53,703 nt of DNA, taken from positions 1 to 53,703 of the forward strand of contig WJIO01000153.1 of NCBI GenBank assembly GCA_014730235.1, read 5' to 3'. The notes below the pieces were generated by a model. That model did not search any database. It worked only from the letters and a program-made list of their open reading frames with translations, and was not told where the DNA came from. Each line of letters begins with the position of its first letter. The first letter of the stretch is position 1. The DNA is from Candidatus Poribacteria bacterium (lineage in GTDB: Bacteria; Poribacteria; DTPJ01; WJIO01). This document shows positions 1 to 53,703 of the stretch, piece after piece. Made by a program: the position numbers and the translations under genes.

Positions 1-595
1 TGAAACGAAGCCTTCGAGCTATAGGGTCGTGCATTCCATCACCATCTTCATCTATGAACTTTTCATAGATTTTTTTTCTTTCTTCCTCTACAATCCCATA
101 TCGGTATCCCATGAGATCTTTAACATCTTTTATGTCTTTGCGCTTATATTTCAAACCGGTGATATCGTTAATTCCATCTTTATTGAAATCTACAACGTTA
201 ATATTTAATTCATCTTTTTTATCTTGTTCCAAAGGTTCTGTACCTAAATCGTTTACTCCATCACCGTCTTTATCAGTAAAAAGGTCATTTATCTTATCCT
301 TATTTTTATCGATAAATTTAAATAAATGCTTGTATTTCTCCTTTGTAACATCGTTTATTCCATCGCCATTTAAATCCTGAAATTTATCGTTTATACCGTC
401 TCTGTTTTCATCTACAAATCCTATAAACTTTGGTTTATCATTTTCCTCCTTTGATACGATTTTATTTTCTAATTTTGACCTTGCATTTTCCCCTTTTGTT
501 TCCTTTTGGGTTTCTGCAGCATAGATATTATTAAAAATGATTAATTGAGCAAAAGCCAAAACTACAATAAGTACAATTATGCGTCGCCAATACAT
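1..595 (-). CDS. Secreted protein with aspartate-rich Ca-binding-type repeats (3' end beyond window)
   Basis: The frame reads on the minus strand from ATG at 595 and stays open to the window edge, so the C-terminus is missing. An AGGTGA ribosome site lies 5-6 bases before the ATG. Residues 1-28 form a signal peptide (two Arg, a hydrophobic stretch, then IYAAE). After a Lys/Glu-rich linker come at least five acidic loops of the form D-x-[ND]-x-D-G-[IVM]-x-D, for example DLNGDGIND and DKDGDGVND, spaced irregularly between Lys-rich segments. Such loops are known from EF-hand, dockerin and thrombospondin type-3 calcium-binding repeats, so extracytoplasmic calcium binding is likely; the exact family is not resolved. 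It is probably monocistronic: it has its own promoter, and a terminator for the preceding gene lies just upstream. Confidence 0.72.
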   Translation of the reverse strand, partial: MYWRRIIVLIVVLAFAQLIIFNNIYAAETQKETKGENARSKLENKIVSKEENDKPKFIGFVDENRDGINDKFQDLNGDGINDVTKEKYKHLFKFIDKNKDKINDLFTDKDGDGVNDLGTEPLEQDKKDELNINVVDFNKDGINDITGLKYKRKDIKDVKDLMGYRYGIVEEERKKIYEKFIDEDGDGMHDPIARRLRF

Positions 596-643
596 TTGGG
601 TCACCTCACTTTGATTATCATAGAAAACTCCTGTGCATTTTAA

Positions 644-672
644 ATATTATCAGTTTGTAGTCGTAAAGTCAA
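644..672 (-). promoter_or_regulatory. Sigma-70-type promoter for the Asp-repeat protein
   Basis: On the minus strand TTGACT (672-667) is followed by a 17-base spacer and TAATAT (649-644). Transcription would begin near 637, about 40 bases before the ATG at 595. The -35 box matches the consensus at 5 of 6 positions and the -10 at 4 of 6. Confidence 0.5.
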
Positions 673-690
673 CAAAAAATCCAAAATACA

Positions 691-726
691 AAAAAACACG
701 AAGAGGCACGTTGCGTGCCTCTTCGT
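691..726 (-). terminator. Intrinsic terminator of the ZraP-like gene
   Basis: A perfect 13-bp inverted repeat (698-710 with 714-726, 3-base loop) is followed on the minus strand by a run of six T (696-691, after one G). It lies 37 bases past the stop of the gene ending at 763, the standard arrangement of a Rho-independent terminator. Confidence 0.85.
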
Positions 727-762
727 TCCAGCGAATCTGGTTCAATAATTTTAGTCATTTAC

Positions 763-1503
763 TTATGATCCGGATTTTACTCCACCCCATGTAGTAGAAG
801 GTATAGATAATTGTGGGGCAGCCGGAGCTAACAGAGCATCATCATTTGCGTCATCGTCTACATCAGAAGGGCCAAGACCCATTACCCAACCAAGACCTGC
901 TCCACCTTTTCCTCCGGTCTGGAAGATAGGATCTGCATTTTCAGGAGCTTCAACGTCGTATTCATCCAGCTTTTCCTTCACTGCATTCCGGATTTCCTGT
1001 AATGTAGCGCCATCTTCACGCATGGTCTTTACCATTTCCCTTATTTCCTCACGCTGCTCCTCTGTTAAGGGAAATTCGATGCCAAATTCCTCCATTTTTT
1101 GTACAACAGCCTCCCGGATTTCGCTTCTGGTTGCGCCGTCTTCACGCATTTCCAGAACCATCATCCGGACTTCGTCCCTCTGTTCTTTGGTAAGCAGGCT
1201 GAGGGAGTGGAGGGGAACAGTGGCTTTAATGCGTCCACGACCAATAAATAGACATGGGGTTATTTCAACACCCTCTTCTTTAAGTATCTCTGTTACAGCT
1301 TCCCGAATATCGTCTATTGTAGCGTCATCTTCCCACATTTCCTTTACCGTTTCCTGGATAAGCTCTCTCTGTTCATCGGTAAGGGATACGCACAGTCCTA
1401 CATGTCTGTTTCTGATTCTAAAACCCCGGGCGTATACCACAGAAGTTGTAAGCATAGCCAGCGAGAGAACCATAACCATTGCAATAGTAAATTTTTTAGC
1501 CAT
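763..1503 (-). CDS. ZraP/CpxP-like periplasmic helical-repeat protein
   Basis: Start ATG at 1503 with a strong AAGGAGG site 9 bases upstream. Residues 1-25 are a signal peptide (cleavage likely after VVYA). The body has three copies of a 42-residue helical unit (about residues 40-81, 103-144 and 145-187) with consensus LTxEQRxxIxxMVxxMREDGAT, then xxEIRxAV. The LTxEQR pattern and amphipathic helices recall the CpxP/Spy/ZraP family of periplasmic chaperones, but the tandem triplication and a Gly/Asp-rich tail are unusual. The His-rich zinc-binding tail of ZraP is absent (only H35 and H99). The gene lies downstream of an NtrC-type activator on the same strand and behind a sigma-54 promoter, which is the known arrangement of zraP with ZraSR. 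A role as the stress-induced target of that pair is inferred. Family assignment is moderate. Confidence 0.65.
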   Translation of the reverse strand: MAKKFTIAMVMVLSLAMLTTSVVYARGFRIRNRHVGLCVSLTDEQRELIQETVKEMWEDDATIDDIREAVTEILKEEGVEITPCLFIGRGRIKATVPLHSLSLLTKEQRDEVRMMVLEMREDGATRSEIREAVVQKMEEFGIEFPLTEEQREEIREMVKTMREDGATLQEIRNAVKEKLDEYDVEAPENADPIFQTGGKGGAGLGWVMGLGPSDVDDDANDDALLAPAAPQLSIPSTTWGGVKSGS

Positions 1504-1632
1504 TTTGAAATTCCTCCTTGATAGTTAGTGTTTATGCTTATTAAGCGATACCCTGTATATAAGACATCAGGGGTTAAACATTGGGAGAAATTATTCCTCC
1601 CAACTTTTTATTACTTAATTTCACCATAACAT

Positions 1633-1651
1633 ATTGCATTAAGTATGCCAA
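1633..1651 (-). promoter_or_regulatory. Sigma-54 (-24/-12) promoter of the ZraP-like gene
   Basis: The minus strand reads TTGGCATACTTAATGCAA. The invariant GG (1649-1648) and GC (1637-1636) are separated by exactly 10 bases, as required for sigma-54. Predicted start near 1624 leaves a leader of about 120 bases before the ATG at 1503. The nearest upstream gene encodes a sigma-54 activator, which supports the call. Confidence 0.7.
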
Positions 1652-1716
1652 CTATAATTAATCCATATAAAACCAGTTATATCAATGATTTACAGTTACA
1701 TGGTGAAATTTAAAAT

Positions 1717-1756
1717 GAGAAAAGCCATTCGACATTTATGTCGAATGGCTTTTCTC
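1717..1756 (-). promoter_or_regulatory. Palindromic enhancer-like site 1 (also a strong hairpin)
   Basis: TTCGAC-N6-GTCGAA occupies 1728-1745, inside a 19-bp perfect inverted repeat (1717-1735 with 1738-1756). Its centre is about 113 bases upstream of the predicted sigma-54 start. The extended hairpin could also terminate the activator transcript, although the minus-strand tail after it (ATTTTAAATTT) is only a weak U tract. Both roles may apply. Confidence 0.55.
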
Positions 1757-1796
1757 AATATTTGCGTAGAGTTAGTATTTAAGGGCTTCTGGGAGA

Positions 1797-1841
1797 TTTT
1801 TCGACAATTGTGCCGACTCATTCGACGAAATTGTCGAAAAA
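1797..1841 (-). promoter_or_regulatory. Palindromic enhancer-like sites 2 and 3
   Basis: A perfect TTCGAC-N6-GTCGAA lies at 1821-1838. A degenerate copy with the same spacing (TTCGAC-N6-GCCGAC) lies at 1800-1817, exactly 21 bp (two helical turns) away. Centres are about -206 and -185 relative to the sigma-54 start. The outer arms 1797-1809 and 1829-1841 also pair with each other. With site 1 these are candidate binding sites for the NtrC-type regulator encoded at 1848-3221. The 344-base gap 1504-1847 holds these sites, the sigma-54 promoter and nothing else recognisable. Confidence 0.55.
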
Positions 1842-1847
1842 GGTGAA

Positions 1848-3221
1848 TTACTTTTTCATATCATATTTTTTTAGCTTGTAACGCAAGTTTCTTTCACTAA
1901 TTCCCAGCATATCGGCGGCTTTACTTTGATTTCCGTCAGCTTTCTCCAAGGCATCGGCGATCATGTGACGCTCCATATTCTCTATGGCCTCCGGTAATGA
2001 AATTCCTGAATCCGGATCATATCCCGGTTCTTCTTCACTGGCTGATTTTCTTATGTGAATGGGCAGATCATGGGTTGTTATAAGTTGCCCTCGAGCCATT
2101 ATAACAGCCCTTTCAATGGCATTTTCCAGTTCTCTTACATTGCCGGGATAATGGTATTTAACAAGCATGTCCATAGCTTCTCTGGATACACCCTGGATAT
2201 TTTTATCATTTTCATCAGTATAACGGGATATAAAATAGCTTATCAATGATGCTATATCGCTTTTTCTCTCCCGCAGGGGTGGAATCCTTATACAGACTAC
2301 ATTCAGGCGATAAAACAGGTCTGATCTGAATTGGTTTTGTTCCATCATTTCTTCCAGGTTCCTGTTTGTGGCGGCGATTAATCGTACATCGACCTCTATT
2401 GTTTCATCGCCTCCTACGCGCTCAAATTTCCTTTCCTGAAGCACCCGCAACAGCTTGGTCTGTGTTGTCATAGGTATATCCCCTAGCTCATCAATAAAAA
2501 GGGTTCCCTCATGGGCCTTTTCAAATCGCCCTTTATGCTGTCGATCAGCGCCGGTAAAAGCCCCTTTTTCATGACCAAACAACTCACTTTCCAGAAGATT
2601 TTCACTTAAAGCAGCACAGTTGACAGCTATAAAAGGTTTATCCTTTCGAGGACTGGCGTAGTGCATAACCCTGGCAATAAGTTCCTTACCTGTACCACTT
2701 TCACCACGTATAAGGATATTGGCCTTACTGCTTGCCGCCCTTCCGACCATGTTAATAACTTCTTCCATCTCAGAGCTTCCGGAAATTATACTGCTGAAGC
2801 TGAACTTTTCTTCTAACTGTTCCCGCAGTTCACGATTTTCTGATACCAGAAGTTTCTTCTCCAAAGCCTTTCTGATGGTTATATCCAATTCATCAAGATT
2901 TTCTATAGGTTTTGTAAGATAGTCAAAAGCGCCTTCCTTCATTGCAGAAACGGCCAGTTCCTCATCACCAAAGGCAGTCATAAGTATAACAGCGATCTCC
3001 GGATTAACCTTTTTCACCTCTATTATAACATCCAGACCATTCATATCGGGCATCTTATAATCCGTTAAAACCATATCAATGGGGTGTTCCCGGATAATTT
3101 TTAAACCTTCTGTGCCTGATTCACTACCAAAAACTCTGAAACCCTGGTGTTCAAGGAAACCCGTCAAAGCTTGTAGCTGTGTAACTTCATCTTCAATAAC
3201 CAGTATACTGCCTTCACTCAT
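1848..3221 (-). CDS. NtrC-family sigma-54-dependent response regulator
   Basis: 457 residues, the usual length for the family. Receiver domain at 1-120 with phospho-acceptor D54, acidic pocket E10-D11 and K104. The AAA+ sigma-54 activator domain (about 145-375) has Walker A GESGTGKE (173-180), the sigma-54 contact loop GAFTGA (220-225), Walker B LFIDE (241-245) and an arginine-finger region near FYRLNV. A Fis-type helix-turn-helix closes the protein (NQSKAADMLGISERNLRYKL). The start overlaps the end of the kinase gene by 8 bases, so the two are translationally coupled. It would hydrolyse ATP to open sigma-54 promoters; the one visible just downstream at 1633-1651 is the obvious target. Closest known relatives are ZraR, AtoC and NtrC; the signal cannot be deduced. 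Confidence 0.95.
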   Translation of the reverse strand: MSEGSILVIEDEVTQLQALTGFLEHQGFRVFGSESGTEGLKIIREHPIDMVLTDYKMPDMNGLDVIIEVKKVNPEIAVILMTAFGDEELAVSAMKEGAFDYLTKPIENLDELDITIRKALEKKLLVSENRELREQLEEKFSFSSIISGSSEMEEVINMVGRAASSKANILIRGESGTGKELIARVMHYASPRKDKPFIAVNCAALSENLLESELFGHEKGAFTGADRQHKGRFEKAHEGTLFIDELGDIPMTTQTKLLRVLQERKFERVGGDETIEVDVRLIAATNRNLEEMMEQNQFRSDLFYRLNVVCIRIPPLRERKSDIASLISYFISRYTDENDKNIQGVSREAMDMLVKYHYPGNVRELENAIERAVIMARGQLITTHDLPIHIRKSASEEEPGYDPDSGISLPEAIENMERHMIADALEKADGNQSKAADMLGISERNLRYKLKKYDMKK

Positions 3222-5256
3222 TAACCTTTGCCTCCTTAGGGATATATATTCTAAAAGTAGTGCCTTCTCCTTCTACGCTTTCCACATCTATCCGGCCCCC
3301 ATGCTCCATTACTATCCGCTGAACAACGCTGAGTCCCAGGCCTGTACCTGTGTCCTTTGTGGTAAAATACAGGTCGAATACTCTTGATAAGTCCTCCTCT
3401 GATATACCATTTCCGGTGTCTGATATTTCAATGCAGAGATTCTCTGGCCCCTGGTAAATATTGACAGAAAGATTTCCCCCGTCGGGCATGGCATCAATAC
3501 TGTTTAAAAAGAGGTTAAGCAGGACCTGCTTCATCTGTTCTCTATCAATAGACCACTTTCCCGAATAGTCATTCTCTTTTAGAGCAATCTTTATACCAGT
3601 TTCCTGAGCTTTTGTCCTTATAAGAGATAGGGTTTCTTCCATAAGTTCCTTTATATATACAGGCCGACGTTTAAGCTTTGGTGGTCTGGCGAATTTGAGA
3701 AATTCCTCTACAATCCTGTTAAGCCTTGATGACTCAGACCTGATGGTGTTTATCATCTGGTGATATTTATCCTGATCCTTTTCCGGTGTAAATTCCCGAT
3801 CCAGTCTTTGGGCGAACATGCTTATGGAATTAAGTGGATTTCTAATCTCATGGGCAACAGCCGATGTCAGCTTACCCATAGCACTCAGTTGCTCTGTACG
3901 TCGCATGTTTTCCTGCATTAATCGGGTTTCCGTAATATCCCGTATAACAGCAACTACTGACCTCGCTGGCTTTTTATCTTTATTCCTGTCCGCATCATCA
4001 AATCCAGAAACGCTTATAGACAGCAGTTTATATTGACTTGATCCTGTTTTTATTTTTATTTCTTTATTTTCCATAGAGTTATTTTCCTTTAAACTATTCA
4101 TAAATATTCGGCTTAACTCTGGATTTAGTTTTTCCGTTGATTCACCTATTATTTCTTCGGCTGTCTTTTTGAATATCAATTCGGCGGATCTGTTAAAAAC
4201 AGATATAATTCCTTCTCCATCAGCCACTATAATTCCATCGGCGGTGTTTTCCAAAACCATGCCTGTGTAAGTCTGCATCCTGTCATAAGCATTGCTGAGA
4301 AGCGAGTAATTCTGACTTATCAGAAGAAATCCCAGTAATATTACGCCAAGGACTACAGCTATGATAGCGATAATTACAAGGCGCTGCTTGCTTCGGGATT
4401 CTACAGCCCGAACTTCATCCATTGAAAGACCAATACGAAATAGTGCATAGGATTCCTGACTAAACTGAAAGGGTGTCACAACTTCCAGGACATCCACAGC
4501 ATTGAATTTATATATACGGGTATCAATCCATTTATTCTTCAGGGCATCCTCCAGAAATCTGTCGCCGGATATTTTTTTCATCTCCGTAACGTTTTTGGAT
4601 GCCAGAATAAGACCTATATTGTCCTGCAATACGATGTATTCTATACCCTCATTTTCCCCGATGTCCTGTATAAGACCGCCAATACCTATGGATCTTCTGA
4701 AATCCACCATCTCAGCAGAATCCACCAGCACAATGGCCCCGCCCCTTCTACGCTTTACAGCCACAGCATATCTATGGTCTGTGAATTCACCAGGCTCAAT
4801 GATAACTTCCTTCTCAATCCCCTGGATTACTGGATCGATATATTCAGACATAAATACAGGATCGGAAACATCCCTGCTGCCTTGTATCAATTCACCTTTT
4901 TCATCGAACACATATATACCATACAATTTATTTCTAAAAGCGGCAAAATCCATAACCCTGTCCGATAAGAGCCTCATTCTGTCCAGCCGCTCCAATACAT
5001 AGGCATCGCTGAAAAGCTTGTCAACGATAATCTCCTCTATTTTGTCAAAGCTTAATATGGAATTATAACTCATCATGGATATGGATTCAGCCAGAGATAT
5101 AGCCTCTTCTCTGAGAACCTTCATAATATCTTCCTTGCTGGCTGAAAGCTCATATAAGCCCATACCCAGCATAATTAATATAAGAATAAGAACTATAGCA
5201 AAAATATATCTGGGTTGGATTATACCTTTTCTTATTATCTGCGGTAAATTTTTCAT
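3214..5256 (-). CDS. Membrane sensor histidine kinase (ZraS/AtoS/NtrB-like)
   Basis: The ATG at 5256 has an AAGGAT site 6 bases upstream; a TTG at 5307 in the same frame is a less likely start. Layout: TM1 at about 16-37, an extracytoplasmic sensor region of about 250 residues, TM2 at about 290-312, a PAS domain (about 325-435), a HisKA box with phospho-acceptor His at about 469 (VAHEIRNPLNS), then an HATPase domain with N box (NLFLNSIDAMPDGG) and G boxes (DTGNGISEED, GTGLGLS). It autophosphorylates on sensing an envelope signal and passes phosphate to the overlapping response regulator. The sensor half resembles double-Cache-type folds in size, but I cannot assign a ligand. Confidence 0.93.
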   Translation of the reverse strand: MKNLPQIIRKGIIQPRYIFAIVLILILIMLGMGLYELSASKEDIMKVLREEAISLAESISMMSYNSILSFDKIEEIIVDKLFSDAYVLERLDRMRLLSDRVMDFAAFRNKLYGIYVFDEKGELIQGSRDVSDPVFMSEYIDPVIQGIEKEVIIEPGEFTDHRYAVAVKRRRGGAIVLVDSAEMVDFRRSIGIGGLIQDIGENEGIEYIVLQDNIGLILASKNVTEMKKISGDRFLEDALKNKWIDTRIYKFNAVDVLEVVTPFQFSQESYALFRIGLSMDEVRAVESRSKQRLVIIAIIAVVLGVILLGFLLISQNYSLLSNAYDRMQTYTGMVLENTADGIIVADGEGIISVFNRSAELIFKKTAEEIIGESTEKLNPELSRIFMNSLKENNSMENKEIKIKTGSSQYKLLSISVSGFDDADRNKDKKPARSVVAVIRDITETRLMQENMRRTEQLSAMGKLTSAVAHEIRNPLNSISMFAQRLDREFTPEKDQDKYHQMINTIRSESSRLNRIVEEFLKFARPPKLKRRPVYIKELMEETLSLIRTKAQETGIKIALKENDYSGKWSIDREQMKQVLLNLFLNSIDAMPDGGNLSVNIYQGPENLCIEISDTGNGISEEDLSRVFDLYFTTKDTGTGLGLSVVQRIVMEHGGRIDVESVEGEGTTFRIYIPKEAKVNE

Positions 5257-5334
5257 GTAAATCCTTATTTCCTGGAAAAAATATGTCACCCAATGATAAC
5301 TTCTCAACGTCTATCATCCAGAATATTTACAGGA

Positions 5335-5363
5335 ATCATAACATGAACAACGCAAAGTTTCAA
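5335..5363 (-). promoter_or_regulatory. Sigma-70 promoter of the kinase-regulator operon
   Basis: The minus strand shows TTGAAA (5363-5358), a 17-base spacer and TATGAT (5340-5335) preceded by TG-T, an extended -10. Start near 5328 gives a leader of about 70 bases to the ATG at 5256. Confidence 0.55.
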
Positions 5364-5382
5364 ATAAAACCGAGTAAAGAAT

Positions 5383-5411
5383 TTGACTGTTATAAACTAA
5401 TATGATAAGAT
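5383..5411 (+). promoter_or_regulatory. Possible promoter of the DUF4390 gene
   Basis: TTGACT (5383-5388), 17-base spacer, TAAGAT (5406-5411). It lies back to back with the kinase promoter in the divergent spacer. The -10 box is only a fair match. Confidence 0.3.
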
Positions 5412-5469
5412 CAAATCAGAAAAAAACCTTTCTAATTTTTAAGATATTATAAATTGAGCAACCTGGGAA

Positions 5470-6186
5470 ATGGTAAAGAAAAAATATAGCGCAAAAACAA
5501 ATATAGGATTTTATGGTAAAATATTTGTATTATCTGTTATAATAATCTATTATTTTATATATCCGTCAAAGGTTATTGGAAATGATGAAGTTATAAATAT
5601 AGTTAAAAACGAAGTTATAAACGGTAAATTAGCTCCAACATTTAAAGCTAATGGTGTATTTACTAATCGGGTGGTTAAATATCTCAACAGGGGTTTTACT
5701 GTAAGAATAGACTATAAAATAGAATTGTGGCGTAAGCGAAGATTCTGGTTTGATAGTCTGGAAAGTCAAAAACGCTTGAGTTACCAAATGAATTTTGTGC
5801 CCCTGGAAAAACGTTATTTATGTGTAAAATACCAGGATGGGAAAGCCCTTGAGTCAAAACTTGATCGCCAGCAGGAGGAGATAATTAAATGGGTAACTCA
5901 GCCAGAACCGCCATTGAAATTAGTAAATACGATGGAATTAGATCAAAAATCTGGATATTATTATAACATCGAAGTTATAGTAGCGACTTTAACTACTGAA
6001 AATATAGAACATCTACAGCAGTGGCTTGATGAGTTTGATGAAGAGGAAGAAGATAAATCAACCTTTACTGAAACAACTTTGAAAGTAGCTGCTGATTTAT
6101 TATCGTCCAGGAACAGAAAAAATAAAACTTTTCGGTCTGAGATATTTCATATCTATAATCTACCGAAGTTGTATATGGATAAATAA
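5470..6186 (+). CDS. DUF4390-like exported protein
   Basis: 238 residues with an N-terminal hydrophobic helix (about 13-32) acting as signal peptide or anchor. The central segment KYLNRGFTVRIDYKIELWRK followed by RRFWFD matches the hallmark of DUF4390, a family of unknown function that in Proteobacteria typically sits next to NtrY-like two-component genes. Here too it lies next to a kinase/NtrC-type pair, but divergently. A helical, acidic stretch (EFDEEEEDK) precedes the basic C-terminus. The ribosome site before the ATG is weak. No biochemical role is known; a link to envelope sensing is inferred only from context. Confidence 0.65.
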   Translation: MVKKKYSAKTNIGFYGKIFVLSVIIIYYFIYPSKVIGNDEVINIVKNEVINGKLAPTFKANGVFTNRVVKYLNRGFTVRIDYKIELWRKRRFWFDSLESQKRLSYQMNFVPLEKRYLCVKYQDGKALESKLDRQQEEIIKWVTQPEPPLKLVNTMELDQKSGYYYNIEVIVATLTTENIEHLQQWLDEFDEEEEDKSTFTETTLKVAADLLSSRNRKNKTFRSEIFHIYNLPKLYMDK

Positions 6187-6210
6187 TAATTTGTTATCCT
6201 TGATTAATAA

Positions 6211-6373
6211 GGCTCTTCCGACTTGAGTGGGGTAAAGATAAGAAACTTCTTTATGCTGTCATTCCTGTGGAAGCAGGAATCTAGTCTTTATGCGGACTAC
6301 TGGATTCCTGCTTCCGCAGGAATGACAAGCTGAGAGCATTTTCAATTATTACCACACTAAACCCGAAAGAATC
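6211..6373. repeat. MITE-like element, full-length copy (163 bp)
   Basis: Left end GGCTCTTCCGACTTGAGTGG and right end CCACACTAAACCCGAAAGAATC form imperfect terminal inverted repeats. The core holds two mutually inverted GTCATTCCTG...CAGGAATC arms (about 6259-6327). The element is flanked by an 8-bp direct repeat ATTAATAA (6203-6210 and 6374-6381), a target-site duplication. No open frame is inside, so it is non-autonomous. Same family as the copies at 17573, 28581, 42580, 47893 and 48752. Confidence 0.8.
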
Positions 6374-6480
6374 ATTAATAATCAGTGATCGCTGATCCGT
6401 GAATTATCAACTGTGAATTGTATTATGAGAGAAGCAAAATATTTTCCTGTAAATATTCTTCGCTAAATGGAGGTGCTGTA

Positions 6481-8667
6481 ATGTCTATTGCTGACACCCT
6501 TGATATATCCCGCAGTAAAGCATCAAAGCGGCGCGTGGCTGAAGCTGTTGATATTCTCCGATACAAAGATGTAAAGAGCGCAACTATAGAACGACTTAAA
6601 ATAACATGGGAAGCTGATGAAAGAGTTAAAGATTTACCCCAACAGCTTCAAATAGGTGAAGGGCTTTATTACCTGCTGGATAATATATCCCTGCCTGTAT
6701 CTGCTGATGATCTGATCCTGGGTCGGATTGTTGACGAAGTTCCTGATGCCGATGGTGAGACATTGCTGGTAAAGACAGCACAGGAATGGCATCGGGGTAT
6801 TCCCCTGTGGATGAAAGATGGTGGTCATGAGTGCTTTGACTGGGAAACACCACTAAAACTTGGCTTGTCTGGCATGGAGAACTTTGCCCAGAAAGAACTG
6901 GACAGGAGGGTTGAAGCTGGAGAAAAAGGAGCACATCTGGATTTCCTCCGGGGAGCAATTCGAATTTACCAGGCTTACAGAAATTTCTCACTTCGCTACG
7001 CAGAAGCCGCAGAGGAAGCTGGATTAATAGATCAATCTAAAAATTGCATGGCTAATGCAGAACATGCCCCGGAAACCTTTGCCGAAGCTTTGCAGCTTAT
7101 GTGGACAATAGGCTTTGTATACTGCGCCATGGCATCATCAAATCCTACCCTTACGTTTGGTCGTATGGATGAACTGCTCTGGGATTATTACGTTTCAGAT
7201 ATTCAGTCCGGATTGTTGACCCGTGAGAAAGCTGGTGACATGATACAGGATTTTTATTGCAAAAATAACCTTATATTGGGCAGGGGTGAACACCAGATGA
7301 GCGGTGGATCGGAAAACGATACAGGATGGCTCAGGAATCTGACTTATGATGCACCCCAATATGTGGTTATTGGTGGTCGTAAGACCGATGGTTCACTTTT
7401 GGCTAACGAACTCACAGAGATTCTCCTGGAAAGGGTTGTGCCAAGATTTGAAAATCCGGTTATGGTACTTCGATACACCAGGGATATGCCGGATCATATA
7501 TGGCGATTAGCCTGTGATAAAATGCGTACAAATTCCAGCTTTATGGTCTACAGCGATGAAAACATCATACCGGCCATGAGCCACTGTGGGATAGATGAAA
7601 AAGATGCACCTACTTATACCATGCACGGATGCAACTGGCCTGATATTCCCGGAAAACAACGACAGGTATCTGGTTATATGCCTGTAATGCCTGAAGTATT
7701 CCTACGGGCTTTCCTGGAAGGTGAAGAAGAACCTGAAAATATAGATGAACTCTATAGGCGTTTTGCCGAAGTTTTCAAGGTTGATATGGAAAATGCTGCT
7801 CAGGGGTATTTAAAATTCCGGGAATCATGGAATAGAGATGATCCCGGACATCTCAGGATAGATGACTGTTTTACTGAAGGACCTATTTCTAATGCCAAAA
7901 GCTGGCTTTTAGGAAGTATTAAATATCCAAGCATAGTATGCGCTATATGCTCTATAGCTTCTCTGGTGGACTGTTTTGCTGCTATAGATGAATTGGTATT
8001 TACCTCACAAAAAATCACTATTGCAGAATTAAGAGAAGCTATAAAGAATAACTTTGATGGCTATGAACAGATAAGACAGCTCTGCCTTAATGCTCCTAAA
8101 TTTGGTCGAGATGATGACCGGGCTGATAGGCATGCTGTTCGTCTGCTTAATGTAATAACAGAAGTGATTGATCAGGTAAGTCATCCTCAGGATGAAGACG
8201 GTTTTATAGTTTTTCGATGCCTGGAGACGGATATGCGCCATATACGCTTTGGAAAAGATACCGGGGCTACAGCCGACGGGCGTTTTGCTGGAAAACCTTT
8301 GAGCGAAAATACATCACCATATCCCGGTTCATGCACAGAGGGTATTACCGCCATGCTTCGCTCTGTGGCTAAAATGCCTTTGCATTACATTAACTCCGGC
8401 GCGTTGAATGTCCGCATGCAAACCAGCATGGTGGAAGGTGAAGAAGGGCTGGACAGAATCTCGTCTCTGTTAAGGACATACTTCGATATGGGTGGTCTGC
8501 AAGTCCAGGTTTCCGTTGCTGATACGGAAGAACTGAAGGATGCCCAGGAACACCCGGAAGAACACAGGGATCTGATGGTCAGGATAACGGGATACAGCGC
8601 AGTCTTTGTTGACATGTGCAAAAAAGCCCAGGACGAGATAATACGTCGCCAGGAAATGGGTATGTAG
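6481..8667 (+). CDS. Glycyl radical enzyme of the pyruvate formate-lyase family, unknown substrate
   Basis: The ATG at 6481 has a GGAGGTG site 6 bases upstream; an in-frame TTG at 6418 is less likely. 728 residues, shorter than the 760-850 usual in the family. The PFL-type barrel is visible from about residue 60, including FGRMDELLWDYY. The thiyl-radical cysteine is C384 in MHGCNWPD, and the glycyl-radical loop is RITGYSAVF with G704 near the C-terminus. Dehydratases and lyases such as CutC, glycerol dehydratase and HypD carry GCVE at the active site; here the glutamate position is W386, so the reaction is probably not a standard diol dehydration. No radical-SAM activase is encoded in the window, so activation must come from elsewhere. 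It is the first gene of a possible operon running to 10754. Oxygen-sensitive anaerobic metabolism is implied. Confidence 0.88.
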   Translation: MSIADTLDISRSKASKRRVAEAVDILRYKDVKSATIERLKITWEADERVKDLPQQLQIGEGLYYLLDNISLPVSADDLILGRIVDEVPDADGETLLVKTAQEWHRGIPLWMKDGGHECFDWETPLKLGLSGMENFAQKELDRRVEAGEKGAHLDFLRGAIRIYQAYRNFSLRYAEAAEEAGLIDQSKNCMANAEHAPETFAEALQLMWTIGFVYCAMASSNPTLTFGRMDELLWDYYVSDIQSGLLTREKAGDMIQDFYCKNNLILGRGEHQMSGGSENDTGWLRNLTYDAPQYVVIGGRKTDGSLLANELTEILLERVVPRFENPVMVLRYTRDMPDHIWRLACDKMRTNSSFMVYSDENIIPAMSHCGIDEKDAPTYTMHGCNWPDIPGKQRQVSGYMPVMPEVFLRAFLEGEEEPENIDELYRRFAEVFKVDMENAAQGYLKFRESWNRDDPGHLRIDDCFTEGPISNAKSWLLGSIKYPSIVCAICSIASLVDCFAAIDELVFTSQKITIAELREAIKNNFDGYEQIRQLCLNAPKFGRDDDRADRHAVRLLNVITEVIDQVSHPQDEDGFIVFRCLETDMRHIRFGKDTGATADGRFAGKPLSENTSPYPGSCTEGITAMLRSVAKMPLHYINSGALNVRMQTSMVEGEEGLDRISSLLRTYFDMGGLQVQVSVADTEELKDAQEHPEEHRDLMVRITGYSAVFVDMCKKAQDEIIRRQEMGM

Positions 8668-8672
8668 AAGTT

Positions 8673-9152
8673 ATGACTTATGGTCAGCATGTTAGGTGGG
8701 GAATATTTACATATTTTCTCGCATTTATACCCATAACTATCTGGATATCCTACTCCCAAAATTGGTCTGCAATTCGTTTGTGGGATAGATGGTGGGAGAT
8801 GGTGTTGTGCTTTATACTGTGTATAATTGGTTCTATGATGCCAGACCTGGACATTAAAAGCAAATCGAAAACTGTAGTATATTCCCTATTAATACCTATC
8901 GATCTTGTCCTGATATTATTTATGTATTATCGGGCTGCTGCTATCATAGGTTTTTTTGCTCTGATACCAAACGTTTTAAAGCATCGGGGGATGCTTCATT
9001 CTCCTGTTGCAGCCTTTCTTATACCTGCACCGCTTTTAATTATACCTATATTTCTCACTGGTAAAGTGGATTACAAACAAATTGGTGTATCATATTACGC
9101 CGCTATGGTTCTAGGTTACCTGAGTCATCTTATCACCGATAGAAAGGAATAA
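8673..9152 (+). CDS. YdjM-like membrane-bound metal-dependent hydrolase
   Basis: 159 residues from the ATG at 8673, five bases past the preceding stop; a longer in-frame start inside the enzyme gene is less likely. Four to five membrane helices. Conserved polar motifs sit between them: MMPDLDIKSKSK, KHRGMLHS and YLSHLITD. These are the His/Asp signatures of the YdjM / LexA-binding inner-membrane hydrolase family (DUF457 type). Substrate unknown. The tight spacing suggests co-transcription with the glycyl radical enzyme, but no functional link is evident. Confidence 0.75.
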   Translation: MTYGQHVRWGIFTYFLAFIPITIWISYSQNWSAIRLWDRWWEMVLCFILCIIGSMMPDLDIKSKSKTVVYSLLIPIDLVLILFMYYRAAAIIGFFALIPNVLKHRGMLHSPVAAFLIPAPLLIIPIFLTGKVDYKQIGVSYYAAMVLGYLSHLITDRKE

Positions 9153-9161
9153 ATATATTTA

Positions 9162-9497
9162 ATGAAAATTTTGGTTTTATTATTATTTTTTACTATTGTG
9201 CTTTCCGGATGTATAGGTTTTTATACAAGCATATCGGATATAAAAGAACATCCCAACGAATACGAAGGAAAAGAAGTAAGCGTCAAAGGACGTGTAATAG
9301 AAACATTCTCTGTACCCTTTGTAAGAAAGGGGATGTTCCAGATAGAGGATAAAACAGGTAAAATATGGGTTATATCCGGAAACCGAATGCCCACAAGAGG
9401 TGATGATATAAAAGTAAAAGGTAAAGTCAAAACAGGTTTCACCATAAGTGGAAAGACTTATGGAACTGTAGTCGTAGAAGGTAAGGAAGAAGGTTAA
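9162..9497 (+). CDS. Small lipoprotein with OB-fold-like domain
   Basis: 111 residues. The signal peptide ends in lipobox LSGC with the lipidated Cys at 17. The remainder (KEVSVKGRVIETFSVPF, then MFQIEDKTGKIWVIS and DDIKVKGKVKTGF) has the alternating beta pattern of OB-fold (tRNA_anti-like/BOF) domains often found in exported lipoproteins. It starts 9 bases after the previous stop with a weak ribosome site. Function unknown. Confidence 0.75.
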   Translation: MKILVLLLFFTIVLSGCIGFYTSISDIKEHPNEYEGKEVSVKGRVIETFSVPFVRKGMFQIEDKTGKIWVISGNRMPTRGDDIKVKGKVKTGFTISGKTYGTVVVEGKEEG

Positions 9498-9524
9498 TAG
9501 ACTAAACTACCGGAGGTGTGTTAA

Positions 9525-10754
9525 ATGAGCCGTCTTTATGCAGGCTTTTTTGTGTTTATCTTGGTTGTTGGATTATGGGGATGCGCTTCTGTTCGAAAAA
9601 CCATTATTGCAGAACAGGAATGGAGCGAAAACTATGCCATGATGGAAGATGTGGAAATTACAGACCCAAAAATGGCTGACGGAAATAAAAGGACAGAGGG
9701 AGAAACTCAGTCGCCTGTTGATTCCAGAGGTACTACAGAATTTACAGAGGCACTGGTTAAATTCCCGGAAAAAAAATCAGTACGCAGGATTGTTCTGTAT
9801 ACATCAAACATAGAAGATATGAGTCTGTATGCAGCAGGTGATGATGAAGGTGTATGGAAACCTCTGGAAGATATAGATAATAATCAGGAAAAAATGCTGG
9901 AATTTGACGTAGGTGTTGATACTGATGCCATAAGAATCCGGGTGCGGGGAACTTCTGATGATGAAAGACTCCCCGGAACTCGTTCCCGTAGCGGCAGAAG
10001 ACGCAGGGCTAAGGGTAAAATACAGGAACTCGAAATTTACGGGTACGTTGATAAAACTGAAACCCCGGGAGCTACAGAATCAGGAAAAGCCTTTGTCACA
10101 ACAGCCGATGGTTCGCTTATTCCTGCTCAACAAGCAGAACCGGAGATTCCACCGGCGGAATTAATGTTGGAAACACCAAAAAACACATATAGCCTTGCAG
10201 AGCCTATACCTGTAAAGGTAAATATAGAGGTAGGAGAAGAACAGCTTGTGGTGCTTGCCTATTCTGTTAAAGATGAGACTATATGCACCAGATTGACCGT
10301 TAAAAACGCCGCTGGGGAAACAATAGCATGCACCAAGCCAAAGCCCAAGATAGATCCCATAAAGCCATATCGCGGGGCGGGTAAACCCGTAAATGTGAGA
10401 AACGCTGAAACTCTGGATGCAGAATCGGTGAAAATTGTGGAAATTGCAGACCTGAAGGAATATTATCCCATAACAGAAGCAGGAACTTACACCGTTCAAA
10501 TGGATATGTCCCTGGAAAATCACACAAGATACGTGGGTAGAATCCAAACCCAGATATCTGATCTGGAGCGAACAATCCGGGATGTAAACAGCAGATCCAA
10601 TTATTCACAGACAGAAAAAGCTGGAATTGTCCAGGGATTAAAGGATGAAATTGAGCAGTTGAAGAAAAAGAAAGGCAAAAGATATATTGTAATTGGTTCA
10701 AAGGGAGAAATGCTTGAACTTAGTTCCAATAAATTGGAATTGACCGTTCAATAA
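9525..10754 (+). CDS. Lipoprotein with discoidin-like beta domain and C-terminal coiled coil
   Basis: Clear GGAGGTG ribosome site before the ATG. Signal peptide with lipobox LWGC (Cys at 20). Residues about 75-175 resemble an F5/8 type C (discoidin) beta-sandwich: KSVRRIVLYTSNIEDM, then EFDVGVDTDAIRIRVRG and IQELEIYGY. The match is by pattern only. An Arg-rich loop RSRSGRRRRAKGK interrupts it. A second beta region (about 205-340) looks like an Ig/intracellular-proteinase-inhibitor-type fold, followed by a coiled coil (about 345-385, IQTQISDLERTIRDV). Probably an envelope carbohydrate- or protein-binding lipoprotein; the role is unknown. Confidence 0.6.
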   Translation: MSRLYAGFFVFILVVGLWGCASVRKTIIAEQEWSENYAMMEDVEITDPKMADGNKRTEGETQSPVDSRGTTEFTEALVKFPEKKSVRRIVLYTSNIEDMSLYAAGDDEGVWKPLEDIDNNQEKMLEFDVGVDTDAIRIRVRGTSDDERLPGTRSRSGRRRRAKGKIQELEIYGYVDKTETPGATESGKAFVTTADGSLIPAQQAEPEIPPAELMLETPKNTYSLAEPIPVKVNIEVGEEQLVVLAYSVKDETICTRLTVKNAAGETIACTKPKPKIDPIKPYRGAGKPVNVRNAETLDAESVKIVEIADLKEYYPITEAGTYTVQMDMSLENHTRYVGRIQTQISDLERTIRDVNSRSNYSQTEKAGIVQGLKDEIEQLKKKKGKRYIVIGSKGEMLELSSNKLELTVQ

Positions 10755-10758
10755 ATTT

Positions 10759-10791
10759 ATACAGGTTGGTTTTATTAAAACCAACCTGTAT
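10759..10791 (+). terminator. Hairpin after the discoidin-like lipoprotein gene
   Basis: A 15-bp perfect inverted repeat (10759-10773 with 10777-10791, loop ATT) begins 5 bases after the stop codon. There is no following T run, so it may act as an mRNA 3' stabiliser or a Rho-assisted terminator. Confidence 0.55.
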
Positions 10792-10792
10792 A

Positions 10793-10859
10793 GTAATCGT
10801 TAAAAAATGAATATATTTACCACACTAAAACCGTAAGAACCTCATTTTTTAACGATTAC
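10793..10859. repeat. Inverted repeat GTAATCGTTAAAAAATGA enclosing a MITE-like end
   Basis: The 18-bp arms at 10793-10810 and 10842-10859 are perfect inverted copies. The 31-base interior contains TTACCACACTAAAACCG followed by TAAGAACC (10817-10841), recognisable as one terminus of the dispersed MITE-like family. One arm recurs at 27704-27726. The rest of the 230-base gap 10755-10984 holds only AT-rich sequence and the ribosome site of the next gene. Confidence 0.6.
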
Positions 10860-10984
10860 GTATAATAAACATTTTTGCCTTAAGCATTGCAATATTTGGC
10901 TTTAGCTAATTTTAACAAATCCCAGCAAGCTTATAAAATTTCCTTTAATCAACATCGTTCCATGTAAGGAGGAACCCCAGCACA

Positions 10985-11749
10985 ATGAAAAAGATAATTT
11001 TATCCATTTCCATAACATTTATTTTAATATTATCACTATATGTATATTCTCAGGAAAATTCATTAACCGGTGAAGAAATTATGAAAAAGGTGGATGAAAA
11101 TGCTTTTTATGAAAAGATAGAGTATAGAGGCAAAATGATCATAAAAAAAGGTGATAAGTCCAGATTTAAAACCATGCATGTCTATGCAGAAGGAGAAGAA
11201 AAAGCCTTAATTGAATTCACAAATCCCGGTGACGCCGGAACAAAATATTTAAAACTTTCGAATGAATTGTGGATATATTTCCCCGACGCGGAGGAAATAG
11301 TAAAAATTTCCGGACATATGCTGAGAGAAAGCATGATGGGCAGTGATTTTTCCTATGAGGATATGATGGAAAATGAAAAACTGCTGGAAAAATATGATGT
11401 GGATGTTATAGGAAGCGAAATTGTTAAACAGGCAGAAGAGGAGAGGAGTTGCTATGTTCTGGAGCTAAATGCGAAGGAAAAGGATGTGACCTATGCAAAG
11501 CGAAAAGTCTGGGTAGACAAAGAACGCTTTGTGGTTTTAAAAGGTCAGCTATTTGCCCTTTCCGGAAAATTACTTAAAGAAATGGTTGTCAACAAAGTTC
11601 AAAAATATGATAACAGGTATTTTGCCACAGAACTGGTCATGACAAACAAGCTAATAGATGATAGTTCAACGGTTTTCCAGATGGAAGAGATAGATTTTGA
11701 TGTTGATTTTCCTGACCGAATTTTCTCAAAACGTAGCCTTGAAAGATAA
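10985..11749 (+). CDS. LolA-like outer-membrane lipoprotein-sorting protein
   Basis: 254 residues with an AAGGAGGA ribosome site. Signal peptide at 1-22 (cleavage after VYS). The mature part shows the order of a LolA-like half-barrel: GEEIMKKVDEN helix, YRGKMIIKKGDK strand, ALIEFTNPGDAGTKYLKL, LWIYFPDAEEIVKISGHM, SYEDMM and ...YAKRKVWVDKERFVVLKGQL. This is the DUF4292/LolA-like (PF17131) pattern annotated as outer membrane lipoprotein-sorting protein, which carries acyl chains across the periplasm. Such proteins often work with LolCDE/MacB-type transporters; one is encoded at 22397-24341, but a partnership is only inferred. Confidence 0.82.
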   Translation: MKKIILSISITFILILSLYVYSQENSLTGEEIMKKVDENAFYEKIEYRGKMIIKKGDKSRFKTMHVYAEGEEKALIEFTNPGDAGTKYLKLSNELWIYFPDAEEIVKISGHMLRESMMGSDFSYEDMMENEKLLEKYDVDVIGSEIVKQAEEERSCYVLELNAKEKDVTYAKRKVWVDKERFVVLKGQLFALSGKLLKEMVVNKVQKYDNRYFATELVMTNKLIDDSSTVFQMEEIDFDVDFPDRIFSKRSLER

Positions 11750-11770
11750 TTAACCAATTTAAAAAGTTGC

Positions 11771-11799
11771 TTGACAACCTTGATTGGCCATTGTATAAT
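11771..11799 (+). promoter_or_regulatory. Consensus sigma-70 promoter
   Basis: TTGACA (11771-11776), 17-base spacer and TATAAT (11794-11799): both boxes match the consensus at all six positions with ideal spacing. Transcription from about 11806 would give a leader of about 110 bases before the ATG at 11916. This is the strongest promoter in the window and implies high expression of the TonB-like/DUF4159 gene. Confidence 0.85.
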
Positions 11800-11915
11800 G
11801 TAAACAGAGATACAGGCATAGATAGGTGGTGGCAGCAAGAAGCAATCATAAAGCTTTCATCTTACCTTTGAATTTAATTGCGGGTTGTGGTCTGAATTGA
11901 GGAGGTATTTCTACC

Positions 11916-13370
11916 ATGCGTAGTAGCAAAAATACCAAGGGCACGGGTCAGGCATTTATTATTTCACTGATCCTGCACGGAGCGATATTGCTGGTTCTAG
12001 GCGCATATATCGCTTATACCCAAAGCCCACCGGTAAAAGAGTGGGTGGCAAGTACGTTCCTTAAGGCTCAGAAGGAAATTAAGCCTAAAGAACGTCAGGA
12101 AGAGGTAAAACCTGTTGTAAGGCCTACTATACCGACTGAACAGCCGGTACAGATTCAGGATGTGCAGGTGGCACCTCGTGTAACTACCGCTGCTGTTGTT
12201 AGAGCACCGAGAGTTACTACAAGTACAGTTTTGGAGTTTAGCACAACTCCTGTTCGTCATGATGTCCAGATTAATCCCAACGTACCCAAAGTAAGGGTAA
12301 TGCCGGAAGTTGTGACTTACGCGAATATTCCAACTACTGCAACTCCTGGAGCGGTTTCTTTCTCTGCTCCTGTTGCTGCTCCTTCTGCACCTACTGTCGG
12401 AAGAGGTATAGTGGGAACACAGGTTAGAGTTGCAAGAGGTCCCATGAAGCCCAAGGGACTTACCATGATCAAAAATATCACTGTTGCCGATACCGGTCTG
12501 GCTGATGTTGCCAAAGCTGTAACGCTGGGTAAAGTCGCAGTCGCACCTTTACCCAAAGGTGAACCCGGTGGTCGCGTTATTGGTCGTGGTAAAGACATTC
12601 AGGGCGTTTTTCGTCTTGTCAGAGTTCATCATGACCTGGCCGACTGGTGGGCTGACCAATCATCATTGGTTGCCGTTACCGAATGGCTTAACACACAAAC
12701 CAAAATTAAAACTGACATGAATGTTGAGGGTGGCTCTATAAGATTGACCGATCCTAAGTTGTCTAAAGCCCCGCTGGTGTTCTTTACCGGGCATGACCCA
12801 TCTCATGTGAGAAGTCGTAACCTGGCTCGTGGAGCACCTCTTAAAAGTAGACTCTCCGAGCAGGAAAAAGACGGTTTGAGAAAGTATCTCATCGAAGATG
12901 GTGGTTTTGTATACTTCGATGACTGCGGAGTGAATGCTCCTGCCCAGGCCTTCCTGAGACTTACTCTAGCCCAGTTAAGATACGCTATGCCGGAATACAG
13001 TGTAGATAGAATACCAAATGATCATCTGATATACAATAATTATTATGACATGGGTGGTCCTCCCGTCGGATTTGATATATTCTGGTGGGGTACACATCCT
13101 CCAAAACGTAACTTCCTGGAAGGTGTGACAGTAGGAGATCATCTGGCTGTTATGGTATGTCGTAGAGACTATATGTGTGCTATGGAAAGTGTCAGTCTAC
13201 CAACAAGAACTGTTCACTATTCTCCCGGCGTGTATAGGTTTACCACAAACGTTATCGTATATTCTCTGACTCATGGTGGAATAAGCGACTATTCTGACTA
13301 TGTTCCGGAAGATACTACTGCTGATGAAATTTCAATTGATGCACCTACCCTTGTTCCATCATTGGAATGA
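11916..13370 (+). CDS. TonB-like N-terminus fused to DUF4159 domain
   Basis: Strong GAGGAGG ribosome site. Residues 10-35 form a TonB-style anchor (FIISLILHGAILLVLGAYI). A Pro/Val/Thr-rich linker (about 55-200) of PxVxT-like repeats resembles the periplasm-spanning segment of TonB proteins. The C-terminal half (about 230-460) is a DUF4159 domain with FRLVRVHHDLADWW, PLVFFTGHDP, YLIEDGGFVYFDDCG and HYSPGVYRFTTNVIVYSLTHG. DUF4159 is a GATase/ThuA-like fold of unknown function common in planctomycete-like genomes. Instead of a TonB C-terminal domain, the anchor therefore carries a large periplasmic domain. Expression is driven by a consensus promoter and closed by a hairpin at 13413-13444. Confidence 0.82.
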   Translation: MRSSKNTKGTGQAFIISLILHGAILLVLGAYIAYTQSPPVKEWVASTFLKAQKEIKPKERQEEVKPVVRPTIPTEQPVQIQDVQVAPRVTTAAVVRAPRVTTSTVLEFSTTPVRHDVQINPNVPKVRVMPEVVTYANIPTTATPGAVSFSAPVAAPSAPTVGRGIVGTQVRVARGPMKPKGLTMIKNITVADTGLADVAKAVTLGKVAVAPLPKGEPGGRVIGRGKDIQGVFRLVRVHHDLADWWADQSSLVAVTEWLNTQTKIKTDMNVEGGSIRLTDPKLSKAPLVFFTGHDPSHVRSRNLARGAPLKSRLSEQEKDGLRKYLIEDGGFVYFDDCGVNAPAQAFLRLTLAQLRYAMPEYSVDRIPNDHLIYNNYYDMGGPPVGFDIFWWGTHPPKRNFLEGVTVGDHLAVMVCRRDYMCAMESVSLPTRTVHYSPGVYRFTTNVIVYSLTHGGISDYSDYVPEDTTADEISIDAPTLVPSLE

Positions 13371-13412
13371 TAAAAAAGACAAGGTTAGGAGTATAAGAAT
13401 AAATATTATATT

Positions 13413-13444
13413 AAAGCCTCTCCAGCTTGTCTGTGAGAGGCTTT
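13413..13444 (+). terminator. Terminator-like hairpin
   Basis: AAAGCCTCTC (13413-13422) pairs with GAGAGGCTTT (13435-13444) across a 12-base loop, 42 bases after the DUF4159 stop. The tail ATTCATGTTT has few T, so termination may be partial, with some read-through into the next gene. Confidence 0.55.
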
Positions 13445-13470
13445 ATTCATGTTTGATAAGGAGAAATTCA

Positions 13471-14484
13471 ATGACAAAACTCCACACGAATATACCATTT
13501 GGTTACTTTACAGGTATAATCATTTTGTTATCCCTTATATTTACATCTGTTTCTTACGCTCAATATAATGGTGAATGTTGGGCGGCTGATTATACAAATG
13601 TTTTTATAATAGCTGCCGACGGTAGCGCTTCACAAATAGGCGGTTTTAGTCAACCTATGTCTATATCTATCAATCCCAACGATGGTACTGCCTGGGTTGC
13701 GGATACCGACATGATACAGGTTAGAAAGTTTTCTCCCCAGGGACAGGAATTAAAAAAACTCGATGGAGCAGCTAACGCAAGCCTGTTTGCAAAAACTCCC
13801 CAAACTTTGACAAATCCTATATCAGTAGCTGTTGATCCTAATGACGGCGCATGCTGGGTTGCCACAAAAAATAATATTATAAAATTTTCTCCCGAAGCAA
13901 AGCAGTTGTTTATTCAGGAAGGTTTCAACGAACCCTTTTTGGCTGTCAACCCAAATAACGGAGATTGCTGGGTTGCCGACTCCAGTAATGCAAGAGTTGT
14001 AAGGCTTTCAAAACAGGGAAAACAGTTGGATGTTATACAGATAGATGAAATTACCCAACCAAAATCAATATCCGTAAATCCTGCTGATGGAAGCTGCTGG
14101 ATTTTGGACCCATTCACTTATATAGCTGCTAAAATTTCATCCGATGGTAAAATATCATCCAAGTTTAATGTGGTAGGCAATGACATGGCCATGATGGCTA
14201 CAGCAATAGCCGCATCATCCGATGGTGGTTGCTGGGTGGGCCTTATGATAGATATGATGAACGATAAAGTCATAAAGCTTTCTGCCGATGGTAAAAGGTC
14301 TTTAGAGGTAGCTGGTTTTGGTATGCCATCACGTTTAGTTGAAGATCCCAGGGACAAAAGTTGCTGGGTTGCTGACACTAACGGTGGCCAGATAGCTAAA
14401 ATTTCCGCCGGTGGTCAAATGACACCTTATATCCAGGGGTTACAACAGCCAAAGGTTGTTGAAGTTGCTTCACCTGTTAAATAA
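13471..14484 (+). CDS. Secreted beta-propeller protein with CWVAD repeats
   Basis: Start chosen at ATG 13471, preceded by AAGGAGAAATTCA; an in-frame upstream start would overlap the DUF4159 gene and run through its terminator. 337 residues with signal peptide MTKLHTNIPFGYFTG, hydrophobic core, then VSYA. Six to seven repeats of about 45 residues share the motif NPxDGxCWVAD plus a strand xxVxKxSxxG, an NHL/SMP-30-like propeller blade. Every blade carries the conserved Cys-Trp (or Ala-Trp), an unusual regular cysteine placement. Probably exported and possibly outer-membrane associated; ligand unknown. A good terminator follows. Confidence 0.75.
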   Translation: MTKLHTNIPFGYFTGIIILLSLIFTSVSYAQYNGECWAADYTNVFIIAADGSASQIGGFSQPMSISINPNDGTAWVADTDMIQVRKFSPQGQELKKLDGAANASLFAKTPQTLTNPISVAVDPNDGACWVATKNNIIKFSPEAKQLFIQEGFNEPFLAVNPNNGDCWVADSSNARVVRLSKQGKQLDVIQIDEITQPKSISVNPADGSCWILDPFTYIAAKISSDGKISSKFNVVGNDMAMMATAIAASSDGGCWVGLMIDMMNDKVIKLSADGKRSLEVAGFGMPSRLVEDPRDKSCWVADTNGGQIAKISAGGQMTPYIQGLQQPKVVEVASPVK

Positions 14485-14507
14485 TTACCGTATTTTGCGC
14501 ATTTTCA

Positions 14508-14547
14508 AGCCAGACATTGCCCTATATAGGGCAATGTCTGGCTTTTT
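14508..14547 (+). terminator. Intrinsic terminator
   Basis: The near-continuous palindrome AGCCAGACATTGCCC...GGGCAATGTCTGGCT (14508-14543) runs into TTTTT, 24 bases after the propeller gene stop. Textbook Rho-independent terminator. Confidence 0.9.
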
Positions 14548-14599
14548 CACCTACCTTAGTATTTACTAATTTTCTATCAATAAATTTAAAATCAATTTC

Positions 14600-14628
14600 A
14601 AAGCTATACCCGAAAGAACCAAAACTTT
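14600..14628. repeat. Decayed MITE-like terminus
   Basis: Read on the minus strand, GGTTCTTTCGGGTATAGCTTTG resembles the GGTTCTTCCGGGTTTAGTGTGG end of the dispersed family, with several mismatches and no partner end nearby. Probably a solo remnant. Confidence 0.35.
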
Positions 14629-14695
14629 TAGATTAAAGGCTCTGTAAAAACTCTGTCTTTCAGGTAAAATACATGATAAAACACTTTGCATAATA

Positions 14696-14711
14696 TGGCA
14701 TGCTACTTGCA
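14696..14711 (+). promoter_or_regulatory. Sigma-54 promoter of the 21-blade propeller gene
   Basis: TGGCATGCTACTTGCA matches TGGCAC-N5-TTGCA at every position but one, with GG (14697-14698) and GC (14709-14710) exactly 10 bases apart. Predicted start near 14722, 37 bases before the ATG at 14759. No TTCGAC-N6-GTCGAA palindrome is visible upstream, so its activator may differ from the regulator at 1848-3221. Confidence 0.75.
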
Positions 14712-14758
14712 AAAACGATCTTACATAACCTTTTTCTTAACACCATCTGGAGCATAAA

Positions 14759-17677
14759 ATGATTAAAAGACTAATACCGTTAGCAATTTTAATATGCTTT
14801 ATAAGTGCTTGTGGCATAAAGTCAGTATTCCATCGAGAGCCGCCACCTGTAAAACCCGAAGTGGTAAGAGAAGCCGACTGGACTGTTGATTTTAACGATG
14901 TATATTTCGTTGATGAAAACACCGGCTGGATAGTTGGACAGGAAGGAACAATAATCCATACCATTAATGGCGGTAAAAATTGGCAAAATCAGGATAGCGG
15001 CACAGATTCAACATTGAATAAAGTCGAATTCAATAATGAAAAAGACGGATGGGTCGTTGGCGATAACGGAATACTACTCCATACCATAGACGGCGGCAGA
15101 AATTGGCGAGTGATAAAACTCACCGATGCGAATTTAACTGATTTACATTTTGCAGATGCATATCGCGGCTGGATAACTGGCCAGGGTGGAGCACTTTATT
15201 TTACTCCCGATGGTGGTAAAACATGGAATTTTAAATCTTCCGGCATTGGAGAAGCTTTGCACAGTGTTTTCTTTTCAAGTCGACGGGAAGGATGGATACT
15301 CGCTGAATTTGGCCTTACTTTACATACTGAAGATGGCGGTAAAACATGGGATATGCAGAGGATAGATACCGTTCATAGTTTCCTTGAAACCCAATTCGTT
15401 GATGAACTTACCGGCTGGACAGTAGGCACAGGAGCAACTATTTACCATACAAAAGACGGTGGTAACATATGGGAATCCCAGGACGGTGAAATACCCGATC
15501 ACCATTATGCCATATTTGACCTGCATTTCACAGACGATATAAACGGTTGGCTTGTATCCCAGGATGGCACAGTATCTCATACTAATGATGCTGGCGAAAA
15601 CTGGAGCAAGCAGGAAACGGGAACCCGGAACGATCTCTTTGCAGTACATGCCATTGATAAAAACAACGTGTGGGTTGCAGGCTCTGGTGGAACTATACTA
15701 CATTCCACCGACGGCGGCGCAAACTGGAATATAGAGGCAGAAACCACGTCTGAAAACCTATCCGGTGTTGACGTTTCAGAAACAGGTAGCGGGTGGGCGG
15801 TGGGACATCGTGGAGCCATCTACCGTACAAATGACGGCGGAAAAAACTGGGAACGGCAGAACAGCGGAACGGTGGCAGGACTTAACAAGGTCTATGCTGT
15901 GGATGATAACCAGGCCTGGGCTATCGGTGAAGCCGGTAATATACTCCACACTGAGGATGGTGAAAGCTGGGAGATACAAAAGGGTAATGACTGGCTTGGG
16001 CTTCACGACGTTCAGTTCCTGAGCAAAAACAGCGGCTGGGCTGTAGGTGACATTGGTGGAGTATTTTTTACAAATGATGGCGGTGAAAATTGGATTGAAC
16101 AGCGCGGCTTTATCTTTGAATCCCTGAGGGCATTGCAGTTTGTCACCCCCAAAAAAGGCTGGATAGTGGGTTGGCCAGGTAAAATTCTTCATACTACAGA
16201 CGGTGGTAAAACATGGAAACAGCAAGATGGAGATACATATAACGAGCTTTACTCTGTATGCTTTGTTGACGAAAAAACAGGCTGGATATCCGGACAATAT
16301 GGCGTAGTGTTACACACAGAAGATGCTGGAAAAACCTGGGTAGAGCAGAATACGGGAACGGATGTCAACCTTAATAAAATATACTTCGCATCGCCAAAAG
16401 CCGGTATTGCTGTAGGGGATAAAGGCATTTTAATCGTAACACAGGACGGTGGAAAAACATGGAAAAGATACGACAGCGGAACTACCGAAAATCTAAAGGA
16501 TATAAGCGTTGGAAAAGATAAACTCATCGCTGTAGGTGAAAATGGTGTAGCTGTGGATTATAAAATACCATCCGTTACAAATTATTCCAGGCGAAAGCTG
16601 GTAATTCAGGAAAACTCAAAGCCTCAAAAATCAGATTTAGACGTGGTTTGGGAACAATCCAAAACCTCTGGTAATTCTATTCTCAATCGAGTATACTTTA
16701 TTGATGCTTTAAATGGCTGGTCGGTGGGAAATAAGAATATCATATTACATACAACAGACGGCGGTGGTAACTGGAAAATACAGAAATCTCCGATTGAAGC
16801 ATCCATCGTCGGGCTTAAGTTTATCTCATCAAAATTGGGCTGGATTATTTCAGATAACGCAACTGTTTTATACACCAGCGACGGTGGAAACACATGGAGT
16901 GTCCAGAACGCCGATTCCCGGCCGGTAATGACTGTTCTTGATGCCAACCTGTCGCCGGTAAAGGTAAGCTATGAGTTAAACGCAGCATATTTTCCCGTAT
17001 CCAGCGAAGGATGGGCTGTGGGCAACAGCGGAGCCATACTCCATAACATTGACGGTGGAACAGAATGGACACCCCAGGAAAGCCAGAGCGGCGCTCCATT
17101 GAAAGATATACATTTCCCTGACCAGAATCACGCCTGGGTGGTGGGTTCATGGGGTGCTATTCTATACACCAATGATGCAGGCGAAAATTGGCTGGTGCAA
17201 ACCAGTAATACAGGCTATGATCTGGAAGGCGTATATTTCATAAGCCCTGATGAAGGCTGGGTAGTAGGCAAATACGGTATAATCCTTCACACTAATGACA
17301 GCGGCGTGGAATGGTCATCCCAGGACAGCGGTGTAGATGAACATCTATATTCTGTATGCTTTGTGAATAAAAACGAAGGCTGGGCTGTTGGACAGAATGG
17401 AACTGTAATCCATACATCCGACGGAGGTATGAGTTGGCAGCAGGAAGGTTCTGGAACTGATAAAGATTTATATCATATAATTTATGTGAAAGACATTGGT
17501 TTGGTAGCTGTAGGCGCAGATTCTACTGTTATTATGAGATATGTTGATTCTTCAAGATTAGTTAAAATTTTTGGCTCTTCCGGGTTCAGTATGGTAAAGA
17601 TAAGAAACTTCCTTATGCCGTCATTCCTGCGAAAACCAACAGCCAATAAGTTGGGTAAAATTTTCAATTATAACTAA
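14759..17677 (+). CDS. Giant Ycf48/BNR-like lipoprotein with 21 propeller blades
   Basis: 972 residues with lipobox ISAC (Cys at 18). The protein is a chain of about 45-residue blades with motif GWxVGxxGxIxHTxDGGxxW, as in the Ycf48/Hcf136 photosystem-assembly family and bacterial BNR/YCF48 proteins, whose members form one 7-blade propeller. I count 19 complete blades plus two degenerate ones, AVGENGVAVDY (14th) and AVGADSTVIMRY (21st), which suggests three consecutive 7-blade propellers. A linker (PSVTNYSRRKL) follows blade 14. The last 34 residues, from residue 939, are encoded by a MITE-like repeat that also supplies the stop codon. A sigma-54 promoter lies upstream. Likely a surface or periplasmic scaffold; function unknown. 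Confidence 0.88.
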   Translation: MIKRLIPLAILICFISACGIKSVFHREPPPVKPEVVREADWTVDFNDVYFVDENTGWIVGQEGTIIHTINGGKNWQNQDSGTDSTLNKVEFNNEKDGWVVGDNGILLHTIDGGRNWRVIKLTDANLTDLHFADAYRGWITGQGGALYFTPDGGKTWNFKSSGIGEALHSVFFSSRREGWILAEFGLTLHTEDGGKTWDMQRIDTVHSFLETQFVDELTGWTVGTGATIYHTKDGGNIWESQDGEIPDHHYAIFDLHFTDDINGWLVSQDGTVSHTNDAGENWSKQETGTRNDLFAVHAIDKNNVWVAGSGGTILHSTDGGANWNIEAETTSENLSGVDVSETGSGWAVGHRGAIYRTNDGGKNWERQNSGTVAGLNKVYAVDDNQAWAIGEAGNILHTEDGESWEIQKGNDWLGLHDVQFLSKNSGWAVGDIGGVFFTNDGGENWIEQRGFIFESLRALQFVTPKKGWIVGWPGKILHTTDGGKTWKQQDGDTYNELYSVCFVDEKTGWISGQYGVVLHTEDAGKTWVEQNTGTDVNLNKIYFASPKAGIAVGDKGILIVTQDGGKTWKRYDSGTTENLKDISVGKDKLIAVGENGVAVDYKIPSVTNYSRRKLVIQENSKPQKSDLDVVWEQSKTSGNSILNRVYFIDALNGWSVGNKNIILHTTDGGGNWKIQKSPIEASIVGLKFISSKLGWIISDNATVLYTSDGGNTWSVQNADSRPVMTVLDANLSPVKVSYELNAAYFPVSSEGWAVGNSGAILHNIDGGTEWTPQESQSGAPLKDIHFPDQNHAWVVGSWGAILYTNDAGENWLVQTSNTGYDLEGVYFISPDEGWVVGKYGIILHTNDSGVEWSSQDSGVDEHLYSVCFVNKNEGWAVGQNGTVIHTSDGGMSWQQEGSGTDKDLYHIIYVKDIGLVAVGADSTVIMRYVDSSRLVKIFGSSGFSMVKIRNFLMPSFLRKPTANKLGKIFNYN

Positions 17678-17690
17678 ATCCGGAAGAACC
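17573..17690. repeat. MITE-like copy overlapping the 3' end of the propeller gene (118 bp)
   Basis: Left end GGCTCTTCCGGGTTCAGTAT and right end AACTAAATCCGGAAGAACC. One arm of the core (GTCATTCCTGCGAAA) is present but the inverted second arm is lost. The stop codon of the 21-blade protein (17675-17677) lies inside the element. No clear target duplication is visible. Its right end lies 60 bases before the next ATG. Confidence 0.75.
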
Positions 17691-17750
17691 ACATATAATA
17701 CTGAATACTGGTTACTTAGTGCTGCTGAATTAACACGGAGGTATAACAAA

Positions 17751-20213
17751 ATGATAAAAAAAAGCTTCCTTTGTCTGATGATATTTACAGGTATGTTCTG
17801 GTCTTTGACTTCAGCGTTGGCTTTGCCGGATCTGGCAATTGATTCGGAAAGCATAGGGTTCTCAGACAATAACCCTACAGAGGGTGACCCTATGTCAATA
17901 ACAGCTAAGGTTATCAACAAGGGAGATGCAGAAATACCTGATGACATAGAGGTAAGATTTATAGAGGGTGATCCGGAAAAAGGCGGTCTTCAAATTTCCT
18001 TTGAAGCTATAATCCTGGGTCTTAAAGCCGGGGAAAGTAAAACTATAGATGTTAAATGGAGAGCTGCTTCTGGAAAGACTGATATACATGTAATAGCAGA
18101 TCCGGAAAATGAAATAAAAGAATCAAATGAAAAGAATAACTATGCCATAAAGCCAATAGAGGGCAAAAAGTGGAAAAGCCCGAAAGTAAACGAAAAGCAG
18201 ATAAACGAAACTATAAAAAAAGCCGCTGAATGGATTAAAAGCCAGCAGGGAGAGTTTTATGTCACATGTCCTAACGGTCATGACAATTTCCTTTACGCCG
18301 CTTTAGCCTATGGGAAATGTGTAATATGTGGAGCTAGTCTTGATGGAATAAGTCCTGAAAGATACCCAGAACAGCAAAGACCCGGTGGCTGGATGGCAGA
18401 AATCGGCCCTGGTATGACATCCCTCATGATAATGACACTGCTTCATGCCGGTGTTGACGTATCAGACCCTGCCATAGAAAAGGGATTCGATCATCTATTT
18501 AACAAAGCACCAACAAAATGGGAAGAATGGACTGATCCTTACGACTTCTCAACCGGTATTCTCGCCCTAACAGCTACTGGAAACAAAGAAAAATACATGG
18601 ATCTGGTTCAGTATTCTGTAAATCGTCTTGAAGCTTTACAAACTGAGGATGGTGGATGGGGATACGGCACCATAGCCGACGCTGCACATTTACAATATGT
18701 CATGTTTGGTCTTTATGCCGCCAAACAATGGGGAGCAGAGATAAAACCCGATACCTGGACAAGAGCAGTTGCCTGGCTTATAGGTATGCAGCAACCTGAT
18801 GGTGGTTGGAATTACTATTCATCCGGAAGCGGTCCTTACGCTGAGTGTTCTTATGGAAGCATGACAGCGACTGCTGTCATGTCCTTGAAAGCTGCCGGAT
18901 TATCCAGAGATAACAAAGCAGTAAAGCGTGGAGTTGAATGGCTGGAAAGATATTACTCCATAACCAGAAATCCCGGTACTTTCTACTGGCATTATTACTA
19001 TCTGGTTGCCCTTCAAAGAGCTATGGATATTCCACCCAAACAGGAGAAACTTGGCAGTCATGATTGGTATCAGGAAATTGCCAGCTTCCTTGTGAAAAAA
19101 CAGCAGGAGGATGGAAGTTGGATAGCCGCTACACCCATATACACCACAGGTGCTATCGGACAAGCTCCGGAAATAGCCAGTTGGGCTAAAGACAGGGGCG
19201 ATCTGATGGCGACCTCCTTTGCTGTCTTATTTCTCACCAGGGCTATGCCTGAACCTGCTGGTACCGATGTGGGTATGATTAAGGATAAGATGGAATTTTC
19301 CAAATCATCCCCTGATGAAGGTGAAGAGGTAACCATAAAAGCCTCGGTGATAAATCAAGGTAGTATTCCTGTAGAAAATCTGGAAGTTAAATTCTATGAT
19401 GGTGCTCCTGAAAGCGGCGGTGTCCTCATCGCTGCTCAACCTTTGCCGTTGCTTTCCGTTGGTCAGGAAGCGCAGGTAAAAGCAACGTGGAAAGCTGTCA
19501 ACACAGGAGAACACAAAATATATGCTGTAATTGATCCGTCGGATATTATTCAGGAATTTGATGAAAAAAACAATATAATATTTGACACTATAATCGTAGG
19601 TGGCGAAGAAAAACCAGCTATCCCGGCTATGGTTAAACTGGGTAATGGTCTATATAAACTTGGTAAAGTTGACGTGGATTTAAACAGCAATACTATAAAA
19701 ATACACGGAAAGATGAACATGTCCTATGGACTTATAGAGCTTCTGGCATGTTCCAGCATAGGCAAAGTTCACGAAAGCGCAATCGTGCTGGATGTAGACC
19801 CAATACATCTACAAACAGCGTTAATATTAATGGGGCTGGAATATGAAGGCGGACTACGTTATCAGGGTGATCCCCAAACACCAAAAGGCGATAGGGTGTA
19901 TATATGGGTGGAATGGAACTCAGAAGGTCAGGTTAAACGCCATCGAGCCGAGGATTTAGTATTTAATCGGGAAAAGCAAAGCACCATGCCGCATGTGGGA
20001 TGGGTATTCTCAGGTTCAAGAATTAACGATAACGGAGTTTTCATGGCCCAGGCCATAGGTACAATAATAACAACTTTTCATGATCCCGATGCCATTATTG
20101 ATAATCCACTGCCCGAAGGTGCAGATGATACCGTATACATCGTAAATACAAAATTAGCCCCACCAAAGGGCACTGATATAACCATGATAATAACTCCAGT
20201 CGGTTCCTCATAA
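17751..20213 (+). CDS. CARDB / prenyltransferase-like toroid / CARDB / YdjY multidomain exported protein
   Basis: 820 residues, strong GGAGGT site, signal peptide at 1-24 (cleavage near ALA-LP). Domain order: CARDB beta-sandwich (about 26-130, with ESNEKNNYA), a helical insert carrying TCPNGH and KCVICG that resembles a zinc ribbon (about 173-202), an alpha/alpha toroid of prenyltransferase/squalene-oxidase repeats (about 205-500; DGGWGYG, QQPDGGWNYY, QQEDGSWIA), a second CARDB (about 505-615, with EFDEKNNIIFD), and a C-terminal YdjY-like domain (about 625-820). The catalytic DxDD of squalene cyclases is not seen, so the toroid is probably a binding module. It sits 6 bases before the ABC-type permease gene and is probably co-transcribed. 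Role unknown; substrate capture at the envelope is a guess. Confidence 0.82.
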   Translation: MIKKSFLCLMIFTGMFWSLTSALALPDLAIDSESIGFSDNNPTEGDPMSITAKVINKGDAEIPDDIEVRFIEGDPEKGGLQISFEAIILGLKAGESKTIDVKWRAASGKTDIHVIADPENEIKESNEKNNYAIKPIEGKKWKSPKVNEKQINETIKKAAEWIKSQQGEFYVTCPNGHDNFLYAALAYGKCVICGASLDGISPERYPEQQRPGGWMAEIGPGMTSLMIMTLLHAGVDVSDPAIEKGFDHLFNKAPTKWEEWTDPYDFSTGILALTATGNKEKYMDLVQYSVNRLEALQTEDGGWGYGTIADAAHLQYVMFGLYAAKQWGAEIKPDTWTRAVAWLIGMQQPDGGWNYYSSGSGPYAECSYGSMTATAVMSLKAAGLSRDNKAVKRGVEWLERYYSITRNPGTFYWHYYYLVALQRAMDIPPKQEKLGSHDWYQEIASFLVKKQQEDGSWIAATPIYTTGAIGQAPEIASWAKDRGDLMATSFAVLFLTRAMPEPAGTDVGMIKDKMEFSKSSPDEGEEVTIKASVINQGSIPVENLEVKFYDGAPESGGVLIAAQPLPLLSVGQEAQVKATWKAVNTGEHKIYAVIDPSDIIQEFDEKNNIIFDTIIVGGEEKPAIPAMVKLGNGLYKLGKVDVDLNSNTIKIHGKMNMSYGLIELLACSSIGKVHESAIVLDVDPIHLQTALILMGLEYEGGLRYQGDPQTPKGDRVYIWVEWNSEGQVKRHRAEDLVFNREKQSTMPHVGWVFSGSRINDNGVFMAQAIGTIITTFHDPDAIIDNPLPEGADDTVYIVNTKLAPPKGTDITMIITPVGSS

Positions 20214-20219
20214 TATGAA

Positions 20220-21074
20220 ATGGTTAAACTCGGAAATCCTGTTTTAAAACGTGAAATCAGGTTAAAAACTCCCGCGTCAAAGTTAATTATCGCCATTTCA
20301 ATTCGCTTTGCCTGCCTGGGGATAATATATATTTTGATTGACTTTTCCCGCCTGGGAAGTGGATTATTGGCTTTTGCACTCTCCGAAACGCTAATAATAT
20401 TACTTTTCACCCCTGCATCAATCCTGGAATCCTTTGCCAGTAAAACCGCCAAAAGAGATAATCTGGAATTATCTCTCACTTCTCTGAAACCACATTCTGT
20501 AATTACAGGTAAATTTGTAAAAGCAGTCTTTTATAATTTTGTGTTTATCGTTATTTCTGCATTATTCATGTTTATATTGCCGCTTTTTTATAGAGGTTTA
20601 AGTTTCTGGCGAATTGCATCCGCAAATCTGGCGATTTTAGGTATATTATTTACCATCTCCGCTTTTACACTATCATTGACTTTGATATTCAGAAGAAAAA
20701 TACTTCTTTCAACCTTAGTTTCATATTTTCTTATAGTGATAATGCTTACCAGCGTCGTTTCGTTTGGGTTTGTGATAGAATCTTTAGAAAGCAATATTAT
20801 CAAAAACAGACTTACTGGGCTTGCTATGCACATTAATCCCTTTATCATGGTTTCCAGAACTTTGGGAACAATAGATATAATGAGAACCAGATATATATAC
20901 GAACTGGCTGATCCTATAGTAACTCGGGGCTTCAGTTATCCTAAATGGTATTCCATAGTCTTAATATATCTTATCAGTTCCTTTATTTTATTAATTCCAT
21001 CCCTAATAATCTATCATCACAACTATTTTTATTCCAGTTGTTGTAAAATTAATAATACCGATTTAGTAGATTAG
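20220..21074 (+). CDS. ABC-2-type membrane permease
   Basis: 284 residues with six hydrophobic helices and the cytoplasmic N-terminus NPVLKREIRLK typical of ABC-2-type permeases. The ESFASKTAKRDNLELSLTSL segment is the cytoplasmic loop conserved in these proteins, where LELSLTSLKPHSVITGK contacts the ATPase. No ATPase gene is adjacent on this strand; the ATPase at 25152-26168 belongs to a convergent operon. It starts 6 bases after the YdjY-domain gene, suggesting an operon. It ends 35 bases from the convergent stop at 21110 with no evident terminator between. Confidence 0.75.
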   Translation: MVKLGNPVLKREIRLKTPASKLIIAISIRFACLGIIYILIDFSRLGSGLLAFALSETLIILLFTPASILESFASKTAKRDNLELSLTSLKPHSVITGKFVKAVFYNFVFIVISALFMFILPLFYRGLSFWRIASANLAILGILFTISAFTLSLTLIFRRKILLSTLVSYFLIVIMLTSVVSFGFVIESLESNIIKNRLTGLAMHINPFIMVSRTLGTIDIMRTRYIYELADPIVTRGFSYPKWYSIVLIYLISSFILLIPSLIIYHHNYFYSSCCKINNTDLVD

Positions 21075-21109
21075 ATATCTGGTGAAGTTGCAGACTTTGA
21101 CACCACATT

Positions 21110-22375
21110 CTAAACGCTCCTTAAAGCTTCCACTGGCTCTATCTTTGCAGCCCGTCGGGACGGGAAGTAGGAAACGACAGTCGCAACAACTACTCCAAAT
21201 ATAAACGAACCAATTAAAATGGAGAAATCAAATCTGGGATAAATAATATCTGTTGTCATAAAATCCACGCTTCCACCAGAAAGTTTCTGAAGGTTAATCC
21301 CAACCTCAGATAATATAAAGTCTATTCCTCCACCCACTACCATACCGATAAATGATCCAATTACACTTATGAGCATGGCCTCAACCACAAACAGCAGGAT
21401 AATCTGTCCGCTGGACATACCCAAAGCGCCTATTGTTCCTATTTCTTTCATACGTTCGTATATTACCATCATGGTAGTGTTTATAATCACAGTAGAAGCG
21501 AGAACCAGCAGGAAAAGATATATAAAACTATAGATATTAGTTGCCACGCTAAACATGGACAGCATACCCTCCTGTTTATTCCAGGGAACAACTGCGTAAT
21601 ACGGATCATCCATTTTACTATCTATCTGACTTTTTATCTTTTCACTAATTTCCTCAGCATTTTCAGGCTTATTCACCATTATAATTATCTCACTGGCATT
21701 TTGACCCATCTCCAGAAGCCTTTGTGCAAAACCAATGGGTATATAAAACAACTTATCGTCTATAGCCGATATACCGAAGCTGAAAGTACCGGAAACTGTA
21801 AAAGTCATTCCCCGAAGGGAATCATAAGCAGTTCTAGCAAGAATAGTTATTTTTTCTCCGGTTTTAAGCCCTAATTTACTGGCCAGACCCTTACCCATTA
21901 TTATTTCACGATTAGAATTGCTACCAGTAGATAAGTATCCCCCATCTACCATTTTGTTATCAAAGGATATAAGTCGATCCTCGGCTTCAGGTTCAACCCC
22001 TATGCCCAAAGCTGAACTGTTTTTACCACTATGGCTCAGAAGCACACCAAACTTGATTCTGGGAGCTACAATCTCCACATCTTCAACGGATTTCAGAACA
22101 GGGAGTAACTCCTGATATCCTCCACCGTCAAAACCGTCAATCATGTGTTCCAACGGCATCATATCCTGTTTTTCATAATATTTATTATGGGAAATCTTTA
22201 TATGACCTGATTCCACTTTGGTGAGGGAATCGAACATGGAATCTATTATCCCACCTATATACCCCCTCATCACCAGTATTACCATTATAGCAATGGATAT
22301 GGCTATAGCAGAGAGCATTGTACGTCTTTTATTCCTGCCGATATTTCTGAAAGCCATTTTGAATATATAACGCAT
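21110..22375 (-). CDS. FtsX/LolE-type permease 2
   Basis: 421 residues: N-terminal TM (about 18-38, after FRNIGRNKRRT), a MacB-type periplasmic domain (about 40-270), and three C-terminal TM helices with the FtsX fold (VATNIYSFIYLFLLVLASTV, VVEAMLISVIGSFIGMVVG, FSILIGSFIFGVVVATVVSY). It ends with the family signature RRAAKIEPVEALRSV. AGAGGT ribosome site. It forms a pair with the permease just upstream and the LolD-like ATPase, as in LolCDE or MacB-type transporters that extract lipoproteins or peptides from the inner membrane. Confidence 0.88.
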   Translation of the reverse strand: MRYIFKMAFRNIGRNKRRTMLSAIAISIAIMVILVMRGYIGGIIDSMFDSLTKVESGHIKISHNKYYEKQDMMPLEHMIDGFDGGGYQELLPVLKSVEDVEIVAPRIKFGVLLSHSGKNSSALGIGVEPEAEDRLISFDNKMVDGGYLSTGSNSNREIIMGKGLASKLGLKTGEKITILARTAYDSLRGMTFTVSGTFSFGISAIDDKLFYIPIGFAQRLLEMGQNASEIIIMVNKPENAEEISEKIKSQIDSKMDDPYYAVVPWNKQEGMLSMFSVATNIYSFIYLFLLVLASTVIINTTMMVIYERMKEIGTIGALGMSSGQIILLFVVEAMLISVIGSFIGMVVGGGIDFILSEVGINLQKLSGGSVDFMTTDIIYPRFDFSILIGSFIFGVVVATVVSYFPSRRAAKIEPVEALRSV

Positions 22376-22396
22376 TTGAATACCTCTGGTTAAGTT

Positions 22397-23650
22397 TTAG
22401 GCAGTTCTCAGGGATTCAGTTATTTCCATTCTTATTGCTTTTAAAGATGGGTATATGCTGATTAAGGCCGGAGCCAGGATGGAGAAAGTTGCCGCGAAAA
22501 TAAAAGATTCTGGGTTCCATACGCCTTTTACCACATCCATAATCCTGTAGCCTATATCCACATCCATATTGGTCATAAAACTCCAGTCAAAACCTATATA
22601 AACCTGATAAGCATTTACTAGCAAACCAATTACAACGCCAAAAACAGCTCCAAACAGGCCGATGGCAGCGCCTTCAAAAATAAAACTCCACAATATTTCA
22701 TTATCTCTCATTCCCAGGGCCCGCATCATACCGATTTCTTTTATCCTCTCAAAAACACTCATAAGCATGGTGTTAATAACTCCCACAGCGGCGATGATAA
22801 ATATAACAAGAATGATGATATAACTACCCGCTGTTTTGGTTCTGCTCAGGGTAAGCCAGTCTTTCCCCAGTTCCCTCCAGGAGACGGCCGTTAAATATCC
22901 CATATTATTTGACTTGAGTTCGCTGGAAATATCATCAAGCAAATCCTCAATATCATCGTCTTTGGCCCGAATACCTATTTCTGTTATATCACCCTCCATA
23001 TCCAGATCTCTTTTTGCAATATCCAGGGGAATATAGGCCACAGAGCGGCTTATCTGGGGGTTCGGTGGATTAATTATACCTACCACTTCAACGGAAATAG
23101 CCTGATACGTATCGTATTTAGTTCGGGTTAGTATTGTCAGCATATCCCCGATTTTCACCTCTAGTTTTTTTGCCGCCATTTTACCTATAATTACGCCGTA
23201 TTCATCAGTTTTCAAATAGCGACCGGAATCAATAGATTCTTTAAGACTATAGACATTTTTATCCATATCAGGTTCTATACCTATAACCGTAAAAGGACGT
23301 TCGCCGCCAATCCGCTCATTTATCATCCTTGCGTTAAAGGATATACGTGGGGTAACTGAAATGTCTTCAGTACTAATAATATCCTGTACTTTTTTATAAT
23401 TCTCTATTCCCTTATCCAAAAGTAAAAATCCCTCATCAGACATTTCATCATAAAATTCCTGGTTGTAAATTTTTATATGGGAAGACTCGTAATCAATAAA
23501 ATTACGCACAGATTCGTAATGAAAACCTTTAAGCATAGAATCAGTGAAAACAAATAGAACTATACCTACAGATATAGCAATAAAGGTTATGATAGTACGT
23601 CTTTTATATCGCCAAATATTCTTGAAAGCAAAGCGTATAAGGAACAGCAT
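22397..23650 (-). CDS. FtsX/LolC-type permease 1
   Basis: Start chosen at ATG 23650 (MLFLIRFAFKNIWRYKRRT), with AAGGAAG 7 bases upstream and 4 bases after the ATPase stop; an in-frame ATG 18 bases earlier would overlap the ATPase gene. 417 residues with the same architecture as its neighbour: N-terminal TM, periplasmic MacB_PCD domain, three C-terminal TMs, ending LKAIRMEITESLRTA. It is paralogous to the next gene, so the transporter is probably a heterodimer. Confidence 0.88.
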   Translation of the reverse strand: MLFLIRFAFKNIWRYKRRTIITFIAISVGIVLFVFTDSMLKGFHYESVRNFIDYESSHIKIYNQEFYDEMSDEGFLLLDKGIENYKKVQDIISTEDISVTPRISFNARMINERIGGERPFTVIGIEPDMDKNVYSLKESIDSGRYLKTDEYGVIIGKMAAKKLEVKIGDMLTILTRTKYDTYQAISVEVVGIINPPNPQISRSVAYIPLDIAKRDLDMEGDITEIGIRAKDDDIEDLLDDISSELKSNNMGYLTAVSWRELGKDWLTLSRTKTAGSYIIILVIFIIAAVGVINTMLMSVFERIKEIGMMRALGMRDNEILWSFIFEGAAIGLFGAVFGVVIGLLVNAYQVYIGFDWSFMTNMDVDIGYRIMDVVKGVWNPESFIFAATFSILAPALISIYPSLKAIRMEITESLRTA

Positions 23651-23654
23651 ATAG

Positions 23655-24341
23655 CTACTTCCTTTCATCAGAATGGATCATACCATCTTTCAGGTTGATA
23701 AGTCTTCTTGCTCTATCCATTACCATGGGATCATGGGTAGAAAATATAAATGTAGCGCCTTTTTCTTCGTTCAGTTCACGCATTAAATCCAGAATATCTC
23801 CTCCGGTATTGGAGTCCAGATTTGCCGTCGGTTCGTCGGCAAGTATAATAGTAGGCTCTTTAACCAAAGCCCTGGCAACAGCCACTCGCTGTTGTTGACC
23901 GCCGGATAACTCCCGGGGATAACGGTCTTCCATACCTTCTAATCCTACATCTTTAAGTATTTGGTTGACATTGTTTTGTATTTTTTCCGAATCCCAATGC
24001 AATAATGAAAGGGGAAAGGCTACGTTTTCAAAAGCACTAAGTATGGGTATGAGGTTAAATGTCTGGAAAATAAAACCAATGGACTCACGACGAATATTAG
24101 CCAGCTCTTTTTTGCTGTAATGACTCACGTCATTTTCGTTAATCAGAACTTTACCTTCAGTAGGAGTATCGAGACAACCTATTAAGTTTAGAAGGGTGGA
24201 TTTTCCACTTCCAGAAGGCCCTGCTACGGCAGTAAATTCACCGGCTTCTATTTCCATATCCATCCCTCTAAGAGCATGGACGACGGTTTCTCCTACTTTG
24301 TAATCCTTTTTCAGGTCTAATACACTTACTAGAGCTCCCAT
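23655..24341 (-). CDS. LolD/MacB-type ABC transporter ATPase
   Basis: 228 residues, the size of LolD. Walker A GPSGSGKST (about 42-50), Q loop FIFQTFNLIP, signature LSGGQQQRVAVARAL, Walker B IILADEPTANLD and H loop FSTHD are all intact. AAGGAAT ribosome site. It powers the two FtsX-type permeases downstream. Confidence 0.95.
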   Translation of the reverse strand: MGALVSVLDLKKDYKVGETVVHALRGMDMEIEAGEFTAVAGPSGSGKSTLLNLIGCLDTPTEGKVLINENDVSHYSKKELANIRRESIGFIFQTFNLIPILSAFENVAFPLSLLHWDSEKIQNNVNQILKDVGLEGMEDRYPRELSGGQQQRVAVARALVKEPTIILADEPTANLDSNTGGDILDLMRELNEEKGATFIFSTHDPMVMDRARRLINLKDGMIHSDERK

Positions 24342-24381
24342 GCTATATTCCTTTTCATTACAGGTTTTCGAAATTCATAGA

Positions 24382-25155
24382 TTAATATCCAAGTTTTCTA
24401 ACCCGACGATAAAGTCTTATTGCAAGTAACAAAAACAATACCAGAAAAAAAGGCAAGATCATCATGTCCAGAATCAATGATTGTGAGCCGGAACCAGTGA
24501 CGGCATGTTTTATGGCGTCATGGGCATAAGTTAAAGGTGAAATATAAGACACAACTCTTACCCATTTTGGCAAATTAGACAAAGGGATAAATATTCCACT
24601 CACAAACAAAAGAGGCCATCTCAAAAGCGTACTGGGCATCATAACATTACCTACAGATCGGACAGGGAAAGAGCCAAACCAGACTCCCAAAGCTGAAAAC
24701 GACATGGCAGAAAGTATAACTGCTCCTGCCAGAAGAGGGGGATTTTGTATTCTAACCTTAAAAATAGTAATTCCAATTATTATCGGTATTAAATCAACAC
24801 TCACAGCAAAAACTAAACCCACCATCGCTTTACCAAAAAGTAAGCAGCTCATTGATAAAGGCGCAGTCATCAGACGATCCATAGTACGAGTTCTGCGTTC
24901 CAGGATCAATATCACCGGCCCTGCTGTTGATGCGGTAAAAAATAGTATCATAGATGAAAGATTTATGATACCCAATTGGGGAGATAGCTCAGTACCTCGA
25001 CGCACAGAAAAGGAAAAAAACAACAAAACCGGCATGATCAGGCCAAACATAACCATTGGCGGATTAAAGTAATAGGTACGCAGATCCTTGACTGCAATAG
25101 CCCAGGCCTGGCCCAATGCACCTATTGTACGGCTCCATATACTCACCTTTTTCAT
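24382..25155 (-). CDS. ABC-2-type transporter permease
   Basis: 257 residues with six predicted helices; WAIAVKDLRTYYFNPPMVMFG is the typical ABC-2 N-terminus, and ERRTRTMDRLMTAPLS is the coupling segment. FVSGIFIPLSNLPKWVRVVSYISPLTYAHDAIK is the conserved C-terminal region of the DrrB/YadH type (quoted in overlapping parts). Its ATG overlaps the stop of the ATPase gene (ATGA), so the two are coupled. Drug, polysaccharide or lipid export cannot be distinguished. Confidence 0.9.
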   Translation of the reverse strand: MKKVSIWSRTIGALGQAWAIAVKDLRTYYFNPPMVMFGLIMPVLLFFSFSVRRGTELSPQLGIINLSSMILFFTASTAGPVILILERRTRTMDRLMTAPLSMSCLLFGKAMVGLVFAVSVDLIPIIIGITIFKVRIQNPPLLAGAVILSAMSFSALGVWFGSFPVRSVGNVMMPSTLLRWPLLFVSGIFIPLSNLPKWVRVVSYISPLTYAHDAIKHAVTGSGSQSLILDMMILPFFLVLFLLLAIRLYRRVRKLGY

Positions 25156-26168
25156 TTTCCCATTCTCCCTTTACCGCGCTTTCTAATTGGACTTTTTTCA
25201 TCTCCATACATCCCAGTAACCAGGCCTACTTCCTGACCGGTGATCTTAAGGAACACATCCTCAAGACTCGAACCAAGAGTATTCAAACTCTTTAAGCTGA
25301 GTCCATGCTCCCGGGAAAAGTCGATAACAGATGGAATAACTTCCGTCGGATTATCCGTATAAAGCCGAAATATGCTGCCCGATCTTAACTCGTGATTTAC
25401 ACCGTTTATTCCTGACAGGGATGGAATTTTACTATCCTCCGGAGTTTTAAAGGATACTTCCACAATTTGAACACTTTCAATGCTGCCCTTAAGTTCATCG
25501 GGCGTTCCGATAGTAGCAATGCGTCCACGATCTATTATAGCAACCCGGTGACATAATTCATTGGCCACTTCAATCTGATGGGTTGTAAGAAAGATGGTGA
25601 CACCTGATTTGTTTAAATCCCTTACTAATTTTTTGATATATCTTGCACTCTGAACATCAAGTCCGGAGATAGGTTCATCCAGAAAAAGTATTTTGGGATT
25701 ATGCATCAAAGCCATAGCTACGGTAAGCCGTCGACGCATACCTTTGGAGAATTCCTGCACTTTTGTATGGGCCTTTTCCGTTAATCCAAATATATCCAAA
25801 AGTTCTTTTGCTCTTTTATTTCGATCCTTTCGGGACATTCGATATATCTTTCCGGTAAAACGGAGATTCCCTTCGGCGGTAAGCTCTGTATAGACATTGG
25901 ATTCTTCCGGAACAATACCCATTAAAGTTCTTGCTTCAATTGATTCTTTTGGTAACTCATAATCATGTATGCGAATACTTCCGGCAGTAGGTTCCAGAAA
26001 AGTTGTTATCATCATAACTGTAGTAGTCTTACCGGCACCGTTAGGACCCAGAAAACCGAATATCTCGCCTCTACCTACATCAAAATCAACATCGTCCACA
26101 GCTAAAAATTTACCATAATACTTGGTCAAACCACGAATTTCAATTGCAGTCAATCCGTTATTATCCAT
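25152..26168 (-). CDS. ABC-2-type transporter ATPase
   Basis: 338 residues. Walker A GPNGAGKTT, signature FSKGMRRRLTVAMAL, Walker B ILFLDEPISGLD and H loop TTHQIE. A regulatory C-terminal extension (about 225-320) of the DrrA/NatA/YadG kind ends LEDVFLKITG, followed by a basic tail KSPIRKRGKGRMGK. It partners with the overlapping permease gene. Confidence 0.93.
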   Translation of the reverse strand: MDNNGLTAIEIRGLTKYYGKFLAVDDVDFDVGRGEIFGFLGPNGAGKTTTVMMITTFLEPTAGSIRIHDYELPKESIEARTLMGIVPEESNVYTELTAEGNLRFTGKIYRMSRKDRNKRAKELLDIFGLTEKAHTKVQEFSKGMRRRLTVAMALMHNPKILFLDEPISGLDVQSARYIKKLVRDLNKSGVTIFLTTHQIEVANELCHRVAIIDRGRIATIGTPDELKGSIESVQIVEVSFKTPEDSKIPSLSGINGVNHELRSGSIFRLYTDNPTEVIPSVIDFSREHGLSLKSLNTLGSSLEDVFLKITGQEVGLVTGMYGDEKSPIRKRGKGRMGK

Positions 26169-26183
26169 GATCTTTACACCTAT

Positions 26184-27416
26184 CTACACCTTATACTGAG
26201 TTGCCACCTTACGAAGTGCCGCGGCCATATCTTTAACTTCTTCTTCGCCATACCATTCGGCCATAGGAAGTGTTACCATTCGATTCAGCATGTCTTCAGT
26301 CTTTGGGCATAATCCCTCGGTGTATTTTATACCTTTACGGGCATTTGGATGATCCCAGGGATGGGACGAATCACCGAAAGTCTTTTGCTCGGATATGGCA
26401 ATACTGCACATGAATATAGGCTTACCGATGTATGATGGCGAAGCCGGGAGGCCTTCAGCAGTATAAGCTTTAACGAACTGGGAAGCTGTAAACGGCGCAT
26501 CGGGATTTACAGTAAGACCATACAGCCAATATGAACCATGACAGTCAGGAAGCACCTTCTGAGGTTTTATATTGGGAACACCATCCAGTAATGAAGTAAG
26601 CATTTCACCATTTTTACGACGACGATTAACCACATCCTGAACTTTCTTAACCTGGGCCAGGGCTACCGCGCCGGAAAGCTCATTCATGTGATAGTTAAGG
26701 GCAATATCTCCGTATTTTCTGGGCCACTGCCAGTCCTGATGCTGTCCTTTATCCATAAAAAACGAACCGCGCTCTCCGTAATCCCTGTTATCTGTTATAG
26801 TCACTCCACCTGCCCCGGTTGTCATATGCTTGCTCTGTTGAAGGCTAAAACAGCCTATATCTCCAAGCGTACCGACCTTTTTTCCCTTATACAGGGCCAG
26901 ATGGGCCTGGGAACAGTCCTCGATGATTGGTATGCCTTTACGTTTGCTAATATCCACAATAGGATCCATATCCGATGGATTTCCAAATAGATGTATAGGC
27001 ATAATTGCTTTTGTTTTAGGTGTAATATTGGCCTTTATGCTTTCAATATCCGCGTTGTAGGTTTCCGGGTTAAGATCAGCAAATATGGGTATGCAGTTAT
27101 GAAAAACTATGGGCAATATTGAGCCCAGATCCGTTACCGGACAGGTTATTATCTCATCACCGGGGGATGGGTTGACCATAGCAATACCAACATGTATGGA
27201 TGAAGTACCGGAGTTTGAAGCCACAGCATGGCTAACTCCATGTAGCTGGGCAAATGCCTTTTCAAACTGTATTACTTTTGTTCCGCCATGTCTGTAAAGG
27301 TGGCCTGAATCAATTACATCCACAAGTTCTTTGAGCTCTTCTTTGCCAACTTTTTTACCACCGGGAAGGGGACGTTTACGAACAGCTTCACCGCCTTCTA
27401 TTGCAAGCTTAGACAT
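26184..27416 (-). CDS. DegT/DnrJ/EryC1/StrS-family PLP aminotransferase
   Basis: 410 residues. PLP-binding D167 (IIEDCSQAH) and the Schiff-base lysine K196 in SLQQSKHMTTGAGG are present, with the N-terminal nucleotide-sugar contact region SNSGTSSIH. Family members transaminate keto-sugars for surface polysaccharides or antibiotics. It is the first gene of a minus-strand operon continuing into two ABC transporters (15-base gap to the ATPase), an unusual leader for a LolCDE-like system. AGGAGA ribosome site. Product sugar unknown. Confidence 0.9.
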   Translation of the reverse strand: MSKLAIEGGEAVRKRPLPGGKKVGKEELKELVDVIDSGHLYRHGGTKVIQFEKAFAQLHGVSHAVASNSGTSSIHVGIAMVNPSPGDEIITCPVTDLGSILPIVFHNCIPIFADLNPETYNADIESIKANITPKTKAIMPIHLFGNPSDMDPIVDISKRKGIPIIEDCSQAHLALYKGKKVGTLGDIGCFSLQQSKHMTTGAGGVTITDNRDYGERGSFFMDKGQHQDWQWPRKYGDIALNYHMNELSGAVALAQVKKVQDVVNRRRKNGEMLTSLLDGVPNIKPQKVLPDCHGSYWLYGLTVNPDAPFTASQFVKAYTAEGLPASPSYIGKPIFMCSIAISEQKTFGDSSHPWDHPNARKGIKYTEGLCPKTEDMLNRMVTLPMAEWYGEEEVKDMAAALRKVATQYKV

Positions 27417-27774
27417 ATATTAATCTCCTATTTTACAGATTATATTCTGGTTTGTATCGAGCAAAATAAAATGAATTGAAACCAAGCTTTATTACTGAAA
27501 GGTATTCTAACATACAAACAAGGGCTTGTCTATAACTAAACAATCAATTGCTATCCGTTTTATTGTATTGTCGTAATAGTACAATAAAGTCATATATCAT
27601 TAATACAATTTGTCAATCTGTTTTGGGGGGGGATAAACACAGATCGATAAAATAATTTACTAAATTTGCCTGAGATAATATAATTATTACGAATGAATTT
27701 ATGGTAATCGTTAAAAAATGGATATAATTTAGTTGTAATTAAAAGCATAAAAATTTAAAAGTGAGGTAATACTA
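27417..27774. other. Divergent intergenic region with palindrome, G8 tract and repeat arm
   Basis: 358 bases between the aminotransferase operon (minus) and the SGNH hydrolase (plus). It holds a -10-like TATAAT on the minus strand (27443-27448 region), an inverted repeat TTATTGTA-N12-TACAATAA (27560-27567 and 27580-27587) that could be an operator, a run of eight G (27625-27632), and the repeat arm at 27704-27726. No open frame of note. Confidence 0.5.
27704..27726. repeat. Solo arm of the GTAATCGTTAAAAAATG repeat
   Basis: Matches 10793-10815 at 22 of 23 positions. Unlike that locus, no inverted partner is visible here. It includes ATATA and lies about 50 bases upstream of the SGNH hydrolase start, so it may contribute promoter sequence. 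Confidence 0.5.
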
Positions 27775-28416
27775 ATGAAATATTTGACAATAGTAACTCT
27801 GGGTAACTCTATAACAAATGGTATTCGCGAAGGTGTCGATGAAGCGGACACATACAGACATATACTTCAACAGGAATTATCAAAAGCAATAAAACACGAA
27901 GTAAAAGTAATTAATGCCGGTGTAAATGGAGATATTACTACCACAGCTATTGGCCGTCTTAAGAAGGATGTATTAAAATATAATCCTGATTATGTAACAA
28001 TAATGTTTGGTGTAAATGATGCGGGATATTACCGTCCTGCAACTGATTCTATGGCTGATACTCCCAGAGTTTCATCAATTAATTTTAAACGTAATCTGGA
28101 AGTTATAATTCAATCCATAAAGAATATTAACTCAAAACCTGTCCTTATTACTCCTGTACCCATGAACTCCAATTATGCTCATAAGGATTTTCCTGCATAT
28201 ATTAAAAACGGGCTTAATTATTTGGTTGATGAATATAGCCATATAATCAGACATATAGCCCTAGATGCAAATATACCTCTTATTGATGTCCATAAAGCAT
28301 TTAGTAAAAATACCCGGTCAAAGGAAATGGTGCCTGACGGAATACATCCTAATAAGGATGGACATAAGCTTATTTCAAGAATATTTCTGGAAAATTTCCT
28401 CAAGTTAATTGAGTAA
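27775..28416 (+). CDS. SGNH/GDSL-family hydrolase (cytoplasmic)
   Basis: 213 residues. Block I TLGNSITNG with nucleophile S12, block II GVNGDI with G49/N51, block III FGVND with N81, block V DGIHPN with D188 and H191: the complete SGNH catalytic set. No signal peptide, so it is probably cytoplasmic, like TesA-type or platelet-activating-factor-acetylhydrolase-type esterases. GTGAGGT ribosome site. The neighbours are a divergent aminotransferase and a repeat element, so context does not reveal the ester substrate. Confidence 0.9.
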   Translation: MKYLTIVTLGNSITNGIREGVDEADTYRHILQQELSKAIKHEVKVINAGVNGDITTTAIGRLKKDVLKYNPDYVTIMFGVNDAGYYRPATDSMADTPRVSSINFKRNLEVIIQSIKNINSKPVLITPVPMNSNYAHKDFPAYIKNGLNYLVDEYSHIIRHIALDANIPLIDVHKAFSKNTRSKEMVPDGIHPNKDGHKLISRIFLENFLKLIE

Positions 28417-28580
28417 ATGCAAATATATTCGTGAATTATTGCTTGCTTATATATACGTGTAATAGTAAAATAGTTGGTAAGGGATAATATATATTTCCAA
28501 TCCGCTTTTGCGAGGGAGTTTATGAGAATATCAAATCTAAAGTTTTATGATAAATAAACCGATTTTTAACTAAAGAAATA

Positions 28581-28719
28581 GATTCTTCCGGGTTTGGTGT
28601 GGAAATATTGAAAAATTTTCTAATCATGTCATTCCTGCGAAAGCAGGAATGACAAACAGAGGATATTTTCCCTTATTTAGAATATGTTTAATCATTTCCA
28701 CATTCAAGTCGGATGAGCC
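28581..28719. repeat. MITE-like element copy (139 bp)
   Basis: Left end GATTCTTCCGGGTTTGGTGT, right end CATTCAAGTCGGATGAGCC. The simple core hairpin GTCATTCCTGCG-AAA-GCAGGAATGAC is near 28627-28652. Flanked by the 8-bp direct repeat AAGAAATA (28573-28580 and 28720-28727). The remainder of the 349-base gap 28417-28765 is AT-rich with no recognisable signal except possible promoter sequence for the sensor kinase gene. Confidence 0.8.
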
Positions 28720-28765
28720 AAGAAATATATCTATTGGAATGCCTGGATGAGAAAATTATATAAAT

Positions 28766-31700
28766 ATGCTCAAAACCATTAAGTCTGTTAGAAATCCTGT
28801 CAGAAGAATACCTAAATACAATGGTGTTTGGAGAAAATATGACGCTACCAACGGTCTATCATGGTGGTTTAACTGTATCATACAGGACAGTGGTGGATAT
28901 ATATGGTTGGGTACGGACAACGGTATATATCGCTATGATGGAAAAGAATTTGTATTATACAAAACCAGCGATGGTCTTGTTAATAACTCTGTATATGCTC
29001 TGTGTGAAGATAGCAAAGGAAGCCTTTGGATAGGTACAAGACAGGGTCTGTCATGCTTTGATGGTAGGAATTTTGTAAATTACACACCAGAAAACGGTCT
29101 GACATTTGATTTTGTTAATTCTATCTGTGAGGATCATGAGGGAAAACTATGGCTTGGTATAAGGAGTAAAAGAAACCCCGGTATTTCATGCTACGATGGG
29201 GAAAAATTTTACAGTTACACCATTTCAGACGGTATTGGTTCACATGCAATACATAAAATATACCGGGATAAAAAAAATAACCTGTGGTTTGGTACAGAAG
29301 ACAAGGGAATATATCGTTTTGACGGATATAGATTTGCAAATTACAGTCTTGATGAAGGTCTGGCGTCTAACTCTACATCAGGATTTTGTGAAGACAATGA
29401 AGGTAAATTATGGATAGGAACCAAAAATGGTTTATCATGTTTACATAACGGAAGTATAAACAATTACAGTGCCAAAGATGGCCTGGTAAGCAATAATATA
29501 ACAGGTTTGTGTCAGGATAATAACGGTTATATTTGGATCGGAGCATGGGGCGGAGTTTCACTTTATGATGGTAATGAATTCACAAACTTCACAAATCAGG
29601 ATGGTCTACTGGATAATCGCGTTAATGATGTAATGCTTGATAGAGAAGGACTGCTATGGTTTTCACATCCGTTCAGTGGTCTTACCTGCTTTGATCCTGA
29701 ATCTATACAAAGATTAACAGATGAATCAGTTACAGAAGCCTTCAGCAGTGGAAATCAGGAGCGTATATGGTTTAGCAATGAGGACAAAGTCTGCTGCATA
29801 AGTAAGATGGAGCAAAGATGTCAATCTCGTGATAGCGAAATTCATGATATACTTGAAGATTCCTCCGGCGCAGTATGGATAGCATCAATTGATAAAGGTT
29901 TATACAGATATAACAACGTAAAAGACTTATGGAATAAAAAAGGGAAAAGGTTTGGAATTAATGACGGCTTATCAGAGGAGAAAGTATTATCTCTTATGGA
30001 AGACAGCCAGGGAAATATATGGGCAGGAACAGCTTTTCCCGGATATATATGTCGTTTTGACGGATCAAAATTTGTCTGCATAGAAACACCTCAAAAGGTA
30101 GCACTGTGCATGTATGAGGATTCAAATAACAGAATATGGATAGCTGGTGGTGTAAAAGGCAACGGAGTTTCATGTTATGATGAAAAGAAAATTAAGACTT
30201 ACACAAAAGAAGATGGTCTTCCCAGCAATTCAACCTATTCTGTTATAGAAGATAAACAAGGGGTAATATGGATTGGTACAGATAATGGTTTTTGCAGCTT
30301 TGATGGTGAGAATTTCAGGATAATGGATGAAAAAGATGGAGTCCAGGGAGCAGGTCATCAGTGTGCTAACATAGACTCAAAAGGACAGGTATGGTTTGGC
30401 ACTATATTAGGCGGCATATACAGAACAGATGGTAAACATATCCAGATCCTTACCAGCGATGATGGGCTTCCCAGCAACAGTGTAAATGGTTTATTACCTC
30501 AAGCAGATGGATCAATGATAATAGCTACATATAACGGTATTGCCCATTATAAACCATTAACCCATGTATCACCGGTTGTCCAGATATATGAGCTAGTAGC
30601 CCATCAGGTTTATCAATTTCCTGAGCAAATCGAACTAAATACTCAGGATGCCAACGTCATAACAATTTTTTATAGGGGTATAAGTTTTTCCACATGTCGT
30701 ATGAGATACAGTTATATATTGGAAGGTTATGACGAAGATTGGCATGATACATGGGATGAGCAGGTTCGCTATAAAGATATACCACCGGGAGAATATACTT
30801 TTAAGGTAATAGCTATCAATCGAGACCTGGTATGCTCTGAAGAACCGGCAGTTGTCCGGATTAAGGTTATATCCGATCCATACAGCAAGTTAAAGGCGGA
30901 ATATGAAGCTGAGATAAAGAGGATGCAAACTCTACTGAGTATTAACCATGATGTTAATAATAGTGATAATATATCGAGTATGGCCCTGGCTATTGTTAAA
31001 GGGCTTAAGAAACTGGGATTCGACAGATCGGCGGTTTCTGTATTGGACAGTGAAAAAAGAAGTCTGCATAGTTACTGGAGAACGGATGAAAAAGGTAAAA
31101 TCTACGACAGCAGCAATGAGTATTATAAAATAGAAAACATACCACCAACAGGCGGCTATTACATAGAAATGGATAGAGAAATTATAGAACAAAAGCTGGG
31201 AATTAAAGAATCAAGCGTATACCTGGAAGCTGGTAAAGATGATAAACATTTTGAAAAAATCTGGGGTTATCCCCCTCCGTGTCCCGGTTATTACAAACGA
31301 AGTAATATGGGTGACAATATATCTATATGTGTTACAACAGGAGCAAATAATGGGAAAGATACATGGGGTATTAATAACCTGGAAAATATGATGGAAAAGA
31401 TTTTATCTCTTGGTATTGGCATTGTAAACGTGGATAACTATATCACCCGACGTATGATAGATGAAACATCCGCAAATATACTGGGTGTTGTGGGAACACA
31501 GATGGCAAAAGCTTTAGCCAACGCCTCACTTCAGGAAAACCTAATGAAGAGCGAAGCCAGATACAAAGAAGCTATGGAAGCCCTTAAAAAATCAAAAGAG
31601 AGATACAGAAATCTTATTGAAATGGCTCCTGATGGTATAATGACAGTGGACTTAAGAGGTTTTACCACATCATGTAATCAGGCAACACTGGATTTGACAG

Positions 31701-33151
31701 GCTTTACCAGAGAGGAATATGTAGGTAAACATTTCTCACAAATAGGTATAATTCGTCCAAAAGAAATACCCAAGTATATCAAACTATATGAATCAATTAT
31801 TAAGGAAGAAAAAATAGAACCCATACAGTTTCAATACCGACATAAAGATGGAAGTCTGAGATGGGCTGAGGCAAGATATGCCATAATGAAAGAGAACGGC
31901 AAAAAGACAGGGATACAGGTTATAGCTCGTGATATACATGGACAGATAATGGCCAGGGAAAAGGAGAGGGAATATATAAGGAACCTGACTTTTTTGTCTA
32001 AAACAGCTATGGATTTCGTGGAACATTCATCGGATTCTAATATATATGATCTTATAGCAGCAAGATTAAAAGAACTTGTGAATGATTACATCGTGGCTGT
32101 TTCGTCATACGAAAAATCAACAGATAGCTTGCAGATACAAAAGATAATGGGATTAGGCAGATATACCAGAGACATAATGCGAATATTAGGTAAAGATCCG
32201 GAAAATATGGTATTTCCAGCCCTTGATACAATAAAAGACAGCGGAAAAACCGGAAGATTAATTAATATCGGTAATGACTTCCACAAACTCAGCCAGGGAT
32301 TAATATCTGAATTTGCTTCCAGGACCCTAAAATCTTTAATGTCTCTGGGTGATCTATATACAATAGGTTTTACCTGGGAAGATGAGCTTTATGGAGCAGC
32401 TTATATACTTTTGAATAAAGGTAAATCTTTGGAAAACCAATCCACAATAGAAACTTTTATAAATCAAGCTTCAGTGGCTTTGCAAAGAAGGCAGGCTGAA
32501 GACAAAATAAAGTCTTCTCTGAAAGAAAAAGAAATCCTACTGAAAGAAATATACCACCGTGTGAAAAATAACCTGCAAATAATATCAAGTCTTCTAAGCC
32601 TTCAATCAGATTACATAGACGACAAGAAAGCTTTAAACATGTTTAATGAAAGTCATAATCGTGTAAAATCTATGGCCCTTATACACGAAAGACTTTACCA
32701 ATCGGAAAATCTATCCAGGATAAATTTTTCCGATTATATAGAGGATTTAGTGGAGCATCTGCACCACTCCTATGGAAAAAATGCATATAATCTTAATTTT
32801 GAAATAAATATCGAAAACATAAAGTTGAATTTAGATAATGCGATTTTATGTGGTCTTATAATAAACGAACTTGTATCTAACTCGTTGAAATATGCGTTTC
32901 CTGAAAAAGCTTCAAATACAACTAATCCCGAGATTAGTATTCATTTCTACTCAAATAAAAATAAAGACTATAAACTCATAATTGGTGACAACGGCATTGG
33001 ATTACCAGAATACATTGATTTCAGAAACACTGAAACTCTTGGATTGCAGTTGGTGAATACCCTTACAGAGCAATTAAATGGAACAATACAACTTTTAGAT
33101 GAAGAAGGAACGCATTTTATAATTAGATTTTCAGAGCATCGGGAGAATTAA
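28766..33151 (+). CDS. Soluble Reg_prop/Y_Y_Y sensor histidine kinase
   Basis: 1461 residues. Residues about 20-600 form 14 Reg_prop blades (motif GxIWIGTxxGxxxYDGxxF; two 7-blade propellers), followed by a Y_Y_Y domain (about 635-700, ending [17 protein letters not shown]), a coiled coil, a GAF-like region (about 720-930), PAS (about 947-1065), a second GAF-like region (about 1075-1245), and HisKA_2 with phospho-acceptor H1264 ([10 protein letters not shown]) plus HATPase. Reg_prop proteins of Bacteroides-type hybrid systems sense glycans in the periplasm, but here I see no signal peptide and no membrane helix between Y_Y_Y and the kinase, so it looks cytosolic. It precedes by one base a REC-containing hybrid kinase, its probable partner. 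The ribosome site is weak. Confidence 0.88.
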
Positions 33152-33152
33152 A

Positions 33153-35432
33153 ATGAGTGATAAAGCAGAAAATATTAAAATACTGGTAGTGGAAGACGAA
33201 GGTATTGTGGCTCAACATATAAAAAAAATACTGGAAAGAATAGGTTATACTGTATCAAAATTAGTTTCCTCTGGTGAAAAAGCTATTGATTTTATTAAGC
33301 AGGAACGCCCAAACCTGGTTCTTATGGATATAATGCTAAAAGGTCAGATGGATGGTATAGACACCGCTCAGCAAATCCGCAATAAATTTAATATACCCGT
33401 AGTATACCTAACAGCTTATGCGGATAATGGTACACTACAAAGAGCCAAACAAACTGAACCTTATGGGTATCTGGTAAAACCCTTCCAGGAAAAAGACCTT
33501 CGTACAACAATTGAAATGGCTATATATAAGCACAAGATGGAAAGTAAACTGGCGGAAAGTGAAGAGCGATTTTACCAGCTTGTAAACCTTTTACCTGAGA
33601 TAGTTTTTGAAACTGATATCAACAATAATATTATCTTTGCAAACCAGACTGCATTCCGGGAATATGGATATACACCGGAGAAGTTAAAATCCGGTTTAAA
33701 TGCGTATGATACAATTATCCCTGAAGAACGGGAAAAAGCAAAAAGAAACTTCAGCAGAATTATAGAAGGTGAAAAAATTGGTGGTACTGAATATACAGCT
33801 TTGCGAAGCGATGGAAGCACATTTCCTGTTATTATCCACTCTACACCTATAATAAAAAACGACAAAATTTGTGGTCTGCGCGGCATAGTTTTTAATTTGA
33901 CAAAAGTAAAAGAAGCCGAACAGGAAATAATTAGACAAAGGGATAAGGCCCAACGCTATCTGGACGTAATTGAAGTAATGATGATAACGTTAAATGTTGA
34001 TCAGGAGATTACGCTGATAAACCGCAAAGCATGTGAAATTCTTGGTTATGAAGAAAATGAAATACTGGGTAAGAAATGGTTTGATAATTTTATACCCGAG
34101 TCTGAAAGAGAAATAGAAAAAAGTAATTTCAAGAGATTAATTGCTGGAGATATCGAGCAGATTAAATATTATGAAAATTCAGTTTTAACAAAATATGGCG
34201 AAAGAATTATTGCATGGCATAACTCTCTACTTACTAACGAAAATGGAAAAATTATTGGAACCCTTAGTTCTGGGGAAGATGTTACAGAAAAGCGTAAAAT
34301 GGAACAGGATATACTTCGGATGCAAAAGCTGGAATCAATAGGCATGCTGGCAGGGGGTATTGCTCATGACTTTAATAATATATTAACGGCTGTTTTAGGC
34401 AACATATCCCTGGCACGTATATACGAAGATGCTGAAAGTGTAGACAAAAGGCTGGAAGCCGCTGAAAGAGCTCTGGATCAGGCCAGAAGTTTGACTCAAC
34501 AATTACTTACGTTTTCCAGGGGAGGGATGCCTTTAAAGGAAGCTATATCTGTTGAAGAATTACTGAAAGAATCAGCAATTCTTGCCCTTAGAGGTTCCCG
34601 GGCAGTATGCGAATTTGATATAGCACCGGATTTATGGCCTATAGAAGCCGATGAGAATCAGCTTTCACAGGTTATAAGTAATATTGTTATGAACGCAGAT
34701 CAGTCCATGCCCGAAGGTGGAATTGTAACAATATCAGCAATAAACACCCGGGTAAAACAAAATCAATTTGTAAATATTGATGAAGGTGATTACATCAAAA
34801 TATCTATACAGGACACTGGTATTGGCATACCCAAAAAACATCTGGATAGAATTTTTGAACCGTATTTCAGCACAAAACAAAAGGGAAGCGGATTGGGACT
34901 TGCTGTGTCTTATTCCATAATAGAGAAACACGAAGGTTATATTGATGTAGAGACTGAGCAAGGCGTTGGTTCAACTTTCCATATATATCTTCCACGCTTA
35001 ATAGAAGATGAAACAGAAGATAAGCAAGTTGATGAGAAAGCATTATTTGAAAGCCGGGAAGTAGAAGGCAAAATACTGGTAATGGATGATGAAGAACCAA
35101 TAAGAGAGCTTTCAGAGGCTATTTTATCGAATCTTGGATACCAGGTGGTAACTGTAGAAAATGGGGAATCAGCTATTGAAATATACAAAAGAGCGATGAA
35201 TTCCGGTGAAACATTCGACGCTGTAATACTTGATCTGACAATCCCCGGTGGGATGAGTGGAAAAGATACGATAGAGGTATTATTGGAGATTGACCCGGAT
35301 ATAAAGGCAATAGTATCAAGTGGATATTACGACGATCCGGTTATGTCTGATTACAAAAATTACGGTTTTAAGGGTGTTATCAAAAAGCCCTATGTACCAA
35401 AGGATATGATTGAAGTTTTACAAAAATTATAA
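33153..35432 (+). CDS. REC-PAS-PAS-kinase-REC hybrid histidine kinase
   Basis: 759 residues. N-terminal receiver with D59 (LVLMDIML), two PAS domains (about 145-260 and 270-390), HisKA with H405 (GGIAHDFNNIL), HATPase (DENQLSQVISNIVMNADQSM, DTGIGIP, GSGLGLAVS), and a C-terminal receiver with D694 (VILDLTIPGG). No membrane segment and no DNA-binding domain. It starts 1 base after the stop of the Reg_prop kinase, so phosphate likely flows from that kinase to D59 and, after autophosphorylation, to D694. The final output protein is not encoded nearby. Confidence 0.92.
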   Translation: MSDKAENIKILVVEDEGIVAQHIKKILERIGYTVSKLVSSGEKAIDFIKQERPNLVLMDIMLKGQMDGIDTAQQIRNKFNIPVVYLTAYADNGTLQRAKQTEPYGYLVKPFQEKDLRTTIEMAIYKHKMESKLAESEERFYQLVNLLPEIVFETDINNNIIFANQTAFREYGYTPEKLKSGLNAYDTIIPEEREKAKRNFSRIIEGEKIGGTEYTALRSDGSTFPVIIHSTPIIKNDKICGLRGIVFNLTKVKEAEQEIIRQRDKAQRYLDVIEVMMITLNVDQEITLINRKACEILGYEENEILGKKWFDNFIPESEREIEKSNFKRLIAGDIEQIKYYENSVLTKYGERIIAWHNSLLTNENGKIIGTLSSGEDVTEKRKMEQDILRMQKLESIGMLAGGIAHDFNNILTAVLGNISLARIYEDAESVDKRLEAAERALDQARSLTQQLLTFSRGGMPLKEAISVEELLKESAILALRGSRAVCEFDIAPDLWPIEADENQLSQVISNIVMNADQSMPEGGIVTISAINTRVKQNQFVNIDEGDYIKISIQDTGIGIPKKHLDRIFEPYFSTKQKGSGLGLAVSYSIIEKHEGYIDVETEQGVGSTFHIYLPRLIEDETEDKQVDEKALFESREVEGKILVMDDEEPIRELSEAILSNLGYQVVTVENGESAIEIYKRAMNSGETFDAVILDLTIPGGMSGKDTIEVLLEIDPDIKAIVSSGYYDDPVMSDYKNYGFKGVIKKPYVPKDMIEVLQKL

Positions 35433-35523
35433 TATATAAATAATACTGATATTTCTAAAATTAACTAAAACCAGATGTTGCAGTGCTTAAATAGACACTA
35501 GCAAATGAAAATGCTACCAGGCT

Positions 35524-35586
35524 GTCATTCCTGCGAAACTCTTATTCTTTTTTGCTCAAGCTTTTTCAAAAAGCTTGAAGCAGGTT
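35524..35586. repeat. Fragment of MITE-like core with nested insertion
   Basis: GTCATTCCTGCGAA is interrupted by a 39-base segment (35538-35576) containing the palindrome TCAAGCTTTTT/AAAAAGCTTGA, then resumes GAAGCAGG. The same insertion at the same point occurs at 48814-48852. The ends of the host element are not recognisable here. The remaining gap 35433-35657 shows nothing else. Confidence 0.65.
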
Positions 35587-35657
35587 CATCTGTTTCTTTA
35601 TGCTGAATTCTTATAAACATTGGTTTTAGAGATTTTTTAGAATTCTCAGTAATATAA

Positions 35658-36989
35658 TTAATCCCTTTTATAAATCCAGTAAGAATTTCCCGGTTTCATA
35701 AAATACAGAATATCATGGTTAAAAGGTGGATATATTTTCCATTTCCCGGTTTTATTGTCAAAACCAAAAACATTAACATTACCTTCTGCTAAAACAGCTA
35801 AAACCTGTTCTACCGGTTGTATTAACGAAGAATTGTAACTTACTAAATTCCAGCCTGTATTTAAATTAGAAACCTCATTATAATATTGTCCTGCATCCAG
35901 AACCAGCATTCCATCCTCACGCATCTGTATACAGTAACTTTTACCCGGATCAATAGTGTTAATTCTATTGGGTATCAAGCGATCATCTGTATGGTAAGAA
36001 CTCCAAATACCTGTAAAAAAATTATATGACCAGATCGAAATGACTTTATCAATTATCGTTCCCAGAGCATCTTCAACATTACTTGGGTTGAGATATACTG
36101 GTGTAGAGAAGTAATTCCATCCCGCTTTAAGCTTTATGATCGGAAAAAAGAAGATATACGGTTCAACAGGTATATCTGCAACTTTTTGATCTTGTGCCAA
36201 AAATTTTGATTTGTTTCCATATAATACCTGAATAGTATAAGTATCATCATCCTGAGCTTCTGAACTGGGAATTACATTTATATTATAATTCCCCATAATT
36301 GCACTGGGAATAATTACTATATCATCTTCTTCTCCATCGTTATTCATATCCAGTTCTACATAGGTTGCCGCTGGTATTTCTGTAGAAGATTTATTAATCT
36401 GTTTGCCTTCCGGGTCAGTAACAACCAAATCCACAGGTGAGAGGGCTTTTATTAATAAGCCAGGAGTATTGTAAACTATCGTAACAGAACCATTGGAAGT
36501 ATGTGCGGGTACCTCTGTTAAGTTTGCTTTAAAAGATGCTTTTATAAAGTTGAATAACCCCATATCACCAAATTTGACTGTATCCCGAACTCTGAATCTC
36601 ACTTTAACCAGATGACCGGAACCTTCTAATGGAGATAAATTCAGCATATTTATAAGAAAATAATCTTCACCAAGTCCTGCAGCTATCATCCAATCAGAAG
36701 TTATTGTATCATCCCGAACAATAGCAGTATCAGTTTCTGGTGATTTCTCAGGATACACAAGTTCGGGGTCGAAGCCAACTTCCAACTCAATCAGATTAAT
36801 ACCCTGACCCGTTGCATCACTTATGCTAATAGGAAGTATAAATACTTCACCTGGCAAAGATTTAATATCTGGCATAGATACATCAATATCGGCTTTGGAA
36901 ATATCAGGAATCAGGAATATAAGAATTATTGATATAGAAAGATAAATGTAGATAAATGATGCATTAATCCCACAGGTTGTTTTCTTCAT
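35658..36989 (-). CDS. Exported protein with cohesin-like N-domain
   Basis: 443 residues; signal peptide at about 1-33 (SIILIFLIPDISKA). Residues 35-175 have the pattern of a cohesin / type-III carbohydrate-adhesion beta-sandwich: VSMPDIKSLPGEVFILPISI, then INLIELEVGFDPELV and GHLVKVRFRV. A middle beta domain includes the acidic loop ELDMNNDGEEDDIVI. The C-terminal part has two copies of a motif LKAGWNYFSTPVYL / LNTGWNLVSYNSSL, each followed by a W-rich strand and a PGKSYCIQ / PGNSYWIY end, similar to the GW-x-x-V-S repeats seen in proteins of deep-branching bacteria. Last gene of the envelope operon, 9 bases after the Pal-like gene. Probably surface or periplasmic; function unknown. Confidence 0.7.
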   Translation of the reverse strand: MKKTTCGINASFIYIYLSISIILIFLIPDISKADIDVSMPDIKSLPGEVFILPISISDATGQGINLIELEVGFDPELVYPEKSPETDTAIVRDDTITSDWMIAAGLGEDYFLINMLNLSPLEGSGHLVKVRFRVRDTVKFGDMGLFNFIKASFKANLTEVPAHTSNGSVTIVYNTPGLLIKALSPVDLVVTDPEGKQINKSSTEIPAATYVELDMNNDGEEDDIVIIPSAIMGNYNINVIPSSEAQDDDTYTIQVLYGNKSKFLAQDQKVADIPVEPYIFFFPIIKLKAGWNYFSTPVYLNPSNVEDALGTIIDKVISIWSYNFFTGIWSSYHTDDRLIPNRINTIDPGKSYCIQMREDGMLVLDAGQYYNEVSNLNTGWNLVSYNSSLIQPVEQVLAVLAEGNVNVFGFDNKTGKWKIYPPFNHDILYFMKPGNSYWIYKRD

Positions 36990-36998
36990 GATAAACCT

Positions 36999-38684
36999 TT
37001 AAGGGTCAAGTGCCTTTGTCAGAAAAACCACATCAACACGACGGTTTTGTCTACGCCCTTCTTCATTTATATTTGAAGCTATAGGACGGGTCTCACCATA
37101 GCCAACTGAGGATAAATTTTTCAAAGGTATATTCTCCTGGTCTACAAGATATCTAAGGAAATTATGGGCCCGCTCTGTGGATATTTTAAGATTTGATTCA
37201 TCAGAACCCTGGCTGTCTGTATGTCCCTCTATTATTAACTTGATTTGGGGATATTTCCTTAAAATATCGGCCAGAGATTTCATCCGGTCTTTAATATCTT
37301 CACGAATTCGACTGCTTCCCTGGGAAAATAAATTGCCGCCCATGCTTATGACAACACCTGCTTCTGTTCTGCGAATACTGGATTCAGGTATATTCTGAGC
37401 GTTCTGAATAATATCATTTTCAATTTCTGCTATCTTGCGATCCTGCTCATTTTTAGCCTCTACCATCTTAATAGCTGTTACGGCGTAGGCAGAACTTTCC
37501 CTTGAAATAGATACAGCTTTTTCAAAATCCTCTTGCTGAAGAGCTTTTCTTGCGTTATCCAGAGCTTCAAAAGCTTTGTAATAAATTTCCCCAGCCACTT
37601 CTTCAGCACCCTCTGATTGAGCCTGAGAAATATTTCTTTCTGCCTTTGCAATAGCATCAAGGGCATTGGCTCTAATATCTTCCAGAGCTTCCCGTTCACG
37701 GTTTTCCCTGTCCTTTTTCTGAGCTACAATAAGGTTACTGGATGCTGAAATTCTAGCTTCATCAGCCAGGGATTCAGCCCGGTCATATCTTTTAGCATCT
37801 AATGCAATTTTAGCTTCATTTATCAGCTTTTCAGCCTGTTGAAACATGCTGGAATTTTCATCAGCCAAAACCCCTTTTGCCTGTTCCAGGATCAGTTCTG
37901 CTTTTGTAATAGATGAAGCAGCCCTATCTCTGCCTCTCAGGGATTCCTCTGATTCAGCCTCTAATCTTGCCCGAGCCTGCACAACAGCGTTGGCGGCATT
38001 TCTGGAAGCCTCCATTGAAGCTTCCAAAGCCTTGTCAAAATTACCTTCGTCTAATTCTGATTTCGCAATATTCAGAGAGGCAACGGCAGCATCGTAAGGT
38101 TGTTGAGCATATCTGGATGCCTTAACTTCATCAGCCAATCTTATTTCCAGTTCTGCTTTGGATATTTCCAGTTCTGTTTTTGCATGCTGTATATCCTGTT
38201 CCGCTTTTTTCATAGCTTCCTGGGCTGATTTTTCGGCTAAACGGGCTTTTTCCTCAGCTATCTTTAGTTTCGTTTCGGCCAAAGCCAGTTCATCCCCACG
38301 CATGGCCCACATAATTTCAGAAATACCTCCCTGAGCTTCCATTATCCGACGTTCAGCCTTAATCTTACCAGCTATTGCTATTGAGATAAGGGCTTCCAGA
38401 TTGGCCATATAAGCCATCTCCATTGCCTTTTGATTATTACCTTTTCTAAGCACTTCCTGGGCAACTTCAACAAGGTTATTGGCTCTTTCCATCTGCTCAG
38501 GAGCGTATTCAGAAGCATTTTGTTCCTGAGCGATAGCAATGGAATTGCGCGCCTCTACTACCGAATTGCTTGCTGTACCTGCATCTACTTCCATTGCACC
38601 TCTTGTTGCGCATCCAGCTAAAACAAGAATAACAATTAGAAAGATAAAAATCCCGGATAAAGGGTATCTAAAATATGTAGCCAT
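36999..38684 (-). CDS. Pal/OmpA-like lipoprotein with long coiled coil (DUF4398-like)
   Basis: 561 residues. Lipobox LAGC (Cys near 25). Residues about 35-410 are almost entirely Ala/Glu-rich helices with DUF4398-like repeats (NSIAIAQEQNASEYAPEQME; pattern A-x-x-A-I-x-x-A). The C-terminal about 130 residues form an OmpA/Pal peptidoglycan-binding domain: GNLFSQGSSRIRED, LIIEGHTDSQGSDESNLKIS, SVGYGETRPIASN, GRRQNRRVDVVF, with the diaminopimelate-binding Asp and Arg in place. It should tether the outer membrane to the cell wall, with the long helix spanning extra distance. It lies in an operon with ExbB/TolQ- and TonB-like genes, as Pal does in tol-pal. Confidence 0.88.
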   Translation of the reverse strand: MATYFRYPLSGIFIFLIVILVLAGCATRGAMEVDAGTASNSVVEARNSIAIAQEQNASEYAPEQMERANNLVEVAQEVLRKGNNQKAMEMAYMANLEALISIAIAGKIKAERRIMEAQGGISEIMWAMRGDELALAETKLKIAEEKARLAEKSAQEAMKKAEQDIQHAKTELEISKAELEIRLADEVKASRYAQQPYDAAVASLNIAKSELDEGNFDKALEASMEASRNAANAVVQARARLEAESEESLRGRDRAASSITKAELILEQAKGVLADENSSMFQQAEKLINEAKIALDAKRYDRAESLADEARISASSNLIVAQKKDRENREREALEDIRANALDAIAKAERNISQAQSEGAEEVAGEIYYKAFEALDNARKALQQEDFEKAVSISRESSAYAVTAIKMVEAKNEQDRKIAEIENDIIQNAQNIPESSIRRTEAGVVISMGGNLFSQGSSRIREDIKDRMKSLADILRKYPQIKLIIEGHTDSQGSDESNLKISTERAHNFLRYLVDQENIPLKNLSSVGYGETRPIASNINEEGRRQNRRVDVVFLTKALDP

Positions 38685-38706
38685 AATGTCCCCTCTACAT
38701 ACATTA

Positions 38707-39129
38707 CTAATTTGTTTGATTTTTGTATTTTTTCAGTTCTTTTTCAGCTTCTATTAGTTCAGTATTTACTTTAGCCGCCTGAGTGGAAATATTTTGCAAT
38801 TCTTTTTCCATTTGGCTTGCTTCAGATTCAACTTTTCTCTGCTTTGCAATAGCTTCGGCAAGACGTGCTTGGGCTTCGGCCTGATGAAGAAGGAGCAATG
38901 CCTGATTGGTTTCACCCATTTGTAATTTCTTATTGGCGTTATCCCTGCTGCTTTTGGCATTCTGGAACTCCTGCTTGGCCAAAATTTCCGCATCAGCTTG
39001 TTTAGCTTTTGATATGCTGGCATCAACAGACTCTAACAGTGGTTCAATTAACTGCCCTTGACCACCGCAACCGACCAGAATCAAAAAACATAAAATCAGA
39101 ATCGTAGATGATGGAATCAGGAAAGACAT
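38707..39129 (-). CDS. DUF4398-like small helical lipoprotein
   Basis: The start is placed at ATG 39129, which has AGAGGTG upstream; a longer in-frame reading would overlap the preceding gene. 140 residues with lipobox LVGC (Cys near 21). The mature part is one long amphipathic helix/coiled coil (SISKAKQADAEILAKQEFQ; QAEAQARLAEAIAKQRKVES), the DUF4398 pattern. It resembles the helical segment of the Pal-like protein encoded 22 bases downstream, suggesting the two interact or arose by duplication. Confidence 0.75.
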   Translation of the reverse strand: MSFLIPSSTILILCFLILVGCGGQGQLIEPLLESVDASISKAKQADAEILAKQEFQNAKSSRDNANKKLQMGETNQALLLLHQAEAQARLAEAIAKQRKVESEASQMEKELQNISTQAAKVNTELIEAEKELKKYKNQTN

Positions 39130-39149
39130 AGACACCTCTGATAAACAGA

Positions 39150-39175
39150 AAGTGGTTGGATTTAACCAACCACTT
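39150..39175 (-). promoter_or_regulatory. Intercistronic hairpin
   Basis: AAGTGGTTGG (39150-39159) pairs with CCAACCACTT (39166-39175) across a 6-base loop, between the TPR lipoprotein and DUF4398 genes. The following minus-strand sequence (TCTGTTTATC) is a poor U tract, so partial termination or mRNA processing within the operon is more likely than a full stop. Confidence 0.5.
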
Positions 39176-39199
39176 CTAAGATATTGTTTGGATGAAGTT

Positions 39200-40435
39200 T
39201 TATGGATGTGCGTTGGGATCTGTATCTGAAGTTCCCGCAGTAGATTCCTCATAATACGGGTATCCATCCTGATCTTCATCGTATTCATATTGTCTTACCT
39301 TGAGTTCAGCAGCTTTATAAAGTTTGCCATCAGGATATGTATCCCGGTAAGTCTTGTAATATTCGTAGGCGTTTTCGTATTGTCTTAAACTTTCGTAACA
39401 AATAGCCATATTGTATATAGCTTCACCACGTCGAAAATCTGTTGGATGATACTTAATATAATTATTATAAGCATCCAAAGCTTCAAAGTATTGTCCCATT
39501 TCCAACTGGTAAGTTTCAGCTATACCAAATCTTGCCTGAGCTGCCTGACGAAGCATGAGAGGTACTCTATCAATCAACATTCGATATGCTTCTATGGCTT
39601 TTGGATAATTTTTCAACTGTCGCCATTTGGTTGCGACCGCCAGGAAAGACTGAGCGACCTGCTCCTGTTTAATTCCATATCTTTCATAACCAGTAATATT
39701 ACGTCCCTCAGGAACTTTTCGTTTCTGAGCTTCTCTTATAAAGGCGATGTGTTCACTTATTTCACCGCGAATTTTATTGGTTTCTCTAAGCAAGTCCTGA
39801 ACTTCACTCACACGGAATTTAAGATCAGGATAATTTTCTTCGTTTACTTTTTCAAATTCATTCCAACCAGCATCCAGATCATACAGCTTATAGAAATATA
39901 TATTACCAATATTAACCTGTGCCTGGGCAGCTTTTGGACTACCAGGGAACTCTTCGATTAACTGATTATAAACTTCTATTGCCCTATCATAGTTACCCAG
40001 TCTGTTATCATATATAGATCCAAGTTCCATAAGGGCATCAGCGGCTACATCAGTACCAGGATTGTTACTATGCAATATTCTAAGCCTTTCGATATCCCTT
40101 CTACTTTCTCTTATCTGAGATACCCTGTTTCTGGCTTCTGTACCCAGGTAGCTCATTTTAGGCTCAGAATCGGCAACTTCCTGGAAAATCGCCATAGCTT
40201 CATCGAATTTTCCCTGGAATTTGTATGATTCACCTATATAGAATTTGGCCCGGTTTGTATAATCTCCACCCTGGGCAACAATTTCCTGAAAAGTTACAAT
40301 AGCTTCTTCGTAGTTTCCTGCTTCAAATTCCTTTAAACCACTTTCAAAATCAATACCTTCTGTTGTACAGCTATTTAGTGCTATAACAACAAACAGCAGA
40401 GCTACACACAAAGTAGCAATATATATCTGCCTCAT
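39200..40435 (-). CDS. TPR lipoprotein (BamD/CpoB-like)
   Basis: The start at ATG 40435 is supported by GAGGAGGAA upstream and makes a proper lipoprotein signal with lipobox LNSC; a longer in-frame version lacks this. 411 residues. At least six TPR units of the periplasmic YbgF/BamD style are visible (FESGLKEFEAGNYEEAIVTF; ADALMELGSIYDNRLGNYDR; EAIYNMAICYESLRQYENAY). An acidic C-terminus (YDEDQDGYPYYEES, then DTDPNAHP) includes a possible Ca-type loop. In tol-pal operons a TPR protein (CpoB) accompanies TolQRA-Pal; here it sits in the equivalent position. Confidence 0.85.
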   Translation of the reverse strand: MRQIYIATLCVALLFVVIALNSCTTEGIDFESGLKEFEAGNYEEAIVTFQEIVAQGGDYTNRAKFYIGESYKFQGKFDEAMAIFQEVADSEPKMSYLGTEARNRVSQIRESRRDIERLRILHSNNPGTDVAADALMELGSIYDNRLGNYDRAIEVYNQLIEEFPGSPKAAQAQVNIGNIYFYKLYDLDAGWNEFEKVNEENYPDLKFRVSEVQDLLRETNKIRGEISEHIAFIREAQKRKVPEGRNITGYERYGIKQEQVAQSFLAVATKWRQLKNYPKAIEAYRMLIDRVPLMLRQAAQARFGIAETYQLEMGQYFEALDAYNNYIKYHPTDFRRGEAIYNMAICYESLRQYENAYEYYKTYRDTYPDGKLYKAAELKVRQYEYDEDQDGYPYYEESTAGTSDTDPNAHP

Positions 40436-40523
40436 TATAGTTCCTCCTCGGTTACCTTTATTGGCGGATTTGGTTTGATGTTTTAAACCCTTTAACGTCA
40501 AAACCAAAGTTTAAATTTTGGAG

Positions 40524-41777
40524 CTAATCTCCTATACTGGTTAGCTCAAAGTTTATGGGTATTTCACCATACTGCTCTTTTTGCTCATAGTTTTTGGGTA
40601 GTGCCTCAAATCTTATTTGCTCAACGTAATTACTTGCCAAAGTATCAAGTCTTGGGCTACCAGACTTTTTCACAACTTTAACGTTAGTTACATATCCGGC
40701 TGGATTAACCCAGAGCTTGATTATTGTAGTACCACCTTTACTGGCCTGGTATCCTTCGGGTAGTTTGGGCCAGAATACAACCTTCCTGCCAGCAATATCG
40801 CCGGTAATTTCGCCGGCAAAACTGGGTTTGGCTACTTCATCAGAAGGCCCGACTCGATCTTCAGGATAAGACACATCGCTTTCAACACGATTTGGCGGTC
40901 TTGCTATATTTGATCTGGGGCCATCTTTCACCTGCTGCTGAGTTCGTCCTATCTCAAGAACAGGTTTCTTTGTGCTATCCAAGGCCGAATCAACATTAAT
41001 AGCAGGGGCATTATCCTGGGGTTGAACCTCGCGTTCGCTGCGCGTGGCTGATCTCAACACCATATCACTGCCCTTGTCCGACACCCGGGCAAGGGTTTTG
41101 GGCAGTTGCGGCATAGAGTCCTCTATTTCACTTCCTGGGGCTGTGTCAGTTACGCTTTGTATCTCGATCTTGGGTAAAGTCGGTGCTTTTTCAGCAACAG
41201 TCTTATTCTGAGGTATAATCTCAGCCATTAAAGGTTGTTGTTCTTCTTCTATCTCTTCTATAGTTACAATAATTTCATTTTCTTCTGGCATTTCGGCTGT
41301 ATCTGCCGGCGCACCGTATATCAATATAGCAAGTATAGCTATAACAACAACATTTTCAGCGATAGCCAATATAAAGAAGGACGCCAATTCTTTTCTGGAT
41401 ATATAGGAAAATGCTCCAACTCCAGTAACGGTGCTGACAGCAGCATAGCCAATACTTATATTAAATCCCCAGAAACCAAGAACACCTATGACATTAACAG
41501 CAACTATTGCAGGACATACATATAATGCCAGAGCAGAAGCCCATACCTGTGATGTTACATAACCAATAGCACTGGTTACCCATAATGCACCTGCAATAAG
41601 CATTGCTAAACCAAATATAATTGATCCAACTTTAATTGTGGGAGTAAGGTGCATTGCTTCTGCCGTTGGTCTTGCACCCTCAACAACTGCCATTATACCA
41701 AGAACGACGTTAAGAACTCCCACAGCCAGAAGCACAATAACAATTATCCATTTTTTTCCTGATGATATTTCATTCAT
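40524..41777 (-). CDS. Polytopic TonB-family protein
   Basis: 417 residues. The first about 165 residues contain four to five membrane helices, instead of the single anchor of TonB/TolA. A Pro/Glu-rich linker (about 170-320) follows, then a TonB C-terminal domain (about 330-415: GGTTIIKLWVNPAGYVTNVK, SGSPRLDTLASNYVEQIRFEAL, INFEL). It sits 46 bases after the ExbB/TolQ-like gene. It would transduce proton-motive force to the outer membrane. The polytopic N-terminus may replace the missing ExbD/TolR partner; that is inference. Confidence 0.85.
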   Translation of the reverse strand: MNEISSGKKWIIVIVLLAVGVLNVVLGIMAVVEGARPTAEAMHLTPTIKVGSIIFGLAMLIAGALWVTSAIGYVTSQVWASALALYVCPAIVAVNVIGVLGFWGFNISIGYAAVSTVTGVGAFSYISRKELASFFILAIAENVVVIAILAILIYGAPADTAEMPEENEIIVTIEEIEEEQQPLMAEIIPQNKTVAEKAPTLPKIEIQSVTDTAPGSEIEDSMPQLPKTLARVSDKGSDMVLRSATRSEREVQPQDNAPAINVDSALDSTKKPVLEIGRTQQQVKDGPRSNIARPPNRVESDVSYPEDRVGPSDEVAKPSFAGEITGDIAGRKVVFWPKLPEGYQASKGGTTIIKLWVNPAGYVTNVKVVKKSGSPRLDTLASNYVEQIRFEALPKNYEQKEQYGEIPINFELTSIGD

Positions 41778-41823
41778 CTGTTAACACCACCTGTCATGTA
41801 CTGGACTTGACAGACCAAAAATA

Positions 41824-42507
41824 CTAATCCTCATCTTCGTCTTCGCCGCTCATTTCCGATTCCTGTGTTACCAGTCTGGATTCTCCTGTTGTAAAGAAGC
41901 GCACCAGGGAAAACGAATGACGTACCATTTCGTTTATCATACTATCTACTTTTGACATAAAATAAGCATAAGCTATCATAGCGGGAATTGCAACTGTCAG
42001 ACCGGCAGCAGTAGTCAAAAGTGCATAGGAAACTCCCCTTGCAACAGTAGTCGCTGTGTCAGGTCTGTCTGTTCTCCAAACAGCACCAAAAGAAATAAAC
42101 ATACCGGAAACTGTACCTAAAAGCCCGATAATAACAGCTATTCCACCGAGAAAAGACAGGGTTTTCAGATACTTCTGTAAACGGAGCTTTTCCAAATTTG
42201 CGGTTTGATTAATGACCGCCCATAAGTCCGGTTTTCTTAAGTACCTGTTTTTTATTGCGACTTTTATTATCTTTGTAAGAGGGCCCGGTCGTGAATCACA
42301 TAGAGAAAGGGCAAGGTCCAGCTTTCCTTTTTCAAGCACTCTATAGATCCTTGCGATGAAACGACGAGGCATGAGTTTTCTCCTGCGCAGATTATATAAA
42401 CGTTCAAGAATAATAGCATGGGAAAACAGAGAGCAAAAAAGTAGAGGTATAAGTAAAGGTCCACCATTGCCCAGTTGAGAAAATCCACCTGTTATAGCAT
42501 CAATCAT
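41824..42507 (-). CDS. MotA/TolQ/ExbB proton channel family protein
   Basis: 227 residues with three membrane helices: one N-terminal (GGPLLIPLLFCSLFSHAIIL) and two in the conserved C-terminal block (LKTLSFLGGIAVIIGLLGTV, then SYALLTTAAGLTVAIPAMIAYAYF). The family core GLLGTVSGMFISF and TTAAGLTVAIPA is intact. No Shine-Dalgarno sequence is visible before the ATG (TTTAAATAATT), which is unusual for this window. The acidic tail EMSGEDEDED is also atypical. No ExbD/TolR gene is adjacent. Confidence 0.93.
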   Translation of the reverse strand: MIDAITGGFSQLGNGGPLLIPLLFCSLFSHAIILERLYNLRRRKLMPRRFIARIYRVLEKGKLDLALSLCDSRPGPLTKIIKVAIKNRYLRKPDLWAVINQTANLEKLRLQKYLKTLSFLGGIAVIIGLLGTVSGMFISFGAVWRTDRPDTATTVARGVSYALLTTAAGLTVAIPAMIAYAYFMSKVDSMINEMVRHSFSLVRFFTTGESRLVTQESEMSGEDEDED

Positions 42508-42579
42508 AATTATTTAAACATATTCAATGTAAAATACAAGTTGTTTTAAATTCAAACTGTGCATTTAATTTATTGTTTT

Positions 42580-42685
42580 GGTTCTTCCAACTTGAGTGTG
42601 GAAATAAAAAAATTTTTCTAATTAAGAAAAAATCTCATCTTTTTGTCATTCCTGCTTTTGCAGGAATGACAGGCTAGGGTTCTAG
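42580..42685. repeat. MITE-like copy, right half replaced
   Basis: Left end GGTTCTTCCAACTTGAGTGTGG and core hairpin GTCATTCCTG-CTTTTG-CAGGAATGAC (42645-42670) are clear. The expected right terminal repeat is missing; instead a different palindrome begins at 42686. It sits between the ExbB-like and beta-barrel genes. Confidence 0.7.
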
Positions 42686-42721
42686 GCTTGTAGGAACACG
42701 GCATGCCGTGTTCCTACAAGC
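42686..42721. repeat. 36-bp perfect palindrome with GGCATGCC centre
   Basis: GCTTGTAGGAACACGGCA and its exact reverse complement abut with no spacer. No T run follows on either strand. It looks like a REP-type dispersed repeat; no second copy is seen in this window. Confidence 0.6.
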
Positions 42722-42784
42722 GCATAAATAATATGTCTTTTAAAAAGTGCGAAAGTATAGTCTTTAGAGATTCTATTTATATAG

Positions 42785-44524
42785 TTAAAATTTCAAAACT
42801 AAACCCAAATCAATCATCCAATCTGGCAATCCGTATTCTTTCCAGATTTGATATTTATCCTCTCCAAAATAAAATTGGCTTGAAGCAAAGACCTTCGCAT
42901 ATTTTCCAAAGCTTTTTGATATACCCGGTTTCACAAGGAAATAGCCAGGAAGTGTTTCTTCGCCATTCAATTCTGTATATCTTATTCCCCAGAATTCACC
43001 ATCAACAGAAAACTCCAGACCCAGCGGGGCTTCATAGGTAAAGCCAAGAAGGCCTTTATTATTTGGTCTGTATGGAATATTAATGTCGTTTTCCTGCTGG
43101 TGAAATTCTTGTATATATTCAACGTTATGTTTTAAACGATCTCCAAATGCTGAACCTTCCCATCCTGCTTTAAAACCATATATGCGAGAACTTTCCAGAG
43201 AAATAGGCTTCCAGGATAAGGTATCATCCTGAATATTTTCAAATATTACCAGGTCATCAACTTCACGATCAAAAGCTTCGGCAGTTATTGCGAATTTTCT
43301 TGTTATTCTATACTGCAAAGATGCTTTTATATCCCAGGATCTTTCCAGACTTAAAGATGGATTTAATCGCATATAATTATTCTGGATATATAAATCTCTA
43401 AGGTTCTGTCTAATGACATTTCTTTCAACACCAAATTTAAGTATAGCATTTCTACCTAGTCTCGATGTAAATATAAGATTTGGATTCAGATATATATCCG
43501 GTTCCCATCCTTCACCATTTTCAGAACCTTTACGGGCATCAAATAATAAATTCAATTCAGCGCTTAAGACAAATATCAGGAATCTTATATACTGGTCACG
43601 AACATATAGCTTTACTGTTGCTTCCTGTGCTTCTTCGTTTTCATTTTCTCCATCAAGATATGATATGTCTCCGCCCATTTCAATGGGATTGGATTTAGAT
43701 AGTAACGCGCTAAATCCTAATCCTGCCTTGATATCCAACGCACCATGAGAATCAGATGTAACGGGTTCGGTCATTTGAAGGTTTGTAATATCCAAATTAA
43801 TAGATGCGTCAAAATTATCTGAAAGTTTTTGATCCAGATCCAGATACGCGTTTGCTATTGACCTATCGTTCTCATAATTTGCACCAGTATTGCTTAAATA
43901 AGCCATATCTTTGGCTTTATAATTCACATCGACTTTCAGATTTGTATTCTCAGTCTGATATGTAATAGCTCCCCGCAGTTTATCAATATTAAATTCTTCC
44001 AGATTATTATTTTCATTACTGACCATCTCTGGTGTTCTTTCTTTTCTTAAAGATGTTCTACCAGCTTCAACTAATGCCTCTGCATTGCCAAATCCCCTGA
44101 AGAATAGCATCTGGTATGATAAAACTACAGGAACACCCGAATAAGCCTTAATAGAAACCAGGAAATCCCGCTCTGATTCCTCTTTAGTATCACTCAGTTT
44201 TCCCGGAAGAGATGTAGGGGGAAGATACCAGGGACGCTCTTTTCGTTTCAATGGAGTATATATTCTGGAATCAGGCTTAGTAAAGCTGTGAAATTTCTCC
44301 TTTGGAATTTTAAGCTGGGTGGTATCCAGAATTTCTATATTAACAGTCGGAAGATCCATTATTTTGTCTTCATCGTCTTCGTCTTCCTTTATTTCCTCCT
44401 GGCTGTATGAATTTGCTAGAGCGAGAGTCAGGAAACCAACAAATAAGATACAAAACAATAAATATACAAATATTTTGTGGCTTGTTTTGGATCTCAGGTT
44501 TTGGGGCCTATCTCTCACCCGCAT
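42785..44524 (-). CDS. Outer-membrane beta-barrel protein (TonB-dependent-receptor-like)
   Basis: About 579 residues. The start is uncertain: ATG 44524 lies directly after AGGAGGTG, and GTG 44518 has better spacing. Signal peptide IFVYLLFCILFVGFLTLALA ends near residue 45 of the longest reading. After an acidic segment (KEDEDDEDK) come about 20 amphipathic beta strands (for example FNIDKLRGAITYQTENTNLK; NLKVDVNYKAKDMAYL) and a C-terminal aromatic residue (LVLKF), the insertion signal of outer-membrane barrels. The late strands resemble TonB-dependent receptors, but no plug domain or clear TonB box is seen. Overlap with the upstream giant TPR gene suggests coupling. Confidence 0.72.
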   Translation of the reverse strand: MRVRDRPQNLRSKTSHKIFVYLLFCILFVGFLTLALANSYSQEEIKEDEDDEDKIMDLPTVNIEILDTTQLKIPKEKFHSFTKPDSRIYTPLKRKERPWYLPPTSLPGKLSDTKEESERDFLVSIKAYSGVPVVLSYQMLFFRGFGNAEALVEAGRTSLRKERTPEMVSNENNNLEEFNIDKLRGAITYQTENTNLKVDVNYKAKDMAYLSNTGANYENDRSIANAYLDLDQKLSDNFDASINLDITNLQMTEPVTSDSHGALDIKAGLGFSALLSKSNPIEMGGDISYLDGENENEEAQEATVKLYVRDQYIRFLIFVLSAELNLLFDARKGSENGEGWEPDIYLNPNLIFTSRLGRNAILKFGVERNVIRQNLRDLYIQNNYMRLNPSLSLERSWDIKASLQYRITRKFAITAEAFDREVDDLVIFENIQDDTLSWKPISLESSRIYGFKAGWEGSAFGDRLKHNVEYIQEFHQQENDINIPYRPNNKGLLGFTYEAPLGLEFSVDGEFWGIRYTELNGEETLPGYFLVKPGISKSFGKYAKVFASSQFYFGEDKYQIWKEYGLPDWMIDLGLVLKF

Positions 44525-47500
44525 CACCTCCTGGAGCAGTCTCAAGAGCCTCTATTTTCTCCAACTGTTTACGGGCAAAATCTATGGCTGTATCCCAATC
44601 CGGCTTTTTCTTGTCGTAGTATTCACCACCTGGATTAGCATAATCTTTAATTATCTTGCGATACCAGATAGCTGCGTCGCTCCATCTTCCCAGTCTTTCA
44701 TAACTGTATCCGGCTCTTGAAAGAGCGTATATTCCCAGGTCAGGATCAAAATATACAAGAGAAACCCTGAGATAAGCCTCAGCCGCTTCCTCGTATTGGC
44801 CCATTTCATATAGACCTTCAGCCTTGTATAATTGGGCAGAGGCTTCAATTTCTTTGCTATAAGTTCCGGGATTTTTCAGTATAACATCAAAAGCTTCCAC
44901 TGCCTCTTTATATCTACCCATCTCATGCAAAACTCTACCCAGTAGCAATTGAGCATTTGGTGAATCCTCACTCTCTGGATAATTTTTCAAAAGTCTCCTG
45001 TAAGCTTCTTCAGCATCCTGCCATTTAAGTAAATCCTGGTTTGCCTGACCTATAGCAAAAAGCGCCCTGGGTGCTTCTACGCTATTAGGATAAGATTTCA
45101 CCACATTTTCATATGCATTTATGGATTTTTGCAGATCACGCTCCGGGTTATTCTTATCATACCAGCATTGCCCTATTTCATAAGCAGATTTTGAAGCTGA
45201 AGATGAGTTAGGGTATGACGCAACAGTCTTTTCAAAAGCACTTATGGCCTGAGAATATGAGCCAAGTTGCTTGTAACTTATTCCAATATTATACTGAGCC
45301 CGGGAAGCTGATGAGCTTTTGGGATATGTATTAATAACAGCTTGGTATTCAGCAATAGCTTGAGCATAATTATTTCTGTCATAGTTATAATTACCTAATT
45401 CCATCTGAACAATAGGTGAATATTCGCTTTGTGGATATATCCTGAGCAACATTCGATAAGCAGTCAGCGCTTCCCTGCTGTTGCCTGCCTGTTCATAGGC
45501 CTGGGCGATAGAGTATTGAGCATCATCAGAAAGGTCATGGGTAGGATAATTATCAATAAGTTGCTGATAAGATTTGATAGCGGTGATATAATCAGAAAGG
45601 TTATAATATGCATCAGCTATTTTAAACATGGCTTCGGGTCTGAGATCGCTGTTTTTATAATCTCTTGTAATACGTTCATATTGAGATATAGCTTCTTCAT
45701 ATTTATTCATCTCAAAATACGAGTCACCCATCAGAGCCAAAGCTTTATCCACAAGTTCAGTACCTTTATTATTTTCAATTAAAGCTTTTGCCGTTTGTAT
45801 AGCTTCCTGATAGTCCTTTTGTTTGTATCTGCACCATGCTATCCAGTATTGAGAATCATCAACTAAATTGCTCTGAGGATAAAGAGTAATAACAACCCGG
45901 AAAGCCTCAATCGCAGAGGAATAATTGTTGATATTAATAAATGCGTAACCAATGTAATATTGGGCTTTTCCGCTGACGCTGCTGCCCTTATAATCGGATG
46001 TAACCTCCTGCCAGGAATTTATTGCCTGGTTGTAAAGAGAATTCCTTGATCTGGTATTTTCTGTTGATCTGGCCTGGTCGAAATAAGTTAACCCTATGCC
46101 ATATTGGCTCTGATCATTCCATTCACCATCAGGATTGTTATTTATCAGGTCGGTGTATTCTTTCCGTGCATCGGCGTATTTATTTTGCGAGTATAAAGAT
46201 TCGGCAATATAAAATCTGGCTTTATATACAAATTCACTGTCGGGATATTGCTGTTGAAATTTTCTAGCAGCGTTTATTGCATCTTCATAGCGATCCAGTT
46301 CAAATAATGAAACTATTTTCCAGTATAATGCGGCATCGGATTGGGCACTGGTCATATCCGTATTCGGATATTCCTGAAGGAATCTGTCAACAGCGCTAAC
46401 GGTTTCGTTATATTTGTTAATCTGGAAATACGAGGTAGCTATTCTGAAAAGAGCCTGAGGTTTAAATTCAGTTTTAGGGAACTTCGTCAAAAGCAAATCG
46501 AAAGCGTCTATTGCTTCCTGATATTGCTTTAGCTCAAGATAAGCCAGCGCGCTCCAATATGCCGCCCTGTCGCCATATTCTGAAGCGACGTTTACCCTGG
46601 AGAATTCCAGCAAAGCCGAATTATAATCCTGCTGTTGGAAGCGACACTGACCCATATGGAATCTGGTAGCATCCTCCCATTCTGTATCACGATATGTCAG
46701 CACCAGCTTGAATTCTTTATAAGCTTTGGAGTATTCCTCCTCCATAAGATACGTGTAAGCTATGCTGTACCTGGCATCATCAGCAACACGGCTGGTAGGA
46801 TAAATCTCAATAACTTTGCCATATTCATATTTTGCTTCAGCATATTTCTTTTGAGCATATAATACCTCAGCTATACCATATTGAGCTTCTGCGGCTCCAT
46901 CTTTAAATTCAGGATAATCATGCAAATATTTATCAAAACTTTGTCTTGCTTTATCCAGGTTACCCAATTCGGTATAAGCTTGACCCATTTTAAGAAGTGC
47001 ATCGGCGGCTATTTTCCGGGAATCGCTGTATTTATCCAGAATCATCTGGTAAACAGAAACAGCTTCTTCCCATTTTTTCAAAGCAAAAAGGCTTTCACCG
47101 GCTAAATATGCCGAATCTGGAGCTCTTTTGCTTTCAGGAAACTGCTCAACCAGCTTAATGAAAGATTGATATGATGCCTGATAACGTCGAAGATTATATA
47201 GAGACCAGGCCTTCGAATATATTGTAGTCTCTGTCTCTTTAGCTTCGGGATATTTAACCAAAAGCTGGTCATAATATTCTATGGCTTCTTCGTATCTAGC
47301 GAGATTATATAAAGCCTCACCTACCTGGTAAAGGACAAAAGACTCAATTTCCGGATCCTCTATTTGCCCGATAATATCTTTATAGGCTTGTATAGCCTCT
47401 TCGTATCTGCCTTGTTGATACCATGAATCAGCTATTCCCCGAAGGGCGTCTATCCTCAATTCACTGCCAGGATAATCGTTTAATAAAAGTTTATATTCCT

Positions 47501-47771
47501 CAACAGCCTTTGAATATTCCCCTTCATAATAAAAGCAATAGCCTATAAAAAGACGGGCATCATCAGCTTTATCGCTTTTGGGATATGTTTCAATGAATTT
47601 CTCAAACTGCTCACGAGCCATCTTGTAAGCCCGTTCCTGGAAAAGATTATAGGCAAAAGCATAATCCCTCGCTTCATCGGCATTGGAATTTGAAACAATG
47701 CAAAAAGCCAACGCTATCATAAGAACAAGTGTGGAAATGTAACGTATATCCATATTTAGCAGATACCTCAC
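44508..47771 (-). CDS. Giant exported TPR protein
   Basis: 1087 residues. GTG 47771 has GAGAGG 8 bases upstream; ATG 47753, six codons later, is an alternative. Signal peptide STLVLMIALAFCIVSNSNA. The rest is about 28 tandem periplasmic-type TPR units of about 35-37 residues (AQYNIGISYKQLGSYSQAIS; AxxxIGxxYxxxxxYxxAIxxYxxxxxxYP), closest in style to YbgF/BamD. One stretch (ARSTENTRSRNSLYNQ) interrupts the array. It would form a long superhelical scaffold in the periplasm. A good sigma-70 promoter precedes it, and its stop overlaps the beta-barrel gene, so the two are probably co-expressed. Confidence 0.9.
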   Translation of the reverse strand: MRYLLNMDIRYISTLVLMIALAFCIVSNSNADEARDYAFAYNLFQERAYKMAREQFEKFIETYPKSDKADDARLFIGYCFYYEGEYSKAVEEYKLLLNDYPGSELRIDALRGIADSWYQQGRYEEAIQAYKDIIGQIEDPEIESFVLYQVGEALYNLARYEEAIEYYDQLLVKYPEAKETETTIYSKAWSLYNLRRYQASYQSFIKLVEQFPESKRAPDSAYLAGESLFALKKWEEAVSVYQMILDKYSDSRKIAADALLKMGQAYTELGNLDKARQSFDKYLHDYPEFKDGAAEAQYGIAEVLYAQKKYAEAKYEYGKVIEIYPTSRVADDARYSIAYTYLMEEEYSKAYKEFKLVLTYRDTEWEDATRFHMGQCRFQQQDYNSALLEFSRVNVASEYGDRAAYWSALAYLELKQYQEAIDAFDLLLTKFPKTEFKPQALFRIATSYFQINKYNETVSAVDRFLQEYPNTDMTSAQSDAALYWKIVSLFELDRYEDAINAARKFQQQYPDSEFVYKARFYIAESLYSQNKYADARKEYTDLINNNPDGEWNDQSQYGIGLTYFDQARSTENTRSRNSLYNQAINSWQEVTSDYKGSSVSGKAQYYIGYAFININNYSSAIEAFRVVITLYPQSNLVDDSQYWIAWCRYKQKDYQEAIQTAKALIENNKGTELVDKALALMGDSYFEMNKYEEAISQYERITRDYKNSDLRPEAMFKIADAYYNLSDYITAIKSYQQLIDNYPTHDLSDDAQYSIAQAYEQAGNSREALTAYRMLLRIYPQSEYSPIVQMELGNYNYDRNNYAQAIAEYQAVINTYPKSSSASRAQYNIGISYKQLGSYSQAISAFEKTVASYPNSSSASKSAYEIGQCWYDKNNPERDLQKSINAYENVVKSYPNSVEAPRALFAIGQANQDLLKWQDAEEAYRRLLKNYPESEDSPNAQLLLGRVLHEMGRYKEAVEAFDVILKNPGTYSKEIEASAQLYKAEGLYEMGQYEEAAEAYLRVSLVYFDPDLGIYALSRAGYSYERLGRWSDAAIWYRKIIKDYANPGGEYYDKKKPDWDTAIDFARKQLEKIEALETAPGGDAGER

Positions 47772-47811
47772 TGTTCATACCTCTCTTTGCTCTAAATCAA
47801 AGTTAATTGCT

Positions 47812-47841
47812 ATTATAACATTCAGAGGGTGTGATTTTCAA
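47812..47841 (-). promoter_or_regulatory. Sigma-70 promoter (extended -10) of the giant TPR gene
   Basis: Minus strand TTGAAA (47841-47836), 18-base spacer, TATAAT (47817-47812) preceded by TG-T. Start near 47805, about 34 bases before the GTG at 47771. Confidence 0.65.
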
Positions 47842-47892
47842 GCACTTTTTAGGTGTATGTATAATAAAGAAAAGCATCTATATAATTATTAT

Positions 47893-47956
47893 GATTCTTC
47901 CGGATTTAGTGTGGTTATAATTGAAACTTCTTTACCAAATTGAACCCGGAAGAGCC
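47893..47956. repeat. Minimal MITE-like element (64 bp) with 11-bp target duplication
   Basis: Only the two termini remain: GATTCTTCCGGATTTAGTGT and ATTGAACCCGGAAGAGCC. Direct repeats ATAATTATTAT flank it exactly (47882-47892 and 47957-47967). It proves that the two ends alone were enough to be mobilised, or that the core was deleted after insertion. Confidence 0.8.
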
Positions 47957-47979
47957 ATAATTATTATCTAAAATGATTT

Positions 47980-48645
47980 TTAGTAATTACCATTATCCAG
48001 AAGTAAAAAAGGAATTGTACGTAGAACGATCTTGAAATAAAGCTTTATTGATCTGTTTTTTATGTAATCTATATCGTATTTTACTATACTCTCAAATTCC
48101 AGATTAGATCCGCCGTTAACTTGGGCTAAACCGGTTATTCCGGGTTTTATTTTAAGCCTCTGTTTATGATAATCTGAATAAAGCTCATATTCTGATAAAA
48201 TAGGTGCTCTGGGACCTACTAGACTCATATCACCTTTTATTACATTAATAAGCTGAGGAAGTTCATCAAGACCCAAGGGCCTTATGTATTTCCCTATTCT
48301 GGTGATCCGAGTGTCATTTTTCATTTTTACTACAGGCTCAACAGAACCATCGCTGTTTTTCCTGTATTTTTGAGTCATCTTATCAGCATTTTGACACATA
48401 CTGCGAAATTTATACATCCTGAAACATTTACCATTTTCTCCAATACGCTTTCCCTTGAAGAAAACCTCTCCAGGTGACTCCATTTTAATGAGTGCAGCCA
48501 GAAATGTAAACATAGGAGTTAATGCAATAAGTCCTAAAACAGAAAATACAATGTCACTTAGTCTTATAACGTAATCATCAAAAGACCGATTTTTGCCAGT
48601 AGATGAATCAATTGATGAACCGATACCGGCAGTATAATCTGCCAT
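47980..48645 (-). CDS. Initiating sugar-phosphate transferase (PglC/WbaP C-domain type)
   Basis: 221 residues of the bacterial sugar transferase family (PF02397). One N-terminal re-entrant/TM helix (IVFSVLGLIALTPMFTFLAA), FFKGKRIGENGK and FRMYKFRSM motif, the catalytic Asp-Glu in LGLDELPQLINVIKGDMSLV, then GPRA and KPGITGLAQVNGG. It transfers a sugar-1-phosphate to undecaprenyl phosphate to start a surface glycan. It lacks the long multi-TM N-domain of WbaP. GGAGGT ribosome site. No glycosyltransferase genes adjoin it, so it may act with clusters elsewhere. Confidence 0.92.
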   Translation of the reverse strand: MADYTAGIGSSIDSSTGKNRSFDDYVIRLSDIVFSVLGLIALTPMFTFLAALIKMESPGEVFFKGKRIGENGKCFRMYKFRSMCQNADKMTQKYRKNSDGSVEPVVKMKNDTRITRIGKYIRPLGLDELPQLINVIKGDMSLVGPRAPILSEYELYSDYHKQRLKIKPGITGLAQVNGGSNLEFESIVKYDIDYIKNRSIKLYFKIVLRTIPFLLLDNGNY

Positions 48646-48751
48646 TAGATACCTCCTGTTTAAACTTAAAGAGCAGCAGGAAAATCAAAAAACCAAAACA
48701 TTTCTGAGGCATATAAAACCTATATTAGTTAAAGATATTTCAAAAACTTGC

Positions 48752-48956
48752 GGTTCTTCCGGGTTTAATGTGGCTATAATTGAAAATTCTCTCAGTTTGT
48801 CATTACTGCGAAACTCTTATTCCTTTTTGCTCAAGCTTTTTCAAAAAGCTTGAAGCAGGAATCCAGTAGATCCGCATAAAACTCGGATTCCTGATTTTGC
48901 AGGAATGACAGTATAAAGAAGTTTCTTATCTTTACCCCACTCAAGCCGGAAAAGCC
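48752..48956. repeat. MITE-like element, longest copy (205 bp), with nested insertion
   Basis: Termini GGTTCTTCCGGGTTTAATGT and CACTCAAGCCGGAAAAGCC, opposite orientation to the copy at 6211. The core has both inverted GTCATT...CTG arms; the first is split at GCGAA by a 39-base insertion (48814-48852) with GAA repeated on both sides. Flanks AAACTTGC (48744-48751) and AAATTTGC (48957-48964) are a target duplication with one mismatch. The 326-base gap 48646-48971 holds only this element and the upstream region of the transferase gene. Confidence 0.8.
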
Positions 48957-48971
48957 AAATTTGCTTAATAT

Positions 48972-49592
48972 CTACACCAAAAAAGGATTGCTTCGACGCT
49001 CTTCATCAATACTGGTTTTTGGGCCGTGTCCCGGATAAACGGTCAGACTACCATCAAGCTCTATTATCTCTTCCAAAGACTTCATAAGTGTTTCATAAGA
49101 ACTGCCGGGAAAATCATACCTTCCTATACTTCCGGCAAAAAGCAGGTCACCGGTAAATATACATTCTTCGCTTAAAAGGCATATGCTGTCAGGGCTGTGA
49201 CCGGGTGTATGTATTACCTTCAGGTGTATACATCCCGCTTCCAAAATATCTTCATCATGAAGAATTTTTTCAGGTACAGGAGATGAATAGGGTATACCAA
49301 GAAATGCAGAGAGATTTAATTTTGAATCAGTTAATCTGTCAACACCAGACTCATGTATACACAAAGGTGCTGTAGGTAAAACTGCCTTTAATTCAGAATT
49401 ACCAGCTATATGGTCAATATGGGAATGAGTATTTACAATAAATTTCACAGCAAGATTTTGCTTATCTATATAATCCAATAGCATATCCGCATCCCCACCT
49501 GGATCAATAATTACAGCCGAATCTGAGTCTTTGCATTCCAGGATATAACAGTTAGCCTGCATAGAACCAACAGGTATTGTTCTTATAATCAT
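48972..49592 (-). CDS. MBL-fold metallo-hydrolase (glyoxalase II-like)
   Basis: 206 residues. Metal ligands NTHSHIDHIAGN (H56, H58, D60, H61), HTPGHSPDS, FTGDLLF and YPGHGPKT are all present. The length and the short C-terminus (SIDEERRSNPFLV) match the YcbL/glyoxalase-II-like group, lacking the helical substrate domain of true GloB. The product may hydrolyse a thioester. Its stop is 15 bases from the repeat element end. It may be co-transcribed with the MOSC gene (14-base gap). Confidence 0.92.
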   Translation of the reverse strand: MIIRTIPVGSMQANCYILECKDSDSAVIIDPGGDADMLLDYIDKQNLAVKFIVNTHSHIDHIAGNSELKAVLPTAPLCIHESGVDRLTDSKLNLSAFLGIPYSSPVPEKILHDEDILEAGCIHLKVIHTPGHSPDSICLLSEECIFTGDLLFAGSIGRYDFPGSSYETLMKSLEEIIELDGSLTVYPGHGPKTSIDEERRSNPFLV

Positions 49593-49606
49593 ATCAACTC
49601 CCGATA

Positions 49607-50047
49607 TTACTCCGAAACTACGGATATTTGATCGTTCTTCTTAACAATGCCGCCCTTTAATACTTTAACGAATATTCCCTCGCGAGGCATTACGCAATCA
49701 CCAGCCAGTTTAAATATTTCGCATTTACTGTGGCACTTTTTGCCGATCTGGGTTACTTCCGTCAGCGCATCTTCACCAATTTTAAGTCTTGTTCCAATAG
49801 GCAAATTTACCAGATCAATACCCGATGTTGTTATGTTTTCAGCAAAGTCCCCGGGATTAACATCAAGCCCGGTGGATCGGGATTTTTCAATACTTTCTAT
49901 AGCAAGCAAACTCACCTGTCTATGCCATTTACCGGCATGGGCATCCCCTTCCAGGCCAAAATCTTCCAGCAGAATTCCCTGTTCTATATTTTTTTTTCGT
50001 GTTCCCTTTTCCTTACTTATGGAAACGGCTACAACTTTAGCAGTCAT
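49607..50047 (-). CDS. MOSC-domain protein
   Basis: 146 residues. The MOSC core is visible: GLEGDAHAGKWHRQVSLLA, GDFAENITTSGIDLVNLPIG, TRLKIGEDALTEVTQIGKKC and a conserved Cys in HSKCEIFKLAG. Stand-alone MOSC proteins of this size occur beside molybdenum-cofactor genes and are thought to handle sulfur or the cofactor. The upstream MoeA-PBP gene supports a molybdenum or tungsten pterin role. Confidence 0.92.
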   Translation of the reverse strand: MTAKVVAVSISKEKGTRKKNIEQGILLEDFGLEGDAHAGKWHRQVSLLAIESIEKSRSTGLDVNPGDFAENITTSGIDLVNLPIGTRLKIGEDALTEVTQIGKKCHSKCEIFKLAGDCVMPREGIFVKVLKGGIVKKNDQISVVSE

Positions 50048-50129
50048 AATTGAATTCCTTTATATCCCTTCAATAAGGTAAACGTATGAAAATTAAAATT
50101 AGTTGACAAAAACATAATTAAGATATTTA

Positions 50130-52037
50130 TTACATAATTACCTTACCCATATCCCGAGTATCATAACCACCCAGTTCCAGAACACGTTTTCGGAAATTAT
50201 CGCTTTCGTTTATAATATTCAATAATTCGGCCAGGGAGGGATTTTGTATAAATTTATCCGGTATAATCAAATCGTAACGTTCCTCGGATATGGGTATGAA
50301 ATCCAATCCCAGGGCTTTTGCTGCTGCGTAGATTCCCAAACCAGCATCTGCTATACCTGTGGTGACAGCAGAAGCTACTGCCATATGAGTATATACTTCT
50401 CTGGCGTATCCGTCAACCTGATTTGATAATATCCCTGCCTGTTTTAATTGATAATCCAGGAGTACCCGGGTTCCTGAACCTCTTTGACGGTTACAGAAGG
50501 TTACATCATCTCTTACAAGATCAGACAAATCCTTAATATTTTTGGGGTTCCCCGGGGTTACAATCAATCCCTGAGTTCTGTAAACAAGATTTATCAGAGA
50601 TAATTCCATATCCGACAGCATACGCTTTATGTATGAGACATTATAATCCCCGGTTTCCTCATCAAGAAGATGAGTTCCAGCCATATGCGCTTCACCGCGT
50701 TTTATCGCCATCAGACCGCCCAAACTGCCAACATGGGCCGAAGAAAAATTTATCTCAGGATGACTTGCCTTTATCTCATCAGCCAGTATATCCAATGTAA
50801 TATCATGACTGCCGATGGCAACCACTGAATTCTTAATATCCTCAGCCGACCTCATCAGTTCCACTTTTACCATCTCATCGGGCATGAGACCTTCGGAATT
50901 TTCCGGTATTTTCATTATACCATCAGCCCGGACCAGTGAATTCAAAACGCTTGCACCTCTGGACAAAGGAGTAGCCACAACCACATCTTGGGTATGGCTG
51001 AGTTTTACCCGTACATATTCTTCACTTCCCAGCTTTGAGGGGATTTTTCGTGTGATAAAAGCGTCAACTTTCTGCTTTCCAGTTGCGGAAATTCCCAGCA
51101 TCTTAGACATCAGAGGTTTTAAAAAGCTCTCAGCGGCAATCGCCATAGAAACCGGATAACCCGGCAGGCCCAGTACTGGAGTGCCATCAACAACCCCCAG
51201 GGCGGTAGGTTTGCCCGGAGAAATAGAAACGCCATGCACAAGCAGTTCACCAAGTTCCTCTATGGCCGGTGGGATATAGTCATCCCGGCCGGCAGAAGAA
51301 CCTGCGCTGGTGAGAACAATATCACTATCAGCGGCAGCCTGCTTTATTATATCCGTTATCTTTTCAAAATCATCTTCTACTATAGCCGTCCTTGCCGGAT
51401 GACCACCCCATTGTTTAACCATGGCTTCCAGCATGTATGAATTGGAGTCAATTATGGTTCCGGGTTCAGGGATTTCACCCGGTTCGACAATTTCATCACC
51501 TGTGGGAATAACAGCAACTACAGGCTTTTTCTTGACCGTCACACTCTGGACACCACCGGAAAGCATGGCAGCCAGATCAATTGGACGTATAAAATGACCC
51601 CTGGTTAGGATCAATTCCGTTGCGACTATATCTTCCCCGGCCATTCTTATATACTGCCATGGGGCAGCCGCCGAAAGTATCTCAATGGTGTTTTCATCCA
51701 CTTCCCTCACTTTTTCTATCATTATCACAGCGTTAAAATCCGGTGGAACAGGATCTCCCGTATCAATTATAACAAACTGCTCTTTTGACAGCCGGAGAGG
51801 TGTTGCTGTGGATGCACCAAAGGTATCCTCAGCCAGAACTGCAATGCCATCCATAGCAGAACAATGATAATGAGGTGAAGATATGCGCGCAAAAACCGGC
51901 TCCGCAGTTATTCTGCCCAGAGATTCCCGAGGTGATAAATTTTCGGTTTTATTAAATATACCAACATCAGCATGTTCAAGAAATAGTTTTTGTGCTTCTT
52001 TCAGCGAGAGTTTATTTAGATAACGTTTGCGTCGCAA
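50130..52037 (-). CDS. moeA: MoeA (molybdopterin molybdenumtransferase) fused to PBP-like domain
   Basis: 635 residues. Start TTG 52037 with AAGGAAG 6 bases upstream, embedded at the end of the previous gene. The MoeA part (about 1-405) has DTGDPVPPDFNAVIMIEKV, PTGDEIVEPGEIPEPGTIID, TSAGSSAGRDDYIP, ISPGKPTALG and GLPGYPVSMA. The C-terminal part (about 415-635) is the PBP-like domain (PF12727) related to periplasmic molybdate/tungstate binders, with HVGSLGGLMAIKRGEAHMAG, FCNRQRGSGTRVLLDYQL and ADAGLGIYAAAKALGLDFIP. MoeA inserts Mo into adenylylated molybdopterin. The fusion is known in anaerobes and archaea and may sense or select the metal. The MOSC gene follows. Confidence 0.93.
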   Translation of the reverse strand: MRRKRYLNKLSLKEAQKLFLEHADVGIFNKTENLSPRESLGRITAEPVFARISSPHYHCSAMDGIAVLAEDTFGASTATPLRLSKEQFVIIDTGDPVPPDFNAVIMIEKVREVDENTIEILSAAAPWQYIRMAGEDIVATELILTRGHFIRPIDLAAMLSGGVQSVTVKKKPVVAVIPTGDEIVEPGEIPEPGTIIDSNSYMLEAMVKQWGGHPARTAIVEDDFEKITDIIKQAAADSDIVLTSAGSSAGRDDYIPPAIEELGELLVHGVSISPGKPTALGVVDGTPVLGLPGYPVSMAIAAESFLKPLMSKMLGISATGKQKVDAFITRKIPSKLGSEEYVRVKLSHTQDVVVATPLSRGASVLNSLVRADGIMKIPENSEGLMPDEMVKVELMRSAEDIKNSVVAIGSHDITLDILADEIKASHPEINFSSAHVGSLGGLMAIKRGEAHMAGTHLLDEETGDYNVSYIKRMLSDMELSLINLVYRTQGLIVTPGNPKNIKDLSDLVRDDVTFCNRQRGSGTRVLLDYQLKQAGILSNQVDGYAREVYTHMAVASAVTTGIADAGLGIYAAAKALGLDFIPISEERYDLIIPDKFIQNPSLAELLNIINESDNFRKRVLELGGYDTRDMGKVIM

Positions 52038-52040
52038 GAA

Positions 52041-53703
52041 TTACTTCCTTTTGCTTAATAATCCAATAGCCTCACCACACCCATACATGGTAGAACTGTA
52101 GTTTTTTCCATGACCAGGACCAGGCTTTGGCAGTTTTAACAGCCTCTGAAATTTTGCGTCCCAGGCAATTTTCAGGATTCTCAGTTGTTCCTTGTTATTG
52201 GCAATACGTATTCCGTTTACATGGGCCATTATAACAACACCCGGTTGGCCTGTTGCCCTGGTGGCCGGGCATGATGTGTAACGCCAATCCCGCCATTCTT
52301 CACGCCACGTGTCGTTATCTAAGAAAGTTACAGCCTTTTCAATTGCTTCGGGAAGTCTTTCATCGCCGGACATAAGGTAATAACGACTGATACCATTGAT
52401 GAGAACTGCGGTAATAAATCCTGCCATCCCTGTGTGTCGGGCGGTTTTACAGATACAGTGATCCTTTGCCATTGGATGAATAATCCATCCACCGCACACC
52501 GGGTCCTGATCGTTCAAAGCATAATCTGTCAACATTTTCATAGCATTAAGATAACGCTTATTTAAGTCAATTTCATAAGCTCCGGCTAAAGCCAGAAGAG
52601 GCCACCCTGTGGTTCTTCCACAGTGGGTATGTCCCATGAATTTATATTCCCGATCTTCCACAAGCTGGGCCAGGTTATCGCCGATTTTCTCCACTGTCTC
52701 TTTAAGGAAAGGATCGCCGGTAAGGAAGTATTGCCTTACAGAGCCTTGAGTCCATATATGCCCCAGATTAAAAGGATCTGTGCACAGATATGGATTTTCC
52801 GAACCGCCTATTTTATGCTCTACCAGGAGTTTTCGGATGGTCTCCGAACTGTAAAAGCCGCTGACATGACCTACAGTATGCTGATGCACCATTCCCGGTC
52901 TTGGGGGATAATTTCGCGGGTTGCCGAAGAATTCTGCCAGATCATGGTTAATAAAATGTATTGTATCCACTTCGCAGGAATGATGGGCAGAGGCATCGGC
53001 CATGTAAAAATACTTTGGATCACCTGTTCGGGCAAACTGGATCAGTATCTGGTTGGTGGTGTCGTATTCGTGATTACCCCAGTTTATTCTTCTCTCGCCG
53101 AACCAGTCACCCCAGTTCATGGCCCCGTAGTCACGCTGTATTTCTATAGCATCGCAGTAGTTATCAAACAAATTTTCCGCCCAGACATCGTATTCGGTCA
53201 TTTCCGGGATACCCGCAGGAGCTATCTCGTCCCAGACACCTGTGGATATGGCCTGAGCAGGATCAGCTATGGGAATCAGGGGCGCGTTTGCCATCTTTGC
53301 CAGTGATTCACCATCACCATCCATATCCATCCATATATCCCACCGTCTGGACTGGCCTGTTCTAAGCCGGTAACAATTGCCTTCAAAAAGATACTGGTAT
53401 TTATACCAGGGTTCCATATTAGAGAATTCACCGTCTTCAAATCCTGGAAAAAGACCTACACTTAAACCATCTGAAGATGCTTCCAGGCTTTTTGGCCACT
53501 GCTGCCAGAATTCCCGAAGGGCTACGGATATGGTTTCCTTATCGTTTGCTAATTCTACCCATCCGGGGGCTCTGTTTCCCTTGACATCCGTACCCCGAAT
53601 AGAATAATTCTGGTCATCACATTGAAACAGTATCACCTCAGAATCCAGATTATCCTGCCATCCGGGATTACCTCCAAAGCGAACTTCACTGGCTTTTTCT
53701 GCA
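52041..53703 (-). CDS. YetA / exo-rhamnogalacturonan lyase-like protein (5' end beyond window)
   Basis: The frame is open to the right edge: upstream of the GTG at 53636 it continues in phase with EVRFGGNPGWQDNLDSEV, so the true start lies outside. The visible 550 residues include a beta-sandwich end with FWQQWPKSLE and SDGLSVGLFPG, then a long alpha/alpha-barrel (WGDWFGERRINWGNHEYDTT, MVHQHTVGHVSGF, MGHTHCGRTTGWPLLALAGA). This order is that of PcRGLX/YetA-like proteins, to which exo-type rhamnogalacturonan lyases belong. Pectin-type polysaccharide breakdown is possible, but catalytic residues are not verified. No signal peptide can be judged. Its stop overlaps the ribosome site of the MoeA fusion. 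Confidence 0.65.
   Translation of the reverse strand, partial: AEKASEVRFGGNPGWQDNLDSEVILFQCDDQNYSIRGTDVKGNRAPGWVELANDKETISVALREFWQQWPKSLEASSDGLSVGLFPGFEDGEFSNMEPWYKYQYLFEGNCYRLRTGQSRRWDIWMDMDGDGESLAKMANAPLIPIADPAQAISTGVWDEIAPAGIPEMTEYDVWAENLFDNYCDAIEIQRDYGAMNWGDWFGERRINWGNHEYDTTNQILIQFARTGDPKYFYMADASAHHSCEVDTIHFINHDLAEFFGNPRNYPPRPGMVHQHTVGHVSGFYSSETIRKLLVEHKIGGSENPYLCTDPFNLGHIWTQGSVRQYFLTGDPFLKETVEKIGDNLAQLVEDREYKFMGHTHCGRTTGWPLLALAGAYEIDLNKRYLNAMKMLTDYALNDQDPVCGGWIIHPMAKDHCICKTARHTGMAGFITAVLINGISRYYLMSGDERLPEAIEKAVTFLDNDTWREEWRDWRYTSCPATRATGQPGVVIMAHVNGIRIANNKEQLRILKIAWDAKFQRLLKLPKPGPGHGKNYSSTMYGCGEAIGLLSKRK

Follow-up and report, generated by a model that had tools for sequence, protein, structure and literature searches.

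A conserved poribacterial operon pairs ExbB with TonB without an adjoining ExbD and may encode a derived Ton-type motor

Known motors of the ExbB/TolQ/MotA family are described as a pentamer that surrounds a dimeric axle of ExbD, TolR or MotB. In the GldLM and AglRQS-Glt motors of motility and secretion, a channel of the ExbB/TolQ family drives periplasmic and outer-membrane parts, an arrangement that the gene module described here would share; those motors use GldM or ExbD-like partners, and no such partner was seen in the module operon. With the Ton system the module has in common an ExbB channel with pore threonines, a TonB with a TonB_C domain and an anchor helix, the motif of which is altered, and an outer-membrane barrel of the transporter fold. 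It differs from that system in having no ExbD in cis, in changed residues at the TonB-ExbB contact and in the pore, in a barrel that is predicted to lack a plug, and in carrying a giant TPR protein and a TPR lipoprotein inside the operon. Since both the ExbD in cis and the plug are missing, we treat the module as a variant of the Ton system, the one that it would most resemble in its working, and not as an ordinary member. A limited literature search, which is no proof that none exists, found no description of ExbD-less ExbB-TonB pairs or of plug-less natural transporters.

The window that we analyzed is a whole 53.7-kb contig (C74) from a 5.53-Mb draft genome of Candidatus Poribacteria in 451 contigs. 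Positions 35658-47753 hold eight genes in one operon, all on the minus strand, and both the Pfam and NCBIfam domain assignments and an AlphaFold2 model of the barrel agree with the gene set that the first-pass annotation had read there from the letters. The first gene (44508-47753) encodes a giant TPR protein of about 1081-1087 aa with a signal peptide and 21 stretches that match PF13174, and its orthologue is gene 1 in 19 loci. It is followed by genes for an outer-membrane beta-barrel (42785-44524), an ExbB/TolQ-like channel protein (41824-42507; PF01618, MotA_ExbB, 6e-24) and a TonB with an N-terminus of roughly five helices (40524-41777; PF03544, TonB_C, 1e-11). Downstream lie a TPR lipoprotein with YbgF/BamD-like repeats (39200-40435; lipobox LNSC; TIGR02795 at 1.7e-24, just under its cut-off) and two accessory lipoproteins, one with a DUF4398 match just under the cut-off (38707-39129) and one that joins DUF4398 (PF14346, 1.3e-15) to a C-terminal OmpA/Pal domain (36999-38684; PF00691, 1.2e-18). 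The last gene (35658-36989) encodes an exported protein with a cohesin-like domain (PF00963, 1.9e-7) that is probably outside the module. On the same strand, upstream of the giant TPR gene, we find a bacterial sugar transferase (47980-48645; PF02397) with no counterpart seen there in relatives.

We compared every ORF in neighbourhoods from relatives with the window proteins. The first-pass annotation had inferred a trans-envelope machine that contains an ExbB-like channel and a TonB but lacks ExbD, and the genes indeed stay together in relatives and do not scatter: the order giant TPR-barrel-ExbB-TonB is intact in 19 loci (the window included) from nine families of the phylum, which is more than chance. 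Two further loci start within the module at a contig edge, and one of these two has an ORF inserted between ExbB and TonB. The insertion, in genome G040 (L153, 2632-3432), is a 266-aa ORF beginning PSPFPGMDPYLEHP. In most of the module loci the gene after TonB encodes a TPR lipoprotein, the DUF4398 and Pal-like genes adjoin the core in the window, G001 and G016 (three families) and are nearby in G004, and no orthologue of the cohesin-like gene was found at the other module loci compared. The conserved core comprises the giant TPR protein, the barrel, ExbB, TonB and usually the TPR lipoprotein; the Pal-like, DUF4398 and cohesin-like genes are outside it. A survey of 84 genomes of the phylum finds a module-type ExbB in 24 of the 26 that do not belong to family f3; the 58 f3 genomes lack it. 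Nearly all genomes have another ExbB besides.

This core is not that of a Tol-Pal-like system, with which the locus had first been compared. The module does share with Tol-Pal a TolQ/ExbB-like channel, a YbgF/CpoB-like TPR protein and, in some lineages, an OmpA-domain lipoprotein. It differs from Tol-Pal in lacking TolR, in the TonB_C domain, in having in its core a barrel, of the type found in TonB-dependent transporters, and in that Pal is not conserved in the core; the OmpA-domain lipoprotein itself scores under the Pal equivalog cut-off. A search for TolB (TolB_N, PF04052) found nothing in the window's genome and nothing in 83 of the 84 genomes of the survey, with one weak match. Since TolB is absent and Pal lies outside the core, we conclude that the module is not Tol-Pal.

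The absence of ExbD/TolR and TolB from the operon, as the first-pass annotation had it, is confirmed by profile searches. No ExbD/TolR family gene was found in the window operon, and an ExbD profile searched against all ORFs at every module locus gave no match; at the other poribacterial ExbB locus, it does detect ExbD genes, arranged in tandem. We also considered a small hidden ExbD in the gap between barrel and ExbB (42508-42784) and rejected it, as the only ORFs besides the genes are shorter than 35 aa, apart from one of 112 aa that runs antisense within the gene for the barrel. Translations of part of this gap (42560-42700) read FVIPAFAGMTG / ACHSCKSRNDKK, typical of REP-like intergenic repeats. 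Among the best 80 relatives of the window ExbB from a set of 84,980 species, 74 have an ExbD at most 4 kb away, and the six that do not are four poribacterial module copies, one locus at a contig edge and one lone ExbB.

ExbD genes do occur elsewhere in these genomes. The window's genome has two, one beside another ExbB (C239) and one at a contig start (C95), the partner of which probably lies in an assembly gap. It also holds, in addition to the ExbB-ExbD pair on C239, TonB genes, one of them beside a TonB-dependent receptor (C256), and six receptor barrels, so that the genome has an ordinary Ton system in addition to the module. Nor does an ExbD from outside the operon lie close by in G035, a relative assembled as one contig: it carries the module at 2.427 Mb and its two ExbD genes at about 0.672 Mb beside a different ExbB of their own, which puts ~1.75 Mb between the module and the nearest ExbD. 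At the ordinary poribacterial ExbB locus there are two tandem ExbD genes, in most cases with a large exported protein encoded upstream (L159 7449-8341, L161 7483-8354, L162 4353-5212, L163 578-1464). The main rival to a motor that runs without ExbD is that the module borrows ExbD in trans from such a separate ExbB-ExbD-ExbD locus, in which case it would be an ordinary 5:2 Ton motor with one scattered gene. We consider this rather unlikely. It is favoured by the survey, where every genome but one incomplete genome has ExbD, mostly as a tandem pair. However, at least two ExbD genes are present equally in the 58 module-less f3 genomes, so that the second copy does not owe its presence to the module.

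The membrane helices of the module ExbBs bear further on this question. The nearest named relatives of the window ExbB are Candidatus Poribacteria, and in a quick tree all module ExbBs form one ExbD-less clade with support of 99. We aligned them with 83 comparison ExbBs, 81 of which have an ExbD seen nearby, and number positions by an E. coli ExbB sequence that we take from general knowledge and checked at the positions named. A histidine in TM1 at the Trp38 position (His30 in the window, codon 42418-42420, minus strand) is present in all 19 module ExbBs outside family f4 versus 0/83 comparison ExbBs, and it is absent from f4. Proline at the Pro141 position is lost from all of those 19 (Val125 in the window, codon 42133-42135, minus strand) and kept in 5/5 f4 and 83/83 comparison proteins, and the two residues that follow have changed from Leu-Leu to mostly Tyr-Thr. 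The equivalents of Ser34, Thr148, Thr181 and Pro190 are kept in 19/19. We discarded Asn196 and Arg200, which contact ExbD in E. coli, as markers of ExbD loss, given that they are variable also in ExbD-partnered proteins. An ExbD supplied in trans would agree with the retained pore threonines, and it fits f4 well, where the ExbBs keep all canonical features tested. It leaves unexplained why a residue kept by every comparison ExbB should be lost only in the module protein, and no comparison ExbB has a pore helix like that of the module, not even the poribacterial ExbBs that adjoin those very ExbDs.

In E. coli, TonB Ser16 and His20 contact ExbB Ser34 and Trp38, and conserved ExbB prolines, located where the pore borders on the cavity, introduce kinks into the pore helices (PMC12215075). 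The anchor helix of the window TonB (41322-41390, minus strand) carries a glutamate, Glu141 (codon 41355-41357), directly before the position of TonB His20, and this glutamate is present in 19/19 module TonBs outside f4. The motif of the module helix is A/S/V-x2-E-H, with E-N in the window, where the residue after the glutamate is Asn and not His. The glutamate is absent from all nine TonB-type S-x3-H helices that we found right after ExbD in other phyla (two further motif matches after ExbD are ABC transporters and were left out), and poribacterial TonBs from outside the module, where their anchor helix can be recognised, likewise read S-x3-H with no acid.

It had been suggested that a polytopic TonB merges the roles of motor and transducer. 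Transmembrane plots and alignment do give the window TonB about four helices upstream of its anchor helix. These occur only in the window and in G001, where the gene order is the same; in the other families the TonB of this ExbD-less pair has a single helix, or two in f4. The extra helices are a local addition, and we reject them as a substitute for ExbD. Closest to the earlier idea, by way of the anchor helix and not of the extra helices, is a model in which the anchor helix enters the ExbB pore, its Glu replaces the Asp of ExbD and TonB serves as axle and transducer at once. This model is in our estimation quite unlikely. It would account for a conserved acid in the sole membrane helix common to all non-f4 partners and for a pore helix that is remodelled around a retained ring of threonines. 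However, the Glu co-occurs with the His on the TM1 face of ExbB, the side on which TonB normally docks (PMC12215075), and a Glu paired with that His is placed outside the pore.

We propose instead that the module encodes a derived Ton-type motor that would have no dedicated ExbD and in which a buried pair of Glu and His would couple TonB to ExbB anew, a reading for and against which we find the case to be almost evenly balanced. In this proposal, ExbB would be the usual inner-membrane channel, and the glutamate of TonB would pair with the TM1 histidine of ExbB within the known TonB-ExbB contact site. The pair could make docking itself proton-sensitive, so that ExbD would no longer be needed, and the remodelled pore helix, with its proline lost and Leu-Leu mostly replaced by Tyr-Thr, would fit docking free of ExbD. 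TonB, docked directly on ExbB, would carry force across the periplasm to the plug-less barrel, and the giant TPR solenoid and the TPR lipoprotein would make up the periplasmic part, which would close the barrel or guide it. What we observe are the linked genes and the patterns of their residues; the docking geometry, the use of protons and the substrate are inferred. A further idea, tentative and in our judgement somewhat doubtful, is an ion-driven motor of the ExbB family made of two proteins, in which TonB alone supplies the protonatable membrane helix, with no axle of ExbD/TolR/MotB type, and drives a plug-less barrel of transporter type gated by the TPR solenoid. There are hints against an ExbD-free motor: the threonine ring, which serves the Asp of ExbD in known motors, is kept, and an acid-bearing helix may still enter the pore. 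The Asn that takes the place of His after the Glu of the window TonB also counts against the proposed pair.

Family f4 also speaks against the ExbD-free reading. Among the f4 genomes G041, G045, G043, G042 and G003 (L154-L158), those with complete loci carry a two-helix TonB without the Glu, and three others have a lone module-type ExbB that neither TonB nor ExbD adjoins. The f4 operon is ExbD-less and has none of the three changes, so that the loss of ExbD in cis does not always go with the changes. Moreover, the module ExbBs form one clade, and the changes may thus be a single evolutionary event; if, as is probable, they arose together on one branch, their co-distribution does not represent many independent events. 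A lineage that keeps the ExbB-TonB pair, has dropped the axle gene from the operon and has changed residues known to link TonB to ExbB would make the roles of axle and transducer separable for testing, and it could reveal how a motor of this kind operates on a smaller set of parts.

The barrel is the second respect in which the module departs from the Ton system. An AlphaFold2 model built with 18 orthologues has 22 barrel strands at a mean pLDDT of 80, and its residues 1-88 are unordered. The best 50 PDB matches to the model are all TonB-dependent transporters, with most alignments covering the barrel part only; the best is FhuA (Z 23.1, 3.0 A, 426 residues), aligned from its residue 157 on and hence without its plug. 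PF00593 matches 6 of the 18 orthologues (best 1.8e-14), and the window's barrel itself has no Pfam match. TonB-dependent transporters share the 22-strand barrel and differ in their N-terminal plug (PF07715), for which the 18 orthologues gave no match at E-values up to 1. Given the absence of a Plug match and an unordered N-terminal segment that is too short for a plug, the barrel is, as modelled, of the TonB-dependent-transporter fold without a plug. Its periplasmic N-terminal extension of ~75 aa is conserved among orthologues. A plug-less transporter barrel in such an operon raises the question of what TonB pulls on. That the giant TPR protein and the barrel form the outer part, as first suggested, is a plausible inference, and the TPR protein may gate the barrel.

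The operon might also be a passive tether between the membranes, in which ExbB is a docking scaffold for TonB and no motor, and to which the Pal-like and TPR lipoproteins contribute in some lineages. The lack of ExbD in cis and the loss of the pore proline agree with such a tether, as does the OmpA-domain lipoprotein that adjoins the core in three families and lies near it in a fourth locus. However, we regard it as very unlikely: neither the pore threonines nor the second pore proline vary, which is what continued passage of ions would lead one to expect, and the C-terminal domain of TonB and a barrel of transporter type point to the transfer of force.

A derived Ton-type motor may have its origin in operons of other phyla. 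In Spirochaetes, Omnitrophota, Auribacterota and others (L108, L046, L113, L055), operons with the genes TPR-(barrel?)-ExbB-ExbD-TonB show the same order of TPR, ExbB and TonB as the module and differ from it in the ExbD between ExbB and TonB and in TonB helices of S-x3-H type without the Glu. The module may be derived from TPR-ExbB-ExbD-TonB operons like those in Omnitrophota, Auribacterota and Spirochaetes. In the place of the barrel, the spirochaete locus L108 has an exported protein of ~550 aa; we do not claim homology between the two, as a profile comparison of the poribacterial barrel with the spirochaete protein at the same gene position was not significant. Two spirochaete operons (L108 1839-5529 and L074 2350-7609) encode a TPR protein, an exported protein of ~550-570 aa and ExbB, followed in L108 by ExbD and TonB, and may be ExbD-containing cousins of the module.
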